Shown here: piece by piece, positions 1-64,000 of the stretch
How positions within the stretch are numbered: the first letter of the stretch is position 1
How the letters are laid out: each line of letters starts with the position of its first letter
NCBI RefSeq assembly: GCF_900129725.1
Contig: NZ_FQWQ01000005.1
Span: forward strand, 62,001-126,000
DNA from: Chryseolinea serpens
Lineage (GTDB): Bacteria; Bacteroidota; Bacteroidia; Cytophagales; Cyclobacteriaceae
DNA: 64,000 nucleotides
Reading direction: 5' to 3'
The notes under the pieces: model-generated
What the model was told of the DNA's origin: nothing
The model's input: the letters and a program-made list of their open reading frames with translations, nothing else
Databases searched by the model: none
Position numbers and translations under genes: made by a program

Positions 1-68
1 GACCTGTCGTTCTGGGTTGGTGTGCATTGCATAAAGATAGCGCGCGGAGTTCAAAGGTTGAACCGTCC

Positions 69-139
69 CCTTTCGCTAAAGCTTCAGCAGGCACAGGCGC
101 AAGCATTTTCTTTGCTTGCCCGCCGAAGCTTTAGCGAAG
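69..139. repeat. long imperfect inverted repeat
   Basis: A perfect 14-bp arm, TTCGCTAAAGCTTC at 72-85, is matched by its reverse complement at 125-138. The 39 bases between them partly pair again (GCAAGC near 100 with GCTTGC near 114), so one long imperfect stem-loop is possible. It lies downstream of the minus-strand YCII gene. It could be an interspersed repeat or a transcription end; there is no clear T tract. Confidence 0.55.
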
Positions 140-168
140 GAGGGCGGTGAAAAATTTCTTCCTCTTCC

Positions 169-510
169 TTACATATCAAACTTCATCACCGGCCGCACTT
201 CCACAACACCTCCCAACACATAATCCGGACATTCCTTCGCCATCTCCACCGCTTCCTTCATGTCTTTCGCCAGCACTACAAAGTAGCCACCCACCACTTC
301 CTTGCTCTCGGCAAATGGCCCATCCGTTACGGTCTTCTTCGGCCCCGTGATGAGTTTTCCTTCTGGCAGCAACGCCTCGCCGCTGGCATACCGCTTCTGA
401 TCCTGGAGTTTCTTCACCCACTCGAACCACTTACCCATGTGTGCCTGCTGAGCCTCGGGCGACATGTGACTAACATCGCCGCCAATAAAAATGAACATGT
501 ACTTTTCCAT
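169..510 (-). CDS. YCII-related (DGPF-domain) protein
   Basis: A 113-residue protein of the YCII-related/DGPF family, small ferredoxin-like-fold proteins of largely unknown function, often found near ECF sigma factors. The family hallmark T-DGPFAE-K-E-VGGY-V is visible around residues 60-77, and the length is typical. The ATG at 508-510 opens the frame. No sigma-factor gene lies beside it within the window; the next gene to the right is divergent. Assignment to the family is safe; a biochemical role cannot be given. Confidence 0.85.
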   Translation of the reverse strand: MEKYMFIFIGGDVSHMSPEAQQAHMGKWFEWVKKLQDQKRYASGEALLPEGKLITGPKKTVTDGPFAESKEVVGGYFVVLAKDMKEAVEMAKECPDYVLGGVVEVRPVMKFDM

Positions 511-970
511 TGTCTTAAAAGGTTTGGTTGAACATAATTTACCCTATGACGGACCAAAATCCAGGACATGGACAGAAACTTTAAAAAAAATTGAAATAAA
601 AAATCCTCTCCGGAAAGGGCAGGGATTTTTCGTGAAGCTCACACGGAGCACAGCGCAGACAGCGAGGGTTTGGATTGGGATGGAAGCCCAGATCCCCGAA
701 CATGGCGATCAAACCCAGATCGAGATGAGGAAACAGGAAAAGGTTGGTTTAAGGTACTTTAGGTCTTTTTACTTTTTTATTCTTAAGCGCCGGCTACTTT
801 ACAGCGTCACTATTCGGTTAAAACTATATTTTTGCGGCGTATAAAAGGCATGCACAGTACGCTCTACACGCTATCTTCACCACTTTTTCGGGCCGTTCAG
901 GTCGCGACAAAAGCCAGCGATGTTTGCGCAAACACTTTAACTTATAATTCTGAATCAAAACAAAAACACA
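511..970. other. intergenic region between divergent genes
   Basis: A 460-base stretch without a convincing gene. It holds a terminator-like hairpin with arms AAAAATCC (599-606) and GGATTTTT (623-630), a GTCGCGAC palindrome at 901-908, and a 14-bp palindrome at 921-934 listed separately. An open frame at 491-844 crosses the hairpin, resembles nothing I know, and is not called. Confidence 0.5.
921..934. promoter_or_regulatory. 14-bp perfect palindrome, possible operator
   Basis: TGTTTGCGCAAACA is a perfect inverted repeat that ends 36 bases before the ATG of the nucleotidyltransferase gene. Its size and symmetry suit a dimeric repressor or activator of the LacI/GntR kind. This is inference only, since no such regulator is encoded nearby. 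Confidence 0.4.
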
Positions 971-1888
971 ATGGGCACACCAAATAATCCACAAAAAAAA
1001 CTCGCTTTATTGGTCCTGGCGGCCGGCATCGGAAGCCGCTATGGAGGCATCAAACAAATCGACGGCTTTGGGCCTCACGGCGAAACCATTATGGATTATT
1101 CCCTTTTTGATGCCGTCAGGGCTGGTTTCACCAAGGTTGTATTTATTGTCCGCGAGGAAATACTGGACGTCGTAAAGGAAAAATTCCTGCCCAAGCTCCA
1201 GGGAAAAGTGGAGGTCGAATTTGTGATCCAATCCCTCGACAAGATGGTGCCACCCCAATTTCAGAACCCTGAACGGGTGAAACCCTGGGGAACCGGCCAT
1301 GCCATGCTGTGCGCGCGCGATGTGATCCGCGAACCCTTCGTGGCCATCAACGCCGACGATTTTTATGGCAAGGAATCCTTTGAGTCGATCGCCAATTTTT
1401 TTGCCGGCGAAACTTCCGGCGAACATGCCATGGTGGGCTACACCCTGAGCAAAGTGCTCTCCGAACACGGCAGCGTATCGCGCGGCTGTGGCGAACGCGA
1501 TGCTAGCGGCTTCTTGAAAACCGTGGTGGAGCGCGTCACCATCGTAAAAGAAAACGGCAAGATCATCTCCAAAGAAAAAGAAGGCGACCGCGAACTCAGC
1601 CCCGACATCCCCACCTCCATGAACTTCTGGGGCTTTCAACCCAACATCTTCGACTTCACTCAAAAACTCTTCAACGAGTTCCTGAAAAACAACGAAGGCA
1701 ACCTCAAATCAGAATTCTACATCCCCCTGGTCGTAAACGAAATGATCAAAGAAGGCATCGGAAAAGTCCGCGTCCTTCCCGGCAGCGACAACTGGTTCGG
1801 TGTTACTTATAAAGAAGACAAAGAAGAAGTATCCCAAAAACTCAAAGTCCAGGTAGCCTATGGCACCTACCCTGAAAAGCTCTGGTAA
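971..1888 (+). CDS. sugar-phosphate nucleotidyltransferase family protein
   Basis: A 305-aa cytoplasmic protein of the NTP-transferase superfamily. The nucleotide-binding signature LVLAAGIGSRYGG-KQ is at residues 14-30, and the metal-binding Asp pair lies in the AINADDFYG segment near residue 120. These enzymes join a sugar-1-phosphate to an NTP to give an NDP-sugar plus pyrophosphate. The substrate cannot be read from the sequence: it is not an obvious RmlA, GalU or GlmU. The gene is monocistronic, has a palindrome just upstream, and is followed by a two-hairpin repeat. Confidence 0.8.
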   Translation: MGTPNNPQKKLALLVLAAGIGSRYGGIKQIDGFGPHGETIMDYSLFDAVRAGFTKVVFIVREEILDVVKEKFLPKLQGKVEVEFVIQSLDKMVPPQFQNPERVKPWGTGHAMLCARDVIREPFVAINADDFYGKESFESIANFFAGETSGEHAMVGYTLSKVLSEHGSVSRGCGERDASGFLKTVVERVTIVKENGKIISKEKEGDRELSPDIPTSMNFWGFQPNIFDFTQKLFNEFLKNNEGNLKSEFYIPLVVNEMIKEGIGKVRVLPGSDNWFGVTYKEDKEEVSQKLKVQVAYGTYPEKLW

Positions 1889-1913
1889 GACAAAGAGCCC
1901 CTGCTACTGAATA

Positions 1914-1968
1914 ACCCCGGGCTTTAGCCCGGGGTATAAGCTCCCCATTAAGAAAGGGCTTTAGCCCT
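1914..1968. repeat. two-hairpin interspersed repeat, copy 1
   Basis: The first hairpin has arms ACCCCGGGC (1914-1922) and GCCCGGGGT (1927-1935) with loop TTTA. After 19 bases comes a second, AGGGC (1955-1959) and GCCCT (1964-1968), again with loop TTTA. A second copy with the same order lies at 43240-43298. The first hairpin may also end transcription of the upstream gene. Confidence 0.7.
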
Positions 1969-2082
1969 GACTGTCACTCGAGGCCACGTTGCTTCCTGTC
2001 ATTTACATCTTGGAACATTACAGCCCGCTGAAAATTCACGCTAGATAATTCCCCAGGCGCCTCGTAATTTTGAAATGTGAAG

Positions 2083-3036
2083 ATGACCGCGCACCACACC
2101 GCATTTGTAAAGACAACCGCAGCAGCGTTGGGCTTCTCGTTTTGTGGCATTTCGAAAGCAGAATTTCTGAAAGACGAAGCCCCACGCCTCGAAGAGTGGC
2201 TGAAGCGCGGCTACCAAGGCAAGATGGGCTATCTCGAAAATCATTTCGACAAACGACTCGACCCCACCTTGTTGGTGCCCGGAGCAAAGTCGGTCGTGAG
2301 CCTGATCTACAACTACGCACCTCAAAAACCACTGGAAGGCAAAAGCGACCTAAAGATCGCGCGCTATGCGTATGGCGAAGACTATCACACCGTGGTCAAG
2401 GACAAACTAAAGATCTTCCTCGATAAAATTCGGGAGGGGGTAGGAGAGGTTCACGGTCGCGCTTTTGTGGACTCGGCGCCGGTGATGGAACGCGCCTGGG
2501 CCAAGCGGAGTGGACTGGGATGGATCGGCAAGAACAGTCTTCTTCTGAACCGCAGCCACGGCAGCTTCTTTTTCCTGGCCGAGTTGATCATCGACCTGGA
2601 ACTCGACCACGACGAAGGCATGAAAGACTACTGCGGCACCTGCACCGCCTGCATGGACGCCTGCCCCACCGACGCCATCAGCGAACCCTATGTTGTGGAC
2701 GGAAGCAAATGCATTTCCTATTTCACCATCGAACTGAAGGAAGAGATCCCGGCCTCCGTGAAAGGAAAGTTCGACAACTGGATTTTCGGCTGCGACATTT
2801 GCCAGGAAGTTTGTCCCTGGAACAGCTTTGCCAAACCCCACCAGGAGCAACGCTTCAATCCCCCACCGGAATTGGAAAACATGACGCGTCAGGATTGGCG
2901 CGAGATCACAGAAGATGTTTTCAAAAAACTGTTCCCCAAGTCGGCCGTGCAACGCACAAAGCTGAAAGGCCTGCAGCGCAATATTCTATTTGTGGAAGAT
3001 CAGGATGCACGTCCTGGCGATCGCGAAAGGGAATAA
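2083..3036 (+). CDS. queG: epoxyqueuosine reductase
   Basis: QueG reduces epoxyqueuosine to queuosine at the wobble base of tRNAs carrying GUN anticodons, using a cobalamin cofactor and two [4Fe-4S] clusters. The protein (317 aa) carries the catalytic-Asp segment [10 protein letters not shown] (D130) followed by [12 protein letters not shown]. The ferredoxin-like cluster motifs include C184-x2-C187-x2-C190-x3-C194 and C210, C237-x2-C240-x3-C244. I place the start at the ATG at 2083; an in-frame GTG lies at 2077. The length lacks the C-terminal HEAT-like extension found in longer homologues. A hairpin at 3039-3063 ends the unit. Confidence 0.93.
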
Positions 3037-3038
3037 AA

Positions 3039-3063
3039 AAAGCCCTTCGATGTGAAGGGCTTT
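3039..3063. terminator. bidirectional intrinsic terminator
   Basis: AAAGCCCTTC (3039-3048), loop GATGT, GAAGGGCTTT (3054-3063). On the minus strand the stem is followed by a run of T, so it should stop the 61-aa gene efficiently. On the plus strand it closes queG with a weaker tail. Confidence 0.75.
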
Positions 3064-3085
3064 GAAAGTCAATTTTAGTTTGTGT

Positions 3086-3271
3086 CTAAGCAACCACGAA
3101 GCACCGATTGAGTATTTCTTCGTGTTCTGTCCCAAACCTGGTATAGCACCAGTTTTTGAGTTCGTTTACTTCTTCGCCGATCAAGAGGTTGATGGCTTTG
3201 CGAAGCTCTTTTTCAAAGAGAAGCGCGCTAAAACTCACTTTGGTGAGCACAGTTTTAACATAGTTCAGCAT
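3086..3271 (-). CDS. conserved small protein (61 aa)
   Basis: A 61-aa, mostly helical, soluble protein with no signal peptide or membrane segment. The segment FEKELRKAINLLIGEEVNELKN looks amphipathic and regular, and codon use is normal. I recall near-identical small proteins in other Cytophagales, but this could not be searched here. The gene is convergent with queG and shares its terminator; AT-rich DNA upstream (3280-3340) would carry the promoter. No function can be assigned. Confidence 0.65.
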   Translation of the reverse strand: MLNYVKTVLTKVSFSALLFEKELRKAINLLIGEEVNELKNWCYTRFGTEHEEILNRCFVVA

Positions 3272-3472
3272 GGCAAAAATCTGAATAGTTTAAAAAATTT
3301 AGAATCCTAACGAGTGTTAATTTAAAAAATTGTTCAAAAATTCCAAAGTCGCCCACATTAAGTTTCCCGTTTCCATGGAAAAGGTGGGTTAATATTCGCT
3401 CGAAAGGGCCTTTTTTTAGCCGGAAATCGACGATTGCGGCTTAATTTTCGCATCGGTTTTTGCGTTTAACCT

Positions 3473-3480
3473 TAACTTTG
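3473..3480 (+). promoter_or_regulatory. -7 promoter element of batD-aroC
   Basis: TAACTTTG matches the Bacteroidota -7 consensus TAnnTTTG and lies 27 bases before the ATG at 3508. It falls inside the longer open frame that begins at 3460, which argues for the downstream start. No clear -33 element is at standard spacing. Confidence 0.55.
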
Positions 3481-3507
3481 ACCCATATTGACTTTCTTGT
3501 AGAAACT

Positions 3508-4971
3508 ATGCGGTGGATGCTTTTCATACGTCTTTCTCTCACCCTCCTTCTGGCCGGGTTCCTGTCGGGAACGGCCTTCGGTCAGGGCGTCCAGATCACC
3601 TTGGGCCCGGACGAGATCGGCGAGAACCAGACCTGGACCATCACCATCACCGCCCAGAACGATCGTCTGAAAAGCTACGACAACTTTCCCGAGATCGAAG
3701 GCTTCCGTAAGCGCGGCCAATCCACCCAGTCCACCACCAACATTGTGAACGGGCAGGTGTCGTCTTCGCAAAGTGTGATCATGACCTATGCGCCCACCAA
3801 ACAGGGCACGTTCACCATTCCTTCGTTTACCATGAAAGTGAACGACAAACCCGTAAACGTTCCGGGCAAGAAGGTGCGCGTAGGACCGCCGTTGCAACAA
3901 CAGCAACAAAATGATCCCTTCCGCAGCTTCTTCGACCGCCCCGGCGACGACTTCTTTGGCAGCGGCGACACGGAGTTTGTCGACATCAAAGAAGATGCCT
4001 TCCTGGCACTCACCACCAGCAAGGACGAGGTCTATGTGGGTGAGGGCTTCACCACGACGCTTTCATTTTTTGTGTCACAAGAAAACCGGGCACCCCTGCA
4101 ATTCTACGATCCGGGTCGCCAACTGGTAGACATCCTGAAAAAGATCAAGCCCACCAATTGTTGGGAAGAAAACTTCAACATCGAAAACATCGAAGGCGAA
4201 AACGTGAAGATCAACGGGCGCGACTACATGCAATACAAAGTATACGAAGCCGTCTATTTTCCCCTCAATGCCGAGCCCATCAATTTCCCCAGCGTAGGAT
4301 TGGAAATGATCAAATATAAGGTCGCCAAGAATCCTTCCTTTTTTGGTCAGAATCGAAAAGAAGATTTCAAAAAGTTTTTCACCAAACCCAAGCGCGTCAG
4401 CGTGAAGGAGCTGCCACCTCACCCGCTCAAAGACGAGGTGGCCGTGGGCGACTATCGTCTCGATGAACGCATCCGCCACACCGACCTGGAGACCGGACAG
4501 AGCGCTGGCTACAACTTCAATATCTATGGCGAGGGCAACATCTCGGCCATTCATAAACCCAAAACAAAGAGCGACGACAAGTTCGAATTCTACGAACCCA
4601 ATGTGCGCCAGGACATCACGCGGCAAAACAACCGCATCACCGGCACCAAGTCGTTCAGTTATTTTATGATCCCGAAAGAACCCGGACAATTTAAACTGAA
4701 GGACTATTTTCAGTGGGTGTACTTCAACCCCAAGCTGAAAAAATACGACACCCTGAAATCGAAACTGATGGTGACCGTGGCCGGTGAAAGCAAGAAGAAC
4801 GAAGCCATCCAGTCCAGCGACATGGGAAATTTTTATAACAAGATCGAGACCGCCGACAACACCCTGAACACCATGGCCGACACGCGATGGCAGAAGTGGG
4901 CCTTCAACTTTTTTATTTTGGCGATGTTAGGCGCATCCGCCTATCTTGTGTTCAAAAAGCCAGCCGTCTAA
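3508..4971 (+). CDS. BatD family membrane protein
   Basis: A 487-aa BatD (oxygen-tolerance) homologue. An N-terminal signal peptide (about residues 1-26, ending AFGQ) is followed by beta-sandwich repeats, the first starting with the [19 protein letters not shown]-like segment. A single C-terminal membrane helix is near residues 465-483. Known BatD proteins are encoded with BatA/B/C/E von Willebrand-domain proteins, but none of these is adjacent here. The next gene, 23 bases on, is aroC, so the two are probably co-transcribed. An upstream in-frame ATG at 3460 is rejected because the promoter element at 3473-3480 falls within that extension. Confidence 0.85.
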
Positions 4972-4994
4972 AATTCAGTCCCGAGAAAATCAGC

Positions 4995-6065
4995 ATGAGC
5001 AACGTATACGGAACCCTTTTTAAAATATCAACCTTTGGCGAATCGCATGGCCCGGCCATCGGCGTGGTCATCGACGGATGTCCGCCCGGATTGGCGATCG
5101 ACGAAGCCTTCATTCAATCGGAACTGGATCGCCGCAAGCCCGGCCAAAGCAAGATCACCACACAACGCAAGGAGGACGATGTCTTCAAGATCCTCTCCGG
5201 CGTGTTCGAGGGAAAATCTACAGGCACACCCATCGCCCTGGTGATCGAAAACCAGGACCAACGCAGCAAGGACTACAGCCACATTGCCGAAACGTTCCGA
5301 CCATCCCATGCCGACTATACCTACGAAGCCAAATACGGCGTGCGGGACTATCGCGGCGGCGGCCGGAGTTCGGCCCGCGAAACAGCGGCGCGTGTGGCAG
5401 CCGGCGCCATCGCCAAGTTGTTGCTGAGAAAACATAATGTAGAGATCAACGCCTTTGTATCTCAAGTGGGCGATCTCGCCGCACCACACTATACCACGCT
5501 CGATCTGTCGAAGACCGAAGACAACATCGTGCGCTGCCCCGACCCGTCCACCGCCGAAAGCATGATCGCGCTCATCGACCAGGTGCGGCTCGACCGCGAC
5601 ACCATCGGAGGCGTCGTCACGTGCGTCATCAAAAATACACCCGTCGGGTTGGGCGAGCCGGTGTTCGACAAGCTGCATGCAGAGTTGGGCAAGGCGATGC
5701 TGGGCATCAACGCCGTGAAAGGATTCGAATACGGCAGCGGCTTTGAAGGCGTGAAACTGAGAGGCTCGCAACACAACGACGAATTTTATAACGACGGGGG
5801 ACGCATTCGCACAAAAACGAATTTCTCCGGCGGCATTCAAGGCGGCATCAGCAACGGGGAGGATATTTATTTCAACGTGGCTTTCAAACCCGTCGCCACC
5901 ATCATGCAGGATCAATCGACCGTGGACAAACACGGCAATGAAACCACCGTGAGTGGCAAAGGAAGACACGACCCTTGCGTTGTGCCGCGCGCCGTCCCCA
6001 TCGTGGAGGCGATGGCGGCGTTGGTCCTGGCCGATTTTCTTTTGCGCGACAAGACCACAAAATAA
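4995..6065 (+). CDS. aroC: chorismate synthase
   Basis: Catalyses the last step of the shikimate pathway, EPSP to chorismate, with reduced FMN. The 356-aa protein begins [19 protein letters not shown], which contains the first family signature (GESHGPAIG), and has [16 protein letters not shown] and the flavin-binding [13 protein letters not shown] segment. The length is normal. The ATG at 4995 is chosen because the conserved N-terminus starts there; the frame stays open upstream to 4887 but that part is batD sequence. It lies 23 bases after batD. Confidence 0.97.
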
Positions 6066-6085
6066 ACACATCTTTCAATCGATCG

Positions 6086-7189
6086 TCAATAGGCCTCGGC
6101 AATATCGAGGTAGAATCCGCTTTGACCCTTATTGCCAAAGCCCTGGTCGACGCGAACATTAAGACGATCCTTTCGGTTGATCATAATGCGCAAGCCAACA
6201 CCCGCATTGAACTTGAACGAATGATCAAAAAATGTATACCACTTCTCAGGCGTTAACGCGCCGCCCAGCCATACCGTGAAACCCAACCGCTTCCATACGT
6301 TGGTGCGATATTCTCCCTGGAAAGCGTAGAGATTGGGATACCGATAAAAGCCGGTATAGTAACCGCGCATGGTATAAGAGCCACCAATATCGGCCAGGTC
6401 TTTGAACGGCACGTCGCCCGTGTTCACATTGGCCAGGAATTGAAAGGCCAGGGCGTCGATAGGACTAATCCAATGTACAGGGAAATATTTCCTGACGTCG
6501 AGCTTGAAGGACTGGAGACCGTAACTGTTCCCACTCCACGAGGGATAGAGGTAATACAGTACTTCCAGGAAAAAACCCTTCCGGGGATATACAAAATTGT
6601 CGCGCGTTTCGATGGCAAACGCGGGAGCAAACCCCCAGAGCCAATACCCTTCGTAGCCCAACGGCTTGTCTTCCACAAAGTGCCCCGTTGTTCCACCATC
6701 CACGTGGGCAATGTGATTGAACCGTGTGGCCGCGCCAATGAAGTAGTGGCGTTTCAGTTTTTTGTACAGCCGCACATCGGCCGCGATGCGATTGTATTGG
6801 ATGGTGTCCTTTTTCGATAATGGATCTTCTGTAGCGATGCCGTAGTAGTATTCGGGAAAAAAGATGTAGTTGAACTTACCATAGAAAACGAATTTATTTT
6901 CCGGCATATAAATCCGCGTGGACGTGCCCCAATCGTATTGATGATTGACGGTGTATATAAAATATGTTTGCGCGTACGAGCTTTTCGTGAGCGTATCCGG
7001 ATGCTTTGTCGTTTCGAAGTTTGCGGCTACCAGGGCGCCAAAGCCGAGACGCGTTTCGGGCGAATAGTAGATAACAGGGAGGGGCGACACGCGAAATCTT
7101 TTTGGTTTGGCCGTCGAATCATTCTGACCCTGGACAACAAAAGGATGCAGTGCCAGGCTGCACAGCAGGAATAGGTTTAGGGGGCGCAT
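6086..7189 (-). CDS. BamA/TamA-type outer-membrane barrel protein
   Basis: A 367-aa protein with a signal peptide (residues 1-21, ending VQGQ) and an Omp85-like C-terminal barrel. Alternating aromatic strands run throughout, and GGSYTMRGYYTGFYR resembles the conserved (V/M)RG(F/Y) loop of the D15 domain. There is no room for POTRA domains, so it is a barrel-only member, unlike BamA itself. The last strands end DIAEAY. It may be an outer-membrane channel or translocator; the substrate is unknown. It is convergent with aroC, with only 20 bases between the stops. Confidence 0.8.
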   Translation of the reverse strand: MRPLNLFLLCSLALHPFVVQGQNDSTAKPKRFRVSPLPVIYYSPETRLGFGALVAANFETTKHPDTLTKSSYAQTYFIYTVNHQYDWGTSTRIYMPENKFVFYGKFNYIFFPEYYYGIATEDPLSKKDTIQYNRIAADVRLYKKLKRHYFIGAATRFNHIAHVDGGTTGHFVEDKPLGYEGYWLWGFAPAFAIETRDNFVYPRKGFFLEVLYYLYPSWSGNSYGLQSFKLDVRKYFPVHWISPIDALAFQFLANVNTGDVPFKDLADIGGSYTMRGYYTGFYRYPNLYAFQGEYRTNVWKRLGFTVWLGGALTPEKWYTFFDHSFKFNAGVGLRIMINRKDRLNVRVDQGFGNKGQSGFYLDIAEAY

Positions 7190-7433
7190 CGTAACGAATA
7201 TACAAGCTTCCGGGCAGAGTGTCGGCTTCCCGGAATGCTGCGATCAAAAAGTATCAGGGAATGATCGATTTTTACGCCACGACCTGATGGCCGATAGATC
7301 GCGCCCCTGCGTTCACAAGCTGAAAGTGGACAATGTGCCCGACAGTTTTTCGGTCGGGCGCGACGGGATACCTCAGACTACAGGCTTTTCCGTTATATTG
7401 CCCCCCAATTTGAAAAACTTGTAACCATTGGCT
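7190..7433. other. divergent intergenic region with hairpin
   Basis: This lies between the minus-strand barrel gene and the plus-strand symporter. A hairpin GCCCGAC (7337-7343) / GTCGGGC (7353-7359) with a 9-base loop has no T tract, so it is more likely a regulatory or interspersed element than a terminator. No gene is visible. Confidence 0.4.
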
Positions 7434-8831
7434 ATGGCTGACATCAATCCCCCCAAGAAAAACAGGCTCGCTTCCTTCATCGTTCTCGCCATGGTGGTGG
7501 GTATAGCACTGGGATTTACCCTCAATAAAATTTATATCGAGGTGGAAAATGCCAAGCTCCAGGAGATCGGGCTCAAGCTGGAGGCCACCCAGCACGCCCT
7601 ACACGCCGCCGACAGCAATGCCATTCCCCGGTTGACCGCCGAAAAAGAATCTCTCACCAAGGCCCGCAGCGAAGTGACGCAGGCGCGCGATAAAAAAATA
7701 GAACCCTTCTCCCTGCTTCCTGATATTTTCCTCCGGTTGATCAAAATGATCGTCGCACCCCTGGTACTTTGCACCTTGATCGTGGGTGTGGCCAAGCTGG
7801 GTGACATCACGTCGGTGGGAAGAATTGGAGGAAAAACTTTACTGTGGTTTATAAGTGCATCGTTGTTGAGCTTGTTGCTCGGTTTACTCCTGGTGAACAT
7901 TTTCGAACCGGGGATAGCCATGAAGTTGCCGTTACCCGACACCGACGAAACGGTGATCACCCGCAACGGATTCACCCTGCGCGATTTCTTGTATCACACG
8001 TTTCCCAGCTCGGTGATCGATGCCATGGCAAAAAATGAGATTCTCCAGATCGTTGTGTTCGCCGTGTTCTTTGGTATCGCCACCGCCGCCGTCGGCGAAC
8101 AGGGCAAGGTCGTCATCACGTTCTTCGATGCGGCCGGACATGTTATTCTGAAAGTCACCAACTACGTCATGAACTTCGCACCCCTGGCCGTGTTCGGGGC
8201 CATGACGGCCGTGATCGCCAAGCAGGGCCTGGGTGTCTTGAAGACGTATTCCATTTTCATGAGTGAATTTTATTTCGGGCTCGCGTTGCTCTGGACGCTC
8301 CTGATCCTGGCCGGTTTGCTCATCATCGGCAAGCGGGTGCTCCGCCTCGTGAAGCGGATCAAAGAACCCGTGCTGTTGGCCTTCAGCACATCCAGCAGCG
8401 AGGCGGCATTTCCCAAGACCATGGAAGAGCTGGAAAAATTTGGCTGCAAGAGCAAGATCGTGAGCTTTGTACTCCCCCTAGGATATTCCTTCAACCTCGA
8501 TGGCAGCATGATGTACATGACCTTTGCGTCGCTGTTCATCGCCCAGTCCTATGGCATCCACCTTCCCCTGGGCACACAGCTGAGCATGCTGCTGGTGCTG
8601 ATGGTGACCAGCAAAGGCATTGCCGGCGTGCCACGGGCCTCCCTGGTGGTCATTGCAGGAACCCTGGCCACCTTCGATATCCCCGAGGCCGGTCTGGCCC
8701 TGTTGCTCGGCATCGACCCCTTGCTCGACATGGGCCGGAGCGCCACAAACGTGATCGGTAACAGCATTGCCACGGCCGTGGTCAGCAAATGGGAAAATGC
8801 CTTGGAAAACGAGGAGCCGGACCCCGCTTAG
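7434..8831 (+). CDS. dicarboxylate/amino acid:cation symporter (DAACS family)
   Basis: An inner-membrane Na+- or H+-coupled transporter for C4-dicarboxylates or acidic amino acids (GltP/DctA family), 465 aa. Family motifs are clear: the SSSEAAFPKTMEEL serine-rich loop, SFNLDGSMMYMTF, SKGIAGVPRASLVV and DMGRSATNVIGNSIA. A charged, helical insert of roughly 50-60 residues sits between the first membrane helix and the LLPDIFLRLIKMIVAPLV helix, where most family members have a short loop. The ATG at 7434 is preferred to the TTG at 7428. The gene appears monocistronic. Substrate is inferred at family level only. Confidence 0.92.
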   Translation: MADINPPKKNRLASFIVLAMVVGIALGFTLNKIYIEVENAKLQEIGLKLEATQHALHAADSNAIPRLTAEKESLTKARSEVTQARDKKIEPFSLLPDIFLRLIKMIVAPLVLCTLIVGVAKLGDITSVGRIGGKTLLWFISASLLSLLLGLLLVNIFEPGIAMKLPLPDTDETVITRNGFTLRDFLYHTFPSSVIDAMAKNEILQIVVFAVFFGIATAAVGEQGKVVITFFDAAGHVILKVTNYVMNFAPLAVFGAMTAVIAKQGLGVLKTYSIFMSEFYFGLALLWTLLILAGLLIIGKRVLRLVKRIKEPVLLAFSTSSSEAAFPKTMEELEKFGCKSKIVSFVLPLGYSFNLDGSMMYMTFASLFIAQSYGIHLPLGTQLSMLLVLMVTSKGIAGVPRASLVVIAGTLATFDIPEAGLALLLGIDPLLDMGRSATNVIGNSIATAVVSKWENALENEEPDPA

Positions 8832-8868
8832 TGGCACTTTACCCGTTTCCGGGTGAACTTAAAATGCT

Positions 8869-8876
8869 TAATTTTG
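8869..8876 (+). promoter_or_regulatory. -7 promoter element of the nfu gene
   Basis: TAATTTTG fits TAnnTTTG and ends 22 bases before the ATG at 8899. Confidence 0.5.
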
Positions 8877-8898
8877 TTGGACTAATAAATCCGAAAAT

Positions 8899-9477
8899 AT
8901 GCTGCAGGCTGTCCCCAAAAACGTCCATATCTACCTGGAATCGAATCCCAACCCCAATTCCCTGAAATTTGTGGTCAACGAGATGCTCGTTCCCGAGGGT
9001 ATGAGTTTCGATTTTCCCGACGCGGAAACGGCCTCCATTTCACCGCTGGCGATCGAGCTTTTTAGCTACCCGTTCGTGGGCCGCGTATTTTTCGCTAGCA
9101 ATTTCGTGACCGTCACCAAAACGGAAGATGTGGAATGGCTGGAGATCCAAAGCACGATCAAGGAACACATCAAAAAATTCCTCGAAGACGGCAAGTTCAT
9201 CCTCGACGTGAGCGAGGCCGACACGGCCGTGGAAGAAGAAGAAACCGATACGATCCGGAAGATAAAGACCATCCTGGAAGAATACATCCGCCCGGCCGTG
9301 GAGCAAGACGGCGGCGCCATTACCTACCATTCCTTCAAAGACGGCATCGTGAAAGTGAAACTGCAAGGCTCTTGCAGTGGATGCCCTTCGTCGATGATTA
9401 CGTTGAAGGCGGGCATCGAAAACCTGTTCACCCGCATGATGCCCGGCGAAATTCAAGCCGTGGAGGCATTGGCATAA
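8899..9477 (+). CDS. NifU-like Fe-S scaffold protein (Nfu)
   Basis: A 192-aa cytoplasmic Fe-S cluster carrier. Residues about 8-90 form the Nfu N-terminal domain (IYLESNPNPNSLKFV ... FVGRVFFASNFVTVTK). An acidic linker follows, then a C-terminal NifU domain containing QGSCSGCPSS, whose C-x2-C pair binds a bridging [4Fe-4S] cluster in family members. It would deliver clusters to enzymes such as QueG. It has its own promoter-like element and terminator. Confidence 0.93.
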   Translation: MLQAVPKNVHIYLESNPNPNSLKFVVNEMLVPEGMSFDFPDAETASISPLAIELFSYPFVGRVFFASNFVTVTKTEDVEWLEIQSTIKEHIKKFLEDGKFILDVSEADTAVEEEETDTIRKIKTILEEYIRPAVEQDGGAITYHSFKDGIVKVKLQGSCSGCPSSMITLKAGIENLFTRMMPGEIQAVEALA

Positions 9478-9506
9478 ACATAGAAAGAAAAATATTTTTA
9501 TAACAG

Positions 9507-9525
9507 AACCCGGCACGTCCGGGTT
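9507..9525 (+). terminator. intrinsic terminator after nfu
   Basis: AACCCGG (9507-9513), loop CACGT, CCGGGTT (9519-9525), continuing into a T run. Confidence 0.7.
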
Positions 9526-9573
9526 TTTCGTTTGTGGAGCAGGTATGATAACTTAGGCGCTCAACGGGTCGCG

Positions 9574-11409
9574 ATGATTTGGCAAAAACGTTTATTTTTT
9601 AGCGCAATATTCTGCATCGGCATGCTAACCGTTGCGCCTGCCCAGGAAAAACCGGAGAAGGACAAAACAAAGAAAGACACCACCCGCAACATCATCGACG
9701 CCGTAAAAGACAACCGGCTGTCGAAAGAGATCCTCAAGAGCGTTACGCGCAAACCCCTGCAAGACGACCCGATCAACACCCGGGCCGAAGACCCCTTTCT
9801 GCCTTACGAAGGAAAGATCATCCGCAAGATCCGGGTAAACCACATCGGGTTCGACAAGACCATCACCGACACGACGCGTACCATCAAGAATTTCGCGGCC
9901 AAGGCGGCCAATGCCCTCCACAAAAATTCAAAGGAGTGGATGATCCGTCAGCACCTCTTCTTCTATGAAAAAAAGCCCCTCAATCCCTACAAGCTCGCCG
10001 ACAACGAACGCTTTCTCCGCGACCAGGATTTTATGCTGGAGGCCCGCATCCAGGTGGTGCCCATCACCGGCTCCGAAGATTCGGTGGACGTGCTGGTGGT
10101 GACGCGCGACGTTTTCAGCATCGGTGGAAGCTTCAGCCCCCGTGGTGCCAACAAGTTCAGCTTCCACATATACGACGTCAATGTATTTGGCGCAGGCCAA
10201 CGTACGCAGTTCGACGGCCTCTACGATTACCCGCGCTATCCGCGTTTTGGCTATAGCCTCTACTATCGCAAAAGCAGCGTGGCTGGAAGTCTCGTCAACG
10301 CCACGGTTGGGTACACGCAGCTCAACAGCGGAAGCAGCTATGGCGAGGCCGAGGAAAACGCCTGGTATTTACGACTCGACCGGCCACTGGTCTCACCCTA
10401 TTCGCGTATGGCCGGCGGGTTGGAGTTTAGTAAAAACTGGTCACAGAATTTTTATTCGACCCCTGACTCAACTTTTTTAGGATATCGATACAACATTTCC
10501 GATGTCTGGCTTGGTTATAATGTCGGCGCAAAACGAAACACAGGCGACCGGAGCCGTCATTTTGTGAGCGCGCGTTTTTTTAACCAGCGGTTTATCGAAA
10601 AACCGAGACAGGAATACGAGATCACGAATCCCATTTACAACGACCGCCGATATTTTCTGGCCTCGTTCACGTTCTTCCGGCAGGACTTTTATAAAACACG
10701 CTATATATACGGCTTTGGCCGTACGGAAGACGTGCCCTATGGACACACCATGTCCTTTCTCGCCGGTTGGGAAAGTTTGTTGGGACTCAGCCGACCCTAC
10801 GTGGGCTTTGACCTTGACAAATCATTTTTTCATAGGGGAGGAAATTTTTACACCACCTCACTGCGGGTGGGAGCGTATCGGTATAAGGGGCGATTTGAGG
10901 ATGCCACGATCCTGGTTTCGGGACAATTATTCTCCAAGCTCAAATATCACAAGCGGTTTATGATCCGCCACGAAACCGACATTGACTTCACCTACGTTTT
11001 CAACCAGCGCACCAATATTTTGCTGGACATCAACGGCACCTTCGGACTGGAAGGCTTCCGGGCCGACAGTGTCTTGGGCACCAAGCGGCTCCACGGGCGC
11101 TACCAGATGGTGCTCTACACGCCCTGGAAATTGTTGGGCTTCCGGTTTGCACCCATCGTGTTTGTCGATGTGGCGGAGATCAATCCCAAGGATAAATTCA
11201 TATTTTACGACAAGCCTTATTTTGGCTTAGGTACAGGCGTGCGGACACGGAATGAAAACCTGGTGTTCGGAACGATAGAACTCAAAATGTTCTACTATCC
11301 GCGCACCGTTCAGGATATGAGCTCGTTCAAGATCAGCGTGACCAGCAACCTCCGCATCAAGTATAGCGGTAGCTTTGTGCGGGCGCCATCCCTGATCACG
11401 TATAATTAG
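9574..11409 (+). CDS. large outer-membrane beta-barrel protein
   Basis: A 611-aa protein with a signal peptide (MIWQKRLFFSAIFCIGMLTV...AQ). A lysine-rich periplasmic stretch and an apparent POTRA-like module (about residues 85-185, IIRKIRVNHIGF ... EDSVDVLVVTRD) come first. A long barrel of alternating aromatic strands follows, ending in FVRAPSLITYN. The architecture resembles Omp85-related proteins, but I see no clear RGF motif, so I name it only as a barrel protein. The ATG at 9574 starts the signal peptide; an upstream TTG at 9532 is less likely. Downstream gene is convergent. Confidence 0.75.
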   Translation: MIWQKRLFFSAIFCIGMLTVAPAQEKPEKDKTKKDTTRNIIDAVKDNRLSKEILKSVTRKPLQDDPINTRAEDPFLPYEGKIIRKIRVNHIGFDKTITDTTRTIKNFAAKAANALHKNSKEWMIRQHLFFYEKKPLNPYKLADNERFLRDQDFMLEARIQVVPITGSEDSVDVLVVTRDVFSIGGSFSPRGANKFSFHIYDVNVFGAGQRTQFDGLYDYPRYPRFGYSLYYRKSSVAGSLVNATVGYTQLNSGSSYGEAEENAWYLRLDRPLVSPYSRMAGGLEFSKNWSQNFYSTPDSTFLGYRYNISDVWLGYNVGAKRNTGDRSRHFVSARFFNQRFIEKPRQEYEITNPIYNDRRYFLASFTFFRQDFYKTRYIYGFGRTEDVPYGHTMSFLAGWESLLGLSRPYVGFDLDKSFFHRGGNFYTTSLRVGAYRYKGRFEDATILVSGQLFSKLKYHKRFMIRHETDIDFTYVFNQRTNILLDINGTFGLEGFRADSVLGTKRLHGRYQMVLYTPWKLLGFRFAPIVFVDVAEINPKDKFIFYDKPYFGLGTGVRTRNENLVFGTIELKMFYYPRTVQDMSSFKISVTSNLRIKYSGSFVRAPSLITYN

Positions 11410-11425
11410 TTTGCTCGTCTAACGA

Positions 11426-11908
11426 TCAATGCTGTTCTCCTTCTTCGTGCTTTTCGAAAACAATGGGAAGGCCTTTGATCCAGGCGTTGATGGCTTCGCG
11501 ATCGGAGGCTGTAACCGTAGCTTCTTTGTGGATCCATAGATAAGAATCCAGCGGCATCCAGCCTTCGTTGATGGCTTCCGACAATTCCTCCATTTTGTGG
11601 TTTGCTTTTTTCTCCGGGTAAGTTTTGAAGACCGAGAAATCCAGGTGACGCTTGCCATCCTTCACGTGGTTGGCGATCCACCAGGCCACCGGCTGAATGT
11701 TGTAGTACCAAGGGTAGATGGTGTTGTTGCTATGGCAGTCGTAGCATTTTTTGATGAGGATCTGGTGAACGTTTTGAGGGAGCTCATATTTTTTTGAGAT
11801 ATCGTCGGCGGTGATGATCTCGGTGGAAATATTCTTGGAGGGACGGAAGAGTTGGATGACGACAAGCAAGGCCAGAAAACCCAGTACAATTTTTTTGAGA
11901 AGACTCAT
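11426..11908 (-). CDS. heme-binding domain protein (c-type CxxCH)
   Basis: A 160-aa membrane-anchored protein. An N-terminal helix (IVLGFLALLVVIQLF, about residues 6-20) is followed by a periplasmic haem-binding domain. The single c-heme motif CYDCH is followed by SNNTIYPWYYNIQPVAWW, typical of the family, and a final helix carries MEELSEAINEGWMPLDSY. Members are thought to bind one heme covalently; partner and redox role are unknown. Start chosen at the ATG at 11908; an in-frame upstream ATG at 11959 would leave almost no leader after the promoter element at 11957-11964. Confidence 0.85.
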   Translation of the reverse strand: MSLLKKIVLGFLALLVVIQLFRPSKNISTEIITADDISKKYELPQNVHQILIKKCYDCHSNNTIYPWYYNIQPVAWWIANHVKDGKRHLDFSVFKTYPEKKANHKMEELSEAINEGWMPLDSYLWIHKEATVTASDREAINAWIKGLPIVFEKHEEGEQH

Positions 11909-11956
11909 AGGGTCGCAGAGTTGGATTGGTTTGTCACAAAGAAAGCCTTTGACGGG

Positions 11957-11964
11957 CAAAGATA
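11957..11964 (-). promoter_or_regulatory. -7 promoter element of the heme-binding gene
   Basis: Read on the minus strand this is TATCTTTG, a perfect TAnnTTTG, 48 bases before the ATG at 11908. It supports the shorter protein start. Confidence 0.55.
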
Positions 11965-11974
11965 AAAGGGACCT

Positions 11975-12643
11975 TTACGAACGGTCATCCTCATCCAGCA
12001 CAGGCCGTGTCTGCCAATCGAAGTAGATGGAGAGGATGCGCACTAAAAAGACGGTGAGCGTGGCCAGGATGGCCGCCAGGGTGTGATCGGCATGTCCCAA
12101 CTCTACCATCCCTACAAAGATGCCGCATCCGAGAATCGCCGCTGCGGCGTAGAATTGTCCCGGCTTAAAAATGATCGGCTCCTCGCGGATCAGCACATCA
12201 CGGATCAACCCTGCACCACAGGCATTAAAAATGCCCACCAGCACGGCCGCCAGGGGCACAAGTCCTTCCTGCAAGGCAGCTTCCGCTCCCACCACACCAT
12301 AGGCGCCCAAGCCCAGGGCATCCACCAGGATGACCGTGCGCTTCAACCGGTGCATGCTGCCATGAAAGATGAGGGAAAGCACAAACGCTCCCAGGATCAC
12401 CAGCAGGTATTTGGAATCGGTCACGGCCTTGGGTGGGCCGGCCTGGATAAAGATCGCATCCCGGATCAACCCCCCACCCAAACCCGACACAAACGACAGC
12501 ATAAATACGCCGATGAAATCATACTTTTTGCGAATGGCCGTCAAGGCCCCGGACGCGGCAAACATGAAAACGGCAAGCAGGTCGAACACCAGGAAGGTGG
12601 TGTCAAAATCGATGTGGTCCATGAGGTGGGGTACGTTGTTCAT
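11975..12643 (-). CDS. trimeric intracellular cation channel family protein (YadS/UPF0126 type)
   Basis: A 222-aa inner-membrane protein with about seven predicted helices, built as two similar halves. Each half has a glycine-rich kink motif, SGLGGGLIRDAIF near residue 52 and NACGAGLIRDVLI near residue 140. This is the signature of bacterial TRIC-type channels, which form trimers and conduct monovalent cations. The frame ends in an acidic tail, VLDEDDRS. The gene is 66 bases upstream of the heme-binding gene on the same strand and divergent from the glutamate-synthase-like gene. Confidence 0.88.
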   Translation of the reverse strand: MNNVPHLMDHIDFDTTFLVFDLLAVFMFAASGALTAIRKKYDFIGVFMLSFVSGLGGGLIRDAIFIQAGPPKAVTDSKYLLVILGAFVLSLIFHGSMHRLKRTVILVDALGLGAYGVVGAEAALQEGLVPLAAVLVGIFNACGAGLIRDVLIREEPIIFKPGQFYAAAAILGCGIFVGMVELGHADHTLAAILATLTVFLVRILSIYFDWQTRPVLDEDDRS

Positions 12644-12725
12644 AGCAAGGAATTAGTAGCACAAGGTAATTCGCAAACGACGATTCTGCATTCTCCACCC
12701 CCGTTCTTCCACAAATTGATTTTAG

Positions 12726-12733
12726 TATATTTG
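12726..12733 (+). promoter_or_regulatory. -7 promoter element of the glutamate-synthase-like gene
   Basis: TATATTTG, a perfect TAnnTTTG, ends 20 bases before the ATG at 12754. Confidence 0.55.
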
Positions 12734-12753
12734 ACCATCGTCCCTGAAGCATT

Positions 12754-14334
12754 ATGAGAAGAAATTTTGTCATCGTCAGCACCATCGTCGTGCTGCTCAT
12801 CCTCGTGTGGGCCTATTTCTGGAGAGACGCGCTCTTCGCGTTATTCCTGGTGGGGCCTTTTATTTTTATGGGTTATCACGACATGATCCAGACCAAACAG
12901 TCCATCAAACGCAACTTTCCATTGATGGGCAGGCTGCGCTATGTGTTTGAAGACCTGCGTCCCAAGATCCAGCAATATTTCGTGGAGTCCGATACCGATG
13001 GCTCGCCCATCAATCGCAACGACCGCTCGGTCATCTATCAGCGGGCCAAAAAGCAGGTGGATACCACGCCCTTTGGTACGCAGCTGAACGTGTACGCCGA
13101 AGGCTATGAGTGGATGAGTCACTCCATCGTGCCCCTCGATTTCCACGCCATCGACCACCATCCGCGCGTGCACGTAGGCAACAAAGATTGTACACAACCC
13201 TACAGCGCCAGCATACTGAATATCTCGGCCATGAGTTTTGGCTCGCTCAGCAGCAACGCCATCGAGGCGTTGAATGCCGGCGCCAAGATCGGCGGCTTTG
13301 CCCACAACACCGGCGAAGGTGGCTTGAGCCCGTATCACCTCAAACAAGGTGGCGACATCATCTGGCAAATTGGAACAGGCTATTTTGGTGCCCGCGACGA
13401 AGAAGGAAGATTCTCGCCCGAAGCGTTTCGCAAAAACGCCACGCGTCCCGAAGTAAAAATGATCGAGATCAAATTGTCGCAAGGCGCCAAGCCCGGTCAC
13501 GGCGGCATTTTACCCGCCAAGAAAAACACACCCGAAGTGGCCGCCATCCGCTTAGTGAAAGCGGGCACCACCGTGTTCTCACCACCCTTCCACAGCGCCT
13601 TCTCCACACCAAAGGAAATGGTGCTCTTCATCAAGCAACTGCGCACGCTCTCCGGCGGCAAACCGATTGGGTTCAAACTGTGCGTGGGAAAGAAAAGTGA
13701 ATTCATCTCCGTCTGCAAAGCCATGGTGGAACTCGACACCTACCCCGACTTCATCACCGTCGATGGTGGTGAGGGCGGCACCGGCGCGGCTCCCCCGGAG
13801 TTCTCCAATTTCGTGGGCATGCCCCTGCTGGACGGCCTCGCGTTCGTGGACAACATGCTGAAAGGATTCAACATCCGGCAACACATCAAGGTTGGTGCGT
13901 CTGGAAAAATTCTCACAGGCTTTCAACTATTGCGCGCCATGGCGCTAGGTGCCGACATGTGCAACAGCGCCCGTGCTATGATGATGGCCATCGGCTGCAT
14001 ACAAGCCCTGGAGTGCAACAAGAACAGTTGCCCCACTGGAGTGGCCACCCAAGATCCCGATCTTGTCAAAGGCCTGGTGATCGACGACAAAAAAGTGCGC
14101 GTCGCTAATTTTCACAAGAACACAATTGAAAGCTTTGTCGAATTGATGGGCGCGTCGGGAATCGACAAGCCGCAGAAATTGAACCGGCACCAGATAAACC
14201 GCCGCGTGTTTATGGACGAAGTGCGCACATTTGAAGAGATTTATCCTTCGGTTCCGCTGGGCGCTATGCTGGGTAACACCATTCCAGAGAAGTATCGCAT
14301 GTCGTATGAATCTGCGAGCGCAGACAAATTTTAA
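12754..14334 (+). CDS. membrane-anchored FMN-binding glutamate synthase family protein
   Basis: A 526-aa protein whose C-terminal 400 residues match the FMN/3Fe-4S synthase domain of glutamate synthase. It includes the glycine-rich FMN-site segment VDGGEGGTGAAPPEF and a three-cysteine cluster motif C415-x5-C421-x4-C426-PTGVATQ. The N-terminus carries two hydrophobic helices (residues about 5-22 and 25-45), so it should sit at the inner membrane. The glutamine amidotransferase, central and beta-helix domains of true GltB are absent, so it cannot by itself make glutamate from glutamine in the classical way. The natural reaction is not known to me. Confidence 0.87.
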   Translation: MRRNFVIVSTIVVLLILVWAYFWRDALFALFLVGPFIFMGYHDMIQTKQSIKRNFPLMGRLRYVFEDLRPKIQQYFVESDTDGSPINRNDRSVIYQRAKKQVDTTPFGTQLNVYAEGYEWMSHSIVPLDFHAIDHHPRVHVGNKDCTQPYSASILNISAMSFGSLSSNAIEALNAGAKIGGFAHNTGEGGLSPYHLKQGGDIIWQIGTGYFGARDEEGRFSPEAFRKNATRPEVKMIEIKLSQGAKPGHGGILPAKKNTPEVAAIRLVKAGTTVFSPPFHSAFSTPKEMVLFIKQLRTLSGGKPIGFKLCVGKKSEFISVCKAMVELDTYPDFITVDGGEGGTGAAPPEFSNFVGMPLLDGLAFVDNMLKGFNIRQHIKVGASGKILTGFQLLRAMALGADMCNSARAMMMAIGCIQALECNKNSCPTGVATQDPDLVKGLVIDDKKVRVANFHKNTIESFVELMGASGIDKPQKLNRHQINRRVFMDEVRTFEEIYPSVPLGAMLGNTIPEKYRMSYESASADKF

Positions 14335-14374
14335 GAACGCGATACGCAACGTTTCTAAACGCCGATCGAATGAC

Positions 14375-14414
14375 AAAAAAAGAGGCTGTCCTTTTGGAGA
14401 CAGCCTCTTTTTTT
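14375..14414. terminator. bidirectional terminator, 16-bp perfect stem
   Basis: Arms at 14375-14390 and 14399-14414 pair perfectly, with an 8-base loop. The A run on one side and T run on the other make it work in both directions between the convergent glutamate-synthase-like gene and nrdA. Confidence 0.9.
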
Positions 14415-14434
14415 ATGACGCTTACGCGATAGAC

Positions 14435-16903
14435 TTAGCTTCCACAAGCTTCGCACGCATCCGGGTTATCGAGCGAGCAGGCCATGTCGGCGCGATTCTG
14501 ATCGTAGTCGGATTGCGACTCGTAACGAATGGTTTGCTGATGCGCATCGGCCACGACGCTCTGTACGAGCATGGGCTCTGTCAAAACAGCCTCTGCCGAA
14601 ACCGCGGCCTCTTGTTGCAAGCTGGGTTCTTGTACGACTTTGTCGAGTGTGAACTTGATCGCATCGGCTGCGGCGGTAGAGCGCAGGTAGTACATGCCGG
14701 TCTTCAAACCTTTCTTCCAGGCGTAGAAGTGCATGGAAGTGAGCTTGCCGAAGTTCGGGTTGGTGATGTGAATGTTCAGGCTTTGCGACTGGCAGATAAA
14801 TGCACCGCGGTCGGCCGACATATCGATGATCGCCTTTTGCGAGATCTCCCACACCGTTCTGTAGATGTCTTTGATGTTCTGGGGTATCTCAGGGATATTT
14901 TGCACCGATCCGTTAGCACCAATAAGTTTCTGACGCATGTTCTCGCTCCATAGCCCGAGGTTCATCAGGTCTTTCATCAGGTGCTTGTTGGCAATGATGA
15001 ATTCACCGGACAATGTTCTGCGGGTGTAGATGTTCGACGTATACGGTTCGAAGCATTCGTTGTTGCCGAGGATCTGTGATGTGGAGGCCGTAGGCATCGG
15101 GGCCAGCAACAGCGAGTTGCGCACACCGTTTTGCTTCACATCGCGTTTCAGGCGTTCCCAATCCCAGCGATTGCTCTTGGGTGTTACACCCCACATATCG
15201 AACTGGAAGATACCTTTGGACACCGGCGAACCTTTGAAGGTTTCGTAGGGGCCGTGTTGCTTGGACAACTCCATCGATGCCTCCATGGCACCGAAATAGA
15301 TGGTCTCAAAAATGTCTTCGTTCAGTCTGCGCGCTTCTTCCGAATCGAACGGCATGCGGAGCAAGATGAAAACATCGGCCAATCCCTGCACACCCAACCC
15401 AATGGGGCGGTGACGCATGTTGGAATTGCGGGCCTCAATGACCGGGTAATAGTTGATGTCGATCACTTTGTTCAGGTTGCGGGTAGCCACCTTGGTGATC
15501 TCGTATAATTTCTGATGATCGAACTGGCCGTCTTCCGTGATGAACTTGGGCAGGGCGAGGGAAGCGAGGTTACAAACCGCCACTTCGTCGGGCGATGTAT
15601 ACTCGATGATCTCGGTGCACAGGTTGCTCGATTTGATGGTGCCCAGGTTCTTTTGATTCGATTTCTTGTTGGCGGCGTCCTTGTAGAGAATATAGGGCGT
15701 TCCGGTTTCGATCTGCGACTCGAGGATCTCGAACCACAGGTCTTGTGCTTTCACCTGGCGGCGGAACTTGCTTTCTTTTTCGTATTTCTCGTAGAGGCGT
15801 TCAAATTCTTCTCCATACACTTCGGCCAGACCGGGTGCTTCGTTGGGGCAGAACAGCGACCACATTTCGTTGTTCTCCACGCGCTGCATGAACAGGTCGG
15901 GGATCCAAACGGCGAAGAACAGGTCGCGTGCGCGCATCTCTTCTTTACCGTGGTTTTTCTTCAGGTCGAGGAAATCGAAAATATCGGCGTGCCAAGGTTC
16001 CAGGTAGATCGCGAAGCTGCCTTTGCGTTTGCCACCGCCTTGATCAACATAACGCGCGGTCATGTCGAAGTTGCGCAACATGGGCACGATGCCGTTGGAG
16101 GTTCCACCCGTTCCTTTGATATACGATCCTTTTGCACGCACATTGTGGATGCTGAGGCCGATACCACCGGCAGATTGCGAGATCTTAGCGCACTGTTTCA
16201 AAGTGTCGTAGATGCCGTCGATGCTGTCGTCCTTCATGGTCAACAGGAAGCACGACGACAGTTGAGGTTTCGGCGTGCCCGCGTTGAACAGGGTAGGTGT
16301 GGCGTGTGTGAACCATTTTTCAGAAAGCAGGTTGTAGGTCTCGATGGCCGCGGGAATATCTTCCCCGTGGATACCAACGGCTACACGCATGAGCAAATGC
16401 TGGGGACGTTCGATCACTTTGCCGTCTACCTTCATGAGGTAGGAGCGCTCCAGTGTTTTGAAGCCGAAGTAATCGTAAGCGAAGTCGCGGTCATATAAAA
16501 TAGCCTCGTCCAGTTCGGCGGCGTGCTCTTTAATGACTTTCCAGGTTTCCTTGGAAATGAGCGGAGCGTTTTCGCCGGTCTTGGGGTCAACATATGTATA
16601 CAGCCGTTTCATCGTGTTTGAGAACGACTTGCTGGTGACTTTGTGCAAATTGGAAACGGCGATGCGCGCCGCCAGCTTTGCGAAATCAGGATGCCGGGTA
16701 GTCATCGTTGCTGCGATTTCCGCGGCAAGATTGTCCAGCTCCTGCGTAGACACACCATCATAGAGGCCATTGATCACCTTCATGGCCAATTCTACAGGGT
16801 TGACGAACTTGGGATCTAAACCATAACAGAGTTTTTCAATTCGTGCGGTGATTTTATCAAATTTGACTGATTCTCTGTGTCCGTCACGTTTTAGTACAAG
16901 CAT
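14435..16903 (-). CDS. nrdA: ribonucleoside-diphosphate reductase, alpha subunit (class Ia)
   Basis: The large subunit of aerobic ribonucleotide reductase (822 aa), which makes deoxynucleotides from NDPs together with NrdB. An ATP-cone regulatory domain occupies residues 1-90. The catalytic barrel shows the redox cysteines C218 (SSCFLL) and C444 (VCNLASL), the thiyl-radical cysteine C429 with E431 (NLCTE), and the tail cysteines C817/C820 (CEACGS) that re-reduce the active site. All essential residues are present. It lies 52 bases after nrdB in an nrdB-nrdA order and ends at a strong bidirectional terminator. Confidence 0.97.
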
Positions 16904-16955
16904 CTTGAGGGATTAGGGTTGTTGTGAGAGAAAGTTTAAAAAGTGATTGAATATA

Positions 16956-17945
16956 TTAAAAATCTTCGTTCAGTGAAAACTTAGGAGTGGTTTCTTTTTC
17001 CGTGCTCTTCATCACTCCAGCCTTCTGATACTCGGCTACACGTTTCTCGAAGAAATTCGTTTTACCTCTTAGCGAAATCATCTCCATGAAATCGAACGGA
17101 TTGGTAGCATTATAGACTTTTTTGCCAACCAATTCATTCAGCAGCCGGTCCGCTACAAACTCGATATACTGTCTCATTTGAACAGCGTTCATACCGATAA
17201 GGTTTACGGGCAGCGCATCGGTTACAAATTCTTTTTCAATCTCCACGGCATCTTTAATAATGTCGATCACGGTTTGCTCGGGCAGCTTATTCACCAGGTG
17301 CTGGGTGTAGAGATGGCAGGCAAAGTCGCAGTGCAGGCCTTCGTCGCGCGAGATCAGTTCGTTGGAGAAGCTGAGGCCTGGCATGAGGCCGCGTTTCTTC
17401 AGCCAGAAGATGGAGCAGAATGAGCCGGAGAAGAAAATACCTTCCACGGCGGCAAAGGCCACGAGGCGTTCGGCGAACGAACCCTTCTCGATCCAACGCA
17501 GCGCCCAGTCGGCTTTCTTTTTCACGCAATCCATGGTCTCGACGGCGTGGAAAAGCTTATCCTTTTCTTTGGGATCTTTTACATACGTATCGATCAGCAA
17601 CGAGTAGGTCTCGGAGTGGATGTTTTCGATGGTGATCTGGAAGCCATAGAAGAACTTGGCTTCGGTGTATTGCACCTCGGAGATGAAGTGCTCAGCCAGG
17701 TTCTCATTTACGATACCGTCGCTGGCGGCAAAGAAGGCCAGCACATGGGTAATGAAATGACGTTCGCCGTCGTTGAGCCCTACCCAGTCTGTCAGGTCCT
17801 GGCTCAAATCGATTTCTTCGGCCGTCCAGAAGCTCGCTTCCGCCTGTTTATAGAATTTCCAGATCTCGTGTTGGCGGATGGGAAAAAGAACAAAGCGATC
17901 CTTGTTCTCCTTTAGTATGGGTTCTTCGAGGGTTCCGTGGCTCAT
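16956..17945 (-). CDS. nrdB: ribonucleoside-diphosphate reductase, beta subunit (class Ia)
   Basis: A diiron-tyrosyl-radical subunit of 329 aa. Metal ligands and radical site are visible: D46 in [12 protein letters not shown]77-E81 region helix, E107 and H110 in the ENIH motif, and radical Tyr114 (ENIHSETY). The [11 protein letters not shown] segment is of the eukaryal R2 type rather than the E. coli type. It is the first gene of the nrdB-nrdA unit. Upstream are a TAnnTTTG element and, further out, two DnaA-box-like 9-mers. Confidence 0.96.
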
Positions 17946-17993
17946 GTCTCTCGGGTTTTTAGGGGTTAAACCAAAATATCAAAGGGTACTAGC

Positions 17994-18001
17994 CAAAGCT
18001 A
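17994..18001 (-). promoter_or_regulatory. putative -7 element of nrdB-nrdA
   Basis: Read on the minus strand this is TAGCTTTG, a TAnnTTTG match, 48 bases upstream of the nrdB ATG. Confidence 0.45.
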
Positions 18002-18141
18002 ACACCCGTTCATTTCTCCAGTAAAATCTTGTTTGCTTTGAAGAGGAAGTTGAATGCCTGCCCCGGTCAGCGTCAAGTGTACAAATGAACGTAGATTGGT
18101 TCTAAAAATCAAAACAGCGAATACAGCCTAAAAACAACGAT

Positions 18142-18172
18142 TGTGGATAACTTGTTGAAGCTTTGTGGATAG
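18142..18172. promoter_or_regulatory. pair of DnaA-box-like sites upstream of nrdB
   Basis: TGTGGATAA at 18142-18150 is the exact complement of the DnaA box TTATCCACA. A second site, TGTGGATAG at 18164-18172, differs in the last base. They have the same orientation and start 22 bases apart, about two helical turns. In E. coli DnaA binds two boxes upstream of nrdAB, so a similar control is plausible here. Confidence 0.5.
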
Positions 18173-18329
18173 ATAAGTTACTGTAAAATAGTTCTTTAAT
18201 CGGCCTGCGTTAGGGCGTTCTAGTAGCTAAACATGGGGGGTGAATTTTGAAAAAAATTTTTTTAGGCCCGGGAAGGGCCTTCCCACCAAAATAATTGAAA
18301 CCCCGATTCCAATTTGTGGATTCTTTTTC

Positions 18330-18337
18330 TACCTTTG
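18330..18337 (+). promoter_or_regulatory. -7 promoter element of rplU-rpmA
   Basis: TACCTTTG followed by CA, a perfect TAnnTTTG, 22 bases before the rplU ATG. A TTTG at 18313-18316 is closer than the usual -33 spacing. Confidence 0.6.
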
Positions 18338-18359
18338 CAGTCCAATTTTTCAAAAAGCT

Positions 18360-18668
18360 ATGTACGCAATAGTAGACATTGCCGGTAAACAGTTCAAAGT
18401 GGCTAAAGATCAATATATCTATGCCCCCAAGATGGAAGGCGAAGCAGGCACAGCCGTGCGCTTCGATAAAGTCCTTCTCATCGACGACGGTGGACAGATC
18501 AATATTGGCGCCCCTACTGTGAATGGCGCTACCGTATCAGGAAAGATACTGGAGCATGTAAAAGGCAATAAAGTTATTGTCTTCAAGAAAAAGAGACGCA
18601 AAGGCTATGTCGTGAAAAACGGCCATCGCCAGCAGTACACCAAAGTGCAGATCGAGAGCATCGGCTAA
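18360..18668 (+). CDS. rplU: 50S ribosomal protein L21
   Basis: L21 binds 23S rRNA in the large subunit. The 102-aa protein starts MYAIVDIAGKQFKVAKDQYIY, the family N-terminus, and ends with the basic KKKRRKGYVVKNGHRQQYTKVQIESI segment. The length is typical. The start is the ATG at 18360; the frame is open further upstream only by chance. It is followed 53 bases later by rpmA, the usual partner. Confidence 0.97.
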   Translation: MYAIVDIAGKQFKVAKDQYIYAPKMEGEAGTAVRFDKVLLIDDGGQINIGAPTVNGATVSGKILEHVKGNKVIVFKKKRRKGYVVKNGHRQQYTKVQIESIG

Positions 18669-18721
18669 TCCGACCCTCCGCACAGTAAATTAACCATTAA
18701 CGAATAAACGCATAACCCACC

Positions 18722-18985
18722 ATGGCACACAAAAAAGGTGAAGGTAAAGTAAAGAACGGCCGCGAATCGGAAAGCAAACGCCTTGGCATTAAGGTGTTCG
18801 GTGGCCAGAAAGTAATCGCCGGCAACATCATCGTTCGCCAGCGCGGCACCAAGCACCACCCCGGCAAGAACGTGGGCATCGGCAAGGATCACACCTTGTT
18901 CGCCCTCACCAACGGTGTGGTAGTTTTCAAGAAGAAAAGAGAAGACAAATCTTATGTATCGGTAGAGCCGATCGCAGAAGCATAA
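18722..18985 (+). CDS. rpmA: 50S ribosomal protein L27
   Basis: L27 reaches the peptidyl-transferase centre with its N-terminal tail. The 87-aa protein has the family core [30 protein letters not shown]. It begins [16 protein letters not shown], so there is no extra N-terminal pre-sequence of the Firmicutes cleavage type. It is second in the rplU-rpmA unit and ends at a terminator 22 bases on. Confidence 0.97.
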
Positions 18986-19007
18986 GTCGATCACTTCATA
19001 GCATCAG

Positions 19008-19037
19008 AAAAAGGCATTCCAGACGGGATGCCTTTTT
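19008..19037 (+). terminator. intrinsic terminator after rpmA
   Basis: AAAAAGGCATTCC (19008-19020), loop AGAC, and a matching arm 19025-19037 with one wobble pair, followed by T. Confidence 0.85.
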
Positions 19038-19054
19038 TATTTGGGGTATTTTTT

Positions 19055-19076
19055 AAGTTTTTTTTAAGTTTTTTTT
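19055..19076. repeat. tandem 11-mer repeat
   Basis: Two perfect copies of AAG plus eight T, at 19055-19065 and 19066-19076, just past the rpmA terminator. Such slippage-prone runs can vary in length. No gene spans them. Confidence 0.6.
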
Positions 19077-19224
19077 CGTGCGATTTAGCGCCTGCTTTTA
19101 CTGAGATAATTCAATAAAAAAAAGTTAAAAATTTCTAGTGAAATAAACGATTCCCGCGCCTCGTCGTCTACCGGAACCGTTTGAAACGTTTTTTCGCCGC
19201 AGAAAGCCGGCAATTTCAAGAATG

Positions 19225-19249
19225 GGCACCCGAGCGCGTGCCTTTTTTT
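19225..19249 (+). terminator. orphan intrinsic terminator upstream of susC1
   Basis: GGCAC (19225-19229), 8-base loop, GTGCC (19238-19242), then seven T. No gene ends here, because rpmA already has its own terminator about 190 bases earlier. It could end a small RNA transcribed from around 19100-19150, or attenuate a long leader of susC1. Confidence 0.5.
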
Positions 19250-19348
19250 ATTCTGAAAATTATGATGATTTACGGCTGATTCGGAATAAAATTCTGACAA
19301 GTGTATAACAAACAATATTAAAACGCACCCACCACTACTTCTGGGGGA

Positions 19349-19378
19349 TTTTGTATTGGTATTAAATCCCCTATTTTG
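19349..19378 (+). promoter_or_regulatory. putative promoter of susC1
   Basis: TTTTG at 19349-19353 and, 18 bases on, TATTTTG at 19372-19378, one base short of the TAnnTTTG consensus. The ATG is at 19411. The leader also contains TAACCTAAA (19396-19404), shared with the other two susC genes. Confidence 0.45.
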
Positions 19379-19410
19379 CGCCCGAATAATTTCATTAACC
19401 TAAATCATTT

Positions 19411-22400
19411 ATGAGGAAGATTTTACATTTAGTCTTCGCGTGTGTTCTCGTCACAACGGCGTGGGCACAGGAGCGAACGGTAACAGGTCGAGTCACCTCC
19501 GTCGAGGACGGAAGTACGTTGCCCGGTGTTAACGTTGTCATCAAGGGTACCACCAACGGAACGTCCACCGACGCCAACGGTACCTACTCTCTCGCCGTGC
19601 CCGAAGGAAGCACCCTGGTGTTCACTTTCATTGGCCTGGAGACCAAAGAGGTTGAAGTCGGAAACCGGAGCGTTGTCGACATCGCATTGCCTATGGACAT
19701 TTCGCAACTCAGCGAAGTGGTGGTTGTAGGCTACGGTACCCAAAGCCGTAAGGACATTAGCGGGTCCATATCTACGATTAAGGGATCGGAAGTGGCCCTG
19801 AACCCCGTACAAAGCTTTGATCAAGCCCTGCAGGGCCGCGCGGCCGGTGTGAACATCACTACACCCAATGGTGTGTTGAACAATGCCCCCGTTATCCGGA
19901 TCCGCGGTGTGAACTCCATCAACCTCAGCTCTTACCCGCTGGTGGTTATTGATGGCGTGCCCACGTTCACGGTCGACAACTCTATGGGATCGGCTTCTAC
20001 CAACTCGGCGGCCAACAACCCCCTGGGAAACATCAACCCCGGCGACATTGAAAGCATCGAAGTATTGAAAGACGCTTCGGCTAGTGCCATCTACGGATCG
20101 CGCGCCAGCGCCGGTGTATTGCTCATCACAACCAAACGCGGTACAAAAGGAAAATCCAAAATCAACTATGATGGTTGGGTTGGATGGACGCAACCCGTTC
20201 GCTTGTTCAACTTGCTGAACGCTCAGCAGTACATGGATGTCAAGAACGAAGCGCGCGCCAACAACGGCCAGGCAGCAGCGTTCTTCCCCACCAACGACGC
20301 TAACGGCAACATGATCGACACCGATTGGTACAAGGCTGTTTACCAGACCGGCTTCTCGCATTCGCACAGCCTCAACTACTCGGGTGGAACAGACAACACC
20401 ACTTACTTCATGTCGGTAGGCTATACAGCCCAAGAAGGTATGTTGAAGAAAAACACCTTCGACAGAACAGTAGCCCGCGTGAACTTGGATCAGAAAATTG
20501 CTGAACGCATCCATGTCGGTGCCAATTTCTCGTATGCCAACTCCGTCAATGCTGCGCCCAATACCGGTTCCATCCCCGGGCAGGCCTTTAATACCGGTGG
20601 TCTCGGACGTCTTCCCCTGGTGACAGCACCCAACGTAGGCGCCTACAATGCCGATGGCACGTATAGCACCGACGGTGGGAACATTGGCAAAATGAGCAAC
20701 ACCGAACAGTCCGGTTTCTACAACCCCGTGATCGTGTTGGACAACGACTATTTTACTTCTACCGGCAACCAGATCAACGGAACGGTTTATGCGAGTGCAG
20801 AAGTGGTGAAAGGCCTTACGCTGAAAACCAGCTATGCCATCAACAACTTTACCATCGAAGACAAAAGCTATCAATCGCCCCTGAACGGCGACGGCTTTAC
20901 GCCCAAGGGCTCGGTAACCAACACCCAACGCACCAACAAACGCTGGGACTGGCAAAACACGGCACAGTATGATCTGAACCTGGCCGATGCACACTTCTTC
21001 TCCTTCTTGGTGGGTGGCGAACAACAGTACACCAGTGTGGACCGTTGGGGTACAAACCGCACTACCTCGTCGGACATTTACTTCGACACATTCCAAGGCA
21101 ACTTTGCCAACATCATCCCGACCAACAACTTTCAATCAGAGAACTTCCTGCTCTCTTATTTCGGTCGCGTGAACTACGACTTCAAGAAGAAATATTTTGC
21201 AACCTTCAACCTGCGCCGCGACGGATACTCTGCCTTTGCGCCGGGCAAGAAGTATGGTAACTTCTATGGTGGTTCTGTTGGGTACAACATTTCCGAGGAA
21301 GAATTCTGGAAAAATGCCTCTTTCAGCAGCACGCTAAACTTCTTCAAGATCAAAGCCAGCTACGGCAGCGTGGGTAACAACCAGGGTATCGACGACTTCG
21401 TTTGGCAGAACTTGTACAGCCCCGGATTATATGGTGGTGCATACACATTGAACTACAACCAAGTAGCGGCACTCAACCTGTCGTGGGAAACCAGCAAGAA
21501 AACCGACGTCGGCTTCAACTTCGGTTTGCTGCAAGATCGCATCACAGGTGAATTTGTTTACTACAACAACAAAGTCGACGGTTTGATCCTCTTTGTTCCG
21601 CAAGCGCCGTCCAAGGGTATTCCTAACCCCACGGCTGCAAACCGTAACCAGTTGTTGAAAAACGTTGGTGCCATGGTGAACAAAGGCATCGAATTCAGCG
21701 TGAAGGCCAATGCCCTGAATCGCGGCAGTTTCTCCTGGACGATCAGTGCCAACCTGACCACACTGAACAACAAGGTGACCTCGTTGGATTCCGATCAATC
21801 GCGCATCATCTCGTCCACCGCTTCGTTGGAAACTGCAAACGTAACCCAAGTGGGCCAACCGATAGGCTCGATCCTGGCCATACCGACCGAAGGTGTGAAC
21901 CCTGCCAATGGACGACGTATTTTTGTGAAAGCCGATGGCACGCGCGTGCAATACGATCACTCCGCAGCACCGGCTTCGCGCTGGACCAAGGTCGACGACG
22001 GCTCGAACACGACTGCACCGACACAGGTGAACGATGGCAAAGTGTATGGCCCGACGCTGCCCACCTGGTATGGCGGTTTCGACAACACATTCAAATATAA
22101 GAGCTTCGACCTGGGTGTATTCGTGCAGTTCTCGGGTGGCAACTACATCTACAACGGTACGAAAGCCGGTTTGCGCGACATGCGCTTCTGGAACAACAGC
22201 ACCGATGTGCTCGATCGCTGGACACCTGAACACACCAATGGAACCATTCCCCGCGTAGTGTATACCGACAACGTGTCGAACGGATCTTCTTTCCCGATTT
22301 CCGAAAACGTGGAAAAAGGCGACTTCCTGCGCGTGCGCAACATCTCGCTGGGCTATACGCTCAACAAAGATCTGATCAGTAAACTGAGGATGACCAACGC

Positions 22401-22563
22401 CCGTATCTACGCGCAGGTACAAAACGCATTCCTGATCACTGGTTATAAAGGTATCGACCCTGAGATATCTACCAACGGTAACAGCAACCTTACGCCAGGT
22501 ATTGATCGGAACTCGATTGGCCAGGCGCGTACCTATACCGTGGGCTTGAGCATTGGTTTCTAA
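19411..22563 (+). CDS. SusC/RagA family TonB-linked outer-membrane protein (pair 1)
   Basis: A 1050-aa TonB-dependent transporter that forms the outer-membrane channel under a SusD lid. Signal peptide 1-20 (ending AWAQ). A carboxypeptidase-regulatory-like domain (about 22-100) carries EDGSTLPGVNVVIKGTTNG. A SusC signature follows (SEVVVVGYGTQ, 108-118), then the plug with RIRGVNSINL and IEVLKDASASAIYGSRASAGVLLITTKRG. The barrel ends in LSIGF with terminal Phe. The partner SusD gene begins 18 bases later. No enzyme or regulator adjoins the pair, so the ligand cannot be inferred. Confidence 0.95.
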   Translation: MRKILHLVFACVLVTTAWAQERTVTGRVTSVEDGSTLPGVNVVIKGTTNGTSTDANGTYSLAVPEGSTLVFTFIGLETKEVEVGNRSVVDIALPMDISQLSEVVVVGYGTQSRKDISGSISTIKGSEVALNPVQSFDQALQGRAAGVNITTPNGVLNNAPVIRIRGVNSINLSSYPLVVIDGVPTFTVDNSMGSASTNSAANNPLGNINPGDIESIEVLKDASASAIYGSRASAGVLLITTKRGTKGKSKINYDGWVGWTQPVRLFNLLNAQQYMDVKNEARANNGQAAAFFPTNDANGNMIDTDWYKAVYQTGFSHSHSLNYSGGTDNTTYFMSVGYTAQEGMLKKNTFDRTVARVNLDQKIAERIHVGANFSYANSVNAAPNTGSIPGQAFNTGGLGRLPLVTAPNVGAYNADGTYSTDGGNIGKMSNTEQSGFYNPVIVLDNDYFTSTGNQINGTVYASAEVVKGLTLKTSYAINNFTIEDKSYQSPLNGDGFTPKGSVTNTQRTNKRWDWQNTAQYDLNLADAHFFSFLVGGEQQYTSVDRWGTNRTTSSDIYFDTFQGNFANIIPTNNFQSENFLLSYFGRVNYDFKKKYFATFNLRRDGYSAFAPGKKYGNFYGGSVGYNISEEEFWKNASFSSTLNFFKIKASYGSVGNNQGIDDFVWQNLYSPGLYGGAYTLNYNQVAALNLSWETSKKTDVGFNFGLLQDRITGEFVYYNNKVDGLILFVPQAPSKGIPNPTAANRNQLLKNVGAMVNKGIEFSVKANALNRGSFSWTISANLTTLNNKVTSLDSDQSRIISSTASLETANVTQVGQPIGSILAIPTEGVNPANGRRIFVKADGTRVQYDHSAAPASRWTKVDDGSNTTAPTQVNDGKVYGPTLPTWYGGFDNTFKYKSFDLGVFVQFSGGNYIYNGTKAGLRDMRFWNNSTDVLDRWTPEHTNGTIPRVVYTDNVSNGSSFPISENVEKGDFLRVRNISLGYTLNKDLISKLRMTNARIYAQVQNAFLITGYKGIDPEISTNGNSNLTPGIDRNSIGQARTYTVGLSIGF

Positions 22564-22581
22564 TCCAAATTTTTGACGATC

Positions 22582-24093
22582 ATGAAAAAGAATAAACTAA
22601 ACATATTTACTTTTTGTACGGTGGTGACAGCGGGTCTGTTCTCCTGTCAAACCGACAAGCTGGAGCTCAACTCACAGACGAGCATGCCTTCCGACATTGT
22701 GTTCACAACGCCTTCGCGTGTAGAGCAACAAGTGAACGGTCTCTATGATGCGGTGAAAGACGGCGACTTTATGGGCAGCCGTTACCTGATCTACAGCGAT
22801 ATCCGCGGTGAAGAGTTTATGAACCGCCTTACCAACGGCGTAACCGGTTTGGCAACCTGGAACCACACCGAGAACTCGTCAACCAATGAGGTGAACAACC
22901 TGTGGCGCGCGGCTTATCAGGCGATCAACCAGGTCAACGTTTTCCTGAAAGGACTCGACGACAACGCTGCTCTTTTCGTTCCGCCGACTTTCTCTGCTGC
23001 ATTTGCCACCACCACGGTAGACCAATATCGCGGCGAAGCCCGCCTGCTGCGTGGCATATCGTATTATTACTTGCTGCAACTCTATGCAAAGCCTTTTGTA
23101 GAAGGTGGTGCCAATCGTGGCGTGCCGCTCCGCTTGCAGGCCGAAACGAATTTTGACAACAACCTGTTGGCTAGCTCGAGTGTAGCCGATGTGTATGCAC
23201 AGATCATCGCGGACCTGGATTTTGCAGAGCAAAAATTGCCGCTGACACCGGCTGCCGCTAACCGTGGCCACCGCAATGCCGCCATCGCGTTCAAGACCCG
23301 TGTTTACCTGACCATGCAACGCTGGAATGATGTGATCACCGAAGCGAACAAGATTGTTCCCGCTACGGCTCCGTTCAAGGCAGCTACCGGTGTGGACCAT
23401 GCGCTTGCCGGTACTTTTGCTTCCGTGTTCACCTCTCCGTACAGCACCAGCGAAAGCATTCTTTCTTTCCCGTTCTCCACGCTTGACCCTCCCGGTACGC
23501 AAAACCAGCTCGGTTATTACTATCTGCCTGCTTCTGCTGGTACACCGACGACCAACACCGGTAACGGCGAATACTATTTGAACAGAAAAGGCATTCTCGG
23601 CGATACGGCGACGTTGTCAGTGACCGACGCCAGAAGAAAAATGACCACGAAAGTGATCATCAAGAACGCCGCGGGTGTAAAGACCGACTCGGCCTACTAC
23701 CTCACGAAATTCTCGTCTGCATCGCCGTATACCGATAGCTCACCCGTTATCCGCTATGCGGAAGTGTTGCTGAATTTGTCGGAAGCCATCGTGCGTTCTA
23801 CCAACTCGGTCGACAATCACGCGTTGGATCTTCTGAACGCCGTCAGAACACGTTCGGCAGGTGTTGCATATGCAGGTTTTGCCGATGCCGATGCCATGAT
23901 CACCGCATTGCTGAAAGAAAGACGTGCCGAGTTCCTGGGTGAAGGCCTCCGTTCTACGGATTGTTTGCGTTTGGATCTGCCCCTTCAGGGCAAGGGTTCA
24001 ATCCAGGCCTTGCTGCCTACAGATCCCATCTACACATGGCCATTGCCTCAATCGGAGTTGGCCGTTAACCCCGACGTGCAGAACATTAAATAG
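22582..24093 (+). CDS. RagB/SusD family nutrient-uptake lipoprotein (pair 1)
   Basis: A 503-aa surface lipoprotein partner of the preceding SusC. The lipobox LFSC puts the lipid-bearing residue at C22. The N-terminal SusD-like domain shows NNLWRAAYQAINQVNVFLKGL, and the C-terminal RagB domain shows IRYAEVLLNLSEAIVRS, LLKERRAEFLGEGLRSTDCLRLDLP and YTWPLPQSELAVNPDVQN. The ATG at 22582 (MKKNKLN) gives a proper signal peptide; the TTG at 22573 does not add to it. A strong terminator follows. Two degenerate relatives lie downstream. Confidence 0.94.
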   Translation: MKKNKLNIFTFCTVVTAGLFSCQTDKLELNSQTSMPSDIVFTTPSRVEQQVNGLYDAVKDGDFMGSRYLIYSDIRGEEFMNRLTNGVTGLATWNHTENSSTNEVNNLWRAAYQAINQVNVFLKGLDDNAALFVPPTFSAAFATTTVDQYRGEARLLRGISYYYLLQLYAKPFVEGGANRGVPLRLQAETNFDNNLLASSSVADVYAQIIADLDFAEQKLPLTPAAANRGHRNAAIAFKTRVYLTMQRWNDVITEANKIVPATAPFKAATGVDHALAGTFASVFTSPYSTSESILSFPFSTLDPPGTQNQLGYYYLPASAGTPTTNTGNGEYYLNRKGILGDTATLSVTDARRKMTTKVIIKNAAGVKTDSAYYLTKFSSASPYTDSSPVIRYAEVLLNLSEAIVRSTNSVDNHALDLLNAVRTRSAGVAYAGFADADAMITALLKERRAEFLGEGLRSTDCLRLDLPLQGKGSIQALLPTDPIYTWPLPQSELAVNPDVQNIK

Positions 24094-24120
24094 GTATTGA
24101 TACTCCTAATGTTTCAAAGT

Positions 24121-24150
24121 AAAAGCCCCCGGAAACCTCCGGGGGCTTTT
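24121..24150 (+). terminator. strong intrinsic terminator after susD1
   Basis: GCCCCCGGA (24125-24133) pairs with TCCGGGGGC (24138-24146) and is followed by seven T. Confidence 0.9.
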
Positions 24151-24199
24151 TTTGTCCCTTTTCCTACTTCATATCCCCAAGGCCACCAGACCAGATTCT

Positions 24200-24499
24200 A
24201 GAAAAGGTATGCCTTTAAAAAACGGTCCGACGCTACGTTCACGTGGGCTCCTGCTGACAATGCTGCATTACTGGATGACTTGAAATTGGAAAGAAGAATT
24301 GAATTCCTGGGAGAAGGTCTTCAAAGCATGGATATTCTTCGCCTCAATGAAGATTTTTCCGGCCAAAGGATCGGTTGGTGCTGTTCCTAGCACGGCCCTG
24401 AATTATATCTGGCCCATTCCTTCCAATGAATTGGCAGCGAATAAAATTGATGGAACGGAACAATTGATAATAATCCCTTCATTTAGAATTGAATTATAG
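24200..24499 (+). pseudogene. SusD C-terminal remnant A
   Basis: From about 24238 the DNA reads FTWAPADNAALLDDL and then LERRIEFLGEGLQSMDILRLNED, the ERR-EFLGEGLRS-D-LRL motif of RagB/SusD proteins. Near 24355 the frame shifts by one. The next frame gives FPAKGSVGAV-ALNYIWPIPSNELAAN up to the stop at 24499, which matches the susD1 ending YTWPLPQSELAVN. The N-terminal four fifths and any SusC partner are gone. A terminator still follows it. Confidence 0.8.
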
Positions 24500-24504
24500 A
24501 AGAT

Positions 24505-24530
24505 GCCGTCTCAAATATGAGACGGCCTTT
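24505..24530 (+). terminator. intrinsic terminator after SusD remnant A
   Basis: GCCGTCTC (24505-24512), loop AAATAT, GAGACGGC (24519-24526), then CTTTTCG. Confidence 0.75.
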
Positions 24531-24691
24531 TCGTTTTGAGTGATTCTCGGAAGGAGCTTTTTGTTAAGTATAAATTGACAGCAGTCCTTGCCTTGAAACA
24601 ATTGTAAAGATCAAGGACACCAGGCACAACGTTGAACGATAATATGCGACCCCTGCGTTCGGGGGTTTTGTACATCACAAACAACAATTCA

Positions 24692-24721
24692 TTTGTGAGC
24701 CCGTTGACTATTTTATATTTG
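24692..24721 (+). promoter_or_regulatory. promoter of the 386-aa lipoprotein gene
   Basis: TTTG at 24692-24695 and TATATTTG at 24714-24721 with an 18-base spacer, the best match in the window to the Bacteroidota promoter TTTG...TAnnTTTG. The ATG follows at 24756. Confidence 0.7.
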
Positions 24722-24755
24722 TTTAATACCCGTTTCAATTAACCCCATTAGCCTT

Positions 24756-25916
24756 ATGAAAAAAAATCTTATGAAAGCCGCGTTCTTCATCGGCTTAGTC
24801 ACCTCCCTGTCGCAATGCTCTGAAGTTCAACCAGCGACTTCTCCCGATCCAGGAATCGTTATTAGTGAGAAACAATTTCAGCCGCAGAAAGATATCGATT
24901 TCACGGGCGACTATCTTGTTTTCCGTACGCCGCAATTATTTGAGCAAACGTTGAATTCGATTCGTAATGCAGATCCACGTTCGGTAAGATCCTGGAGCGA
25001 TCAACTTGGATTTGTTTCTATGCGTGTAATCTATGAGAAAGCCCTCGAGGAACAGGAGAAAAAACTCAATGAATTGCTTGCGCAATACCAAGCATACTCG
25101 CCAAATGATGCCAGATTGGATGTGGCTCCGATCTTTGAGCAGCCGGCTTTTGTAAAGGAGAATAAAGACTTGCTTATATTCCGAGAGAAGGGAATGATTG
25201 CTCGCCCGAAAGTCCCAAACTATGCCATAACAGCGTTAATCAACAAGAACGGTCTTGTAAAAGTAGCCGGTCATTTGTTTCAATATAACGAAGACAATAT
25301 AAAGATTATCGTTGGAGGTGATCAAAGTAAAATAGAACTGCTACCAGTTACTAACGAAACAAACAAAAAGCTGAACATTATCGTGAATCCAATAACTCGA
25401 AAATTCCCAGCCGAATCTTCAAATGGCCGATACAACTATAGTTGGTCCGCAAAATCCAAGATGTTCCTTGATCCCACCTCGGCAAGTAATCAATTCTATT
25501 ATAATACTGACGTCAGCATCATCTCAACGAATGTACCCGTATACGACACTACACCCGTGTGTGAACCTGCAGGTTGTGGAGAAGTGAGAGCAATGGACTG
25601 TACTTGTTATTTCCCTATCATCGGCTACGTGACCTTTACGACGTTTGAGAGTCATATGGAGGTGAGAAAAGTTTGGTTGGGCTTGATTGACACAGCTCAT
25701 CAACCTAGCTATTCTACCATAACCGTTGATTATAAAATCGACAATGGAGCCTGGAGTAACGACCACACCTATACTTCGCTTAACTTATCCAACACCTATA
25801 TAACCCTTTATGACGGCTCTCCTTACGTTAATTTTAGCTGCGGTAATCATGATTTCTATGCGCATCTTTATTCTTCCATCACCAGTCCAACCGTTAATCA
25901 TTTATGGTGTGATTGA
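24756..25916 (+). CDS. uncharacterised lipoprotein (386 aa)
   Basis: I do not recognise this protein. It has a lipoprotein signal (LSQC, lipid-bearing C21). A helical stretch with likely coiled-coil character is near residues 105-125 (YEKALEEQEKKLNELLAQY). The C-terminal half is beta-rich with cysteines in pairs (CEPAGCG, DCTCYF, then single Cys near the end), suggesting disulfides outside the inner membrane. Its DNA is visibly more AT-rich than the flanking sus genes. It sits alone with its own promoter and terminator between two SusD remnants, which suggests acquisition by transfer into a degraded locus. Confidence 0.8.
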   Translation: MKKNLMKAAFFIGLVTSLSQCSEVQPATSPDPGIVISEKQFQPQKDIDFTGDYLVFRTPQLFEQTLNSIRNADPRSVRSWSDQLGFVSMRVIYEKALEEQEKKLNELLAQYQAYSPNDARLDVAPIFEQPAFVKENKDLLIFREKGMIARPKVPNYAITALINKNGLVKVAGHLFQYNEDNIKIIVGGDQSKIELLPVTNETNKKLNIIVNPITRKFPAESSNGRYNYSWSAKSKMFLDPTSASNQFYYNTDVSIISTNVPVYDTTPVCEPAGCGEVRAMDCTCYFPIIGYVTFTTFESHMEVRKVWLGLIDTAHQPSYSTITVDYKIDNGAWSNDHTYTSLNLSNTYITLYDGSPYVNFSCGNHDFYAHLYSSITSPTVNHLWCD

Positions 25917-25939
25917 AGCGCGACAACTTTAGGTCTCAG

Positions 25940-25970
25940 CCTAGTCTCTCCGGAGACTAGGTTTTTTTTT
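25940..25970 (+). terminator. intrinsic terminator after the 386-aa lipoprotein gene
   Basis: CCTAGTCTC (25940-25948), loop TCCG, GAGACTAGG (25953-25961), then nine T. Confidence 0.9.
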
Positions 25971-25990
25971 GCTTCAACTTGTTAAACTCC

Positions 25991-26395
25991 GCCGTGTCCT
26001 TCAAAACCAACTCCACTTATTACCTCGTCAAGTTCTGATTTGCTTTGCGGTATACTGATAGCTCCCCGGCTATTCGCTATGTGGAGGTGTTAAATTTGTC
26101 TGAGGCCATGGTCCGTTCTGCGAACCCTGTAAACGCACAAGCATTGGATCTGTTGAATGCGGGACGGACACACTCCAAAGGAGTAGCCCATGCTACTTTC
26201 GCTGATTGGGTGTGATGCTCGCCGCATTGTTGAAAGAAAGACGTGCTGAGTTTCCTCGAGGGACTCCGCTTTTCCGACCGCATACGTCTTGATCTGTCCA
26301 TCCAAGAGCAAGTCCACGATCCCTGCTGGCAATCCTATGTATGGCCTAAGCCTGCTTCTGAAGTAGCAGCCAATTCGCTTTTGGTGAAGAACTAA
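25991..26395 (+). pseudogene. SusD C-terminal remnant B
   Basis: The DNA reads AVSFKTNSTYYLVKF-stop, then RYTDSSPAIRYVEVLNLSEAMVRSANPVNAQALDLLNAGRT in short agreement with susD1 residues DSSPVIRYAEVLLNLSEAIVRS. A TGA follows after ATFADWV, then LLKERRAEF with a further shift, and finally YVWPKPASEVAAN to a TAA at 26393. At least two stops and two frameshifts make it non-functional. It is clearly closer to susD1 than remnant A is. No SusC portion survives. Confidence 0.85.
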
Positions 26396-26419
26396 ACAAC
26401 AGTTTATCTGGAATTTGGG

Positions 26420-26450
26420 TGCTCCCGGAATTTTTTCCGGGGAGCTTTTT
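26420..26450 (+). terminator. terminator-like hairpin after SusD remnant B
   Basis: GCTCCCGGAA (26421-26430) pairs with TTCCGGGGAGC (26435-26445) with a one-base bulge and is followed by T. Confidence 0.65.
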
Positions 26451-26761
26451 ATGTCCTTAATTTCCTTCTTCGCTATCCCCCGGGCTACCAGCCCCCAACC
26501 TTAAAAAGCTATCCGTCTCACTAAAAACGGACCCGGCACCTCACGTTTTTTGGTAAAACCCAAAAAATATTTTTTAAATTTTTTGAGATGTATGGTAAAA
26601 AATAAACCTATTTAAAAGAATTTCAATCGTATTCAGAATTCTGAGCTTCATTTTTTACCCTACGTTTAACAAAAACGCTGAGTTTAGATCGATGTGTGGT
26701 ATTTTCTTTTGCCGAATGCTCCCTTAAATTGGTGCCGTAAGTAACCTAAACCGAAAAACCT
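26451..26761. other. AT-rich upstream region of susC2
   Basis: About 310 bases without a gene, with long A/T tracts around 26550-26620. The last 65 bases hold the leader block shared with susC3 (CCTTAAATTGG at 26722-26732 and TAACCTAAA at 26742-26750). Confidence 0.55.
26698..26752 (+). promoter_or_regulatory. shared leader/promoter block of susC2
   Basis: The 35 bases at 26698-26732 match those at 31799-31833 upstream of susC3 at 27 positions by eye without gaps, including CTTTTG and CCTTAAATTGG. TAACCTAAACC follows at 26742-26752, also shared. TAAATTGG resembles the -7 TAnnTTTG. This suggests a common regulator or common origin. Confidence 0.5.
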
Positions 26762-29700
26762 ATGAAGAAAATTCTACTAACGTGTGTCACGTTAGTTTTT
26801 GCGCTATCCGTGATGGCGCAGGAGCGAACAGTGTCAGGGAAGGTGACCTCCGCCGAAGACGGGTCATCCTTGCCTGGCGTAAACGTGATTGTGAAAGGTA
26901 CCGTCAACGGGTCGGTGACCAATGCCGAGGGGGCGTATACCGTTACCGTGTCGGGTAACAATGCGATCCTTGTTTTTTCATTTATCGGCTTAACCACAGC
27001 CGAAGTACCCGTGGGCGAGCAAAGCACGGTCGACATCCAGCTTTCATCAGACATCACGCAGCTTTCGGAAGTGGTCGTCACCGGCGTTGGTGTGGCCACC
27101 GACAAGCGGAAACTGGCGATCGCTGTTGAATCGGTGGGATCAAAAGATTTCCCGGCGGCGCCAACCGCTTCGATCGACCAGGCGCTGGTGGGTAAAATTG
27201 CCGGTGCACAAATCAGCAGCACCAACGGTACACCTGGAGCCGAGACAAACATTGTTTTGCGGGGCATCAACACCATCAACCGCGGCACGTCGCCGATCTA
27301 CCTCGTGGACGGCGTCCAGGTGGGGGCCACCAGCCTTAACACCATCGATCTGAATGCCATCGATCACGTGGAGGTTGTTCAAGGGGCGGCATCTGCGACC
27401 ATCTACGGCGCACAAGGCGCCAATGGCGTTATCCAGATGTTCACCAAGAAGGGAAGAGACGGAAAGGTGCACGTGGATTTCTCCAGCAGCGTGGCCAACA
27501 ACACCTACCTGAACATCGGCGATCTTCGCAAAGCGCGGTTTCATGCCTTTGTGACCGACGGCGAAAACAACGTCATCGGTACATCCGGCAAACCCTTGAC
27601 ATTGGATCCCGCCACGCTGGTGTATAGCGAGAACGTGCAATACAACCCGTTGAGCACGACCAGTGTCTTGAACAAGCCCTACGACAAGAACCTGCAATAC
27701 TATGATCACTTTGCCTTCTTTTTCAAACCGGCCAATACCTACAACAACAGTGTAACGGTTTCGGGAGGCAAAGAGAAAACGGATTTCCTCTTCACCGTAT
27801 CCAACAACAAACAGGAAAGCAACATCATCGAGAACGGCGGCGTATCGCGCACGAACCTTACCGCCAACTTCGGTACCGAGATCGCGAAGGGTCTGACCTT
27901 CCGCAGCATCACCATGCTGGCCTACACCAAGAACACGATCAAGACGCAGGACAGAACCATCATCTACAGTATCAACAACGCGCGGCCCTTTGCCAACTTC
28001 GAGCAGGTGGACACCGACGGTGATGTGGGCGCTTATTTTGGCGACGCGGTGGGTGTGAACCACTTTAACCCGCTCTACTACCAGCGCAACACGAACGTGA
28101 AGGATAACAAGGAGGATTTCTTCCAGAACTTCAACCTGAACTACAAGTTGCCCAAATTTGTAGAGCTGGATCTTAAATATGGATTGAACTATCAGCACCA
28201 GGAGCAGCGCACTGTTTACGCCAACCAAACGGCAAACAACAACGCGACGGCTACCCAATCGTGGGTGTCGAACTTTGCGCCGGATGCGAAAGGTGAGATC
28301 GATGACTATTTCTTCAACAAAACATTCCAGAACTTCCTGGGTACGGCCATCATCTCGTTCGACTTCAAGGAAGATTTCAACTCGAACCTTCCCATCAAAA
28401 CCGTAACGCAGGTGGCGTATGATGTGCGGAAGACAAACAACAAACAATACCTGAGCTATGGACTGGGTCTTCCCACCTACAGCCCGTTCACGGCCAGCCA
28501 GGCTACCACGTTTGTGGTTCCTGCCGCCGACATCGTGACGCGTTCCAAGACCGACCCCGTGTATTACGGTGGTGATTACACCGAGCCCTTCTTCACGTAT
28601 GGCTACCTGGTCAACCAGCGCGTTGAATTCGGTGAGATTGCCGGTGTATCGGGTGGTTTTAGAAGCGATTATTCTTCTTCGTTCGGAAGAGGTTCCAAGC
28701 CCTTTACGTTCCCTCGCGGAGACGCCTATTTCAGATTGTCGTCGCTTAACTTCTGGAAAGACGGAGCCTTGGGAGGCGCCGTTCCCGACTTCAAGATCCG
28801 TGCGGCGTATGGCGAAGCCGGTATCCAGCCCAAGCCATTCGATCGTTATCCTACGTTGGGTACGAAGAGCCTGGGGACCTCCAACTCGTTCTACATTCCT
28901 TCGGCCCAACCGAATCCTGACCTGAACGTGGAGGTGTCGAAAGAACTGGAGATCGGGTCCGATTTTGGTGTTACGGTATTGCAGGGCACGAACTGGTTGA
29001 ACGATATCGGTGTGTCGGTGTCCTATTGGAAAAGAAACACCAACAACGCCATCTTCGACGTGAACGTTGCTCCATCGGCCGGTCTGGGAACGTTGAGAGA
29101 TAACGCCTTCTCGCTCGAGTCGAAAGGCTTCCAGGCCGCACTGAACTTTGCCATTTTCCAAAACAGCAACCTCACCTGGAACCTGACCACGAACTTCAGC
29201 AAGCAGACTTCCGAGATCACGGCGACCAACGGCCAGGAGATCGTGGTGCAGTCGAGCGCCGGAAGCACGAACTACGTGTTGAAGCCCGGTGAAAAGATCG
29301 GTCAGCTATACGGACGTGTCGCGTTGCACCACGTGGATGACAAGGCGCCCGATGGTACGTTCTTTATCCCCGAAGCACAGCAAGCTAACTACACGGTGGC
29401 CAGCAACGGCTTTGTCGTGAACACGGCGACGAAACAACCTGTGTTCTCCAGCAAGCTGTATAGCTTTGGCGATCCCAATCCGAAATTCAACATGTCGTTC
29501 ATCAACAACTTGAGCTACAAGAATTTCCTCACGCTGGCCTTCCAGTTCGATTGGGTTCAGGGAAGCCACTTGTATAACCAAACCAAAGAGTGGATGTATC
29601 GCGATGGGATCCACAGCGATTACGAAAAGCCGATTACGATCAACGGCGAGACCGGCGCTTATACCGCATTCTACCGCGGTGTGTATGCGCAAGGTCAGGC

Positions 29701-29977
29701 CAACGGAACAAAAGATTATTTCTATGAAGATGCTTCGTTCGTTCGCCTGAGAAACGTTTCGGTGGGTATCGATCTCAACAAAGTACTTCACATCAACTCC
29801 ATGCGGAAGCTTCAGCTCATGCTCACGGGCCGCAACCTGTTGACCTTCACGAACTACACGGGCATGGATCCGGAAGTGAGCTCGGGAACAGCCAACTCGG
29901 CGTTCGACCGCGGCGTGGATCACAACACGATGCCGAACTACAAGTCGTATCAGGTAGGTTTGAATTTTGGATTTTAA
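26762..29977 (+). CDS. SusC/RagA family TonB-linked outer-membrane protein (pair 2)
   Basis: A 1071-aa TonB-dependent transporter. Signal peptide 1-20 (ending VMAQ). A regulatory-like domain 22-100 with EDGSSLPGVNVIVKGTVNG is close to the other two SusC leaders. The SEVVVTGVGVATDKRKL signature, plug (VLRGINTINRG, HVEVVQGAASATIYGAQGANGVIQMFTKKG) and barrel follow, ending VGLNFGF. Plug and barrel differ strongly from pairs 1 and 3, so the ligand should differ. The stop is 3 bases from the SusD start, a tight operon. Confidence 0.95.
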   Translation: MKKILLTCVTLVFALSVMAQERTVSGKVTSAEDGSSLPGVNVIVKGTVNGSVTNAEGAYTVTVSGNNAILVFSFIGLTTAEVPVGEQSTVDIQLSSDITQLSEVVVTGVGVATDKRKLAIAVESVGSKDFPAAPTASIDQALVGKIAGAQISSTNGTPGAETNIVLRGINTINRGTSPIYLVDGVQVGATSLNTIDLNAIDHVEVVQGAASATIYGAQGANGVIQMFTKKGRDGKVHVDFSSSVANNTYLNIGDLRKARFHAFVTDGENNVIGTSGKPLTLDPATLVYSENVQYNPLSTTSVLNKPYDKNLQYYDHFAFFFKPANTYNNSVTVSGGKEKTDFLFTVSNNKQESNIIENGGVSRTNLTANFGTEIAKGLTFRSITMLAYTKNTIKTQDRTIIYSINNARPFANFEQVDTDGDVGAYFGDAVGVNHFNPLYYQRNTNVKDNKEDFFQNFNLNYKLPKFVELDLKYGLNYQHQEQRTVYANQTANNNATATQSWVSNFAPDAKGEIDDYFFNKTFQNFLGTAIISFDFKEDFNSNLPIKTVTQVAYDVRKTNNKQYLSYGLGLPTYSPFTASQATTFVVPAADIVTRSKTDPVYYGGDYTEPFFTYGYLVNQRVEFGEIAGVSGGFRSDYSSSFGRGSKPFTFPRGDAYFRLSSLNFWKDGALGGAVPDFKIRAAYGEAGIQPKPFDRYPTLGTKSLGTSNSFYIPSAQPNPDLNVEVSKELEIGSDFGVTVLQGTNWLNDIGVSVSYWKRNTNNAIFDVNVAPSAGLGTLRDNAFSLESKGFQAALNFAIFQNSNLTWNLTTNFSKQTSEITATNGQEIVVQSSAGSTNYVLKPGEKIGQLYGRVALHHVDDKAPDGTFFIPEAQQANYTVASNGFVVNTATKQPVFSSKLYSFGDPNPKFNMSFINNLSYKNFLTLAFQFDWVQGSHLYNQTKEWMYRDGIHSDYEKPITINGETGAYTAFYRGVYAQGQANGTKDYFYEDASFVRLRNVSVGIDLNKVLHINSMRKLQLMLTGRNLLTFTNYTGMDPEVSSGTANSAFDRGVDHNTMPNYKSYQVGLNFGF

Positions 29978-29980
29978 ACC

Positions 29981-31642
29981 ATGAAAAATTGTATGAAAAA
30001 GATATTACTATACATACTCACTATTTCGCTTGTCGGAACCTCGGTTTCCTGCAAAGACGATCTGGACATTCAGAACCCGAACCAACCGGGACTGGGAAGC
30101 GCATCGAGCGAGTCGGGCATAATTTCCCTGGCTCAGGGTGGCGTTTATATCAACGGATTCAAAGAATTGAAATACTATGATGGTGTTCCCGGATATTTTT
30201 GGACAGGAGCCATGGGCTTTCACGAATTGATGGGCGATGTCATTGGCGAAGAAGCGGCAAACATTTATGGGAACCAGATCGGTTGCCCGCAATATGTGAT
30301 CCTGGACAATGGCACCAAGGTCCTCAACCCCAACTCACCAAACACACAATTGGGACTGATCCGCCTGATCAATGTCAACGCAAACGCGGGACAAAACACG
30401 TTGTTCTATGAGTGGGCCTACATGTATGCCATGAACAACGCCATGAACAATGTGCTGACGTTGGTGGAAAATGTAGAATTTACCGATCCCGTCGAAACGA
30501 AGAAAAGTATCGTCAAAGCATGGGCCTATTGGTGGAAGGGGTATGCCTACTCCAGGATCGGGTCCACTTACTATGCGGGGTTGATCAACAACGAGGTGAA
30601 TAAGACCAACGGTGATTATGTTACCAAGGAAGCGATTATCGCCGAATCCAATTCAAATTTTGATCTGGCCGCCGCACAACTTGCCGGCTTGAGCGACGAC
30701 GACACGTACCGTAGCGTCGTGGGCGAATTGATCCCCAGCTTCAACCAGGTTGGAAAAGGCGGTGTGCCGACTCCGGCGATGTGGACAAGAGGCATCAACA
30801 CCATGAAGGCACGGAATCTTTTAGTGAACACGCCGGTTGCCGACATGACGCCGGCACAATGGCAGGACATCATCACGTTGACAAACAATGGTCTGGCGGC
30901 CGGCGACATGGTGTTCACCGGACGCTCGAATGATAACGGCGATTTCATTTCGGCAACCAGCGGAGCCATCGCGCCCAAATCGACCGGGAATCCGGGAAGT
31001 GGGATCACCTATAAGATCAGCGAGCGCCTGATCCAGGAGTTCAAACCGGGCGACAAACGACTGGACAATAATTTTGAGCAGTTGGCTGCCCCCTGGAGAG
31101 GCGAGTCATCGCGCGGAAATGTTTTCAACACGCGCTACCAAATGTTGAATGGAGGAGACGGCATTGCGGGCACGATCATCATGAGCAGCCGCGAAACCGG
31201 CGAATATGAATTGTACCTGGCCTCGACCTATGAAGAGAATCTTTTGATGAGTGCGGAAGCCAAGATCAATACTTCGGACATCGAAGGCGGCCTTGCCCTG
31301 ATCGATAAGCTTCGCACCGAGCAAGGGGCGGGACTGACGGCCGTGGCAGGAACCGGCCTGACGTTCGACGACGCGAAAGAAGAACTTCGCCGGGAGCGAA
31401 GAATTGTCATGGCGTTCAGAGGTCTTTCTTTCTATGATGCGAGACGCTGGGGGGTCACGAAGGACATCAGCGCGGGTGGAGGAAGAACAGGAGCGGTTGT
31501 AGTGGACAATTCCGGTGTGGTGAGCACGAATGCGACCATCAACTACAGCTACCTGGATTACTGGGATGTGCCGGATAACGAATTGACCTACAATCCGGCT
31601 TCCGCCGAAAGCGCTCCGGTTAAGAACCCGATGGGGCTATAA
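29981..31642 (+). CDS. RagB/SusD family nutrient-uptake lipoprotein (pair 2)
   Basis: A 553-aa surface lipoprotein paired with susC2. The lipobox SVSC gives C24 from the ATG at 29981, or C20 if the second in-frame ATG (29993) is used; both fit. The C-terminal RagB part shows YLASTYEENLLMSAEAKINTSD, LRRERRIVMAFRGLSFYDARRWGVT and YWDVPDNELTYNP. Co-transcribed with susC2 and closed by a hairpin at 31674-31703. Confidence 0.93.
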   Translation: MKNCMKKILLYILTISLVGTSVSCKDDLDIQNPNQPGLGSASSESGIISLAQGGVYINGFKELKYYDGVPGYFWTGAMGFHELMGDVIGEEAANIYGNQIGCPQYVILDNGTKVLNPNSPNTQLGLIRLINVNANAGQNTLFYEWAYMYAMNNAMNNVLTLVENVEFTDPVETKKSIVKAWAYWWKGYAYSRIGSTYYAGLINNEVNKTNGDYVTKEAIIAESNSNFDLAAAQLAGLSDDDTYRSVVGELIPSFNQVGKGGVPTPAMWTRGINTMKARNLLVNTPVADMTPAQWQDIITLTNNGLAAGDMVFTGRSNDNGDFISATSGAIAPKSTGNPGSGITYKISERLIQEFKPGDKRLDNNFEQLAAPWRGESSRGNVFNTRYQMLNGGDGIAGTIIMSSRETGEYELYLASTYEENLLMSAEAKINTSDIEGGLALIDKLRTEQGAGLTAVAGTGLTFDDAKEELRRERRIVMAFRGLSFYDARRWGVTKDISAGGGRTGAVVVDNSGVVSTNATINYSYLDYWDVPDNELTYNPASAESAPVKNPMGL

Positions 31643-31673
31643 TCCACAGATTTATCAATTCTCTCTATAATAT

Positions 31674-31705
31674 AAAGGGACTCCCGGCAACGGCAGTCCC
31701 TTTTT
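31674..31705 (+). terminator. intrinsic terminator after susD2
   Basis: AAAGGGACT (31674-31682) pairs with AGTCCCTTT (31695-31703). The intervening bases can form an inner CCG/CGG stem with a GCAA loop. A T run follows. Confidence 0.85.
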
Positions 31706-31798
31706 ATATTGATTTCCATCCCTGTAAAATGCGAATAACGCAACGTAACGCAGTATTTGGCCTTTGCCATTGAAAATACCGCAAAAAAAACGACTTGC

Positions 31799-31861
31799 GG
31801 TATTTCCTTTTGTGCTTTACTACCTTAAATTGGGTCCGGATATTATACAATAACCTAAACC
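31799..31861 (+). promoter_or_regulatory. shared leader/promoter block of susC3
   Basis: This is the counterpart of 26698-26752. It has CTTTTG, CCTTAAATTGG (31823-31833) and TAACCTAAACC (31851-31861), the last continuing as a short CCTAAA repeat just before the ATG. Confidence 0.5.
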
Positions 31862-31868
31862 TAAACCT

Positions 31869-34800
31869 ATGAAGAAGTATCTACTAACGTGGTGCGCGTT
31901 AGCTTTTGCGCTGTTTTCTTTTGCGCAGGAGCGGACGATCACCGGTAGGGTCTCGTCCTCCGAAGACGGCTCGTCCCTTCCCGGTGTAAACGTGGTGGTC
32001 AAAGGAACCACAAATGGAACGGTTACCGATACCGACGGTAACTATAAATTGACAGTCCCCTCCGGAGATGCCAGCCTGGTGTTTTCTTTTATCGGTCTCC
32101 TCACCCAAGAAGTGCCAGTTGGCGACAGAACAACTTTAGATGTTCAACTTACCTTAGATGTCAAGCAACTTTCCGAAGTCGTGGTTACCGCTCAGGGTAT
32201 CGAGCGCGAGCGCAAAGCCCTTGGGTATGCGTCGACGACCATCTCCTCGGCAGACCTTGCTAACAAGCCTGAGACCGACGTAGGACGGGCGTTGCAAGGA
32301 AGAACCCCCGGTCTCCAGATCCTGAACTCTTCGGGTATGGCCGGTGCTGGTTCCAAGATCAACATCCGCGGTATCAGCTCGGTGAACGGAAATACACAAC
32401 CCCTGTGGGTTGTCGATGGTATTCCGATCAACACATCGACCAACGATTCCAACACCGACTTCCGCGATGGTAACATTGCGCCTTCGCGTTTTATCGACAT
32501 TGATCCCAACAACATTGCCAGCATCAACATCCTGAGAGGTTTGAGCGCCACAACCTTGTATGGTTCGCTGGGAAGAAATGGTGTGATCCTGGTGACGACC
32601 AAGTCGGGCGCCAGCAGCAAGCAGCAGCAAAAATTTGAAGCCAGTGTGAGCCAGTCTTATTTTGTGATCCAGGCCATTTTGCCGGAGTATCAAAATAAAT
32701 GGGCCAACGGTTTCGATGGTGACTATGGTGAATTCTTCAGTAACTGGGGAAGCTTGTTTTCCAACAACGTAGCCGTAGGAAAACACCCTTACTACGAACA
32801 CCGCGCACTTTTCCCGGATCATCCGGAATTTAACGATGCCACCGGATACGTTCCCAAGCCGGCGCCAAACAACGTGAAAGATTTCTTCAAGAAAGGATCA
32901 TCGTCGAACACGTCGTTGAACCTGGGTTTCAAAGGTGAAAACTCCAGCCTGAACCTGAACTATAGCCACTTGGATGAAAGCGGTTATATTCAGAACAACA
33001 ACATGAAGCGCGACAACCTCGCACTGGGCGGAACGGCAAACCTGACCAAAAAACTCTCCATCACCAGCACATTCAATTTTGTGCGGACTGAGATCAAGAG
33101 CCCTCCGACCGGAGCCGGCACAGGTAGTAACTCCACCGGTGGACCTTCCGTGTTTGCAAACTTGTTCTACGTGCCCCGTAACATCGACCTGATGAACTGG
33201 CCCTATGAGAACCCCATTACACACGCCAGTGTTTACTATCGCAACGGTAACGACGTTACCAACCCCCGCTGGCTGCTGAGCAACGCGCAACAGACTTCGA
33301 AGACAAACCGCTTCTTTGCCAACGTGAGCCTGAACTATGAGCTCACCAACTGGTTGAAGGCAAGCTACCGTCTGGGCTTGGATACCTATTCTGAAAAACA
33401 AACCTATTGGCTGAACAAAGGCTCGGTGGGCTATCCTACGGAAGCTCAACTTTTGTCAAACGGTCTTTATCGCTCTGTCAACTTCCTCAATACGATCGTG
33501 GATCACACCTTCATGTTGAGCCTCAACAAGGAGATCGCCACCGATCTTGATCTGACCGGCGTAGTAGGTTTCAACGCCCGCACCGATACCAACGAGCAAT
33601 CCGGTTTGGAAAGCTCCGGACAAGTGGTGTATGGCTTGATCGAGCACCGTAACTTCTCCAACACAACGTCACGCGACTTCAGAGGTAACAACCTGAACAA
33701 GACCATGCGCAGAACCTGGGCAGGTGCCTATTTCGACATGGGTCTCGGTTACAAAGACTTCTTGTATGTGAACCTGACCGGCCGGAACGACTGGTCGACC
33801 ACACTTGAAAAAGCTAACCGCTCTTTGTTCTATCCTGGTGCCAGCTTGTCGTTCATCCCCACAACGGCCTTCCCTGACTTCGCTTCCGGAGTATTGGAAT
33901 TCCTGAAGTTAAGAGCCGCCTACGGTACTTCGGCAAACTTCCCCGAGCCTTATAACACGCGTCCTTACCTGGCCATCAACGCCCAGGCTTCCCAGGACGT
34001 GCAAGGCATCGTTTCCACCCAAGGAACGCCTACTGTTTTGGCCAACAAGAACCTGAAGCCTGAGTTGCTGACGGAAATTGAATTCGGATTGGAAGCGCAA
34101 TTGCTGGACAACCTGGCCAAGGTCGATCTCTCGTATTATAACAGACAAGCAAAAGATCAAATCCTGAATCGCTCGCTCGACCCTTCAACCGGTTATCAAA
34201 CCACGCTGATCAACGCCGGCTCTATCCGCAACAAGGGTGTTGAACTTGGTTTGACGATCAGCCCCTTCCGCAAAGGAGATTTCCATTGGGATGTTCGCGT
34301 GAACTACACCAAGAACATTTCGAAAGTGGAAAGCTTGCCCGAAGGATCGAAAGAGATCCTCATCGGTGGATTTACCAACCTGGGTAACTTTGCCATCGAA
34401 GGACAACCTTTCAACGTTATCCAAGGAAACTATACACAGCGAAATGACAAAGGCGAATACCTCGTTGACGAAAACGGCAACTGGGTGATCTCCAATGACA
34501 TTAAGGTCATTGCCAACCCGAACCCGAAATGGTTGGGATCGTTGATCAGTGACATGAACTACAAAGGCATCAACTTTGGATTCCAGTGGGACTATGTGAA
34601 TGGCGGACAGGTTTATTCCTATACAGCGGCTACCATGGTGGGTCGCGGTGTGGCGAAAGATCTGGAGGCCTTCAATCCCGGTCTTCCCCTCATTCTTCCC
34701 GGTGTGAAGCAGTCGGACGGAACGCCTAACGATCTTCCGGTAACTACTTCCGGTATGTTCTTTGGAAACTCCATCATCGGTGGATCGGCCAACGACAGAG

Positions 34801-35066
34801 GCGTTTTCGATGCGACACGCATCCGCTTGAGAGAAGTTAAATTGGGCTACTCCCTGCCTTCTTCGATCACCACCAAATTGGGTGTACGGGGAATCAACAT
34901 TTCCTTCCTGGGTAGCAACCTCTGGTTCCGTGCGATCAATGCGCCGAAATACTCCAGAGCCGATTTCGACAGAACGGCTTTCGGTGTGGGCAATGGCGCA
35001 GGCTTCGACTTCCTGGGCGGTCCTTCGGCCAGACGTTATGGTGTTAACCTTCGGATAACTTTATAA
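31869..35066 (+). CDS. SusC/RagA family TonB-linked outer-membrane protein (pair 3)
   Basis: A 1065-aa TonB-dependent transporter. Signal peptide 1-20 (ending SFAQ). The regulatory-like domain has EDGSSLPGVNVVVKGTTNG. It has the signature SEVVVTAQGIERERKALGYA, the plug (INIRGISSVNGNTQPLWVVDGIPIN, INILRGLSATTLYGSLGRNGVILVTTKSG) and a barrel ending NLRITL. It is followed by a SusD-like gene 10 bases on and then a third lipoprotein gene, a three-gene unit. The ligand is unknown. Confidence 0.95.
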   Translation: MKKYLLTWCALAFALFSFAQERTITGRVSSSEDGSSLPGVNVVVKGTTNGTVTDTDGNYKLTVPSGDASLVFSFIGLLTQEVPVGDRTTLDVQLTLDVKQLSEVVVTAQGIERERKALGYASTTISSADLANKPETDVGRALQGRTPGLQILNSSGMAGAGSKINIRGISSVNGNTQPLWVVDGIPINTSTNDSNTDFRDGNIAPSRFIDIDPNNIASINILRGLSATTLYGSLGRNGVILVTTKSGASSKQQQKFEASVSQSYFVIQAILPEYQNKWANGFDGDYGEFFSNWGSLFSNNVAVGKHPYYEHRALFPDHPEFNDATGYVPKPAPNNVKDFFKKGSSSNTSLNLGFKGENSSLNLNYSHLDESGYIQNNNMKRDNLALGGTANLTKKLSITSTFNFVRTEIKSPPTGAGTGSNSTGGPSVFANLFYVPRNIDLMNWPYENPITHASVYYRNGNDVTNPRWLLSNAQQTSKTNRFFANVSLNYELTNWLKASYRLGLDTYSEKQTYWLNKGSVGYPTEAQLLSNGLYRSVNFLNTIVDHTFMLSLNKEIATDLDLTGVVGFNARTDTNEQSGLESSGQVVYGLIEHRNFSNTTSRDFRGNNLNKTMRRTWAGAYFDMGLGYKDFLYVNLTGRNDWSTTLEKANRSLFYPGASLSFIPTTAFPDFASGVLEFLKLRAAYGTSANFPEPYNTRPYLAINAQASQDVQGIVSTQGTPTVLANKNLKPELLTEIEFGLEAQLLDNLAKVDLSYYNRQAKDQILNRSLDPSTGYQTTLINAGSIRNKGVELGLTISPFRKGDFHWDVRVNYTKNISKVESLPEGSKEILIGGFTNLGNFAIEGQPFNVIQGNYTQRNDKGEYLVDENGNWVISNDIKVIANPNPKWLGSLISDMNYKGINFGFQWDYVNGGQVYSYTAATMVGRGVAKDLEAFNPGLPLILPGVKQSDGTPNDLPVTTSGMFFGNSIIGGSANDRGVFDATRIRLREVKLGYSLPSSITTKLGVRGINISFLGSNLWFRAINAPKYSRADFDRTAFGVGNGAGFDFLGGPSARRYGVNLRITL

Positions 35067-35076
35067 GCGACGAACA

Positions 35077-36804
35077 ATGAAAAAGATATATAAATATTTC
35101 ACTCTGACCCTGATCCTGTTCGCCATGTCTTGTAACATGGACAGAGATCTGGATAACCCGAATGAAGCATCAACCAGCCAGGCAAACGTGGACCTGTTGA
35201 TGAATAAGATCCAATTGGATTTTGCTGCGTTCTATTCCCTGGTATCCGGTAATGATATTTCGGGTGTTACAGGAACCAACGTGGGCGTCAACCAAGTCGT
35301 GCGGATGATGGCGATGATCAGCGGTTCCACCTATGAAAGAGCCTTGATCTCTCAGAATTTCGATCAGATGTGGACACGTGCTTACCAGGACGTGCTGATC
35401 AACATCGAAACCCTGCTTCCGATGGCGAAAGACGGAAACTTTATGGTGCATTCAGGTTCCGCCAAGGTCCTGAAGGCTTACATCTATATTACGCTGGTGG
35501 ACGTGTTTGGCGACGTTCCGAAGACGGAAGCGTTGCAGGGAACGACCGGTGTATTTAACCCGAAAGCTGACCCTGGAGCCCAGATCTATGCCGAAGCCAT
35601 CGCGCTTCTGGATGAAGCCAAAACAGATCTGGCAGCCAGTGGACATGGCCTTGACAGAGACATCTATTACGGCGGCGACACTGACAAATGGATCACGCTG
35701 GCCAATTCGTTAAAGTTGAAAGCCTGGATGAACATCTCTACCGATCCTGCCCGCAAAGCAGAAGCGGTAACAGCGATCACAGCCTTGTTGGCCGACGGCG
35801 ATCTCATCGATACCGATGCTGAAGAATTCACTTACAAATACGGAACAGCAGACATTCCTGCCCGCTCCCGCCATCCTCAGTATCGCCAGTTCTATACACC
35901 GGCAGAAGGTAACGGCACAGGTTATGTTGGAAACTATTACCTGAAGGAAGCCTACAATGGAAAAGGGATCGAAGATCCTCGCTGGAGATATTATTTCTTC
36001 CGCCAGGTCGGTTCCATTGACCAAGCCCTTTCTATCGATGGAGAATCTGTTCCTTGTGTGTTAAACCCGAAGCCTCTTCACTATGGCACCGGAACTCCTT
36101 TCTGCACATTTGAGCCCGGTTTCTTCGGTCGCGATCACGGCGATGCCAGTGGAACGCCTCCCGACGGAACAGTGAAGACCGTGGTGGGTGTATATCCTGC
36201 CGGTGGATTGGCTGACACCAACATCACCTATACAAATCCAGATGACGAGAGACCCGGCGACGGTAAAGGTGCTGACTTTTATTTGCCCGTCGTTCAAGGC
36301 CTTGGCGGAAATGGTAAAGGAATCGAACCCATTTTCATGTCCTTCTTCATTGACTTTATAAAGGCTGAAGCGGCCCTCCGCTTGGGTATTGGAACCCCTG
36401 CCGACGCAAAAGCATCGATGACAACAGGTATCGATAAGTCGATCAATCGGGTAAAAGCCATGGGAGAATCCCTTGGACAGACCGTTCCCGAATCGATGGT
36501 TGCCTCTGCACCGGACTACAAGATCTTCGTGGGCAATCTCTTCGATGCATCCGACGATAAGCTTGACGTGGTGATGAAAGAATACTATCTCGCGCTGTTT
36601 GGAAACGGTATTGAGGCCTATAACCTCTATCGCAGAACAAGCTCGCCGAAGAACATTCAGCCCATGCTTGCGCTTAACGGTGGAAAGTTTGCGATGTCGC
36701 TCATCTACCCCGCAGTCTATGCCAACCTGAACGGATCGGTGACTCAAAAGACAGATGGATCAGTGAAAGTTTTCTGGGACAAAAATCCCGATGACCTTAA
36801 ATAA
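35077..36804 (+). CDS. SusD/RagB-like nutrient-binding outer-membrane lipoprotein (pair 3)
   Basis: A 575-aa lipoprotein (lipobox AMSC, C19) of the second SusD-like group rather than the classical RagB group. The N-terminal NPNEAST segment and QMWTRAYQDVLINIETLLP, VLKAYIYITLVDVFGDVPKTEAL and WITLANSLKLKAWMNIS are hallmarks. The C-terminal part contains YYLALFGNGIEAYNLYRRT and a terminal YPAVYANLNGSVTQK-like segment. It should form the extracellular lid of susC3. The next gene starts 8 bases after its stop. Confidence 0.92.
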   Translation: MKKIYKYFTLTLILFAMSCNMDRDLDNPNEASTSQANVDLLMNKIQLDFAAFYSLVSGNDISGVTGTNVGVNQVVRMMAMISGSTYERALISQNFDQMWTRAYQDVLINIETLLPMAKDGNFMVHSGSAKVLKAYIYITLVDVFGDVPKTEALQGTTGVFNPKADPGAQIYAEAIALLDEAKTDLAASGHGLDRDIYYGGDTDKWITLANSLKLKAWMNISTDPARKAEAVTAITALLADGDLIDTDAEEFTYKYGTADIPARSRHPQYRQFYTPAEGNGTGYVGNYYLKEAYNGKGIEDPRWRYYFFRQVGSIDQALSIDGESVPCVLNPKPLHYGTGTPFCTFEPGFFGRDHGDASGTPPDGTVKTVVGVYPAGGLADTNITYTNPDDERPGDGKGADFYLPVVQGLGGNGKGIEPIFMSFFIDFIKAEAALRLGIGTPADAKASMTTGIDKSINRVKAMGESLGQTVPESMVASAPDYKIFVGNLFDASDDKLDVVMKEYYLALFGNGIEAYNLYRRTSSPKNIQPMLALNGGKFAMSLIYPAVYANLNGSVTQKTDGSVKVFWDKNPDDLK

Positions 36805-36812
36805 ACGAAACT

Positions 36813-38459
36813 ATGAAATCAACTATAAATAAATTATCGCTGTTCATCGGCATCGCCTGTTTGGCGGCATGCGCGGATGACTCCCTGGATCCGTTTCGCC
36901 TGAAGGAACAAACCAAGGGGTCGATCCTGGCGCTCCGCGGAGATTCGTTCGACGCCTTGAACGACAATGGCTGTTCGAATTCGTTCTTCAAAAATAAGAT
37001 CGTCGGCGACGAAACCTTCGTCATGGATGTTGAATACCTTTCAGAAGACCCCAAGTCGCTGCAGGAGATCCAGGTGTATGCACACTATCAAAGACCCGAC
37101 CCTGATAATGCAGGTCAGTACACGATCGATACACGCGCCAAAGTGGCAACATTCCCGGGATCGACGTTAACGGCAACCGGCACCGGAAACCCGACAGGCG
37201 TTTTGTCCATTCAACTTTCCGCCATTCTTACTGCCGTGGGAAATCCTACGGTGGAGGACGATGATCTTTTGAATATCGAATCAGATCTGCTCCTGACCAA
37301 TGGATCGGTGGTGTTCTCGACATCTGTGGTGAACAGTGGTTTGTATCAAAGCGGTATTTTTTATCCCGCTCAAACCCTTCTCTATTGCCACGATGACATT
37401 AACAACTTCCTTCCGGTACCGAAGTTCGCATTGCGTGTAGGTACGCCGTTGAAGAATGGGGCGAAGGATACGTTGAACATCACATACAAGACTGAAATTG
37501 CCACACCCCCCACGGTAACACTGGTGGGCAACGAAGGTACGCTGGGCACATTGGTAGCAGATCCGGACGACGACTCTGGAACTAAGTTCTATGCCATCTA
37601 CACAGCCGGTCCGGGCTATACGGGACCCGTTTCTGTGAAAGTGGCAGGCGCTGTGACCGGTGGCTCGGGAGCCACCGCTGGACTGGTGCAGCCGGAAGCC
37701 AAGCTGGCTACCATACAAGTCGATAACCTCGGTCCCCAAGTAGTGGGCGCTCCGATTATCGAAAACCAGGCAAACCCCGCCGCAGGCCCTCGCATCGGAC
37801 GTGATCAGTACATCGCCATTACCCTTAATTTCCAGGAAGAACTCGATCCGGGCACCGACCTGTTGATCTCGGTGACGGGTCATAACCTGGATCCGGTAGA
37901 TGAAGATGTGATGACCATCGCTGAAAATGGCAGATCGGCAACCTATACCTATGTCTACAAGGATACGGATGAAGGAACAACCGTGACTCCGGGCGATCTG
38001 GACTTTGACGTTACTGGTGGCGCCGATTTGGCTGGCAACGACTTCGCAGGCATATCGTTTACGACATTGAATGACATCGGTGAGCCTCCGGTGCCGGTAG
38101 TTACGCTGGACGCCAACTACGATCTTGGTAATAACATTAAATGGTCGGCTACAACAACCACCGGCCCTTCTAATGTTGGTGGCGCAACCTCGGGAACAGT
38201 CTTCTATGCGGCAGTGCCCGCCGGAAGTGCTGCACCCACACAGGCAACCCGTACCATTAAGGGCGTAGTGGTGAACGATGGATTTGATTTTGGTGGCGAT
38301 ACACCAGTCGAAACCGGAAGCTTCGACGTGTCCAATGGCTTCGGAGTGGCATCGAGTAAATTTGTCTCAAACGGCGATTTTGACGTGTACTTCTATTTTG
38401 TGAATGCAACGGGTAACGTGAGTAAGAACACGGGCCCGACGCAGGTTACCATGCAATAA
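36813..38459 (+). CDS. accessory surface lipoprotein of pair 3 (548 aa)
   Basis: A lipoprotein (lipobox LAAC, C20) made mostly of beta-sandwich-like sequence. Several stretches resemble Ig-like or bacterial surface repeats, for example PVPVVTLDANYDLGNN and GPVSVKVAGAVTGGSGAT. It has no enzyme motif I recognise. It lies 8 bases after the SusD gene and before a strong terminator, so it is most likely a third surface component of uptake system 3, comparable in position to SusE/SusF-type or other ligand-binding lipoproteins. The homology to SusE/F is not visible and is not claimed. Confidence 0.8.
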   Translation: MKSTINKLSLFIGIACLAACADDSLDPFRLKEQTKGSILALRGDSFDALNDNGCSNSFFKNKIVGDETFVMDVEYLSEDPKSLQEIQVYAHYQRPDPDNAGQYTIDTRAKVATFPGSTLTATGTGNPTGVLSIQLSAILTAVGNPTVEDDDLLNIESDLLLTNGSVVFSTSVVNSGLYQSGIFYPAQTLLYCHDDINNFLPVPKFALRVGTPLKNGAKDTLNITYKTEIATPPTVTLVGNEGTLGTLVADPDDDSGTKFYAIYTAGPGYTGPVSVKVAGAVTGGSGATAGLVQPEAKLATIQVDNLGPQVVGAPIIENQANPAAGPRIGRDQYIAITLNFQEELDPGTDLLISVTGHNLDPVDEDVMTIAENGRSATYTYVYKDTDEGTTVTPGDLDFDVTGGADLAGNDFAGISFTTLNDIGEPPVPVVTLDANYDLGNNIKWSATTTTGPSNVGGATSGTVFYAAVPAGSAAPTQATRTIKGVVVNDGFDFGGDTPVETGSFDVSNGFGVASSKFVSNGDFDVYFYFVNATGNVSKNTGPTQVTMQ

Positions 38460-38477
38460 TTCTTTTGCATAAAAATG

Positions 38478-38508
38478 AAAAAGGCTGCCTTCACGGGCAG
38501 CCTTTTTT
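38478..38508 (+). terminator. intrinsic terminator closing the pair-3 operon
   Basis: GGCTGCC (38483-38489), loop TTCACG, GGCAGCC (38496-38502), flanked by A and T runs. Confidence 0.9.
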
Positions 38509-38541
38509 AATACTTAGCATTGATCTTTTCCTGTTTATGTT

Positions 38542-40959
38542 ATGAGAGTTCCGTTTTTTGTAACCGATAGCTCCCCCTGGAAGTATTGCCTGGCTTTCAT
38601 TATGCTTGCCGTTCAACTCCCCGGCTTCGCTCAAGGACCTGTACTGAAAGGAACCATTTCAGAGCATGACAACCCCATGCCCGGCGTAACGGTGTACCTG
38701 GAGCAATTGAATATTGGTACCGTGTCCGATTCCCTTGGAACGTATTCCATTTCAGTGCCCTCGGGAACCTACTGGACAAAGTTTTCATTCACCGGCTACA
38801 AAACCGTTCGCGTCAAGCTCACCCTGCATCAATCCCAACGTTTCGATGTTGTTATGGAGGAAGACATCACCCAACTGGATGAAATGGTGGTGAACGCACA
38901 AGCGGAAGATCACAACGTGGCCAGTGTGGACATGGGTGTGAGCACGCTGACGATGAAGACGCTGTCGAAGATGCCGGCGTTTATTGGGGAAGTCGATATC
39001 ATTAAAAGTATGTTGCTGTTGCCCGGCGTCACCACGGTGGGAGAGGGCACCTCGGGGATAAACGTCCGCGGGGGTAATTCGGACCAGAACCTGATCTTGC
39101 TGGATGGCATGCCCATCTTTAATCCCTCACACTTAATGGGCATGTTCTCGGTGTTCAACCCCGACATGGCCAAAGACATTTCGTTGTACCGCGGCGGCGT
39201 TCCGGCCCAGTTTGGCGGACGTGCTTCTTCCGTTTTGGACATCAGCGTCAGAAGTCCTTCCACAAAGAAAAGTTTCCAGGGAGGGATCGGGTTGGTGGCC
39301 AACCGTTTTTTGTTTGAGACACCACTCATCAAAGACCGGCTATCGCTCATCATCGGTACGCGGTTTTCATTTTCCGACTATCTTTTCAAAGTGCTGAAGA
39401 GCTCAAGCCTGCGGAACACAAAAGCCAATTTCTATGACATCACCGGGCGGCTGGAATACCTGAAGGGGAACGACCGGATTTACCTGACCGCCTATAATTC
39501 CACCGATGTATTTAAACTTCCTTCCGATTCGATCTCGAATGGAAACATACCACCGGCCACCGACTATCGCTGGAAAAGCAACACAGCCACATTGGGATGG
39601 ATCCATAAGTTTGCCTCCAACCTGTCCTTGAAGTCAGCGCTGGTCTACAGCAAGTACAATTCCGTGATCTCCAGTCATGAAGTTCCGAACGACTATGATT
39701 TCAAATCGGACATCTCCTATAAATCCATGAAGTCCGACTTGTCGTGGCAAAAGAACGCGCATCAGGCCATCGGAGGAGTTGAGTTGGCGCAATACAAGGT
39801 CAATCCCGGTACCCTGATCCCCTTGTCCGATGAAACGGATCTATCCCTGCCCCCCCTGCAATCCGAACAGGGCACAGAGATGGCTGTGTTTGGATCGGAT
39901 GAAGTGCACTTGCAACGATGGCTCACCATGCAAGCGGGGCTTCGCTATTCTTATTATTTCAACACGGGACCTTCCACGGTCTACGCCTACGCGCCGGGAA
40001 AGGAGCGCGACATAAAGTATATAACGGACACGATTCACTATAGCAAACACGAACGCATCGCCAGCTATGGTGGTCTTGAACCCCGCCTGGCCTTCAACAT
40101 GCGTTTAGGACCAAAGTCCTCCATAAAGATTGGCTACAGCCGCTTGCGCCAATACCTGCAACGGATTACGAACACAACGGCATCGCTACCTACAGACCGC
40201 TGGCAACTCAGCAACACGTATGTGAAGCCCATCATCTCCGATCAATTTTCGGTGGGCTATTTCCGGAATTTTTATCAGAACAAATACGAGGCATCCCTGG
40301 AAGTATACACCAAGAATATTCAGAACATCAGCGACTACAAAGGGGGTGCCGACCTGTTGCTGACGCCGCTGCCCGAGACAGTTATCCTGCAGGGGAAGGG
40401 CAAAGCCTATGGACTGGAATTTCAATTGAAGAAAAATGTAGGCCGTCTCACCGGGTGGCTGAACTACACGTATTCTCAAACGATGATCCTGATCGAATCC
40501 ACTAATCCCAACGAACAGGTGAATAACGGGAAGTGGTACCCGGCGAACTACAACCGACCCCACAGTTTGAACCTGGTGTTGAACTATAGTCCGAATAAAA
40601 AGGGCATTACCTATGCTGCGAATTTTACATTCAGTTCCGGCCGGCCGACAACGTATGCCTACAATCGCTATTACATGGGCTTCCTGCAAGTGTCTAATTT
40701 CATAGACCGCAACCAGGATGTTATTCCGAACTATCATCGCCTTGACCTCTCCATGACCATCGACCCGATGCGCGCAGCGAACAAGCGCTTTCATGGAAGT
40801 TGGGTGTTCAGCCTGTATAACGTGTATGCGCGCAAGAATGCTTATTCCATTTTCACGAAAACAAACGGCATACATTCAGCCATCATCTCTTCGGATGCCT
40901 ACAAGCTTTCGATTTTTGCGACGATCATACCCTCGATCACCTATAATTTTAAGTTCTGA
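38542..40959 (+). CDS. TonB-dependent receptor with CarboxypepD-regulatory-like domain
   Basis: An 805-aa outer-membrane receptor of the shorter type, distinct from SusC. A signal peptide ends about residue 31 (PGFAQ). A carboxypeptidase-regulatory-like domain (33-115) contains DNPMPGVTVYLEQLNIGTVSD. The plug has INVRGGNSDQNLILLDGMPIFNPSHLMG and a barrel ending ITYNFKF follows. The lipoprotein gene next door starts 2 bases after its stop, so the two are translationally linked. By analogy with SusCD it should import a ligand captured by that lipoprotein. Confidence 0.93.
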   Translation: MRVPFFVTDSSPWKYCLAFIMLAVQLPGFAQGPVLKGTISEHDNPMPGVTVYLEQLNIGTVSDSLGTYSISVPSGTYWTKFSFTGYKTVRVKLTLHQSQRFDVVMEEDITQLDEMVVNAQAEDHNVASVDMGVSTLTMKTLSKMPAFIGEVDIIKSMLLLPGVTTVGEGTSGINVRGGNSDQNLILLDGMPIFNPSHLMGMFSVFNPDMAKDISLYRGGVPAQFGGRASSVLDISVRSPSTKKSFQGGIGLVANRFLFETPLIKDRLSLIIGTRFSFSDYLFKVLKSSSLRNTKANFYDITGRLEYLKGNDRIYLTAYNSTDVFKLPSDSISNGNIPPATDYRWKSNTATLGWIHKFASNLSLKSALVYSKYNSVISSHEVPNDYDFKSDISYKSMKSDLSWQKNAHQAIGGVELAQYKVNPGTLIPLSDETDLSLPPLQSEQGTEMAVFGSDEVHLQRWLTMQAGLRYSYYFNTGPSTVYAYAPGKERDIKYITDTIHYSKHERIASYGGLEPRLAFNMRLGPKSSIKIGYSRLRQYLQRITNTTASLPTDRWQLSNTYVKPIISDQFSVGYFRNFYQNKYEASLEVYTKNIQNISDYKGGADLLLTPLPETVILQGKGKAYGLEFQLKKNVGRLTGWLNYTYSQTMILIESTNPNEQVNNGKWYPANYNRPHSLNLVLNYSPNKKGITYAANFTFSSGRPTTYAYNRYYMGFLQVSNFIDRNQDVIPNYHRLDLSMTIDPMRAANKRFHGSWVFSLYNVYARKNAYSIFTKTNGIHSAIISSDAYKLSIFATIIPSITYNFKF

Positions 40960-40961
40960 CT

Positions 40962-42029
40962 ATGAGGCTGACGATTTCCAACATAAAAACCAGGCTCATC
41001 ACCATTTCTTCCGGCATCGTCCTGCTGGTGTTGAACAATTGTGTTACTCCTTTTGAACCCGAGCGTCGTGATATAGATAAGCAGCTGGTCGTGAGCGGTT
41101 CGATCACCGATGGCCCAGGCCCACACTTCATCAGCGTGAACTACACACCACCCTATTCCGACATCAAACAAAAATCCTATCTCTATCCCAACAATGCCCG
41201 CGTGTTTCTCTACGACGACACGGGATATGAAGAAGAACTGAGCCCCACCACTTACGGCACGTATAAAACAGCAGACGACACAAAAGGTGTCCCGGGCAGG
41301 ACCTATCATGTCACCATCGTATTGGAAAATGGTACGCGGTATGAATCCCGTCCTGAATTGATGGCACCTGTTCCGGCGATCGACACCTTGTTTGCAGAGT
41401 TCAAACCCCTTCCGTCGACGGACGTGCCCGGTAAATTTTCGGTCTACCTCGAGACCACGGATGCGCCGGAAACCAACAACTATTATTGGTGGAACTGGGA
41501 GCATTATGAAACACTACCCTACTGCAAGATCGTGGCCCTGCCTGGTGGAGGAAGACTGGCTTATCCTTGCTGCAACCCGTGTTGGAGGATCACGTTTTGC
41601 GATGGCTGTTTTTCGCTTACGTCCGACTACCTGAGCAACGGCAAACGCCTGAGACGACAACACATCACCGATGTGCCCTACGATTCGAAGGATCCGTATT
41701 ACATCATGGTGAAACAACAATCAATTTCCGAGGACGCTTTTAAATTCTGGTCGGCCGTGTATGATCAACTGAACAACACCGGCGGTGTGTTTGATAAATC
41801 ACCCGCTACGATCCAGGGCAATATTTTCAACGTTAGCGATCCGACCGAGCAGGTGTTGGGCTATTTTATGGCGAACAGTGTTGTGCAGCGCTATTTTTAT
41901 GTCGATCGCAATGTCGATGTGCTGCTCGTTCGCAGGCCTTTCAATCCCTATGAGATTGCGGAAACCTGTGTCAATTGCGAGAACCAGGTTGGCCGCACAA
42001 ACGTCATGCCTCCGGGTTGGATAAATTGA
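40962..42029 (+). CDS. DUF4249 cysteine-rich outer-membrane lipoprotein
   Basis: A 355-aa lipoprotein (lipobox LNNC, C27) of the DUF4249 family, which regularly accompanies TonB receptors. The N-terminal half is beta-rich (QLVVSGSITDGPGPHFISVNYTPPYSD). The unusual part is a cysteine cluster: C188, C203, C204, C207, C213, C216 and a late pair C336-x2-C339. These could form disulfides or bind a metal. The partner receptor ends 2 bases upstream. The family has no established function that I know of. Confidence 0.88.
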   Translation: MRLTISNIKTRLITISSGIVLLVLNNCVTPFEPERRDIDKQLVVSGSITDGPGPHFISVNYTPPYSDIKQKSYLYPNNARVFLYDDTGYEEELSPTTYGTYKTADDTKGVPGRTYHVTIVLENGTRYESRPELMAPVPAIDTLFAEFKPLPSTDVPGKFSVYLETTDAPETNNYYWWNWEHYETLPYCKIVALPGGGRLAYPCCNPCWRITFCDGCFSLTSDYLSNGKRLRRQHITDVPYDSKDPYYIMVKQQSISEDAFKFWSAVYDQLNNTGGVFDKSPATIQGNIFNVSDPTEQVLGYFMANSVVQRYFYVDRNVDVLLVRRPFNPYEIAETCVNCENQVGRTNVMPPGWIN

Positions 42030-42122
42030 ACGCGTAAACCCTGCGTGGAATAAAGTCTGAAGGGCCTTTTTTTGGCCGAACAAAATTCTATTGTTTAGGG
42101 GTGAACTCTCCCCTTTGTGGGC

Positions 42123-42130
42123 TAGATTTG
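42123..42130 (+). promoter_or_regulatory. -7 promoter element of hemE
   Basis: TAGATTTG fits TAnnTTTG, 19 bases before the hemE ATG. Confidence 0.5.
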
Positions 42131-42149
42131 CCGCCTTATAGAGCTACCC

Positions 42150-43178
42150 ATGAATGATAGACTGATCTCTGCCGCCAAAGGACTTGCCACCGATCGCACC
42201 CCCATCTGGCTCATGCGCCAGGCCGGCCGCATTCTCCCGGAATACAGAAAGGTGAGGGAAACCGCCAAAGACTTTAAAACCCTCGTAAAAACCCCCGAGC
42301 TGGCCACCGAAGTAACCATACAGCCCGTCGACATCCTGGGCGTGGACGCGGCCATCATCTTTTCCGATATCCTGGTCATCCCCGAGGCTATGGGTCTCAA
42401 CTATGAAATGGAAGAAAACAAAGGCCCCGTCTTCCCCAAACGGATCACGTCGGAAGCCGATCTCTCATCGTTGCACATCGCACAAGCCGAAGAACTTCAA
42501 TATGTATTAGACGCCATCCGCCTCACCAAAAAAGAGCTTCAAGGCAAAGTGCCACTCATTGGTTTTGCGGGCGCACCGTGGACCATCTTCTCCTACATGA
42601 TCGAAGGCAAAGGCAGCAAAACCTTTAGCCAGGCAAAAAAAATGCTCTATACCCAGCCCGCGTTCTCACACCGCTTGCTGGACATGATCGCCCAAAGCAC
42701 CATCCATTATCTGAAAGCGCAGATCAAAGCCGGCGCCGACATCGTGCAGATCTTCGACTCCTGGGCTGGCATATTATCGCCGGATCAATACGCAGAATTT
42801 TCCCTGAAATACATCTCAAAAATTTGTGATGCCCTCGGAAACGACGTCCCCAAAATTGTCTTCGCCAAAGGAGCTTTCTTCGCGCGTGCTGAAATGAATA
42901 CCATCAACTGCGACGTCGTAGGATTGGATTGGAACATGGGCATCGCCGAATCGCGCGCCCTGCTCCCCAACAAAGTGCTCCAAGGCAATCTCGACCCTTG
43001 CGCCCTCTACGGCTCCCTCGACGACGTGCGACGCGAAACCAAAAAAATGCTCGACGCCTTCGGCCCCCACAAACACATCGCCAACCTCGGCCACGGTTTA
43101 TATCCCGACACCGAAGTAGACAAAGTGAAATGCTACATCGACACCGTGAAGGAATACAGCGCAACGCTGCGTCGCTAG
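42150..43178 (+). CDS. hemE: uroporphyrinogen decarboxylase
   Basis: Removes four carboxyl groups from uroporphyrinogen III to give coproporphyrinogen III in heme synthesis; cytoplasmic and cofactor-free. The 342-aa protein has the first signature [19 protein letters not shown] and the second [16 protein letters not shown], with active-site Asp in [12 protein letters not shown]. The length is normal. It is a single-gene unit. The heme-binding protein at 11426-11908 and other cytochromes would be consumers of its product. Confidence 0.97.
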
Positions 43179-43239
43179 GACTGTCGTTGATAAACCAGAC
43201 GCAAAGTTTGGCGCAAAGAAATTCCGATGATTACCAAAA

Positions 43240-43298
43240 AATAACCCCGGCCTTCAGGCCGGGGTTATTGACATCTATATCGAAAGGGCTTTAGCCCT
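43240..43298. repeat. two-hairpin interspersed repeat, copy 2
   Basis: The first hairpin has AATAACCCCGGCC (43240-43252), loop TTCA and GGCCGGGGTTATT (43257-43269). After 15 bases comes the second, AGGGC (43285-43289) / GCCCT (43294-43298) with loop TTTA, followed by TGAC-TCACTC as in copy 1 at 1914-1968. It probably also ends hemE transcription and, on the other strand, the permease gene. Confidence 0.75.
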
Positions 43299-43307
43299 GA
43301 CCTTCAC

Positions 43308-45752
43308 TCATTCACTCCGAAGAGATTTTATAGGATTAACAATCGCCGCCCGGATCGACTGATAGCTCACCGTGATCCACGAGATCAACAATGCCAAGCC
43401 TCCCGCCAGCAAAAACACACCGACACCCAAATCCACACGGAACGCAAATCCCTCAAGCCACCGATCCATAATAAACCACGAAAATGGCACCGACAATACG
43501 AAGGCCACCACAATCAGTTTCGTAAACTCTTTCGACAATAAGATCACTACACTAAAAACGGAAGCGCCCATCACCTTGCGTACACCAATCTCTTTCGTTC
43601 GCAAGTTCGCGGTATAGGCCGCCAACCCAAACAACCCCACACAAGCAATCACAATGGCCAACCCGGAGAAAACAGCAAACACGTTGCCGGCCTGTTGCTC
43701 TGCGGCATATTGAGCATGAAGATTCTGATCGAGGAATAAATACTTAAAGGGCTGATCCGGCGCCAAGGTTTTCCATTTTTCTTCCGCGGCGCTCACGACG
43801 CTGCGGGCGTCCCTTTGGTTGAGCCGTACGGTCACATAGCCCGCGCCACCGCCAAAGCTCTCGACGCTCTGAATCGTGAGGGGTGTGATCGGATCGCGCA
43901 GGGATTGAAAATTAAAATCCTTGATGACACCAATGATCGTAAAGACAACTTCTGCATTTCCTTGCGGACGGCGCAAGATCTGCTTCAACTTTTTACCCAC
44001 GGGGTCGGAGAGTCCCATGGTTTTCACGGCCGTTTCATTTAAGATGATAGAAAGAGAGTCATTGGTTTCTTTAGAATATCCCCGGCCTGCCACAAACTCA
44101 AAGCCGATGGTTTGGGCAAAGTCGTCGTCGATACCCATGCTTTTTGTGGTGAGGATTTCCGACGAGCCTTCGGGTGTGAATTGTGCCCCAAAGAAATCAC
44201 CCTGCCGGCCCAGGAGCGAGAAGGTTCCCCCGGCACTTACCACACCCGGGACGCGCTTCATCTCTTCGATGAAGGTCTGCACCTTATTGTTCAGCGCAAA
44301 CGCGCGATCGATGACCAGCACTTGCTCTTTATCGTAACCGAGCGATTTGTTTTCCATATAGTTCATCTGCTTCACCACCGTGAGGGTGCCTACGATGAGC
44401 ACGATGGAAATGAAGAACTGAAAAACAACCAACCCGTTCCTCAACCATGAACCCTTTGCCTGGCTGGCGAAATGACCTTTCATCACCACAATAGGATTGA
44501 TCGACGACAACGCGAAGGCTGGATAACTGCCAGCCATAAAACCTACCACCACCGAGATGAGTAATAGGCCCCCCAATATACCGGGTGTAAACGGAAGGGA
44601 GAGATGTTTTCCCGCCAGGGCATTGAAGTAAGGCAGTGCGAGTTGCGCCAAGCCTAGCGCCAACACCGTTGCAAACAAACTCAGCAGAACAGACTCCACC
44701 AGAAACTGATAAACCAGCTGGCCTTTCAACGAACCCATTGTTTTGCGCACGCCCACTTCACGCGCCCGCTCGGCCGAACGCGCCGTGGCCAGGTTCATAA
44801 AGTTGATGCAGGCGATCGCCAGGATGAGCGAGGCGATGCAGATGAGGAAGTACACATAATTGCGGTTTCCCCCTGGTCGCATGGTTCCCTCCAGGTTTGT
44901 TGGGTCGAGGTGGATGGACGTAAGGGGTTGGAGGAAGTAGCGGTAGCCGTTGCCTTCACGTTTGTAGTCGGCCCATGATTTTCCAAGATCTTGTTCGATC
45001 TGCGCCGACGCATAGGTGTCCACCATCTTGGGAAATTTTGCTTCCAGTGCGGCAGCGTTGGCGCCGGGTTTGAGTTTTATATAGGTATGTGCCGAGAAAG
45101 TGATGAAGTTCACCTTTGGGCCGCCGAAGAACTGATCATTCCACTTCGATAAGAAATCAAATTTTAAATGTGAATTGTCCGGCAGGTTTTCGCAAATGCC
45201 GGTGACATTAAAATCCTGGTTGAAGATCTTTAGCGTTTTTCCCACGGGGTCGTCCTGGCCAAAATAGCGGTTGGCAGTCTCTTGGGTTAGCACGATGTCG
45301 TTCAACTTCGTCAACACGGTTTTTGAATTGCCTTTGATCAGTTTCAAACTGAAAAAAGAAAAGAAGTTGGAGTCGGCAGCCATGACGAAGTTTTCTTCAA
45401 ACTGCTTCACTTCACTGTTGCGGTCGGTATAATTCACCACCACGTTGTTGATGGGGCCGCTCACTTTCACCACGTCTTCCACTTCTGCAAAGTCGCGGCC
45501 CATCACCTCGGAATAGGAGTGGGGAATGAAAGCATAGTTGGTGGAATGGTTGGGATATTTTCGCTCCAACACAACCTTGTAGATGCGATCGGCATCCGTC
45601 AAAAACTTGTCATACGAAAACTCCTCGATCACAAACATCGTGATCAGAAGACAGCTCGCGATGCCCACGGAAAGCCCCAGGACATTGATAAGCGTATATA
45701 CTTTTTGTTTGATGAGGCTGCGCAGCGCCACCTTGATGTAGTTCCTGATCAT
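43308..45752 (-). CDS. FtsX/MacB-type ABC transporter permease
   Basis: An 814-aa inner-membrane protein with a MacB-like periplasmic core domain after the first helix (IKVALRSLIKQKVYTLINVLGLSVG). An FtsX block with three helices follows around residues 290-420, then a second periplasmic domain and a second FtsX block ending NPIKSLRSE. These fused, double-length permeases normally pair with a LolD/MacB-type ATPase, which is not encoded here. They are implicated in lipoprotein or antimicrobial-peptide handling. The ATG at 45752 begins the conserved MIRNYIKVALR. A paralogue is at 60198-62603. Confidence 0.88.
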   Translation of the reverse strand: MIRNYIKVALRSLIKQKVYTLINVLGLSVGIASCLLITMFVIEEFSYDKFLTDADRIYKVVLERKYPNHSTNYAFIPHSYSEVMGRDFAEVEDVVKVSGPINNVVVNYTDRNSEVKQFEENFVMAADSNFFSFFSLKLIKGNSKTVLTKLNDIVLTQETANRYFGQDDPVGKTLKIFNQDFNVTGICENLPDNSHLKFDFLSKWNDQFFGGPKVNFITFSAHTYIKLKPGANAAALEAKFPKMVDTYASAQIEQDLGKSWADYKREGNGYRYFLQPLTSIHLDPTNLEGTMRPGGNRNYVYFLICIASLILAIACINFMNLATARSAERAREVGVRKTMGSLKGQLVYQFLVESVLLSLFATVLALGLAQLALPYFNALAGKHLSLPFTPGILGGLLLISVVVGFMAGSYPAFALSSINPIVVMKGHFASQAKGSWLRNGLVVFQFFISIVLIVGTLTVVKQMNYMENKSLGYDKEQVLVIDRAFALNNKVQTFIEEMKRVPGVVSAGGTFSLLGRQGDFFGAQFTPEGSSEILTTKSMGIDDDFAQTIGFEFVAGRGYSKETNDSLSIILNETAVKTMGLSDPVGKKLKQILRRPQGNAEVVFTIIGVIKDFNFQSLRDPITPLTIQSVESFGGGAGYVTVRLNQRDARSVVSAAEEKWKTLAPDQPFKYLFLDQNLHAQYAAEQQAGNVFAVFSGLAIVIACVGLFGLAAYTANLRTKEIGVRKVMGASVFSVVILLSKEFTKLIVVAFVLSVPFSWFIMDRWLEGFAFRVDLGVGVFLLAGGLALLISWITVSYQSIRAAIVNPIKSLRSE

Positions 45753-45893
45753 AGCGAGAAGTTTACAGGTACCACCAAAGTCAATCCATGTGCCACATCC
45801 CAAGCCATGGAAATATGGCCAAGCAGGAACAAATCCGCTGTGCGGGAGAAAATAGGTGTACGGAAGGGGATAAAATCGTTCGCGTGCGGACGC

Positions 45894-46736
45894 CTAGTTT
45901 TGCAGCATGCGCAGCAAAGTGGAGAGGCGGTTCTTCATGTTGCGCCGGTCGACAATGAAGTCGAGAAAGCCATGCTCCAACACAAATTCTGCACTTTGGA
46001 AACCTTTGGGCAGATCCTTGCCGATGGTTTCACGAATCACGCGGGGACCGGCAAAGCCGATGAGCGCGCCGGGTTCGGCAATATTGAAATCGCCCAGCAT
46101 GGCATACGACGCCGTTACACCGCCTGTGGTGGGGTCGGTCAACAAGGAGATATAGGGAATTTTGGCGGCATCCAGCAAGGCGATCTTGGCAGAGGTCTTG
46201 GCCATTTGCATCAGCGAAAGTCCGGCTTCCATCATGCGCGCGCCGCCGGAGCGGGAGATCATGAGGATCGGTTTTTTTGTTTGAAGGCTGTGGTCCATCG
46301 CGCGGGCAATTTTCTCGCCCACTACCGAGCCCATCGAGCCGCCAATGAAACTGAAATCCATGCAGGCAATGGTGATGTCGATGCCATTCATTTTACCATA
46401 CGCGGTGCGCACGGCGTCTTTCAGCTGTGATTTCTCCTGGCTTTCTTTGATGCGTTTCGGATACGGCTTGGTGTCTTTAAATTTCAACGGGTCGGCCGAC
46501 TCCATATTGGGGTCCAGCTCGGTGTATTTGCCTTCGTCAAACAGCACTTCGAAATATTCTTCCGAGCCAATGCGCACGTGAAAGTCTTCATCGGGCACCA
46601 CGTAGGCGTTGTTCTTCAACTCGCGCGTGTGAACAATTTTGCCGGCGGGCGACTTGAACCAGAGGCCGTCGGGCACTTCGCGTTTGGATTCGGTGGGAGT
46701 GAGTATTCCTTTATCGCTGCGTTTGAACCAAGACAT
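45894..46736 (-). CDS. accD: acetyl-CoA carboxylase carboxyltransferase, beta subunit
   Basis: AccD with AccA transfers the carboxyl group from biotin to acetyl-CoA in fatty-acid synthesis. The 280-aa protein has the crotonase-like core: [62 protein letters not shown] and the oxyanion-hole segment [13 protein letters not shown]. The expected N-terminal zinc ribbon (Cys4) is absent: the equivalent residues read WFKSPAGK (S29) and VVPDED (V47, E50). I believe this occurs in other Bacteroidota AccDs. It is separated from fbaB by a terminator. Confidence 0.95.
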
Positions 46737-46761
46737 AGTTAAAAAATTTAGTAAAAAAGAA

Positions 46762-46790
46762 AGCCGATGAACGGGTGAGGTTCATCGGCT
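46762..46790 (-). terminator. intrinsic terminator after fbaB
   Basis: AGCCGATGAA (46762-46771) and TTCATCGGCT (46781-46790), 9-base loop. On the minus strand it is followed by TTTCTTTTTT. Confidence 0.85.
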
Positions 46791-46805
46791 GAAATTACAA
46801 TTTCG

Positions 46806-47876
46806 TTAAGCTAAATCGATCGATTTATCGAGGTAAATATCCTGGATGGCGTTCAGGATCTCTACGCCTTCTTTCATGGGGCGCTGGAATGCCTTGCGGC
46901 CCGAGATCAAGCCTGTGCCACCGGCACGCTTGTTGATCACGGCGGTGCGCACGGCATCGGCCAGATCGCTTGCACCTTTGGATTCGCCACCGGAGCTGAT
47001 CAAGCCGGCGCGGCCATTGTAGCAATTCAACACCTGGTAGCGGCACAGGTCGATCGGGTGATCGGAAGTGAGCTCCGTATAAATTCTTTCGTCCAGTTTA
47101 CCATAGCTGCTGCCACCGGTGTTCAGCATTTTGTAGCCGCCGTTGGTTTCGGCAAGCTTTTGCTTGATGATGTCGGCCTGGATGGTTACGCCCAGGTGGT
47201 TGGCCTGGCCGGTAAGGTCGGCCGATACGTGATAGTCAACACCGTCTTTCTTGAAGGCGTTGTTACGGGTATAGCACCAGAGAATAGTGGCCATACCAAG
47301 CTGGTGAGCGCGCTCAAAAGCTTTAGACACTTCAATGATCTGGCGGGTAGCATTATCAGAGCCGAAGTAGATCGTGGCACCTACCGCTGCGGCGCCCATG
47401 TTCCAGGCATCCTCAATGGAACCGAACATGATCTGATCGGCCTTGTTGGGGTAGGTGAGCAATTCGTTATGGTTGATCTTCACGATCAAAGGGATCTTAT
47501 GGGCATATTTTCTAGCCACCATGGCCAGTGCGCCAAAGGTGGTGGCCACACCGTTGCAACCGCCTTCGATGGCGAGCTTCACGATGTTTTCGGGATCGAA
47601 ATAAATGGGGTTCTTCGCGAACGATGCGCCGGCGCTGTGCTCGATGCCCTGGTCGATGGGAAGAATGGAAACGAAGCCTGTGTTGGCCAAACGGCCGGTT
47701 CCGTATAATGCTTGTAAGTTGCGCAACACGGGAATGCTGCGGTTGGATTGAGCAAATACTTTGTCAACGAAATCCGGGCTGGGAACCTGGAGTTGATCCT
47801 TGGAGATGGTTTTACTTTGGTGTTTCAGCAGGTAGTCTGCGTCCTTACCGAGTAGGTCAGCGATGTTTCTAGCCAT
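46806..47876 (-). CDS. fbaB: class I fructose-bisphosphate aldolase (DhnA/FbaB type)
   Basis: A glycolytic and gluconeogenic enzyme that splits fructose-1,6-bisphosphate into dihydroxyacetone phosphate and glyceraldehyde-3-phosphate by a Schiff-base lysine, without metal. The 356-aa protein has the archaeal/DhnA-type core: [40 protein letters not shown] and [18 protein letters not shown]. Lysines in the KINHN and RNNAFKK strands are the candidates for catalysis; I cannot fix which is the Schiff-base residue without alignment. It has its own promoter element and terminator. Confidence 0.92.
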
Positions 47877-47899
47877 AGTTGGTTTTTTATGCGAGGGGA

Positions 47900-47907
47900 C
47901 AAAGTTA
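47900..47907 (-). promoter_or_regulatory. -7 promoter element of fbaB
   Basis: Read on the minus strand this is TAACTTTG, a perfect TAnnTTTG, 23 bases before the ATG. Confidence 0.6.
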
Positions 47908-48006
47908 TTAATTATTTAATAGGATGCTAATTTGAGCTGTTTTGGGGGTTTTTGACCCATTTCAAACGTGTTCAGCACCCCTCCGGAAAAACCCTAAAAA
48001 CGAAAA

Positions 48007-48031
48007 AAGCCACCCCGGGTAGGAATGGCTT
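48007..48031 (-). terminator. intrinsic terminator after rplS
   Basis: AAGCCACCCC (48007-48016) and GGAATGGCTT (48022-48031) pair with two wobbles. On the minus strand the stem ends in a T run. Confidence 0.8.
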
Positions 48032-48050
48032 CTTTGTATATCCGGATGTA

Positions 48051-48404
48051 TTAAATCTTCTCCTTGATGCGGGCAGCCTTGCCTTGCTTGCCTTTCAGGT
48101 AGTACAGTTTTGCACGACGTACTTTACCTTCTTTCAATACTTCGATCTTGTCGATAGAGGGCGAAACGATAGGGAAGATACGCTCAACGCCTACGCCGTT
48201 GGAGATCTTGCGAACGGTGAATGTCTCGCCGTTGCTGTTGCTGCCGCGGCGTTGGATCACCGTGCCCTGGAACTGCTGGATGCGCTCCTTGTTACCTTCT
48301 TTTATTTTTACGTGAACGTTCACAGTATCACCAGGCTTGAAGCTGGGTTGTGTCTCACGGACTTTCGCAAATTCTTGCTCTACGAGTTTAATCAGATCTG
48401 CCAT
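48051..48404 (-). CDS. rplS: 50S ribosomal protein L19
   Basis: L19 lies at the 30S/50S interface. The 117-aa protein shows the [23 protein letters not shown]-like KOW-type core, [24 protein letters not shown], and the conserved end [18 protein letters not shown]. The length is typical. In many bacteria it is the last gene of rpsP-rimM-trmD-rplS. Here it keeps that order but has its own promoter element and a 90-base gap after trmD. Confidence 0.97.
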
Positions 48405-48430
48405 AACACGATGGTTTTGAAAATGGACTG

Positions 48431-48438
48431 CAAATGTA
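48431..48438 (-). promoter_or_regulatory. -7 promoter element of rplS
   Basis: Read on the minus strand this is TACATTTG, 26 bases before the rplS ATG. It makes rplS an independent unit. Confidence 0.6.
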
Positions 48439-48494
48439 GGGAAAGAATTGAAACTTAGGAAGCTGGGATATAGAATGTTTGCAAAAAATGGATT

Positions 48495-49175
48495 TTAAGG
48501 CTTTTGAAGCAATTCTGGCCGCCTTTTTTGGGTCCGCTCCAGCGCCTGGTCGTGTCGCCACTCCTCAATCCGGGCCTGGTGCCCCGACAAAAGCACGTCC
48601 GGAACCTTCCAGCCTTTGTACTCTGCCGGCCGGGTATATACCGGGGGCGCAATGAGGTTATCCTGGAAAGAATCACTCAACGCCGAGGTCTCGTCCGACA
48701 ACACGCCGGGAATGAGCCGGACCACCGCGTCGGCCACCACAGCCGCCGCCAACTCGCCACCGGAAAGGACATAGTCACCGATGCTGATCTCACGGGTGAT
48801 CAAATGCTCCCGCACCCGTTCGTCCACCCCTTTATAATGACCACAAAGTAAAATGAGATTCTTTTTCAGACTCAACTCATTGGCCAGGGGCTGCGACAGG
48901 CGCTGGCCATCGGGACTCATATAGATAATGTCGTCGTAGGTTCGTTTGGACTTGAGTTCGGTCAGACAGTTGTCGATGGGTTCGATCATCATCACCATGC
49001 CGGCCCCGCCGCCAAAGGCGTAATCGTCCGTCGTCCGGTGTTTATTGGTGGCGTATTGACGCAGGTCGATGATGTTGACCGTGACCAGCCCCTTGGCCTG
49101 GGCGCGCTTCAGGATCGAGTCCGAAAAGGGGCTCTCAATAAGCTTGGGGAGGCACGTGAGAATGTCGATGTGCAT
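48495..49175 (-). CDS. trmD: tRNA (guanine37-N1)-methyltransferase
   Basis: Methylates G37 next to the anticodon using S-adenosylmethionine, which prevents +1 frameshifting. The 226-aa SPOUT-class protein has [13 protein letters not shown], the knot segment [18 protein letters not shown] and [29 protein letters not shown], and the C-terminal [31 protein letters not shown]. Start at the ATG at 49175, two bases after the rimM stop; an in-frame TTG at 49181 would overlap rimM. Confidence 0.96.
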
Positions 49176-49177
49176 GG

Positions 49178-49690
49178 TCAAATATCCAAAAATCCTTCGG
49201 GAAGATTCACGGTGATGCGCTTTTTGCCCTTGTTAATGCTCGCAATGAAGGGGCCGTTCACGGGGATGAGGACTTCACCAGTCTCCCGCTCAACCGCCAG
49301 GAGCGGATTGGCCCCCGGCTGCACTTCCACAACCTTTCCCAAAAGGCCTGCCTCGCCATCCCAAACCTCAAAACCAATGATCTCGTCGCTGTAAAATTCA
49401 CCCCGGGCCGACTTCGGGCGGAGCGACTTTTGAACATAGAGCGCGCGCTTGGCAATCTTCCCCGCTTCTTCGACGGAGTCGACGTCCTCGAATTTTATAA
49501 GGGCCTTTGCCTGGTGCACGGAGGCCGTTTGCACAAAATAGGGTATCAGGCGGTTATCCTTCTCCACAAAGAGGGCCTTCAGCTCTGCGAGATTTTCGGG
49601 TGCTTCGTCATCCAGCGAGACCGTCACTTCGCCTTTCAGGCCGTGGGGTTTCAGGATGAAGCCGATCTTAAAACATTCGTCTATGTCCAT
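49178..49690 (-). CDS. rimM: ribosome maturation factor RimM
   Basis: Assists late 16S/30S assembly around S19. The 170-aa protein has an N-terminal RimM domain ([24 protein letters not shown]) and a C-terminal PRC barrel ([35 protein letters not shown], ending LPEGFLDI). It is immediately followed by trmD and separated from rpsP by a terminator-like hairpin. Confidence 0.95.
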
Positions 49691-49703
49691 GGTGGGAAAA
49701 TAA

Positions 49704-49735
49704 AAATGCCAATGCGTGGGAACACATTGGCATTT
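49704..49735 (-). terminator. terminator or attenuator between rpsP and rimM
   Basis: AAATGCCAATG (49704-49714) and CATTGGCATTT (49725-49735), 10-base loop. On the minus strand it ends in TTTTTATTTT, so much rpsP transcription should stop here before rimM-trmD. Confidence 0.8.
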
Positions 49736-49753
49736 GGAATGATCAATTTAAAA

Positions 49754-50299
49754 TTAAGCTTGTTCGGTAGCTTCTGCGGCCGGGGCTTCGTTTTCGGCAG
49801 CGGCGGCAGGTTGTGCAGCAGCAGCGGCAGCAGCCTCTTCGGCAACCTTAGCCTTTTGACGGATCGCTTCAGCACGAGCTTCGCGGATCTTGGTTTCGGC
49901 AGCTTTGCGGGCTTTCGCGCTTTCTTCTTTGGAAGCGGTAACCTTGTTTCTCTTGGCTTCGATCTTAGCTTCCTTGCTCTTCAGCCAGTCGGCCAGTTTC
50001 GCGTCGGCTTGGTCTTGGGTGATAGCACCTTTGATAACGCCGATTTGGAGGTGTTTTTTCAGCATAATGCCACGGTATGAAAGCATAGCTTTCACGGTGT
50101 CGGAAGGCTGAGCGCCATTCATCAACCATTTGAATGCTTTTTCGTCATTCAGGTCAATGGAAGCGGGGGTGGTGAGGGGATTGTAAGTCCCGATCTTTTC
50201 AATGAAGCGACCATCGCGTGGTGCTCTGGCATCGGCTACGACTACATCGTACATCGCCAGTTTCTTGCGGCCTCTGCGGGCCAATCTGATTTTAACCAT
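49754..50299 (-). CDS. rpsP: 30S ribosomal protein S16 with long C-terminal extension
   Basis: S16 stabilises the 5' domain of 16S rRNA. The conserved core ([40 protein letters not shown]) occupies residues 1-80. The protein is 181 aa, about twice the usual bacterial S16, because of a charged helical stretch ([12 protein letters not shown]) and an alanine/glutamate-rich tail ending EATEQA. Such tails are common in Bacteroidota S16. Promoter element at 50352-50359. Confidence 0.95.
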
Positions 50300-50351
50300 T
50301 ACTGTGTCAGTTTTAAATAGTGGAACTCGTCCTGTATTTTTTTAAAGACCG

Positions 50352-50359
50352 CAAAGTTA
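50352..50359 (-). promoter_or_regulatory. -7 promoter element of rpsP
   Basis: Read on the minus strand this is TAACTTTG, 52 bases before the rpsP ATG. Confidence 0.6.
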
Positions 50360-50471
50360 AGTTTTTTTTCCGTTTCGGCAATGATCGGCGCCTAAAGGGG
50401 TTGAAAGGAAGGAAAATAGTTAAGTATTCGTTTACGCGATTACTCAATTTTTTAATCTTATAACACTTCTC

Positions 50472-50479
50472 TACATTTG
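50472..50479 (+). promoter_or_regulatory. -7 promoter element of sucA
   Basis: TACATTTG, a perfect TAnnTTTG, 19 bases before the sucA ATG. Confidence 0.6.
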
Positions 50480-50498
50480 TTGGCTTTCAAAAATAATC

Positions 50499-53231
50499 AT
50501 GGATAATTATTCATACATCAGCAATGCAGACGTTGGTTATCTGGACCAACTCTACCAAAATTACAAAAAGGACCCTAGTAGCGTCGATTTAACCTGGCAG
50601 AAGTTTTTTGAGGGATACGACTTCTCCAATCAGCGCTTTGGTGAAAATGGCCACGGTCCCAAAGGAGGCGACGATTCCCTCTCCTTAAAGGAAACGCAGG
50701 TGCGAAACCTGATCTTCGTGTACCGCTCGTTCGGTCACCTGAAATCCAAAACAAACCCCGTTCGCGAACGCAGAAACCACCAGGTGAACTTCGACCACAC
50801 CAACGTGGGCCTCACCGATGCCGACCTGGACACCGAGTTTGACGTGGGCGCCGAAATCGGCATGGGCCGCGCCACCCTGCGCAAGATCATCGAAAAACTG
50901 AAGTCCGTATACCTCGGTCCCATCGGTTTCGAATACAACTTCATCCGCAACGACGAAGTGCGCTCGTGGTTCTTCCAAAAATGCGAACAACAATACTATA
51001 CTTATAATCCCAGCATCGACGAGAAGAAAAGCATCCTCACCAAGCTGAACGAAGCGGTGGTGTTCGAGAACTTCTTGCACACGAAATTCCTGGGACAAAA
51101 ACGCTTCTCCCTGGAAGGTGGTGAAAACACCATCCCTGCCCTGCAAACCATCATCAACAAAGCAGCAGAGCTGGACGTGAAGGAAGTGGTGATCGGCATG
51201 GCCCACCGCGGCCGCCTGAACGTGCTGTCGAACATCCTCGGCAAAACGTATGAGCAGATCTTCACCGAATTTGAAGGCAACGTCAGCCCCGAGCAAACCA
51301 TGGGCGATGGCGACGTGAAATATCACCTGGGCTATTCAAGCCATATCAACACGCCTTCCGGCAAAAAAATATACCTGAAACTCACCCCCAACCCTTCGCA
51401 CCTCGAAGCGGTTGACCCGTTGGTGATCGGCTACACGCGTGGCCAGATCGACGACGAATATAAAGGAGATCTTTCTAAAGGTATGGCCATCCTCATCCAC
51501 GGCGACGCCGCGGTGGCAGGACAAGGCATTGTCTATGAACTGTTGCAGATGTCGGGCTTGCCCGGCTACACCACGGGTGGAACGATCCACTTCGTGATCA
51601 ACAACCAGGTGGGTTTCACCACCGACTACGACGATGCCCGTACCAGCATTTACTGTACAGACCTGGCCAAGATCGTGGACGCCCCTGTGCTGCACGTGAA
51701 CGGCGACGACGCCGAAGCCGTAAGCTTCGCCGCGAAACTGGCCGTAGAATATCGCCAGAAATTCGGACAGGATATTTTTATCGACTTGCTGTGCTACCGT
51801 CGTCACGGTCACAACGAGAGTGATGAGCCCAAGTTCACACAGCCGAAATTGTATAACATCATTGCCAAGCACGAGAATCCCCGCGAGATCTACGTAAAGA
51901 AATTGGTAGAGCGTGGCGATGTGGATGCGGCGTTGGCCGATGAGATGGACAAGAATTTCAGAAACCAGTTGCAAGACCGGTTGAATGAAGTGAAACAGAA
52001 GCCCCTTCCCTACAAGCCTCAAAAGATCGAAGCCGAGTGGGAACAAATGCGTTGGGCAACACCGGAAGATTTTGATAAATCGCCGGAGACCGGTATCAAG
52101 GAAAGTGTGATCGAAAAAGTTGGTAAAGCGCTGACGACGATCCCCGAAGGCTTCAAGCCTTTGAAACAAATCGAAAAATTGTTGAAGGACCGTCAGGCGG
52201 CTTTCTTTGAAACGAAAGTGCTGGGTTGGGCTGAGGCAGAATTGTTAGCCTATGGCTCGCTGCTGACCGAGAAGACGCCGGTGCGTATGTCGGGTCAGGA
52301 TGTTCGCCGCGGCACGTTCTCGCACCGTCACGCCTATTTCTTTGACGCGAACACAAACGAACCGTATTGCGGTCTCGACAACATCGACAAGACCCAGACG
52401 AAATTCAAGATCTACAACTCGTTGTTGTCTGAATTTGGTGTATTGGGTTTTGAATATGGCTATGCCATGTCTTCACCCAGCGCCTTGGTGTTGTGGGAAG
52501 CACAGTTTGGCGACTTCGTGAACGGAGCGCAAGTGATCATCGACCAGTTCCTTTCTTCTGCCGAATCGAAATGGCAACGGATGAACGGCCTGGTGATGTT
52601 GTTGCCCCACGGCTACGAAGGCCAGGGTCCTGAACACTCGAGCTGCCGTCCGGAGCGATTCCTGCAGTTGGCGGCCGAATACAATATGATCGTGTCGAAC
52701 CCCACCACGCCGTCGAACTTCTTCCACTTGCTGAGAAGACAAGTGACGTGGCAATTCCGCAAACCCTGCGTGGTGTTCTCGCCCAAGTCGTTGCTGAGAC
52801 ATCCCGCGGTTATTTCACCGGTGAAGGAATTCACGTCGGGCAGCTTCAGCGAAGTGCTGGATGATCCTACGGGCGTACCGGCCAAAGATGTGAAGCGTGT
52901 CATTCTTTGCTCGGGCAAGCTCTATTATGACCTCGCCGAAGTACAGCAGAAGCGCAAAGCAAAAGACGCGGCCATCGTGCGCATTGAGCAACTCTATCCT
53001 TTCCCTGAAAAACAACTGAAAGCTGTCCTGAAGAAATACAAGGACGCCAAGGTGGTGTGGGCGCAGGAAGAGCCGGCCAACATGGGCGCCTATTCGTTCA
53101 TCCTCCGGATGATGCCGAAGCAGGAGTTTGAAGTGGTATCGCGCAAGGCCAGTGCATCGCCGGCTACCGGTTTCTCTAAAGTTCATAAAGTAGAGCAAGA
53201 GAAATTGGCGAACAAAGCATTCGAGATCTAA
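50499..53231 (+). CDS. sucA: 2-oxoglutarate dehydrogenase E1 component
   Basis: The thiamine-diphosphate enzyme that decarboxylates 2-oxoglutarate and passes the succinyl group to the lipoyl arm of E2. The 910-aa protein has the N-terminal E2-binding segment (YLDQLYQNYKKDPSSVDLTWQKFF) and the E1 core with GMAHRGRLNVLSNILGK. Further on are HGDAAVAGQGIVYELLQMSGLPGYTTGGTIHFVINNQVGFTT, the ThDP/Mg segment GDDAEAVSFAAKLAV, and a transketolase-like C-terminal half (MSGQDVRRGTFSHRHA, LLPHGYEGQGPEHSS). Length is typical. It heads the operon with sucB and lpdA. Confidence 0.97.
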   Translation: MDNYSYISNADVGYLDQLYQNYKKDPSSVDLTWQKFFEGYDFSNQRFGENGHGPKGGDDSLSLKETQVRNLIFVYRSFGHLKSKTNPVRERRNHQVNFDHTNVGLTDADLDTEFDVGAEIGMGRATLRKIIEKLKSVYLGPIGFEYNFIRNDEVRSWFFQKCEQQYYTYNPSIDEKKSILTKLNEAVVFENFLHTKFLGQKRFSLEGGENTIPALQTIINKAAELDVKEVVIGMAHRGRLNVLSNILGKTYEQIFTEFEGNVSPEQTMGDGDVKYHLGYSSHINTPSGKKIYLKLTPNPSHLEAVDPLVIGYTRGQIDDEYKGDLSKGMAILIHGDAAVAGQGIVYELLQMSGLPGYTTGGTIHFVINNQVGFTTDYDDARTSIYCTDLAKIVDAPVLHVNGDDAEAVSFAAKLAVEYRQKFGQDIFIDLLCYRRHGHNESDEPKFTQPKLYNIIAKHENPREIYVKKLVERGDVDAALADEMDKNFRNQLQDRLNEVKQKPLPYKPQKIEAEWEQMRWATPEDFDKSPETGIKESVIEKVGKALTTIPEGFKPLKQIEKLLKDRQAAFFETKVLGWAEAELLAYGSLLTEKTPVRMSGQDVRRGTFSHRHAYFFDANTNEPYCGLDNIDKTQTKFKIYNSLLSEFGVLGFEYGYAMSSPSALVLWEAQFGDFVNGAQVIIDQFLSSAESKWQRMNGLVMLLPHGYEGQGPEHSSCRPERFLQLAAEYNMIVSNPTTPSNFFHLLRRQVTWQFRKPCVVFSPKSLLRHPAVISPVKEFTSGSFSEVLDDPTGVPAKDVKRVILCSGKLYYDLAEVQQKRKAKDAAIVRIEQLYPFPEKQLKAVLKKYKDAKVVWAQEEPANMGAYSFILRMMPKQEFEVVSRKASASPATGFSKVHKVEQEKLANKAFEI

Positions 53232-53298
53232 ACAGAAAACATGTCACGGCCTTGGCCGTCAAAAAAACATATCGTTCAAATAAAAAAATTAAAAGGGA

Positions 53299-54858
53299 AT
53301 GGCTATTCAAATAAAAGTGCCCGCAGTCGGCGAGTCCATCACGGAAGTGACCATCGCGAACTGGCTTAAGAAAGACGGCGATGTGGTGAAGTTGGATGAA
53401 GTGATTGCCGAACTGGAATCGGACAAAGCAACCTTCGAGCTCACGGCACCTAGTGCCGGGGTGTTGAAGATCATCAAACAACAAGGCGAGACGGTTCCCA
53501 TCGGCGGCCTCATCTGCGAAGTGGAACCTTCGGGCGCCACGGCAGCAGCAGCGGCCCCCGCGCCTGCACAACCTGCGGCCCAACCGGCAGCGGCTCCCGC
53601 AGCCCAGGCTCCAGCCGAACCCAAGAAAGCTGGTGGTGTGAAAGAAATGAAAGTGCCTACAGTGGGTGAGTCTATCACCGAGGTGACCATTTCCACCTGG
53701 TTGAAAAAGGACGGCGACCTGGTGAAGTTGGACGAAGTGATTGCCGAAGTGGAATCCGACAAAGCTACGTTTGAGTTGCCGGCTGAAGCCACGGGCATTT
53801 TGCGCATTGTTGCGAAAGAAAAAACAACGCTACCCATAGGCGGTCTCATTTGCAGAATCGAGATCACGGATGGTGCAGCCGCTTCGAACGGTGCCGCGGT
53901 AGCGCAACCCGCAACGGCCACCGCCGCAGTAGCAGGTGACAAAACCTATGCCGCCGGTCATCCTTCACCCACGGCAGCAAAGATCCTGGATGAAAAAGGC
54001 ATTCCTGCAAACCAGGTTTCCGGAACCGGTGTGGGTGGAAGAATCACGCAAACCGACGCGCAAAACGCTCAGAAAGCTCAGGCTCCCGCAGCCACGTCAG
54101 GCAAGCCCGCCGAGACCAAAGCGCCGCTGGCCCCGCCGGTGATTGCTTCCGGTGGAGGACGCAATGTGCGCAACGAGAAAATGACGTCGCTGCGAAAGAC
54201 CATCGCCAAGCGATTGGTGTCGGTGAAAAATGAAACGGCCATGCTCACCACGTTCAACGAAGTGGACATGAAGCCGGTCATGGATCTGCGTTCGAAATAC
54301 AAAGATCAATTCAAGGAAAAATATGGTGTTGGCTTGGGCTTCATGTCCTTCTTCACCAAGGCGGTGTGTGCCGCGTTGAAAGAATTCCCTGCCGTGAATG
54401 CATCGATCAACGGCGATGAAATTATCTATCACGACTACTGCGATGTATCCATCGCTGTGTCTACACCCCGCGGTTTGGTGGTGCCGGTGATCCGCAATGC
54501 GGAGGCGCTTAGCTTCAACCAGATCGAGAGTGAAGTGGTGCGTTTGGCCACGAAAGGCCGCGACGGAAAACTTTCCATCGAAGAGATGACGGGTGGAACG
54601 TTCTCGATCACCAACGGTGGTGTGTTCGGCTCCATGCTTTCAACGCCCATCCTGAACCCGCCGCAGTCGGCGATCCTGGGTATGCACAACATCGTGGAAC
54701 GTCCCGTGGTGAAGAATGGTGAGATCGTGATCCGCCCGATCATGTATGTGGCCCTGTCTTATGATCACCGCATTGTGGATGGTCGCGAGTCGGTGAGCTT
54801 CCTGGTGCGCGTGAAGGAGATGATGGAAGATCCGGGAAGATTGATCCTGGGCGTTTAA
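53299..54858 (+). CDS. sucB: dihydrolipoamide succinyltransferase (E2) with two lipoyl domains
   Basis: The E2 core of the 2-oxoglutarate dehydrogenase complex, 519 aa. Two lipoyl domains (residues 1-77 and 115-190) carry lipoyl lysines K43 and K155 in identical ESDKATFEL motifs. Pro/Ala-rich linkers join them, and a peripheral-subunit-binding domain (221-257, [15 protein letters not shown]) binds E1/E3. The C-terminal acyltransferase has the catalytic DHRIVDGRE motif (H490, D494). E. coli SucB has only one lipoyl domain. It could act with a different E1, but adjacency to sucA makes the succinyl role likely. Confidence 0.95.
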
Positions 54859-54889
54859 TTTTAAGTTGTCTTTCAGATAAGAAGCAGGT

Positions 54890-55321
54890 ATGAGAATGAG
54901 GATCATCAGTGTCTTACTGAGTGTTGTTTTTTTGTCATACCTGCTTACTTTTTCCGGGTGTTACCGGTCGTGCTTTTCGGAGGATCGCTTTGTGGCCTCT
55001 GTTCATTTCGCTAACCATGGCCAGTACACATCCGTGTATGGGTGGGATGGCGAACAACCCGGGAAGGAAATTCAAATCTACGACTTTAGCACCGAGGTAC
55101 CCCTGACCAGAAAGCAGAACAAGACGGTTCTGATATTTCAAAGTGACACACGAAAGGACACCCTTAGCATACAGTATGAATTAACCCCCAAACTGCAGTC
55201 GAAGGAGTGTGGTTTTTATTTGGATGCCGACCACTACCAGGTGGGCGAACCCACAACGTTTTCAAATGTTGAATTGCAGTCTCCGAGTTCTAGTCAAATA
55301 ACCGTTTATATCAATGACTAG
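54890..55321 (+). CDS. small uncharacterised lipoprotein within the sucAB-lpdA operon
   Basis: A 143-aa lipoprotein (lipobox FSGC, C24), followed by a beta-rich globular part with a further cysteine near residue 102. I do not recognise a family. It begins 31 bases after sucB, and its stop overlaps the start of the next gene (ATGACTAG), so the two are translationally coupled. Its place between E2 and E3 genes is unexpected for an envelope protein; it may simply be co-expressed. Confidence 0.75.
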   Translation: MRMRIISVLLSVVFLSYLLTFSGCYRSCFSEDRFVASVHFANHGQYTSVYGWDGEQPGKEIQIYDFSTEVPLTRKQNKTVLIFQSDTRKDTLSIQYELTPKLQSKECGFYLDADHYQVGEPTTFSNVELQSPSSSQITVYIND

Positions 55322-55988
55322 ACACGCATCCGTTATGGTCATGTTGGCGATTGTTAGCCACACCGCGCTTGGCCAAGCTTCGTCGCCTGCAGGGCTTTCC
55401 GTAGGGTTCGACATACTGAAGACCATGCCGATTTTTTACAGCAGTGGCTATGTGCTGGAGCCTTCGTTGATCTACACGACGAAAAACGGCCTCATGATTG
55501 ACATGGCTGTGGGGTTTGCCAACGTGAAAAAAGATACGCTCTACCAAAATTCTACTTATTTCAACCAGGGACACTACCTTCGCCTGGGTGCTGGTGGAAT
55601 GATCCTCAAACATCCCGGACAATTCAGACAATTTTATCTGCTGGCCGATGTTGTGTATTCGGATTTTACCGAACGGTTCAAGGTTCGTTTCCGCGACGAG
55701 GGAGATTACTACGGCGACGCGTTCAGGACGCTGGAGCAGTCCAGCCGTTTGGTTGCCCTTGAAGTCCAGCCCGGCTACCGGCTGCCAATAGGGAACTCGG
55801 GATTTTCCGTTAATTTTCAGGCCCGGTTCAGTTATGTCGTGACCGAATATGATGCGGACAATTTTCCGGTCTATTTGATTCCGGGCGTCGGCTGCATGGG
55901 TACGGAAAAGGACACGTCGTATAATAATGCGGCCACCGTAGGCGCATCGATTCGCATCGTTTATAAACTTTTAGAAAATAACAATTAA
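55314..55988 (+). CDS. putative small outer-membrane beta-barrel protein
   Basis: A 224-aa protein with a signal peptide (about residues 1-21, TALGQ). An antiparallel alternating pattern suits an eight-strand or similar barrel (GHYLRLGAGGMILKHPG, FYLLADVVYSDFTERFKVRF, SFSVNFQARFSYVV). It overlaps the preceding lipoprotein gene by 8 bases and precedes lpdA by 6 bases. The pair resembles other Bacteroidota lipoprotein/barrel pairs; function unknown. Confidence 0.72.
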   Translation: MTRHASVMVMLAIVSHTALGQASSPAGLSVGFDILKTMPIFYSSGYVLEPSLIYTTKNGLMIDMAVGFANVKKDTLYQNSTYFNQGHYLRLGAGGMILKHPGQFRQFYLLADVVYSDFTERFKVRFRDEGDYYGDAFRTLEQSSRLVALEVQPGYRLPIGNSGFSVNFQARFSYVVTEYDADNFPVYLIPGVGCMGTEKDTSYNNAATVGASIRIVYKLLENNN

Positions 55989-55994
55989 GATCTT

Positions 55995-57392
55995 ATGCAA
56001 TACAATGTCGCAGTTATTGGCTCGGGACCTGGTGGTTACGTAGCAGCCATTCGTTGTGCGCAGCTTGGCTTTAAAACGGCCATCATCGAGAAATACGATA
56101 CCCTGGGCGGCACTTGCCTCAATGTGGGCTGTATTCCTTCCAAGGCCCTGTTGGATTCTTCAGAGCATTTCATCACCGCCAAGGAACACTTTGCCGAGCA
56201 TGGCATCGACATCCCGGAGCCCAAGGTGAACATCACTCAGATGATCAAACGGAAGACCGGCGTGGTGAAAGCCAACGTAGACGGTATTGCATTCCTGATG
56301 AAGAAAAACAAGATCGACGTGCTCACCGGCGTGGGATCATTTGTCGATAAAAATACGATCAAAGTAACGGCGAAGGATGGCAAGGAAACAACGATCACCA
56401 CCGAACGCGTGATCATTGCCACGGGTTCAAAGCCTACACCGCTTCCCTTTGCACCGTTCGACAAAAAGAGAATCATCTCCAGCACTGAAGCCTTGGAATT
56501 GAAGGAAGTGCCCAAACATTTCATTGTCATTGGTGGCGGCGTGATCGGCATGGAGCTCGGCTCGGTGTATGCACGCCTGGGATCCAAAGTAACAGTAGTC
56601 GAGTTCCTGGACAGTCTCATTCCTACGATGGATGGCTCACTCGGCAAAGAGCTTCTGAAAGTGACCAAGAAACTGGGAATGGATTTTTTCCTCGGCCACA
56701 AAGTGACATCCGTCCAAAATACAGGTAACGAAGTGGTGGTGAAAGCCGAAGCCAAAGACGGCAAGTCCATCGAGCTGAAAGGCGACTACTGCCTGGTGAG
56801 CATCGGCCGGCGCCCCTACACCGACGGCCTCGGATTGGATAAGGTTGGCATCGAAACCGTGAAAGGCCAGGTCCCTGTGGACGAACATTTGAAGACCAAA
56901 GTAGATAACATCTATGCCATTGGCGATGTGGTGCGTGGCGCCATGCTCGCACACAAAGCCGAGGAGGAAGGCACATTTGTGGCAGAACAATTTGCCGGAC
57001 AAAAACCTCATGTGCATTACTTGCTGATTCCTGGTGTTGTCTACACCTGGCCGGAAGTGGCCAGCGTTGGCTACACGGAAGAACAATTGAAAACCGATGG
57101 CAAAGCGTATAAAGTGGGCAACTTCCCCTACAAAGCATTGGGAAGAGCACGCGCCAGCATGGACACCGATGGCTTCGTGAAGATCCTCGCCGACAAACAA
57201 ACCGATGAGATCCTCGGCGTTCACATCATCGGCGCACGTGCTGCCGATATGATCGCCGCAGGTGTAACGGCCATGGAGTTCCGTGCCTCTGCGGAAGATG
57301 TTTCAAGAATGTCACACGCTCACCCGACCTATATGGAAGCGGTGAAAGAAGCGTGTCTTGCCGCTACGGCAAATCGCCCAATCCATCTTTAA
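55995..57392 (+). CDS. lpdA: dihydrolipoyl dehydrogenase (E3)
   Basis: A flavoprotein that re-oxidises dihydrolipoamide of E2 and reduces NAD+. The 465-aa protein has the FAD Rossmann motif VIGSGPGGYVAAIR, the redox disulfide C41/C46 (GGTCLNVGCIPSK), the NAD motif VIGGGVIGMELGSVYARLG, the FAD motif IYAIGDVVRGAMLAHKAEEEG, and the active-site H443/E448 (HAHPTYMEAVKEA). It completes the 2-oxoglutarate dehydrogenase set begun by sucA and sucB and may also serve pyruvate dehydrogenase. A bidirectional terminator follows. Confidence 0.97.
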   Translation: MQYNVAVIGSGPGGYVAAIRCAQLGFKTAIIEKYDTLGGTCLNVGCIPSKALLDSSEHFITAKEHFAEHGIDIPEPKVNITQMIKRKTGVVKANVDGIAFLMKKNKIDVLTGVGSFVDKNTIKVTAKDGKETTITTERVIIATGSKPTPLPFAPFDKKRIISSTEALELKEVPKHFIVIGGGVIGMELGSVYARLGSKVTVVEFLDSLIPTMDGSLGKELLKVTKKLGMDFFLGHKVTSVQNTGNEVVVKAEAKDGKSIELKGDYCLVSIGRRPYTDGLGLDKVGIETVKGQVPVDEHLKTKVDNIYAIGDVVRGAMLAHKAEEEGTFVAEQFAGQKPHVHYLLIPGVVYTWPEVASVGYTEEQLKTDGKAYKVGNFPYKALGRARASMDTDGFVKILADKQTDEILGVHIIGARAADMIAAGVTAMEFRASAEDVSRMSHAHPTYMEAVKEACLAATANRPIHL

Positions 57393-57439
57393 GGATGGTG
57401 GCTCTGAAATTGGACCACGATAACAACATTCTTTATTAT

Positions 57440-57465
57440 AAACCCTGGGCGAACCCCGGGGTTTA
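57440..57465. terminator. bidirectional terminator after lpdA
   Basis: AAACCCTGGG at 57440-57449 pairs with CCCGGGGTTT ending at 57464, one wobble. T follows on the plus strand and a TTA run precedes on the other. It overlaps the stop codon of the convergent DUF4105 gene. Confidence 0.75.
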
Positions 57466-58632
57466 TTTTTTCCAAAGCTTGTATTGCGTGAACGCCCGGA
57501 TGAGGATGGCGATGACGATCGGGATCAGTGATGTATGAAGCTGCTGTGGCAAGATGGGCCAGGTGAGCAACAGCAACGCGCTGAGAATGGTCACGCCAAG
57601 AAAATATTTTTTCAACCACCCCGGCTCCGGCCGGCGGAAAAGAGCAATGGCTGCTACGAGATTGGAGGGTAGTGCCCAAAGCAGGTTGAAATTTTTTGCT
57701 GCGGCCTGATGGTCGGTGAAGAACCATAAAAAGAAAAGAAGGAATCCCAAAAGACCCGTCACAATGAAGAGCACGCTGTCGAGCCAGGCAGACGGCTTTC
57801 CTTTTTTAAAGTCCCGCACGGTGATGGCGATGCAAAGCAGGGCAAACGTTCCAAAGACATACATCGGATGCGGCAAGCCACCGGCTGATTCTTTCGGACG
57901 GGCCTCGTATACGTTGACCTTGGCCTTTACCAGGGGAACGGTGGTGCCGTTTTGTTGTATGGTCGCGTGGTCGAACCCTGATTCGATGTAGTCGGGCAGG
58001 AACATGTATTCGTAGGGCGATGCTTTTTTATCCATGGGAAGTCCCAGACAGATGTCGATGCCGAGATCGCCCCAGGGCTGATGGTCCAGGTAGAGGTCGG
58101 TGAGTTGGCGGATGGTGTAATCGGTTTTGATGTAGGAGCCATCGAATGTAACGTCCTTGCCAAGGGCGGTTACTACGACATCGCGGATCTTGGTTGCGCA
58201 ATTGTTGTAGAAATAGTCGTAGCGATAGTTTTCGTTTTTGGGTTTATGGTTCCACATCAGGTAGTCGAACAATTTTTGTTTCTGTTCGGAAGTGAGGTTC
58301 AACTCCTGGTCGTGGATGAAGCGGTTGTCGCGGATGTAAGAGAATTCGAAGCTTTGGTAGTCATAGGCGGCCAGCTTGTAATAGAGATAGCCGCGGGCGA
58401 AGTTGAGGTAGAAGTTGGGTTGGTCGAAGTCGAATACGCCGTAGTTGAAGACGGCATCGATGTTCCGGTCGGGGTCATACACACGAAACGCACTGTGCCC
58501 GAAGGCCGAATACAATTCCTTCTGGAAGGGTCCGCAGGTGATGACGGAGATTGTGGCACGGTCGGACAACTTTTGGGCGTTAGCGCCGGTGATGGCGAAA
58601 AGCAGGATGCAGGCCCCAATAAATTTTTTCAT
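57463..58632 (-). CDS. DUF4105 integral membrane protein, possible lipoprotein N-acyltransferase
   Basis: A 389-aa protein. Signal peptide or first helix 1-20. A periplasmic DUF4105 domain (about 22-260) has GHSAFRVYD (H46) and YDYFYNNCATKIRD (C145), a His/Cys pair typical of papain/NlpC-like folds. The C-terminal part holds about five membrane helices. As I recall, the Bacteroides lipoprotein N-acyltransferase Lnb is a DUF4105 protein; this gene is a candidate orthologue, but the identity is not proven here. Start at the ATG at 58632, where the signal peptide begins. Convergent with lpdA. Confidence 0.8.
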   Translation of the reverse strand: MKKFIGACILLFAITGANAQKLSDRATISVITCGPFQKELYSAFGHSAFRVYDPDRNIDAVFNYGVFDFDQPNFYLNFARGYLYYKLAAYDYQSFEFSYIRDNRFIHDQELNLTSEQKQKLFDYLMWNHKPKNENYRYDYFYNNCATKIRDVVVTALGKDVTFDGSYIKTDYTIRQLTDLYLDHQPWGDLGIDICLGLPMDKKASPYEYMFLPDYIESGFDHATIQQNGTTVPLVKAKVNVYEARPKESAGGLPHPMYVFGTFALLCIAITVRDFKKGKPSAWLDSVLFIVTGLLGFLLFFLWFFTDHQAAAKNFNLLWALPSNLVAAIALFRRPEPGWLKKYFLGVTILSALLLLTWPILPQQLHTSLIPIVIAILIRAFTQYKLWKK

Positions 58633-58791
58633 GAGCTGTGGAATAAACCTTTGCAAGATATAAACCTTGTCATAACTTTTTAATACCTCAGGGAGGAAGA
58701 GATCGCAAGAAAAAGGCACCGTTGGGCCGGATGTGGGATGGGTAGGGGCCGCAATTTATCCTTACCTTGCTGCCCAATCAACGCGTGGTGC

Positions 58792-59814
58792 ATGAAGGTT
58801 AATTTCCGCGATAGCGTGAATATGATGGCGAAAAGCTCGTTCGGCCGGGCGCTGAATGCGGCGCGCATCTACACCAGCTTTCACACGTCGACCTTCACCG
58901 GCAAGCCGTCCATCCAAGGGCTACCCATCAGCCTCTCGTTCGAGCCCACCACGTCGTGCAACCTCCGGTGTCCCGAGTGTCCCAGTGGTTTGCGTTCGTT
59001 TACGCGCCCTACGGGGATGCTGCAGGAGGAATTGTTCCGCAACGTGATCGATCAGCTGGCACCCACCCTGAGCTATCTCACCTTCTATTTTCAAGGCGAA
59101 CCGTTCTTGCATCCGCAGTTCCTCGACATGGTGAAATATGCCTCCCGCAAAGGAATCTATACGGCCACCTCGACCAACGCGCATTATTTAAAAGATGAAA
59201 TGGCCAAGGCTACCGTACAATCTTCCCTTGACCGGCTCATCATCTCCATCGATGGCACCTCGCAGGACACCTATCAAAATTATCGCGTAGGCGGTTCGTT
59301 GGACAAAGTGCTGGAAGGGGCGCAGAACATTTTGCGTTGGAAAAAGGAATTGAAATCGAGAACGCCACATGTCATCTTCCAGTTTCTCGTCGTAAAACCC
59401 AATGAACACCAGATCCCGGAAGTCTATGCCCTGGCGGAAAAACTAGGCGTCGACCAGGTGGTGTTGAAAACGGCACAGATCTATAACTACAAGCAAGGCT
59501 CGCCACTGATCCCCGACCAAGACGAATACTCGCGCTATCGCAAAATGAGCGACGGTTCCTACGCGCTAAAGAATAAGCTGCTCAATGAGTGCTGGAAGAT
59601 GTGGCACAGCTGCGTCATCACCTGGGACGGCAAGGTAGTGCCCTGCTGTTTCGATAAGGATGCCCACTTTGTGCTGGGAGACCTGAATAAAGATTCGTTC
59701 CGCGAGATCTGGAATAGCGAAAAATACAACGCCTTCCGGTCGTCGCTGTTGCATTCAAGAAGTGAGATTGAGATTTGTAAGAACTGTACGGAGGGGACAA
59801 AGATTTTTGCTTGA
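58792..59814 (+). CDS. radical SAM/SPASM domain protein
   Basis: A 340-aa cytoplasmic enzyme. The radical-SAM cluster motif is C56-x3-C60-x2-C63 (TTSCNLRCPECPSG), followed by the barrel with FYFQGEPFLHPQF (the GGE-like motif) and LIISIDGTSQDTYQNYRVGGS. The C-terminal SPASM region shows C-WH-C-ITWDGKVVPCCFD and a final CKNC. SPASM proteins mature peptides or modify other substrates; no precursor peptide or partner is encoded beside it. The start is placed at the ATG at 58792 because the frame upstream is not family-like. Confidence 0.88.
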   Translation: MKVNFRDSVNMMAKSSFGRALNAARIYTSFHTSTFTGKPSIQGLPISLSFEPTTSCNLRCPECPSGLRSFTRPTGMLQEELFRNVIDQLAPTLSYLTFYFQGEPFLHPQFLDMVKYASRKGIYTATSTNAHYLKDEMAKATVQSSLDRLIISIDGTSQDTYQNYRVGGSLDKVLEGAQNILRWKKELKSRTPHVIFQFLVVKPNEHQIPEVYALAEKLGVDQVVLKTAQIYNYKQGSPLIPDQDEYSRYRKMSDGSYALKNKLLNECWKMWHSCVITWDGKVVPCCFDKDAHFVLGDLNKDSFREIWNSEKYNAFRSSLLHSRSEIEICKNCTEGTKIFA

Positions 59815-59833
59815 CGGATCGTCCAAGCGAATG

Positions 59834-60004
59834 TTACAATCCTTCTTTTTTGATTTGTGCTTCGATCTTTTCAAAATCCACCGCGCCACATTTCCCACAA
59901 CCGGTAGCACACCCTGATTTCATTTGAAAACTTTTATAAATAAGTCTTCCCACGTAAATCACGGCGCCTAAAAAAATCGAACCGACCAAGATCTGCTGAA
60001 GCAT
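59834..60004 (-). CDS. FeoB-associated Cys-rich membrane protein
   Basis: A 56-aa protein. A single membrane helix (residues about 5-20, ILVGSIFLGAVIYVG) is followed by the cysteine-rich tail SGCATGCGKCGAVDFEKI, a C-x3-C-x2-C pattern characteristic of small FeoB-associated proteins thought to help ferrous-iron uptake. FeoA/FeoB are not in the window, so the functional link is only inferred. The reading frame is intact from ATG (60004) to TAA (59834-59836). Confidence 0.75.
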   Translation of the reverse strand: MLQQILVGSIFLGAVIYVGRLIYKSFQMKSGCATGCGKCGAVDFEKIEAQIKKEGL

Positions 60005-60197
60005 AGCTCAAAAATAAGGATTCACTGACATTAACGCAGGGACCGGTGGAATAATTTCCGAAACACTGTTCGATAGCGGACGAAATACGTCGTTTACGTA
60101 CAATCTAAATGGTCAAACGCCTAAATTAGAGCCCATCCTAAGCCTTTTTTACCCTGGCATCCGTCTTGAGTTGTCCAATCATTTCCAGAGAAAAATT
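60005..60197. other. divergent intergenic region
   Basis: 193 bases between the small FeoB-associated gene and the second permease. No motif strong enough to name was seen. Confidence 0.3.
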
Positions 60198-62603
60198 ATG
60201 CTGAAAAACTATTTTAAAACGGCCATCCGAAACCTGCTCCGGGGCAAAGGCAGCACCCTCATCAACATTTCGGGATTGGCTATGGGGATCACGTGCAGTT
60301 TGGTGCTTTTTCTCCTGGTGAGGCACTTGTCCAGCTATGATAACTTTCACAGCAAGCGCGATCGCATTTATCGTGTGGTGAGCGAGTCGGATGGAAACGA
60401 TGGCAAGCAATACACCTCTGGCGTGCCCACGGTTTTGCCCGATGCATTCCGCACTGATTTTCCGGAAGTGGAGAATATCATGTTCGGGGAGTATCGTGCC
60501 CCGGCGCTCATCACCTTACCTCAACCGAAAGGAGAGCCAAAGAAATACGAAGAACGAAGCGGTGTGGTGATCATCGAACCCGGCTTCTTTCAAATATTCG
60601 ACCGGCCGGTGTTGATCGGCGATGCTCAGAAAGGGCTGGCCGAACCGAACAGCGCCGTGATCTCGAAGCGTTCGGCATTAAAATATTTTGGCAAGGAAGA
60701 TGCCATTGGTGAAGTTTTGAAATTTGAAAACATCGAGTATAAGGTCGCGGCGGTGGCCGAAGACTATCCCAGCAATACGGATTTTCCTTTTGATGTGATG
60801 CTCTCCTACATCACCGTAAAAAAAGACCGTGAACAATCGGGATGGAACAGCATCTGGAGCGATCAGCAATGCTACATTTTATTGAAGGAAGGCGAAACAC
60901 CCTCGAAAATACAAAGCCGTCTGCCGGCGTTTGCTGAAAAATACATCGGCAAGGACGACCCCGATAACACACAATTTGCCTTAGAACCGTTGAGCGATCT
61001 TCATTTCGACACGCGGTATGAGACTTTCAGCTACAACACCGTGGAGCGCGGCATGTTGATGGCCTTTGGCGTAATCGGATTCATCCTCATCATTACCGCC
61101 TGTATCAACTTTGTGAACCTCGCTACAGCCGAGGCCATCAAGCGTTCGAAAGAGGTGGGGATACGCAAATCGTTGGGCAGCACCAAGGGGCAATTGATCC
61201 GCCAGTTCTTGGGTGAGACCGGTTTAATAACGCTGATCTCATTGCTCATTGCCATTGCGTTGTCACAACTGGCGCTCACGTTTCTCAACCCGTTCCTCGA
61301 TCTTCACTTGTCGTTGAACTTTGGTTCCGATCTCCAACTGTGGGGCTTCATCATTTTGGTTTCGGCCATCGTGGCGCTCATGGCGGGATTGTACCCGGCC
61401 TTTGTGGTATCGGGCTTTCAGCCGGCGTTGGCGTTAAAAAATCTGATCAGCAATAAAAATTCTTCCGGCTATAATCTGCGCAGAGGATTGGTGGTGGCGC
61501 AGTTCATGATCTCTCAATTTTTTATCATCGGCACCATCGTCGTGATTGACCAGATGAATTATTTTCAGAAAAAAGATCTTGGCTTTAGAAAAGATGCCAT
61601 CCTCATGGTACCCGTCCCCGAGCGTGTTTCTGTTCGCGCAATGGAGGGGGTGAGCAAGCTTCGTACGCTGCGCGAAGAAGCGGCCGTGATGCCCGGTGTG
61701 CAAGCGGTGAGCTTGAATAGCGATCCTCCTTCTTCCGGCCACGTGTCGGGCACCAATTTGAAAGTAGAAGGCGGCGATGAAAATTATGCCACACAAGTGA
61801 AACAGATCGACGGCAATTACGCATCGCTATTCGGTTTGCAATTCATCGCAGGAAAGAATTTACAAGACCTCGACACGGCCACAGGCTTCGTCGTGAATGA
61901 AAAGCTTGCGCACACGGTCGGCTTTGCTAATGCCGCCGAAATTGAAGGAAAGATTTTGAAAATGCGGGGTAAAACACTTCCCGTGGTGGGTGTGGTGAAA
62001 GATTTTCACACAGTATCGCTGCGCAGCGCCATCGAACCGTTGGTCCTGATGAACCAGGTTTCGGAATACAGATACCTGGCGTTGCAAGTGAAGGCCGGTG
62101 CTGTGCAGGATGTTTTAGCGAAACTGAGACCGATGTGGGAACGGTCTTATCCCGACTATATTTTCAGCTATGAATTTTTGGATCAAAAAATCGAGGAGTT
62201 TTATGAAGGCGAGCGGAGAATTTCAGTACTGTTAAGCGTGTTTTCGTCTATCGCGATTTTCATCGGATGTCTCGGCCTGTTCGGACTGGTAACGTTCATG
62301 GCCAATCAAAAAACCAAAGAGATCGGTGTCCGCAAAGTGATGGGCGCATCCGTGGAGAGTATCGTGTTTATGTTTTCGCGCGAGTTCCTGAAGCTCATCA
62401 GCCTCGGCTTTTTAATAGCAGCGCCGACCGCCTGGTGGGTCATGAACATGTTCTTAGACGAGTTCGCCTACAAGATCACGATTGGGCCGGGTATATTTTT
62501 GATCGGCCTGGTCACTACCCTGGTCATCGCCATGGCCACCGTGGGATACCGGTCGTTCAAAGCAGCGGTCGTGAACCCCGTGAAATCGCTGCGGTCGGAA
62601 TAA
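60198..62603 (+). CDS. FtsX/MacB-type ABC transporter permease, paralogue
   Basis: An 801-aa permease with the same layout as the gene at 43308-45752: N-terminal helix (MLKNYFKTAIRNLLRGKGS), MacB-like periplasmic domain, FtsX block (ACINFVNLATAEAIKRSKEVGIRKSLGSTKGQLIRQF), second periplasmic domain and second FtsX block ending NPVKSLRSE. The IGVRKVMGASV motif is present in both. No ATPase gene adjoins. The ATG at 60198 is chosen because the conserved N-terminus starts there; the frame is open upstream to 60171. Confidence 0.88.
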   Translation: MLKNYFKTAIRNLLRGKGSTLINISGLAMGITCSLVLFLLVRHLSSYDNFHSKRDRIYRVVSESDGNDGKQYTSGVPTVLPDAFRTDFPEVENIMFGEYRAPALITLPQPKGEPKKYEERSGVVIIEPGFFQIFDRPVLIGDAQKGLAEPNSAVISKRSALKYFGKEDAIGEVLKFENIEYKVAAVAEDYPSNTDFPFDVMLSYITVKKDREQSGWNSIWSDQQCYILLKEGETPSKIQSRLPAFAEKYIGKDDPDNTQFALEPLSDLHFDTRYETFSYNTVERGMLMAFGVIGFILIITACINFVNLATAEAIKRSKEVGIRKSLGSTKGQLIRQFLGETGLITLISLLIAIALSQLALTFLNPFLDLHLSLNFGSDLQLWGFIILVSAIVALMAGLYPAFVVSGFQPALALKNLISNKNSSGYNLRRGLVVAQFMISQFFIIGTIVVIDQMNYFQKKDLGFRKDAILMVPVPERVSVRAMEGVSKLRTLREEAAVMPGVQAVSLNSDPPSSGHVSGTNLKVEGGDENYATQVKQIDGNYASLFGLQFIAGKNLQDLDTATGFVVNEKLAHTVGFANAAEIEGKILKMRGKTLPVVGVVKDFHTVSLRSAIEPLVLMNQVSEYRYLALQVKAGAVQDVLAKLRPMWERSYPDYIFSYEFLDQKIEEFYEGERRISVLLSVFSSIAIFIGCLGLFGLVTFMANQKTKEIGVRKVMGASVESIVFMFSREFLKLISLGFLIAAPTAWWVMNMFLDEFAYKITIGPGIFLIGLVTTLVIAMATVGYRSFKAAVVNPVKSLRSE

Positions 62604-62645
62604 TGTGAAACCATTTTTTCTATACTAAATTTTCTATGCATGAAG

Positions 62646-62679
62646 ATCCCTTCGGAAGACGTCCGAGGGGATTTTTTTA
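62646..62679 (+). terminator. intrinsic terminator after the second permease
   Basis: ATCCCTTCGGA (62646-62656) pairs with TCCGAGGGGAT (62662-62672), one wobble, then seven T. Confidence 0.85.
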
Positions 62680-62698
62680 TGAGAAGAGTGTTGAAGGG

Positions 62699-62731
62699 TT
62701 GGCCTGGGATGATGAAAAAAAATTATCTTTC
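62699..62731 (+). promoter_or_regulatory. putative promoter of the S9 peptidase gene
   Basis: TTG at 62699-62701 and TATCTTTC at 62724-62731 with a 22-base spacer; the -7 element differs from TAnnTTTG only at the last base. The ATG is at 62756. Confidence 0.5.
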
Positions 62732-62755
62732 AGCACCCTAAACCTCCCCTGTACC

Positions 62756-64000
62756 ATGAAGTTTTTATCGCTCATCCTCGTTCTCTCCACGTCGATCGTG
62801 GTTTCGGCACAAAAGCTCTTGCGCCCCTCCGATGTCTATCATGTCATAACGGTCAAGGACCCTCATCTCTCGCCCGATGGCAAGTGGGTTGCTTACACCG
62901 TATCGACACCCGATTCAGCCCGCGACACCAACGACAACAACATTTGGATGGCAGCCACCGATGGCAGCAGTGCGATCCAACTCACCTACACCGAAGATGG
63001 TGAAAGTAGCCCCCGATTCAGCCCCGATGGCCGGTGGATAAGCTTTCTCTCCGGTCGCGAAAAAGCAAAGGACAAAAGCCAGCTTTGGTTGATGGACCGC
63101 CGGGGAGGCGAGGCGCATCAGCAGACCAAATTCAAAGCGAGCATTTCGGATTATGAATGGAGCCCGGACGGGAAAAAAATTCTCTTCCTTATCCAGGACG
63201 AAGAAAAGGCCGACACCGTCAAAGACAAACCGGCTAAGCCCATCGTGATCGACCGCTATCATTTCAAAGAAGACCCAGGAGGTTATCTGGGACATCTTCA
63301 CACGCACCTCTATGTGTATGATATCGCCACAAAGAAGCTCGATTCATTAACATCGGGTAAATTCGATCAGTCGGATGCCGTATGGTCGCCCGACAGCAAA
63401 TACATCGCCTACACCAGCAACCGCACGGAAGACCCCGATCGTAACCTCAACTCAGACATCTGGATTGTGGAAGCCAAAGCCCATGCAAAGCCGCGGCAAC
63501 TCACCACCTGGGTAGACTATGATAAGAGGCCGGTGTGGAGCCCCGATGGAAAATACATTGCTTACCTGCGGTCGATCTCACCCGAGTGGGACACGTATGA
63601 TGAAGCGCACCTGGCGATTGTTCCGGTTGCCGGAGGCGAGCCCGTATTGTTGTCGCAGACATTAGATCGCCCGGTCAACAATCCCCAATGGTCGAAGAAC
63701 GGCCATTCCATTTTAGCATTGATCGAAGATGACCGCGAACGGTATGTGATGGAGTTTGACATCGCCACAAAAAAATATACAAAGCGCACCTCCGGACAAC
63801 ACAGCGTCACCGATGTACTTCCCTTCACCGACACGAAGTCGGTGGTCTTGATGAGTGAACCTGCAAGTCCTCCGGAACTTTACCTGCTGGAGAACGGTGC
63901 GTTCAAAGCACTGACCCATCACAATGAAACGTTTGTGAAGACCCATCACTTCGCCACCGCCGAAGGCTTCACATTCAAAAACAAAGACGGCATGGAAGTG
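62756..64000 (+). CDS. S9 family peptidase, 5' part (runs off the right edge)
   Basis: The first 415 codons of a prolyl-oligopeptidase-family serine peptidase, cut by the window end. A signal peptide (MKFLSLILVLSTSIVVSAQ) is followed by a beta-propeller with repeated PD40-like blades: SPDGKWVAYTV, SPDGRWISFLS, SPDGKKILFLI, SPDSKYIAYTS and SPDGKYIAYLR. In this family (DPP-IV/acylaminoacyl-peptidase group) the catalytic Ser-Asp-His domain follows the propeller and would lie beyond position 64000. It should act in the periplasm on short peptides. The frame is uninterrupted to the edge. Confidence 0.87.
   Translation, partial: MKFLSLILVLSTSIVVSAQKLLRPSDVYHVITVKDPHLSPDGKWVAYTVSTPDSARDTNDNNIWMAATDGSSAIQLTYTEDGESSPRFSPDGRWISFLSGREKAKDKSQLWLMDRRGGEAHQQTKFKASISDYEWSPDGKKILFLIQDEEKADTVKDKPAKPIVIDRYHFKEDPGGYLGHLHTHLYVYDIATKKLDSLTSGKFDQSDAVWSPDSKYIAYTSNRTEDPDRNLNSDIWIVEAKAHAKPRQLTTWVDYDKRPVWSPDGKYIAYLRSISPEWDTYDEAHLAIVPVAGGEPVLLSQTLDRPVNNPQWSKNGHSILALIEDDRERYVMEFDIATKKYTKRTSGQHSVTDVLPFTDTKSVVLMSEPASPPELYLLENGAFKALTHHNETFVKTHHFATAEGFTFKNKDGMEV

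Follow-up and report, generated by a model that had tools for sequence, protein, structure and literature searches.

An eight-cysteine clade of DUF4249 lipoproteins encoded beside co-inherited TonB-dependent transporters in Bacteroidota

In Chryseolinea serpens, a TonB-dependent transporter gene is directly followed by the gene of a DUF4249 lipoprotein, which belongs to a clade marked by eight conserved cysteines. Transporter and lipoprotein partners are co-inherited and very likely work together, with the lipoprotein likely serving as a lid. This kind of pair, the BT2172/BT2173 type, is already known. We regard it as probable that the pair forms a barrel and lid that import a small nutrient, and that the eight cysteines form four disulfides. 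The clade is a well-delimited addition to the little-studied lidded importers of Bacteroidota, and an earlier guess that the pair handles a metal can now be put to the test, with disulfides as the alternative.

The gene pair and its predicted structures

The window is the whole stretch of 64,000 nucleotides that was analysed (contig NZ_FQWQ01000005.1, positions 62,001 to 126,000). The genome that it comes from measures 8.36 Mb in 10 contigs and contains seven DUF4249 genes. In window coordinates, the features of the pair are:

38478..38507, no strand assigned: terminator-like palindrome in the gap that separates the transporter from the gene before it (12-pair stem, scored as a minus-strand site)
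38542..40959, plus strand: TonB-dependent outer-membrane transporter (805 aa ORF; Pfam, AF2, Foldseek), with a signal peptide, a carboxypeptidase-regulatory-like N-terminal domain (36-117), a plug (about 150-229) and a beta-barrel
40962..42029, plus strand: DUF4249 (PF14054) lipoprotein, putative lid (355 aa ORF; Pfam, AF2), with beta-sandwich domains predicted at about 40-135 and about 136-320 and a predicted C-terminal tail
41040..41042, plus strand: codon of Cys27, the predicted lipidated mature N-terminus (cysteine in 46 of 48 clade members, gap in the other two)
41523..41609, plus strand: cysteine-rich insertion of the second domain, with C188, C203, C204, C207, C213 and C216
41967..41978, plus strand: C-terminal C336-x2-C339 motif (position, conservation, C339/C207 co-occurrence)

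As a preliminary description of this DNA had it, the two genes lie 2 bases apart, stop to start, and the lipoprotein has cysteines at positions 188, 203, 204, 207, 213, 216, 336 and 339, to which we add Cys27, the putative lipidation site. The single cysteine of the transporter, residue 16, falls inside the signal region. Pfam searches matched the transporter to CarbopepD_reg_2 (E 9.7e-18) and to Plug (E 8.6e-11), and the Plug score of 42.7 bits against a cut-off of 23.9, together with the predicted many-stranded barrel and the structural matches given below, makes it a TonB-dependent transporter. The lipoprotein matched DUF4249 over residues 29-309 (E 4.1e-42) with 145.1 bits, well above the gathering cut-off of 28.5. 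Upstream of the pair are a SusC/SusD-like locus (31869-36804), one more gene (36813-38459) and then the palindrome, and downstream is hemE (42150-43178). The palindrome, whose stem is also followed by T's when read on the plus strand, suggests that the pair may begin its own transcription unit; the terminator scan returned six such sites in all, with 4.0 expected by shuffling.

In the AF2 model of the transporter (mean pLDDT 75.9), many long strands occupy the chain after about residue 230, as far as the C-terminus. The top Foldseek matches of this model are PfeA, Fiu, FepA and other siderophore-type TonB transporters, at probability 1.00, with XusA at rank 49. The lipoprotein model (mean pLDDT 89.4, pTM 0.82) is mainly strand and loop, with one 15-residue helix in the mature part. 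VIA-align matched this model mostly to two-domain fibronectin-III-like chains (best Z 8.0, rmsd 10.8, 177 residues), a resemblance that may reflect only a common arrangement. We rejected deriving a function for the lipoprotein from Foldseek or VIA-align, as these matches are generic, with Z at most 8.0. When the PDB was searched with the single lipoprotein sequence, the only match had E 0.98 and was taken as chance, and a search with profile A3 gave nothing at E 0.1.

Transporter and lipoprotein are inherited together

DUF4249 was found at E 0.001 in 99 of 148 sampled genomes of the window's phylum, in 96 of them above the family cut-off, and Bacteroides ihuae was the sole match among 14 named controls. 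We assembled 103 DUF4249 ORFs from the window and 80 regions, which were chosen from two hit lists, for the most part by score but with exceptions. For 93 of these ORFs the locus contains a transporter on the same strand, within 300 bp for 75 and within 50 bp for 69. When the set was extended to 182 ORFs at 140 loci, with some places included twice, 148 ORFs had a transporter ahead of them within their run. At some loci, one transporter is accompanied by several DUF4249 genes.

The 122 adjacent pairs yielded 118 distinct ones in which the transporter measures 600 aa or more, and the median gap between their genes is 2 bases. Tree distances among these transporters follow those among the lipoproteins (Mantel r 0.884, a correlation to which shared species history adds; the largest value in 999 permutations was 0.17). 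In the eight-cysteine pairs, the lipoproteins and the transporters are each monophyletic (28 of 28, support 1.0), with no intruder. Transporter and lipoprotein partners are co-inherited, and DUF4249 is here encoded beside a co-inherited TonB transporter in the manner of the pairs recognised by Price and colleagues. According to PMC11003636, BT2172/BT2173 is proposed as a functional pair, encoded in a conserved operon in which disruption of either gene has similar consequences. The same paper cites a preprint of Price and colleagues on the partner of DUF4249, with a title about lids. Neither the pairing nor, judging by that title, the idea of a lid is new. The import pair of the preliminary description is supported, as one of a type already proposed. 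Our literature search gave no further account of DUF4249 beyond PMC11003636.

A lid is not the only role that the lipoprotein could play. It might be a co-receptor or a substrate-processing partner that sits beside the barrel, rather than a lid that opens and closes. Two loci, one with four DUF4249 genes in a row behind a single transporter (L061) and one with five in a row (L127), would be odd for one lid per barrel. However, the tight spacing of the adjacent pairs and the lids in the preprint's title count against such a role, and we think it improbable. We prefer the lid, and we infer a surface-exposed lipoprotein that would be anchored through lipidated Cys27, would cover the barrel's opening on the outside of the cell and would help to capture a small nutrient, which TonB energy would then pull past the transporter plug.

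A well-delimited clade with eight conserved cysteines

A scan of genome contigs with the single lipoprotein sequence found no relative, and the scan was repeated with an alignment (A1) of seven close proteins. All seven have the eight cysteines, and five of them share 39-42% identity with the lipoprotein of the window. The A1 profile gave 52 ORFs above 300 bits, 48 of them distinct, a membership that leans towards the cysteines since all seven proteins behind the profile bear them. The next score, 237, belongs to a shortened ORF in locus L124 that also has the cysteine cluster, and all further scores are 205 or lower, from proteins without the full cysteine set. When the cysteine columns were left out of the tree, the 48 members and the L124 protein still formed a single clade (49 of 49 leaves, support 0.991). 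Runella, Imperialibacter and Rhodocytophaga are among the named members.

Seven of the cysteines (C188, C203, C204, C207, C213, C336 and C339) are found in all 48 distinct members, and C216 in 47, as one member has lost this cysteine alone. As the cluster is kept in 47-48 of 48 members and in all A1 sequences, it is not a chance feature; the survey of conservation proposed in the preliminary description, in which cysteines that vary among close homologues would have told against its idea, thus came out for conservation. A ninth cysteine, at position 290, is present in 25 of the 48. The C213-x2-C216 motif has become CxxxxC in L162, L168, two L185 proteins and L124.

Cysteine co-occurrence favours disulfides

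The preliminary description had allowed for either a metal site or multiple disulfides. Across 190 distinct DUF4249 proteins, which are related sequences and not independent events, C207 and C339 are both present in 152, one is present alone in 1 and neither in 37; C203 and C204 are both present in 69, with one alone in 7. Outside the eight-cysteine clade (n = 141, again related sequences), 65 proteins have both C336 and a cysteine in alignment column 807, none has column 807 alone, 10 have C336 alone and 66 have neither. On the tree, just 2 changes are common to C207 and C339, and none of the other pairs among the ten columns has as many as 2 in common. The commonest cysteine sets, counted without further cysteines, are 207/336/339 with column 807 (30 proteins), none at all (26), the eight with 290 (25, an odd set), the eight (20) and 203/204/207/339 (12). 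The number of mature cysteines is even in 105 and odd in 48 of the 153 proteins with C207, or 136 and 17 when position 290, with its 17 changes along the tree, is set aside. With 48 of 153 counts odd, we rejected parity alone as proof of disulfides.

As the coupling of C207 and C339 is near-perfect, several common sets are even and one CxxC has loosened, the cysteine pattern appears to favour disulfides over a metal site, and the cysteines of the clade likely form disulfides. C207-C339 would be the ancestral bond. In the lipoprotein model, the insertion has the predicted strand pairs 187-192/198-203 and 208-212/218-221, which would be hairpins. The first could bring C188 near C203, and C213 and C216 could lie in the turn of the second. 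If C207-C339 is joined by these hairpin-placed pairs, C204-C336 remains, and the likely further bonds would be C188-C203, C213-C216 and C204-C336, a connectivity that rests on predicted strand positions. We favour an arrangement in which the four disulfides would stiffen the hairpin insertion in the second of the beta-sandwich domains and tie it to the C-terminal tail. For disulfides in the surface lipoproteins of transporters like this one, a literature search found nothing related.

Alternatively, the cysteines could form a metal site, for example through CxxC knuckles at C213/C216 and C336/C339 that hold zinc or copper, and the pair could import a metal or a metal complex, heme included. 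Both CxxC motifs are kept in nearly all 48 clade members, and the solved structures nearest to the transporter model are siderophore-type receptors. XusAB of Bacteroides, also a barrel with a lipoprotein, imports iron-siderophores according to PMC13142918. However, likeness among TonB barrels says little about substrate. The family-wide coupling makes C207 the partner of C339, rather than a knuckle of four cysteines, and the C213-C216 spacing is the one that has loosened.

Neighbouring genes bear on the metal as well. With Pfam we scanned 102 neighbour proteins 100 aa or longer, taking no more than two from either side of each block. The scan covered 27 of the 30 eight-cysteine loci, namely all except the window, L186 and L187, the last two of which are seemingly the same places as L122 and L120. 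Among the 25 commonest of the 75 matched families, no metal-uptake family was seen, and no site resembling a Fur box was found in the window at 3 mismatches or fewer. Heme-related genes, which lend the metal reading a little weight, adjoin the pair in two lineages: hemE lies downstream in the window and in a near-identical genome (G001), and cytochrome c maturation genes, for CcmE, CcmF and a Cytochrom_C_asm protein, lie upstream in the two Runella loci L120 and L121. These genes differ between the lineages and are missing among the immediate neighbours in the other loci listed. A heme link through hemE was not adopted, as hemE is not the next gene in the other eight loci listed. The metal substrate guessed at in the preliminary description thus gains little positive support, and we consider a metal site with metal import unlikely, marginally more so than a co-receptor. 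Disulfides remain the reading that we prefer.

Among these 25 families, two recur: 15 of the 102 proteins are family 9 glycosyltransferases, and 11 are PHP/helix-hairpin-helix proteins similar to DNA polymerase X. MG2 occurs in 3 of 102. A homologue of the glycosyltransferase directly follows the last DUF4249 gene on the same strand in 12 of 30 loci, with gaps from -95 to 199 bp. As all 12 loci come from genomes of one family (f11), this recurrence may be plain synteny. Neither the recurrent nor the heme-related neighbours name a substrate.

A third gene in long-form DUF4249 loci

DUF4249 pairs are often followed by a gene that offers a handle on the importer's role. When the same-strand genes within 150 bp after DUF4249 were grouped by single-linkage blastp (E 1e-8), 44 of 72 fell into one homology group. 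Of 18 members scanned, 11 matched Pfam MG2 and 3 matched Plug at E 0.01 or better. In a profile of the group, positions 45-139 matched complement C3 and gave a weak match to alpha-2-macroglobulin, while positions 639-704 matched SusC plugs. The third protein combines MG2 and plug domains but lacks a barrel. By locus, its gene is present in 38 of 77 with long DUF4249 proteins other than the eight-cysteine form, in 5 of 30 with the eight-cysteine form (two of the five, L122 and L186, are the same place) and in 0 of 32 with short ones. In a reverse search from 30 MG2/plug loci, one per genome, 11 had DUF4249 within short flanks, which means that the broader MG2/plug family is mostly found elsewhere. 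Our literature search found no account of a triad of transporter, DUF4249 and MG2/plug protein, nor a relevant link of MG2 to TonB operons.

These genes raise the question of whether the pair belongs to a larger machine for polymers or peptides that includes the MG2/plug protein, with the window copy reduced or an orphan. Counted by ORF, 56 of 108 long non-eight-cysteine ORFs have an MG2/plug gene further down their run, as do 6 of 40 eight-cysteine ORFs and 0 of 34 short ones, and these counts speak for such a machine. However, 34 of the 40 eight-cysteine ORFs lack the gene, including that of the window, where none follows the pair, so the pair must act without the third protein or with one encoded elsewhere. 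In the window's genome, the clear relative sits with other DUF4249 paralogues (L057). A larger machine of this kind seems to us about as improbable as a co-receptor. A related scenario, for which we hold out somewhat more hope while still doubting it, is that the long-form DUF4249 system was a three-part machine at its root, and that the eight-cysteine clade mostly dropped the third protein and has a lid with dense cross-linking instead. In such a machine, the third protein might supply the transporter with substrate or compete with it for TonB. For the window, a barrel and lid acting as a pair remains our preferred reading.

Comparison with known importers

BT2172/BT2173 of Bacteroides thetaiotaomicron is the type to which the pair belongs. 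The likeness, going by PMC11003636, lies in a transporter encoded with a DUF4249 protein, in a conserved operon and in joint function.

The pair also resembles SusCD and RagAB in having a TonB-dependent barrel with a CarbopepD_reg_2 N-terminal domain and an adjoining lipoprotein gene. The SusCD-like arrangement noted in the preliminary description therefore holds, but the proteins are not those of SusCD. Against the SusC/RagA model TIGR04056, the transporter scored 69.5 bits, over residues 36-215 only, well short of the cut-off of 368.25, whereas the SusC of the window (31869-35066), which is 260 aa longer, scored 566.4 bits. SusD models match the next gene of that locus (35077-36804). No SusD Pfam model matched the lipoprotein at E 0.01; DUF4249 was its sole match, and its model is mostly beta, unlike SusD. 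The pair is not a SusC/SusD system.

XusAB (9GBC) and BtuBG share with it a TonB-dependent barrel capped by a surface lipoprotein of an unrelated family, the capping being proposed for the window pair. By sequence, XusA is also the PDB entry that the transporter matches best (E 2.3e-9, residues 32-234). The lids differ in fold: BtuG, like XusB, is a beta-propeller, whereas the DUF4249 lipoprotein is predicted to consist of two beta-sandwich domains. XusB, a beta-propeller of DUF4374 according to PMC13142918, also differs in family from the DUF4249 lipoprotein.

Cysteine content of the DUF4249 proteins

The DUF4249 branch that shares eight cysteines with the window lipoprotein often carries a further one, at a position that is located in the window as follows.

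41829-41831, residue 290 of the window DUF4249 protein

A ninth cysteine occupies this position in 25 of the 48 distinct members of the eight-cysteine clade, and Cys290 also recurs elsewhere in the DUF4249 family, with 17 changes on the tree (loci that carry it include L159-L161 and L166, among others). Cys290 looks unpaired. The family also includes a class of short proteins (<320 aa; e.g., L098, L099 and L100 (own genome)), from which mature cysteines are mostly absent, with none in 24 of 33. The short genes likewise adjoin TonB transporters, and an MG2 gene was found downstream of none of the 34 short DUF4249 ORFs (<330 aa).

Gene neighbourhoods of the transporter-DUF4249 pairs

Many pairs of a TonB transporter and a DUF4249 gene are followed by a third gene, whose product combines an MG2 domain with a SusC-like plug but has no barrel. 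The window pair has no such gene beside it; the C. serpens genome holds an example elsewhere, listed here with a window gene that had no Pfam or NCBIfam match at E 0.01.

L057:9527-11932 (contig C9, near 679.6 kb), MG2/plug third gene
36813-38459, gene that follows the SusC/SusD-like pair and encodes 548 aa

Three loci (L061, L115 and L127) contain four or five DUF4249 genes each. In L061, these genes follow one transporter consecutively, an arrangement that would suit a barrel able to pair with different lids.

In one genome family, a family 9 glycosyltransferase gene (heptosyltransferase type) lies directly 3' of the eight-cysteine DUF4249 gene (L188-L194, L196, L197, L199, L201 and L203), and most of these loci have a polymerase X/PHP gene 5' of the transporter. 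Two Runella species have genes for cytochrome c maturation directly upstream of the transporter.

L120 and L121, Runella loci, maturation genes at about 34-4973

These maturation genes are a second heme-related neighbour, hemE downstream of the window pair being the first.
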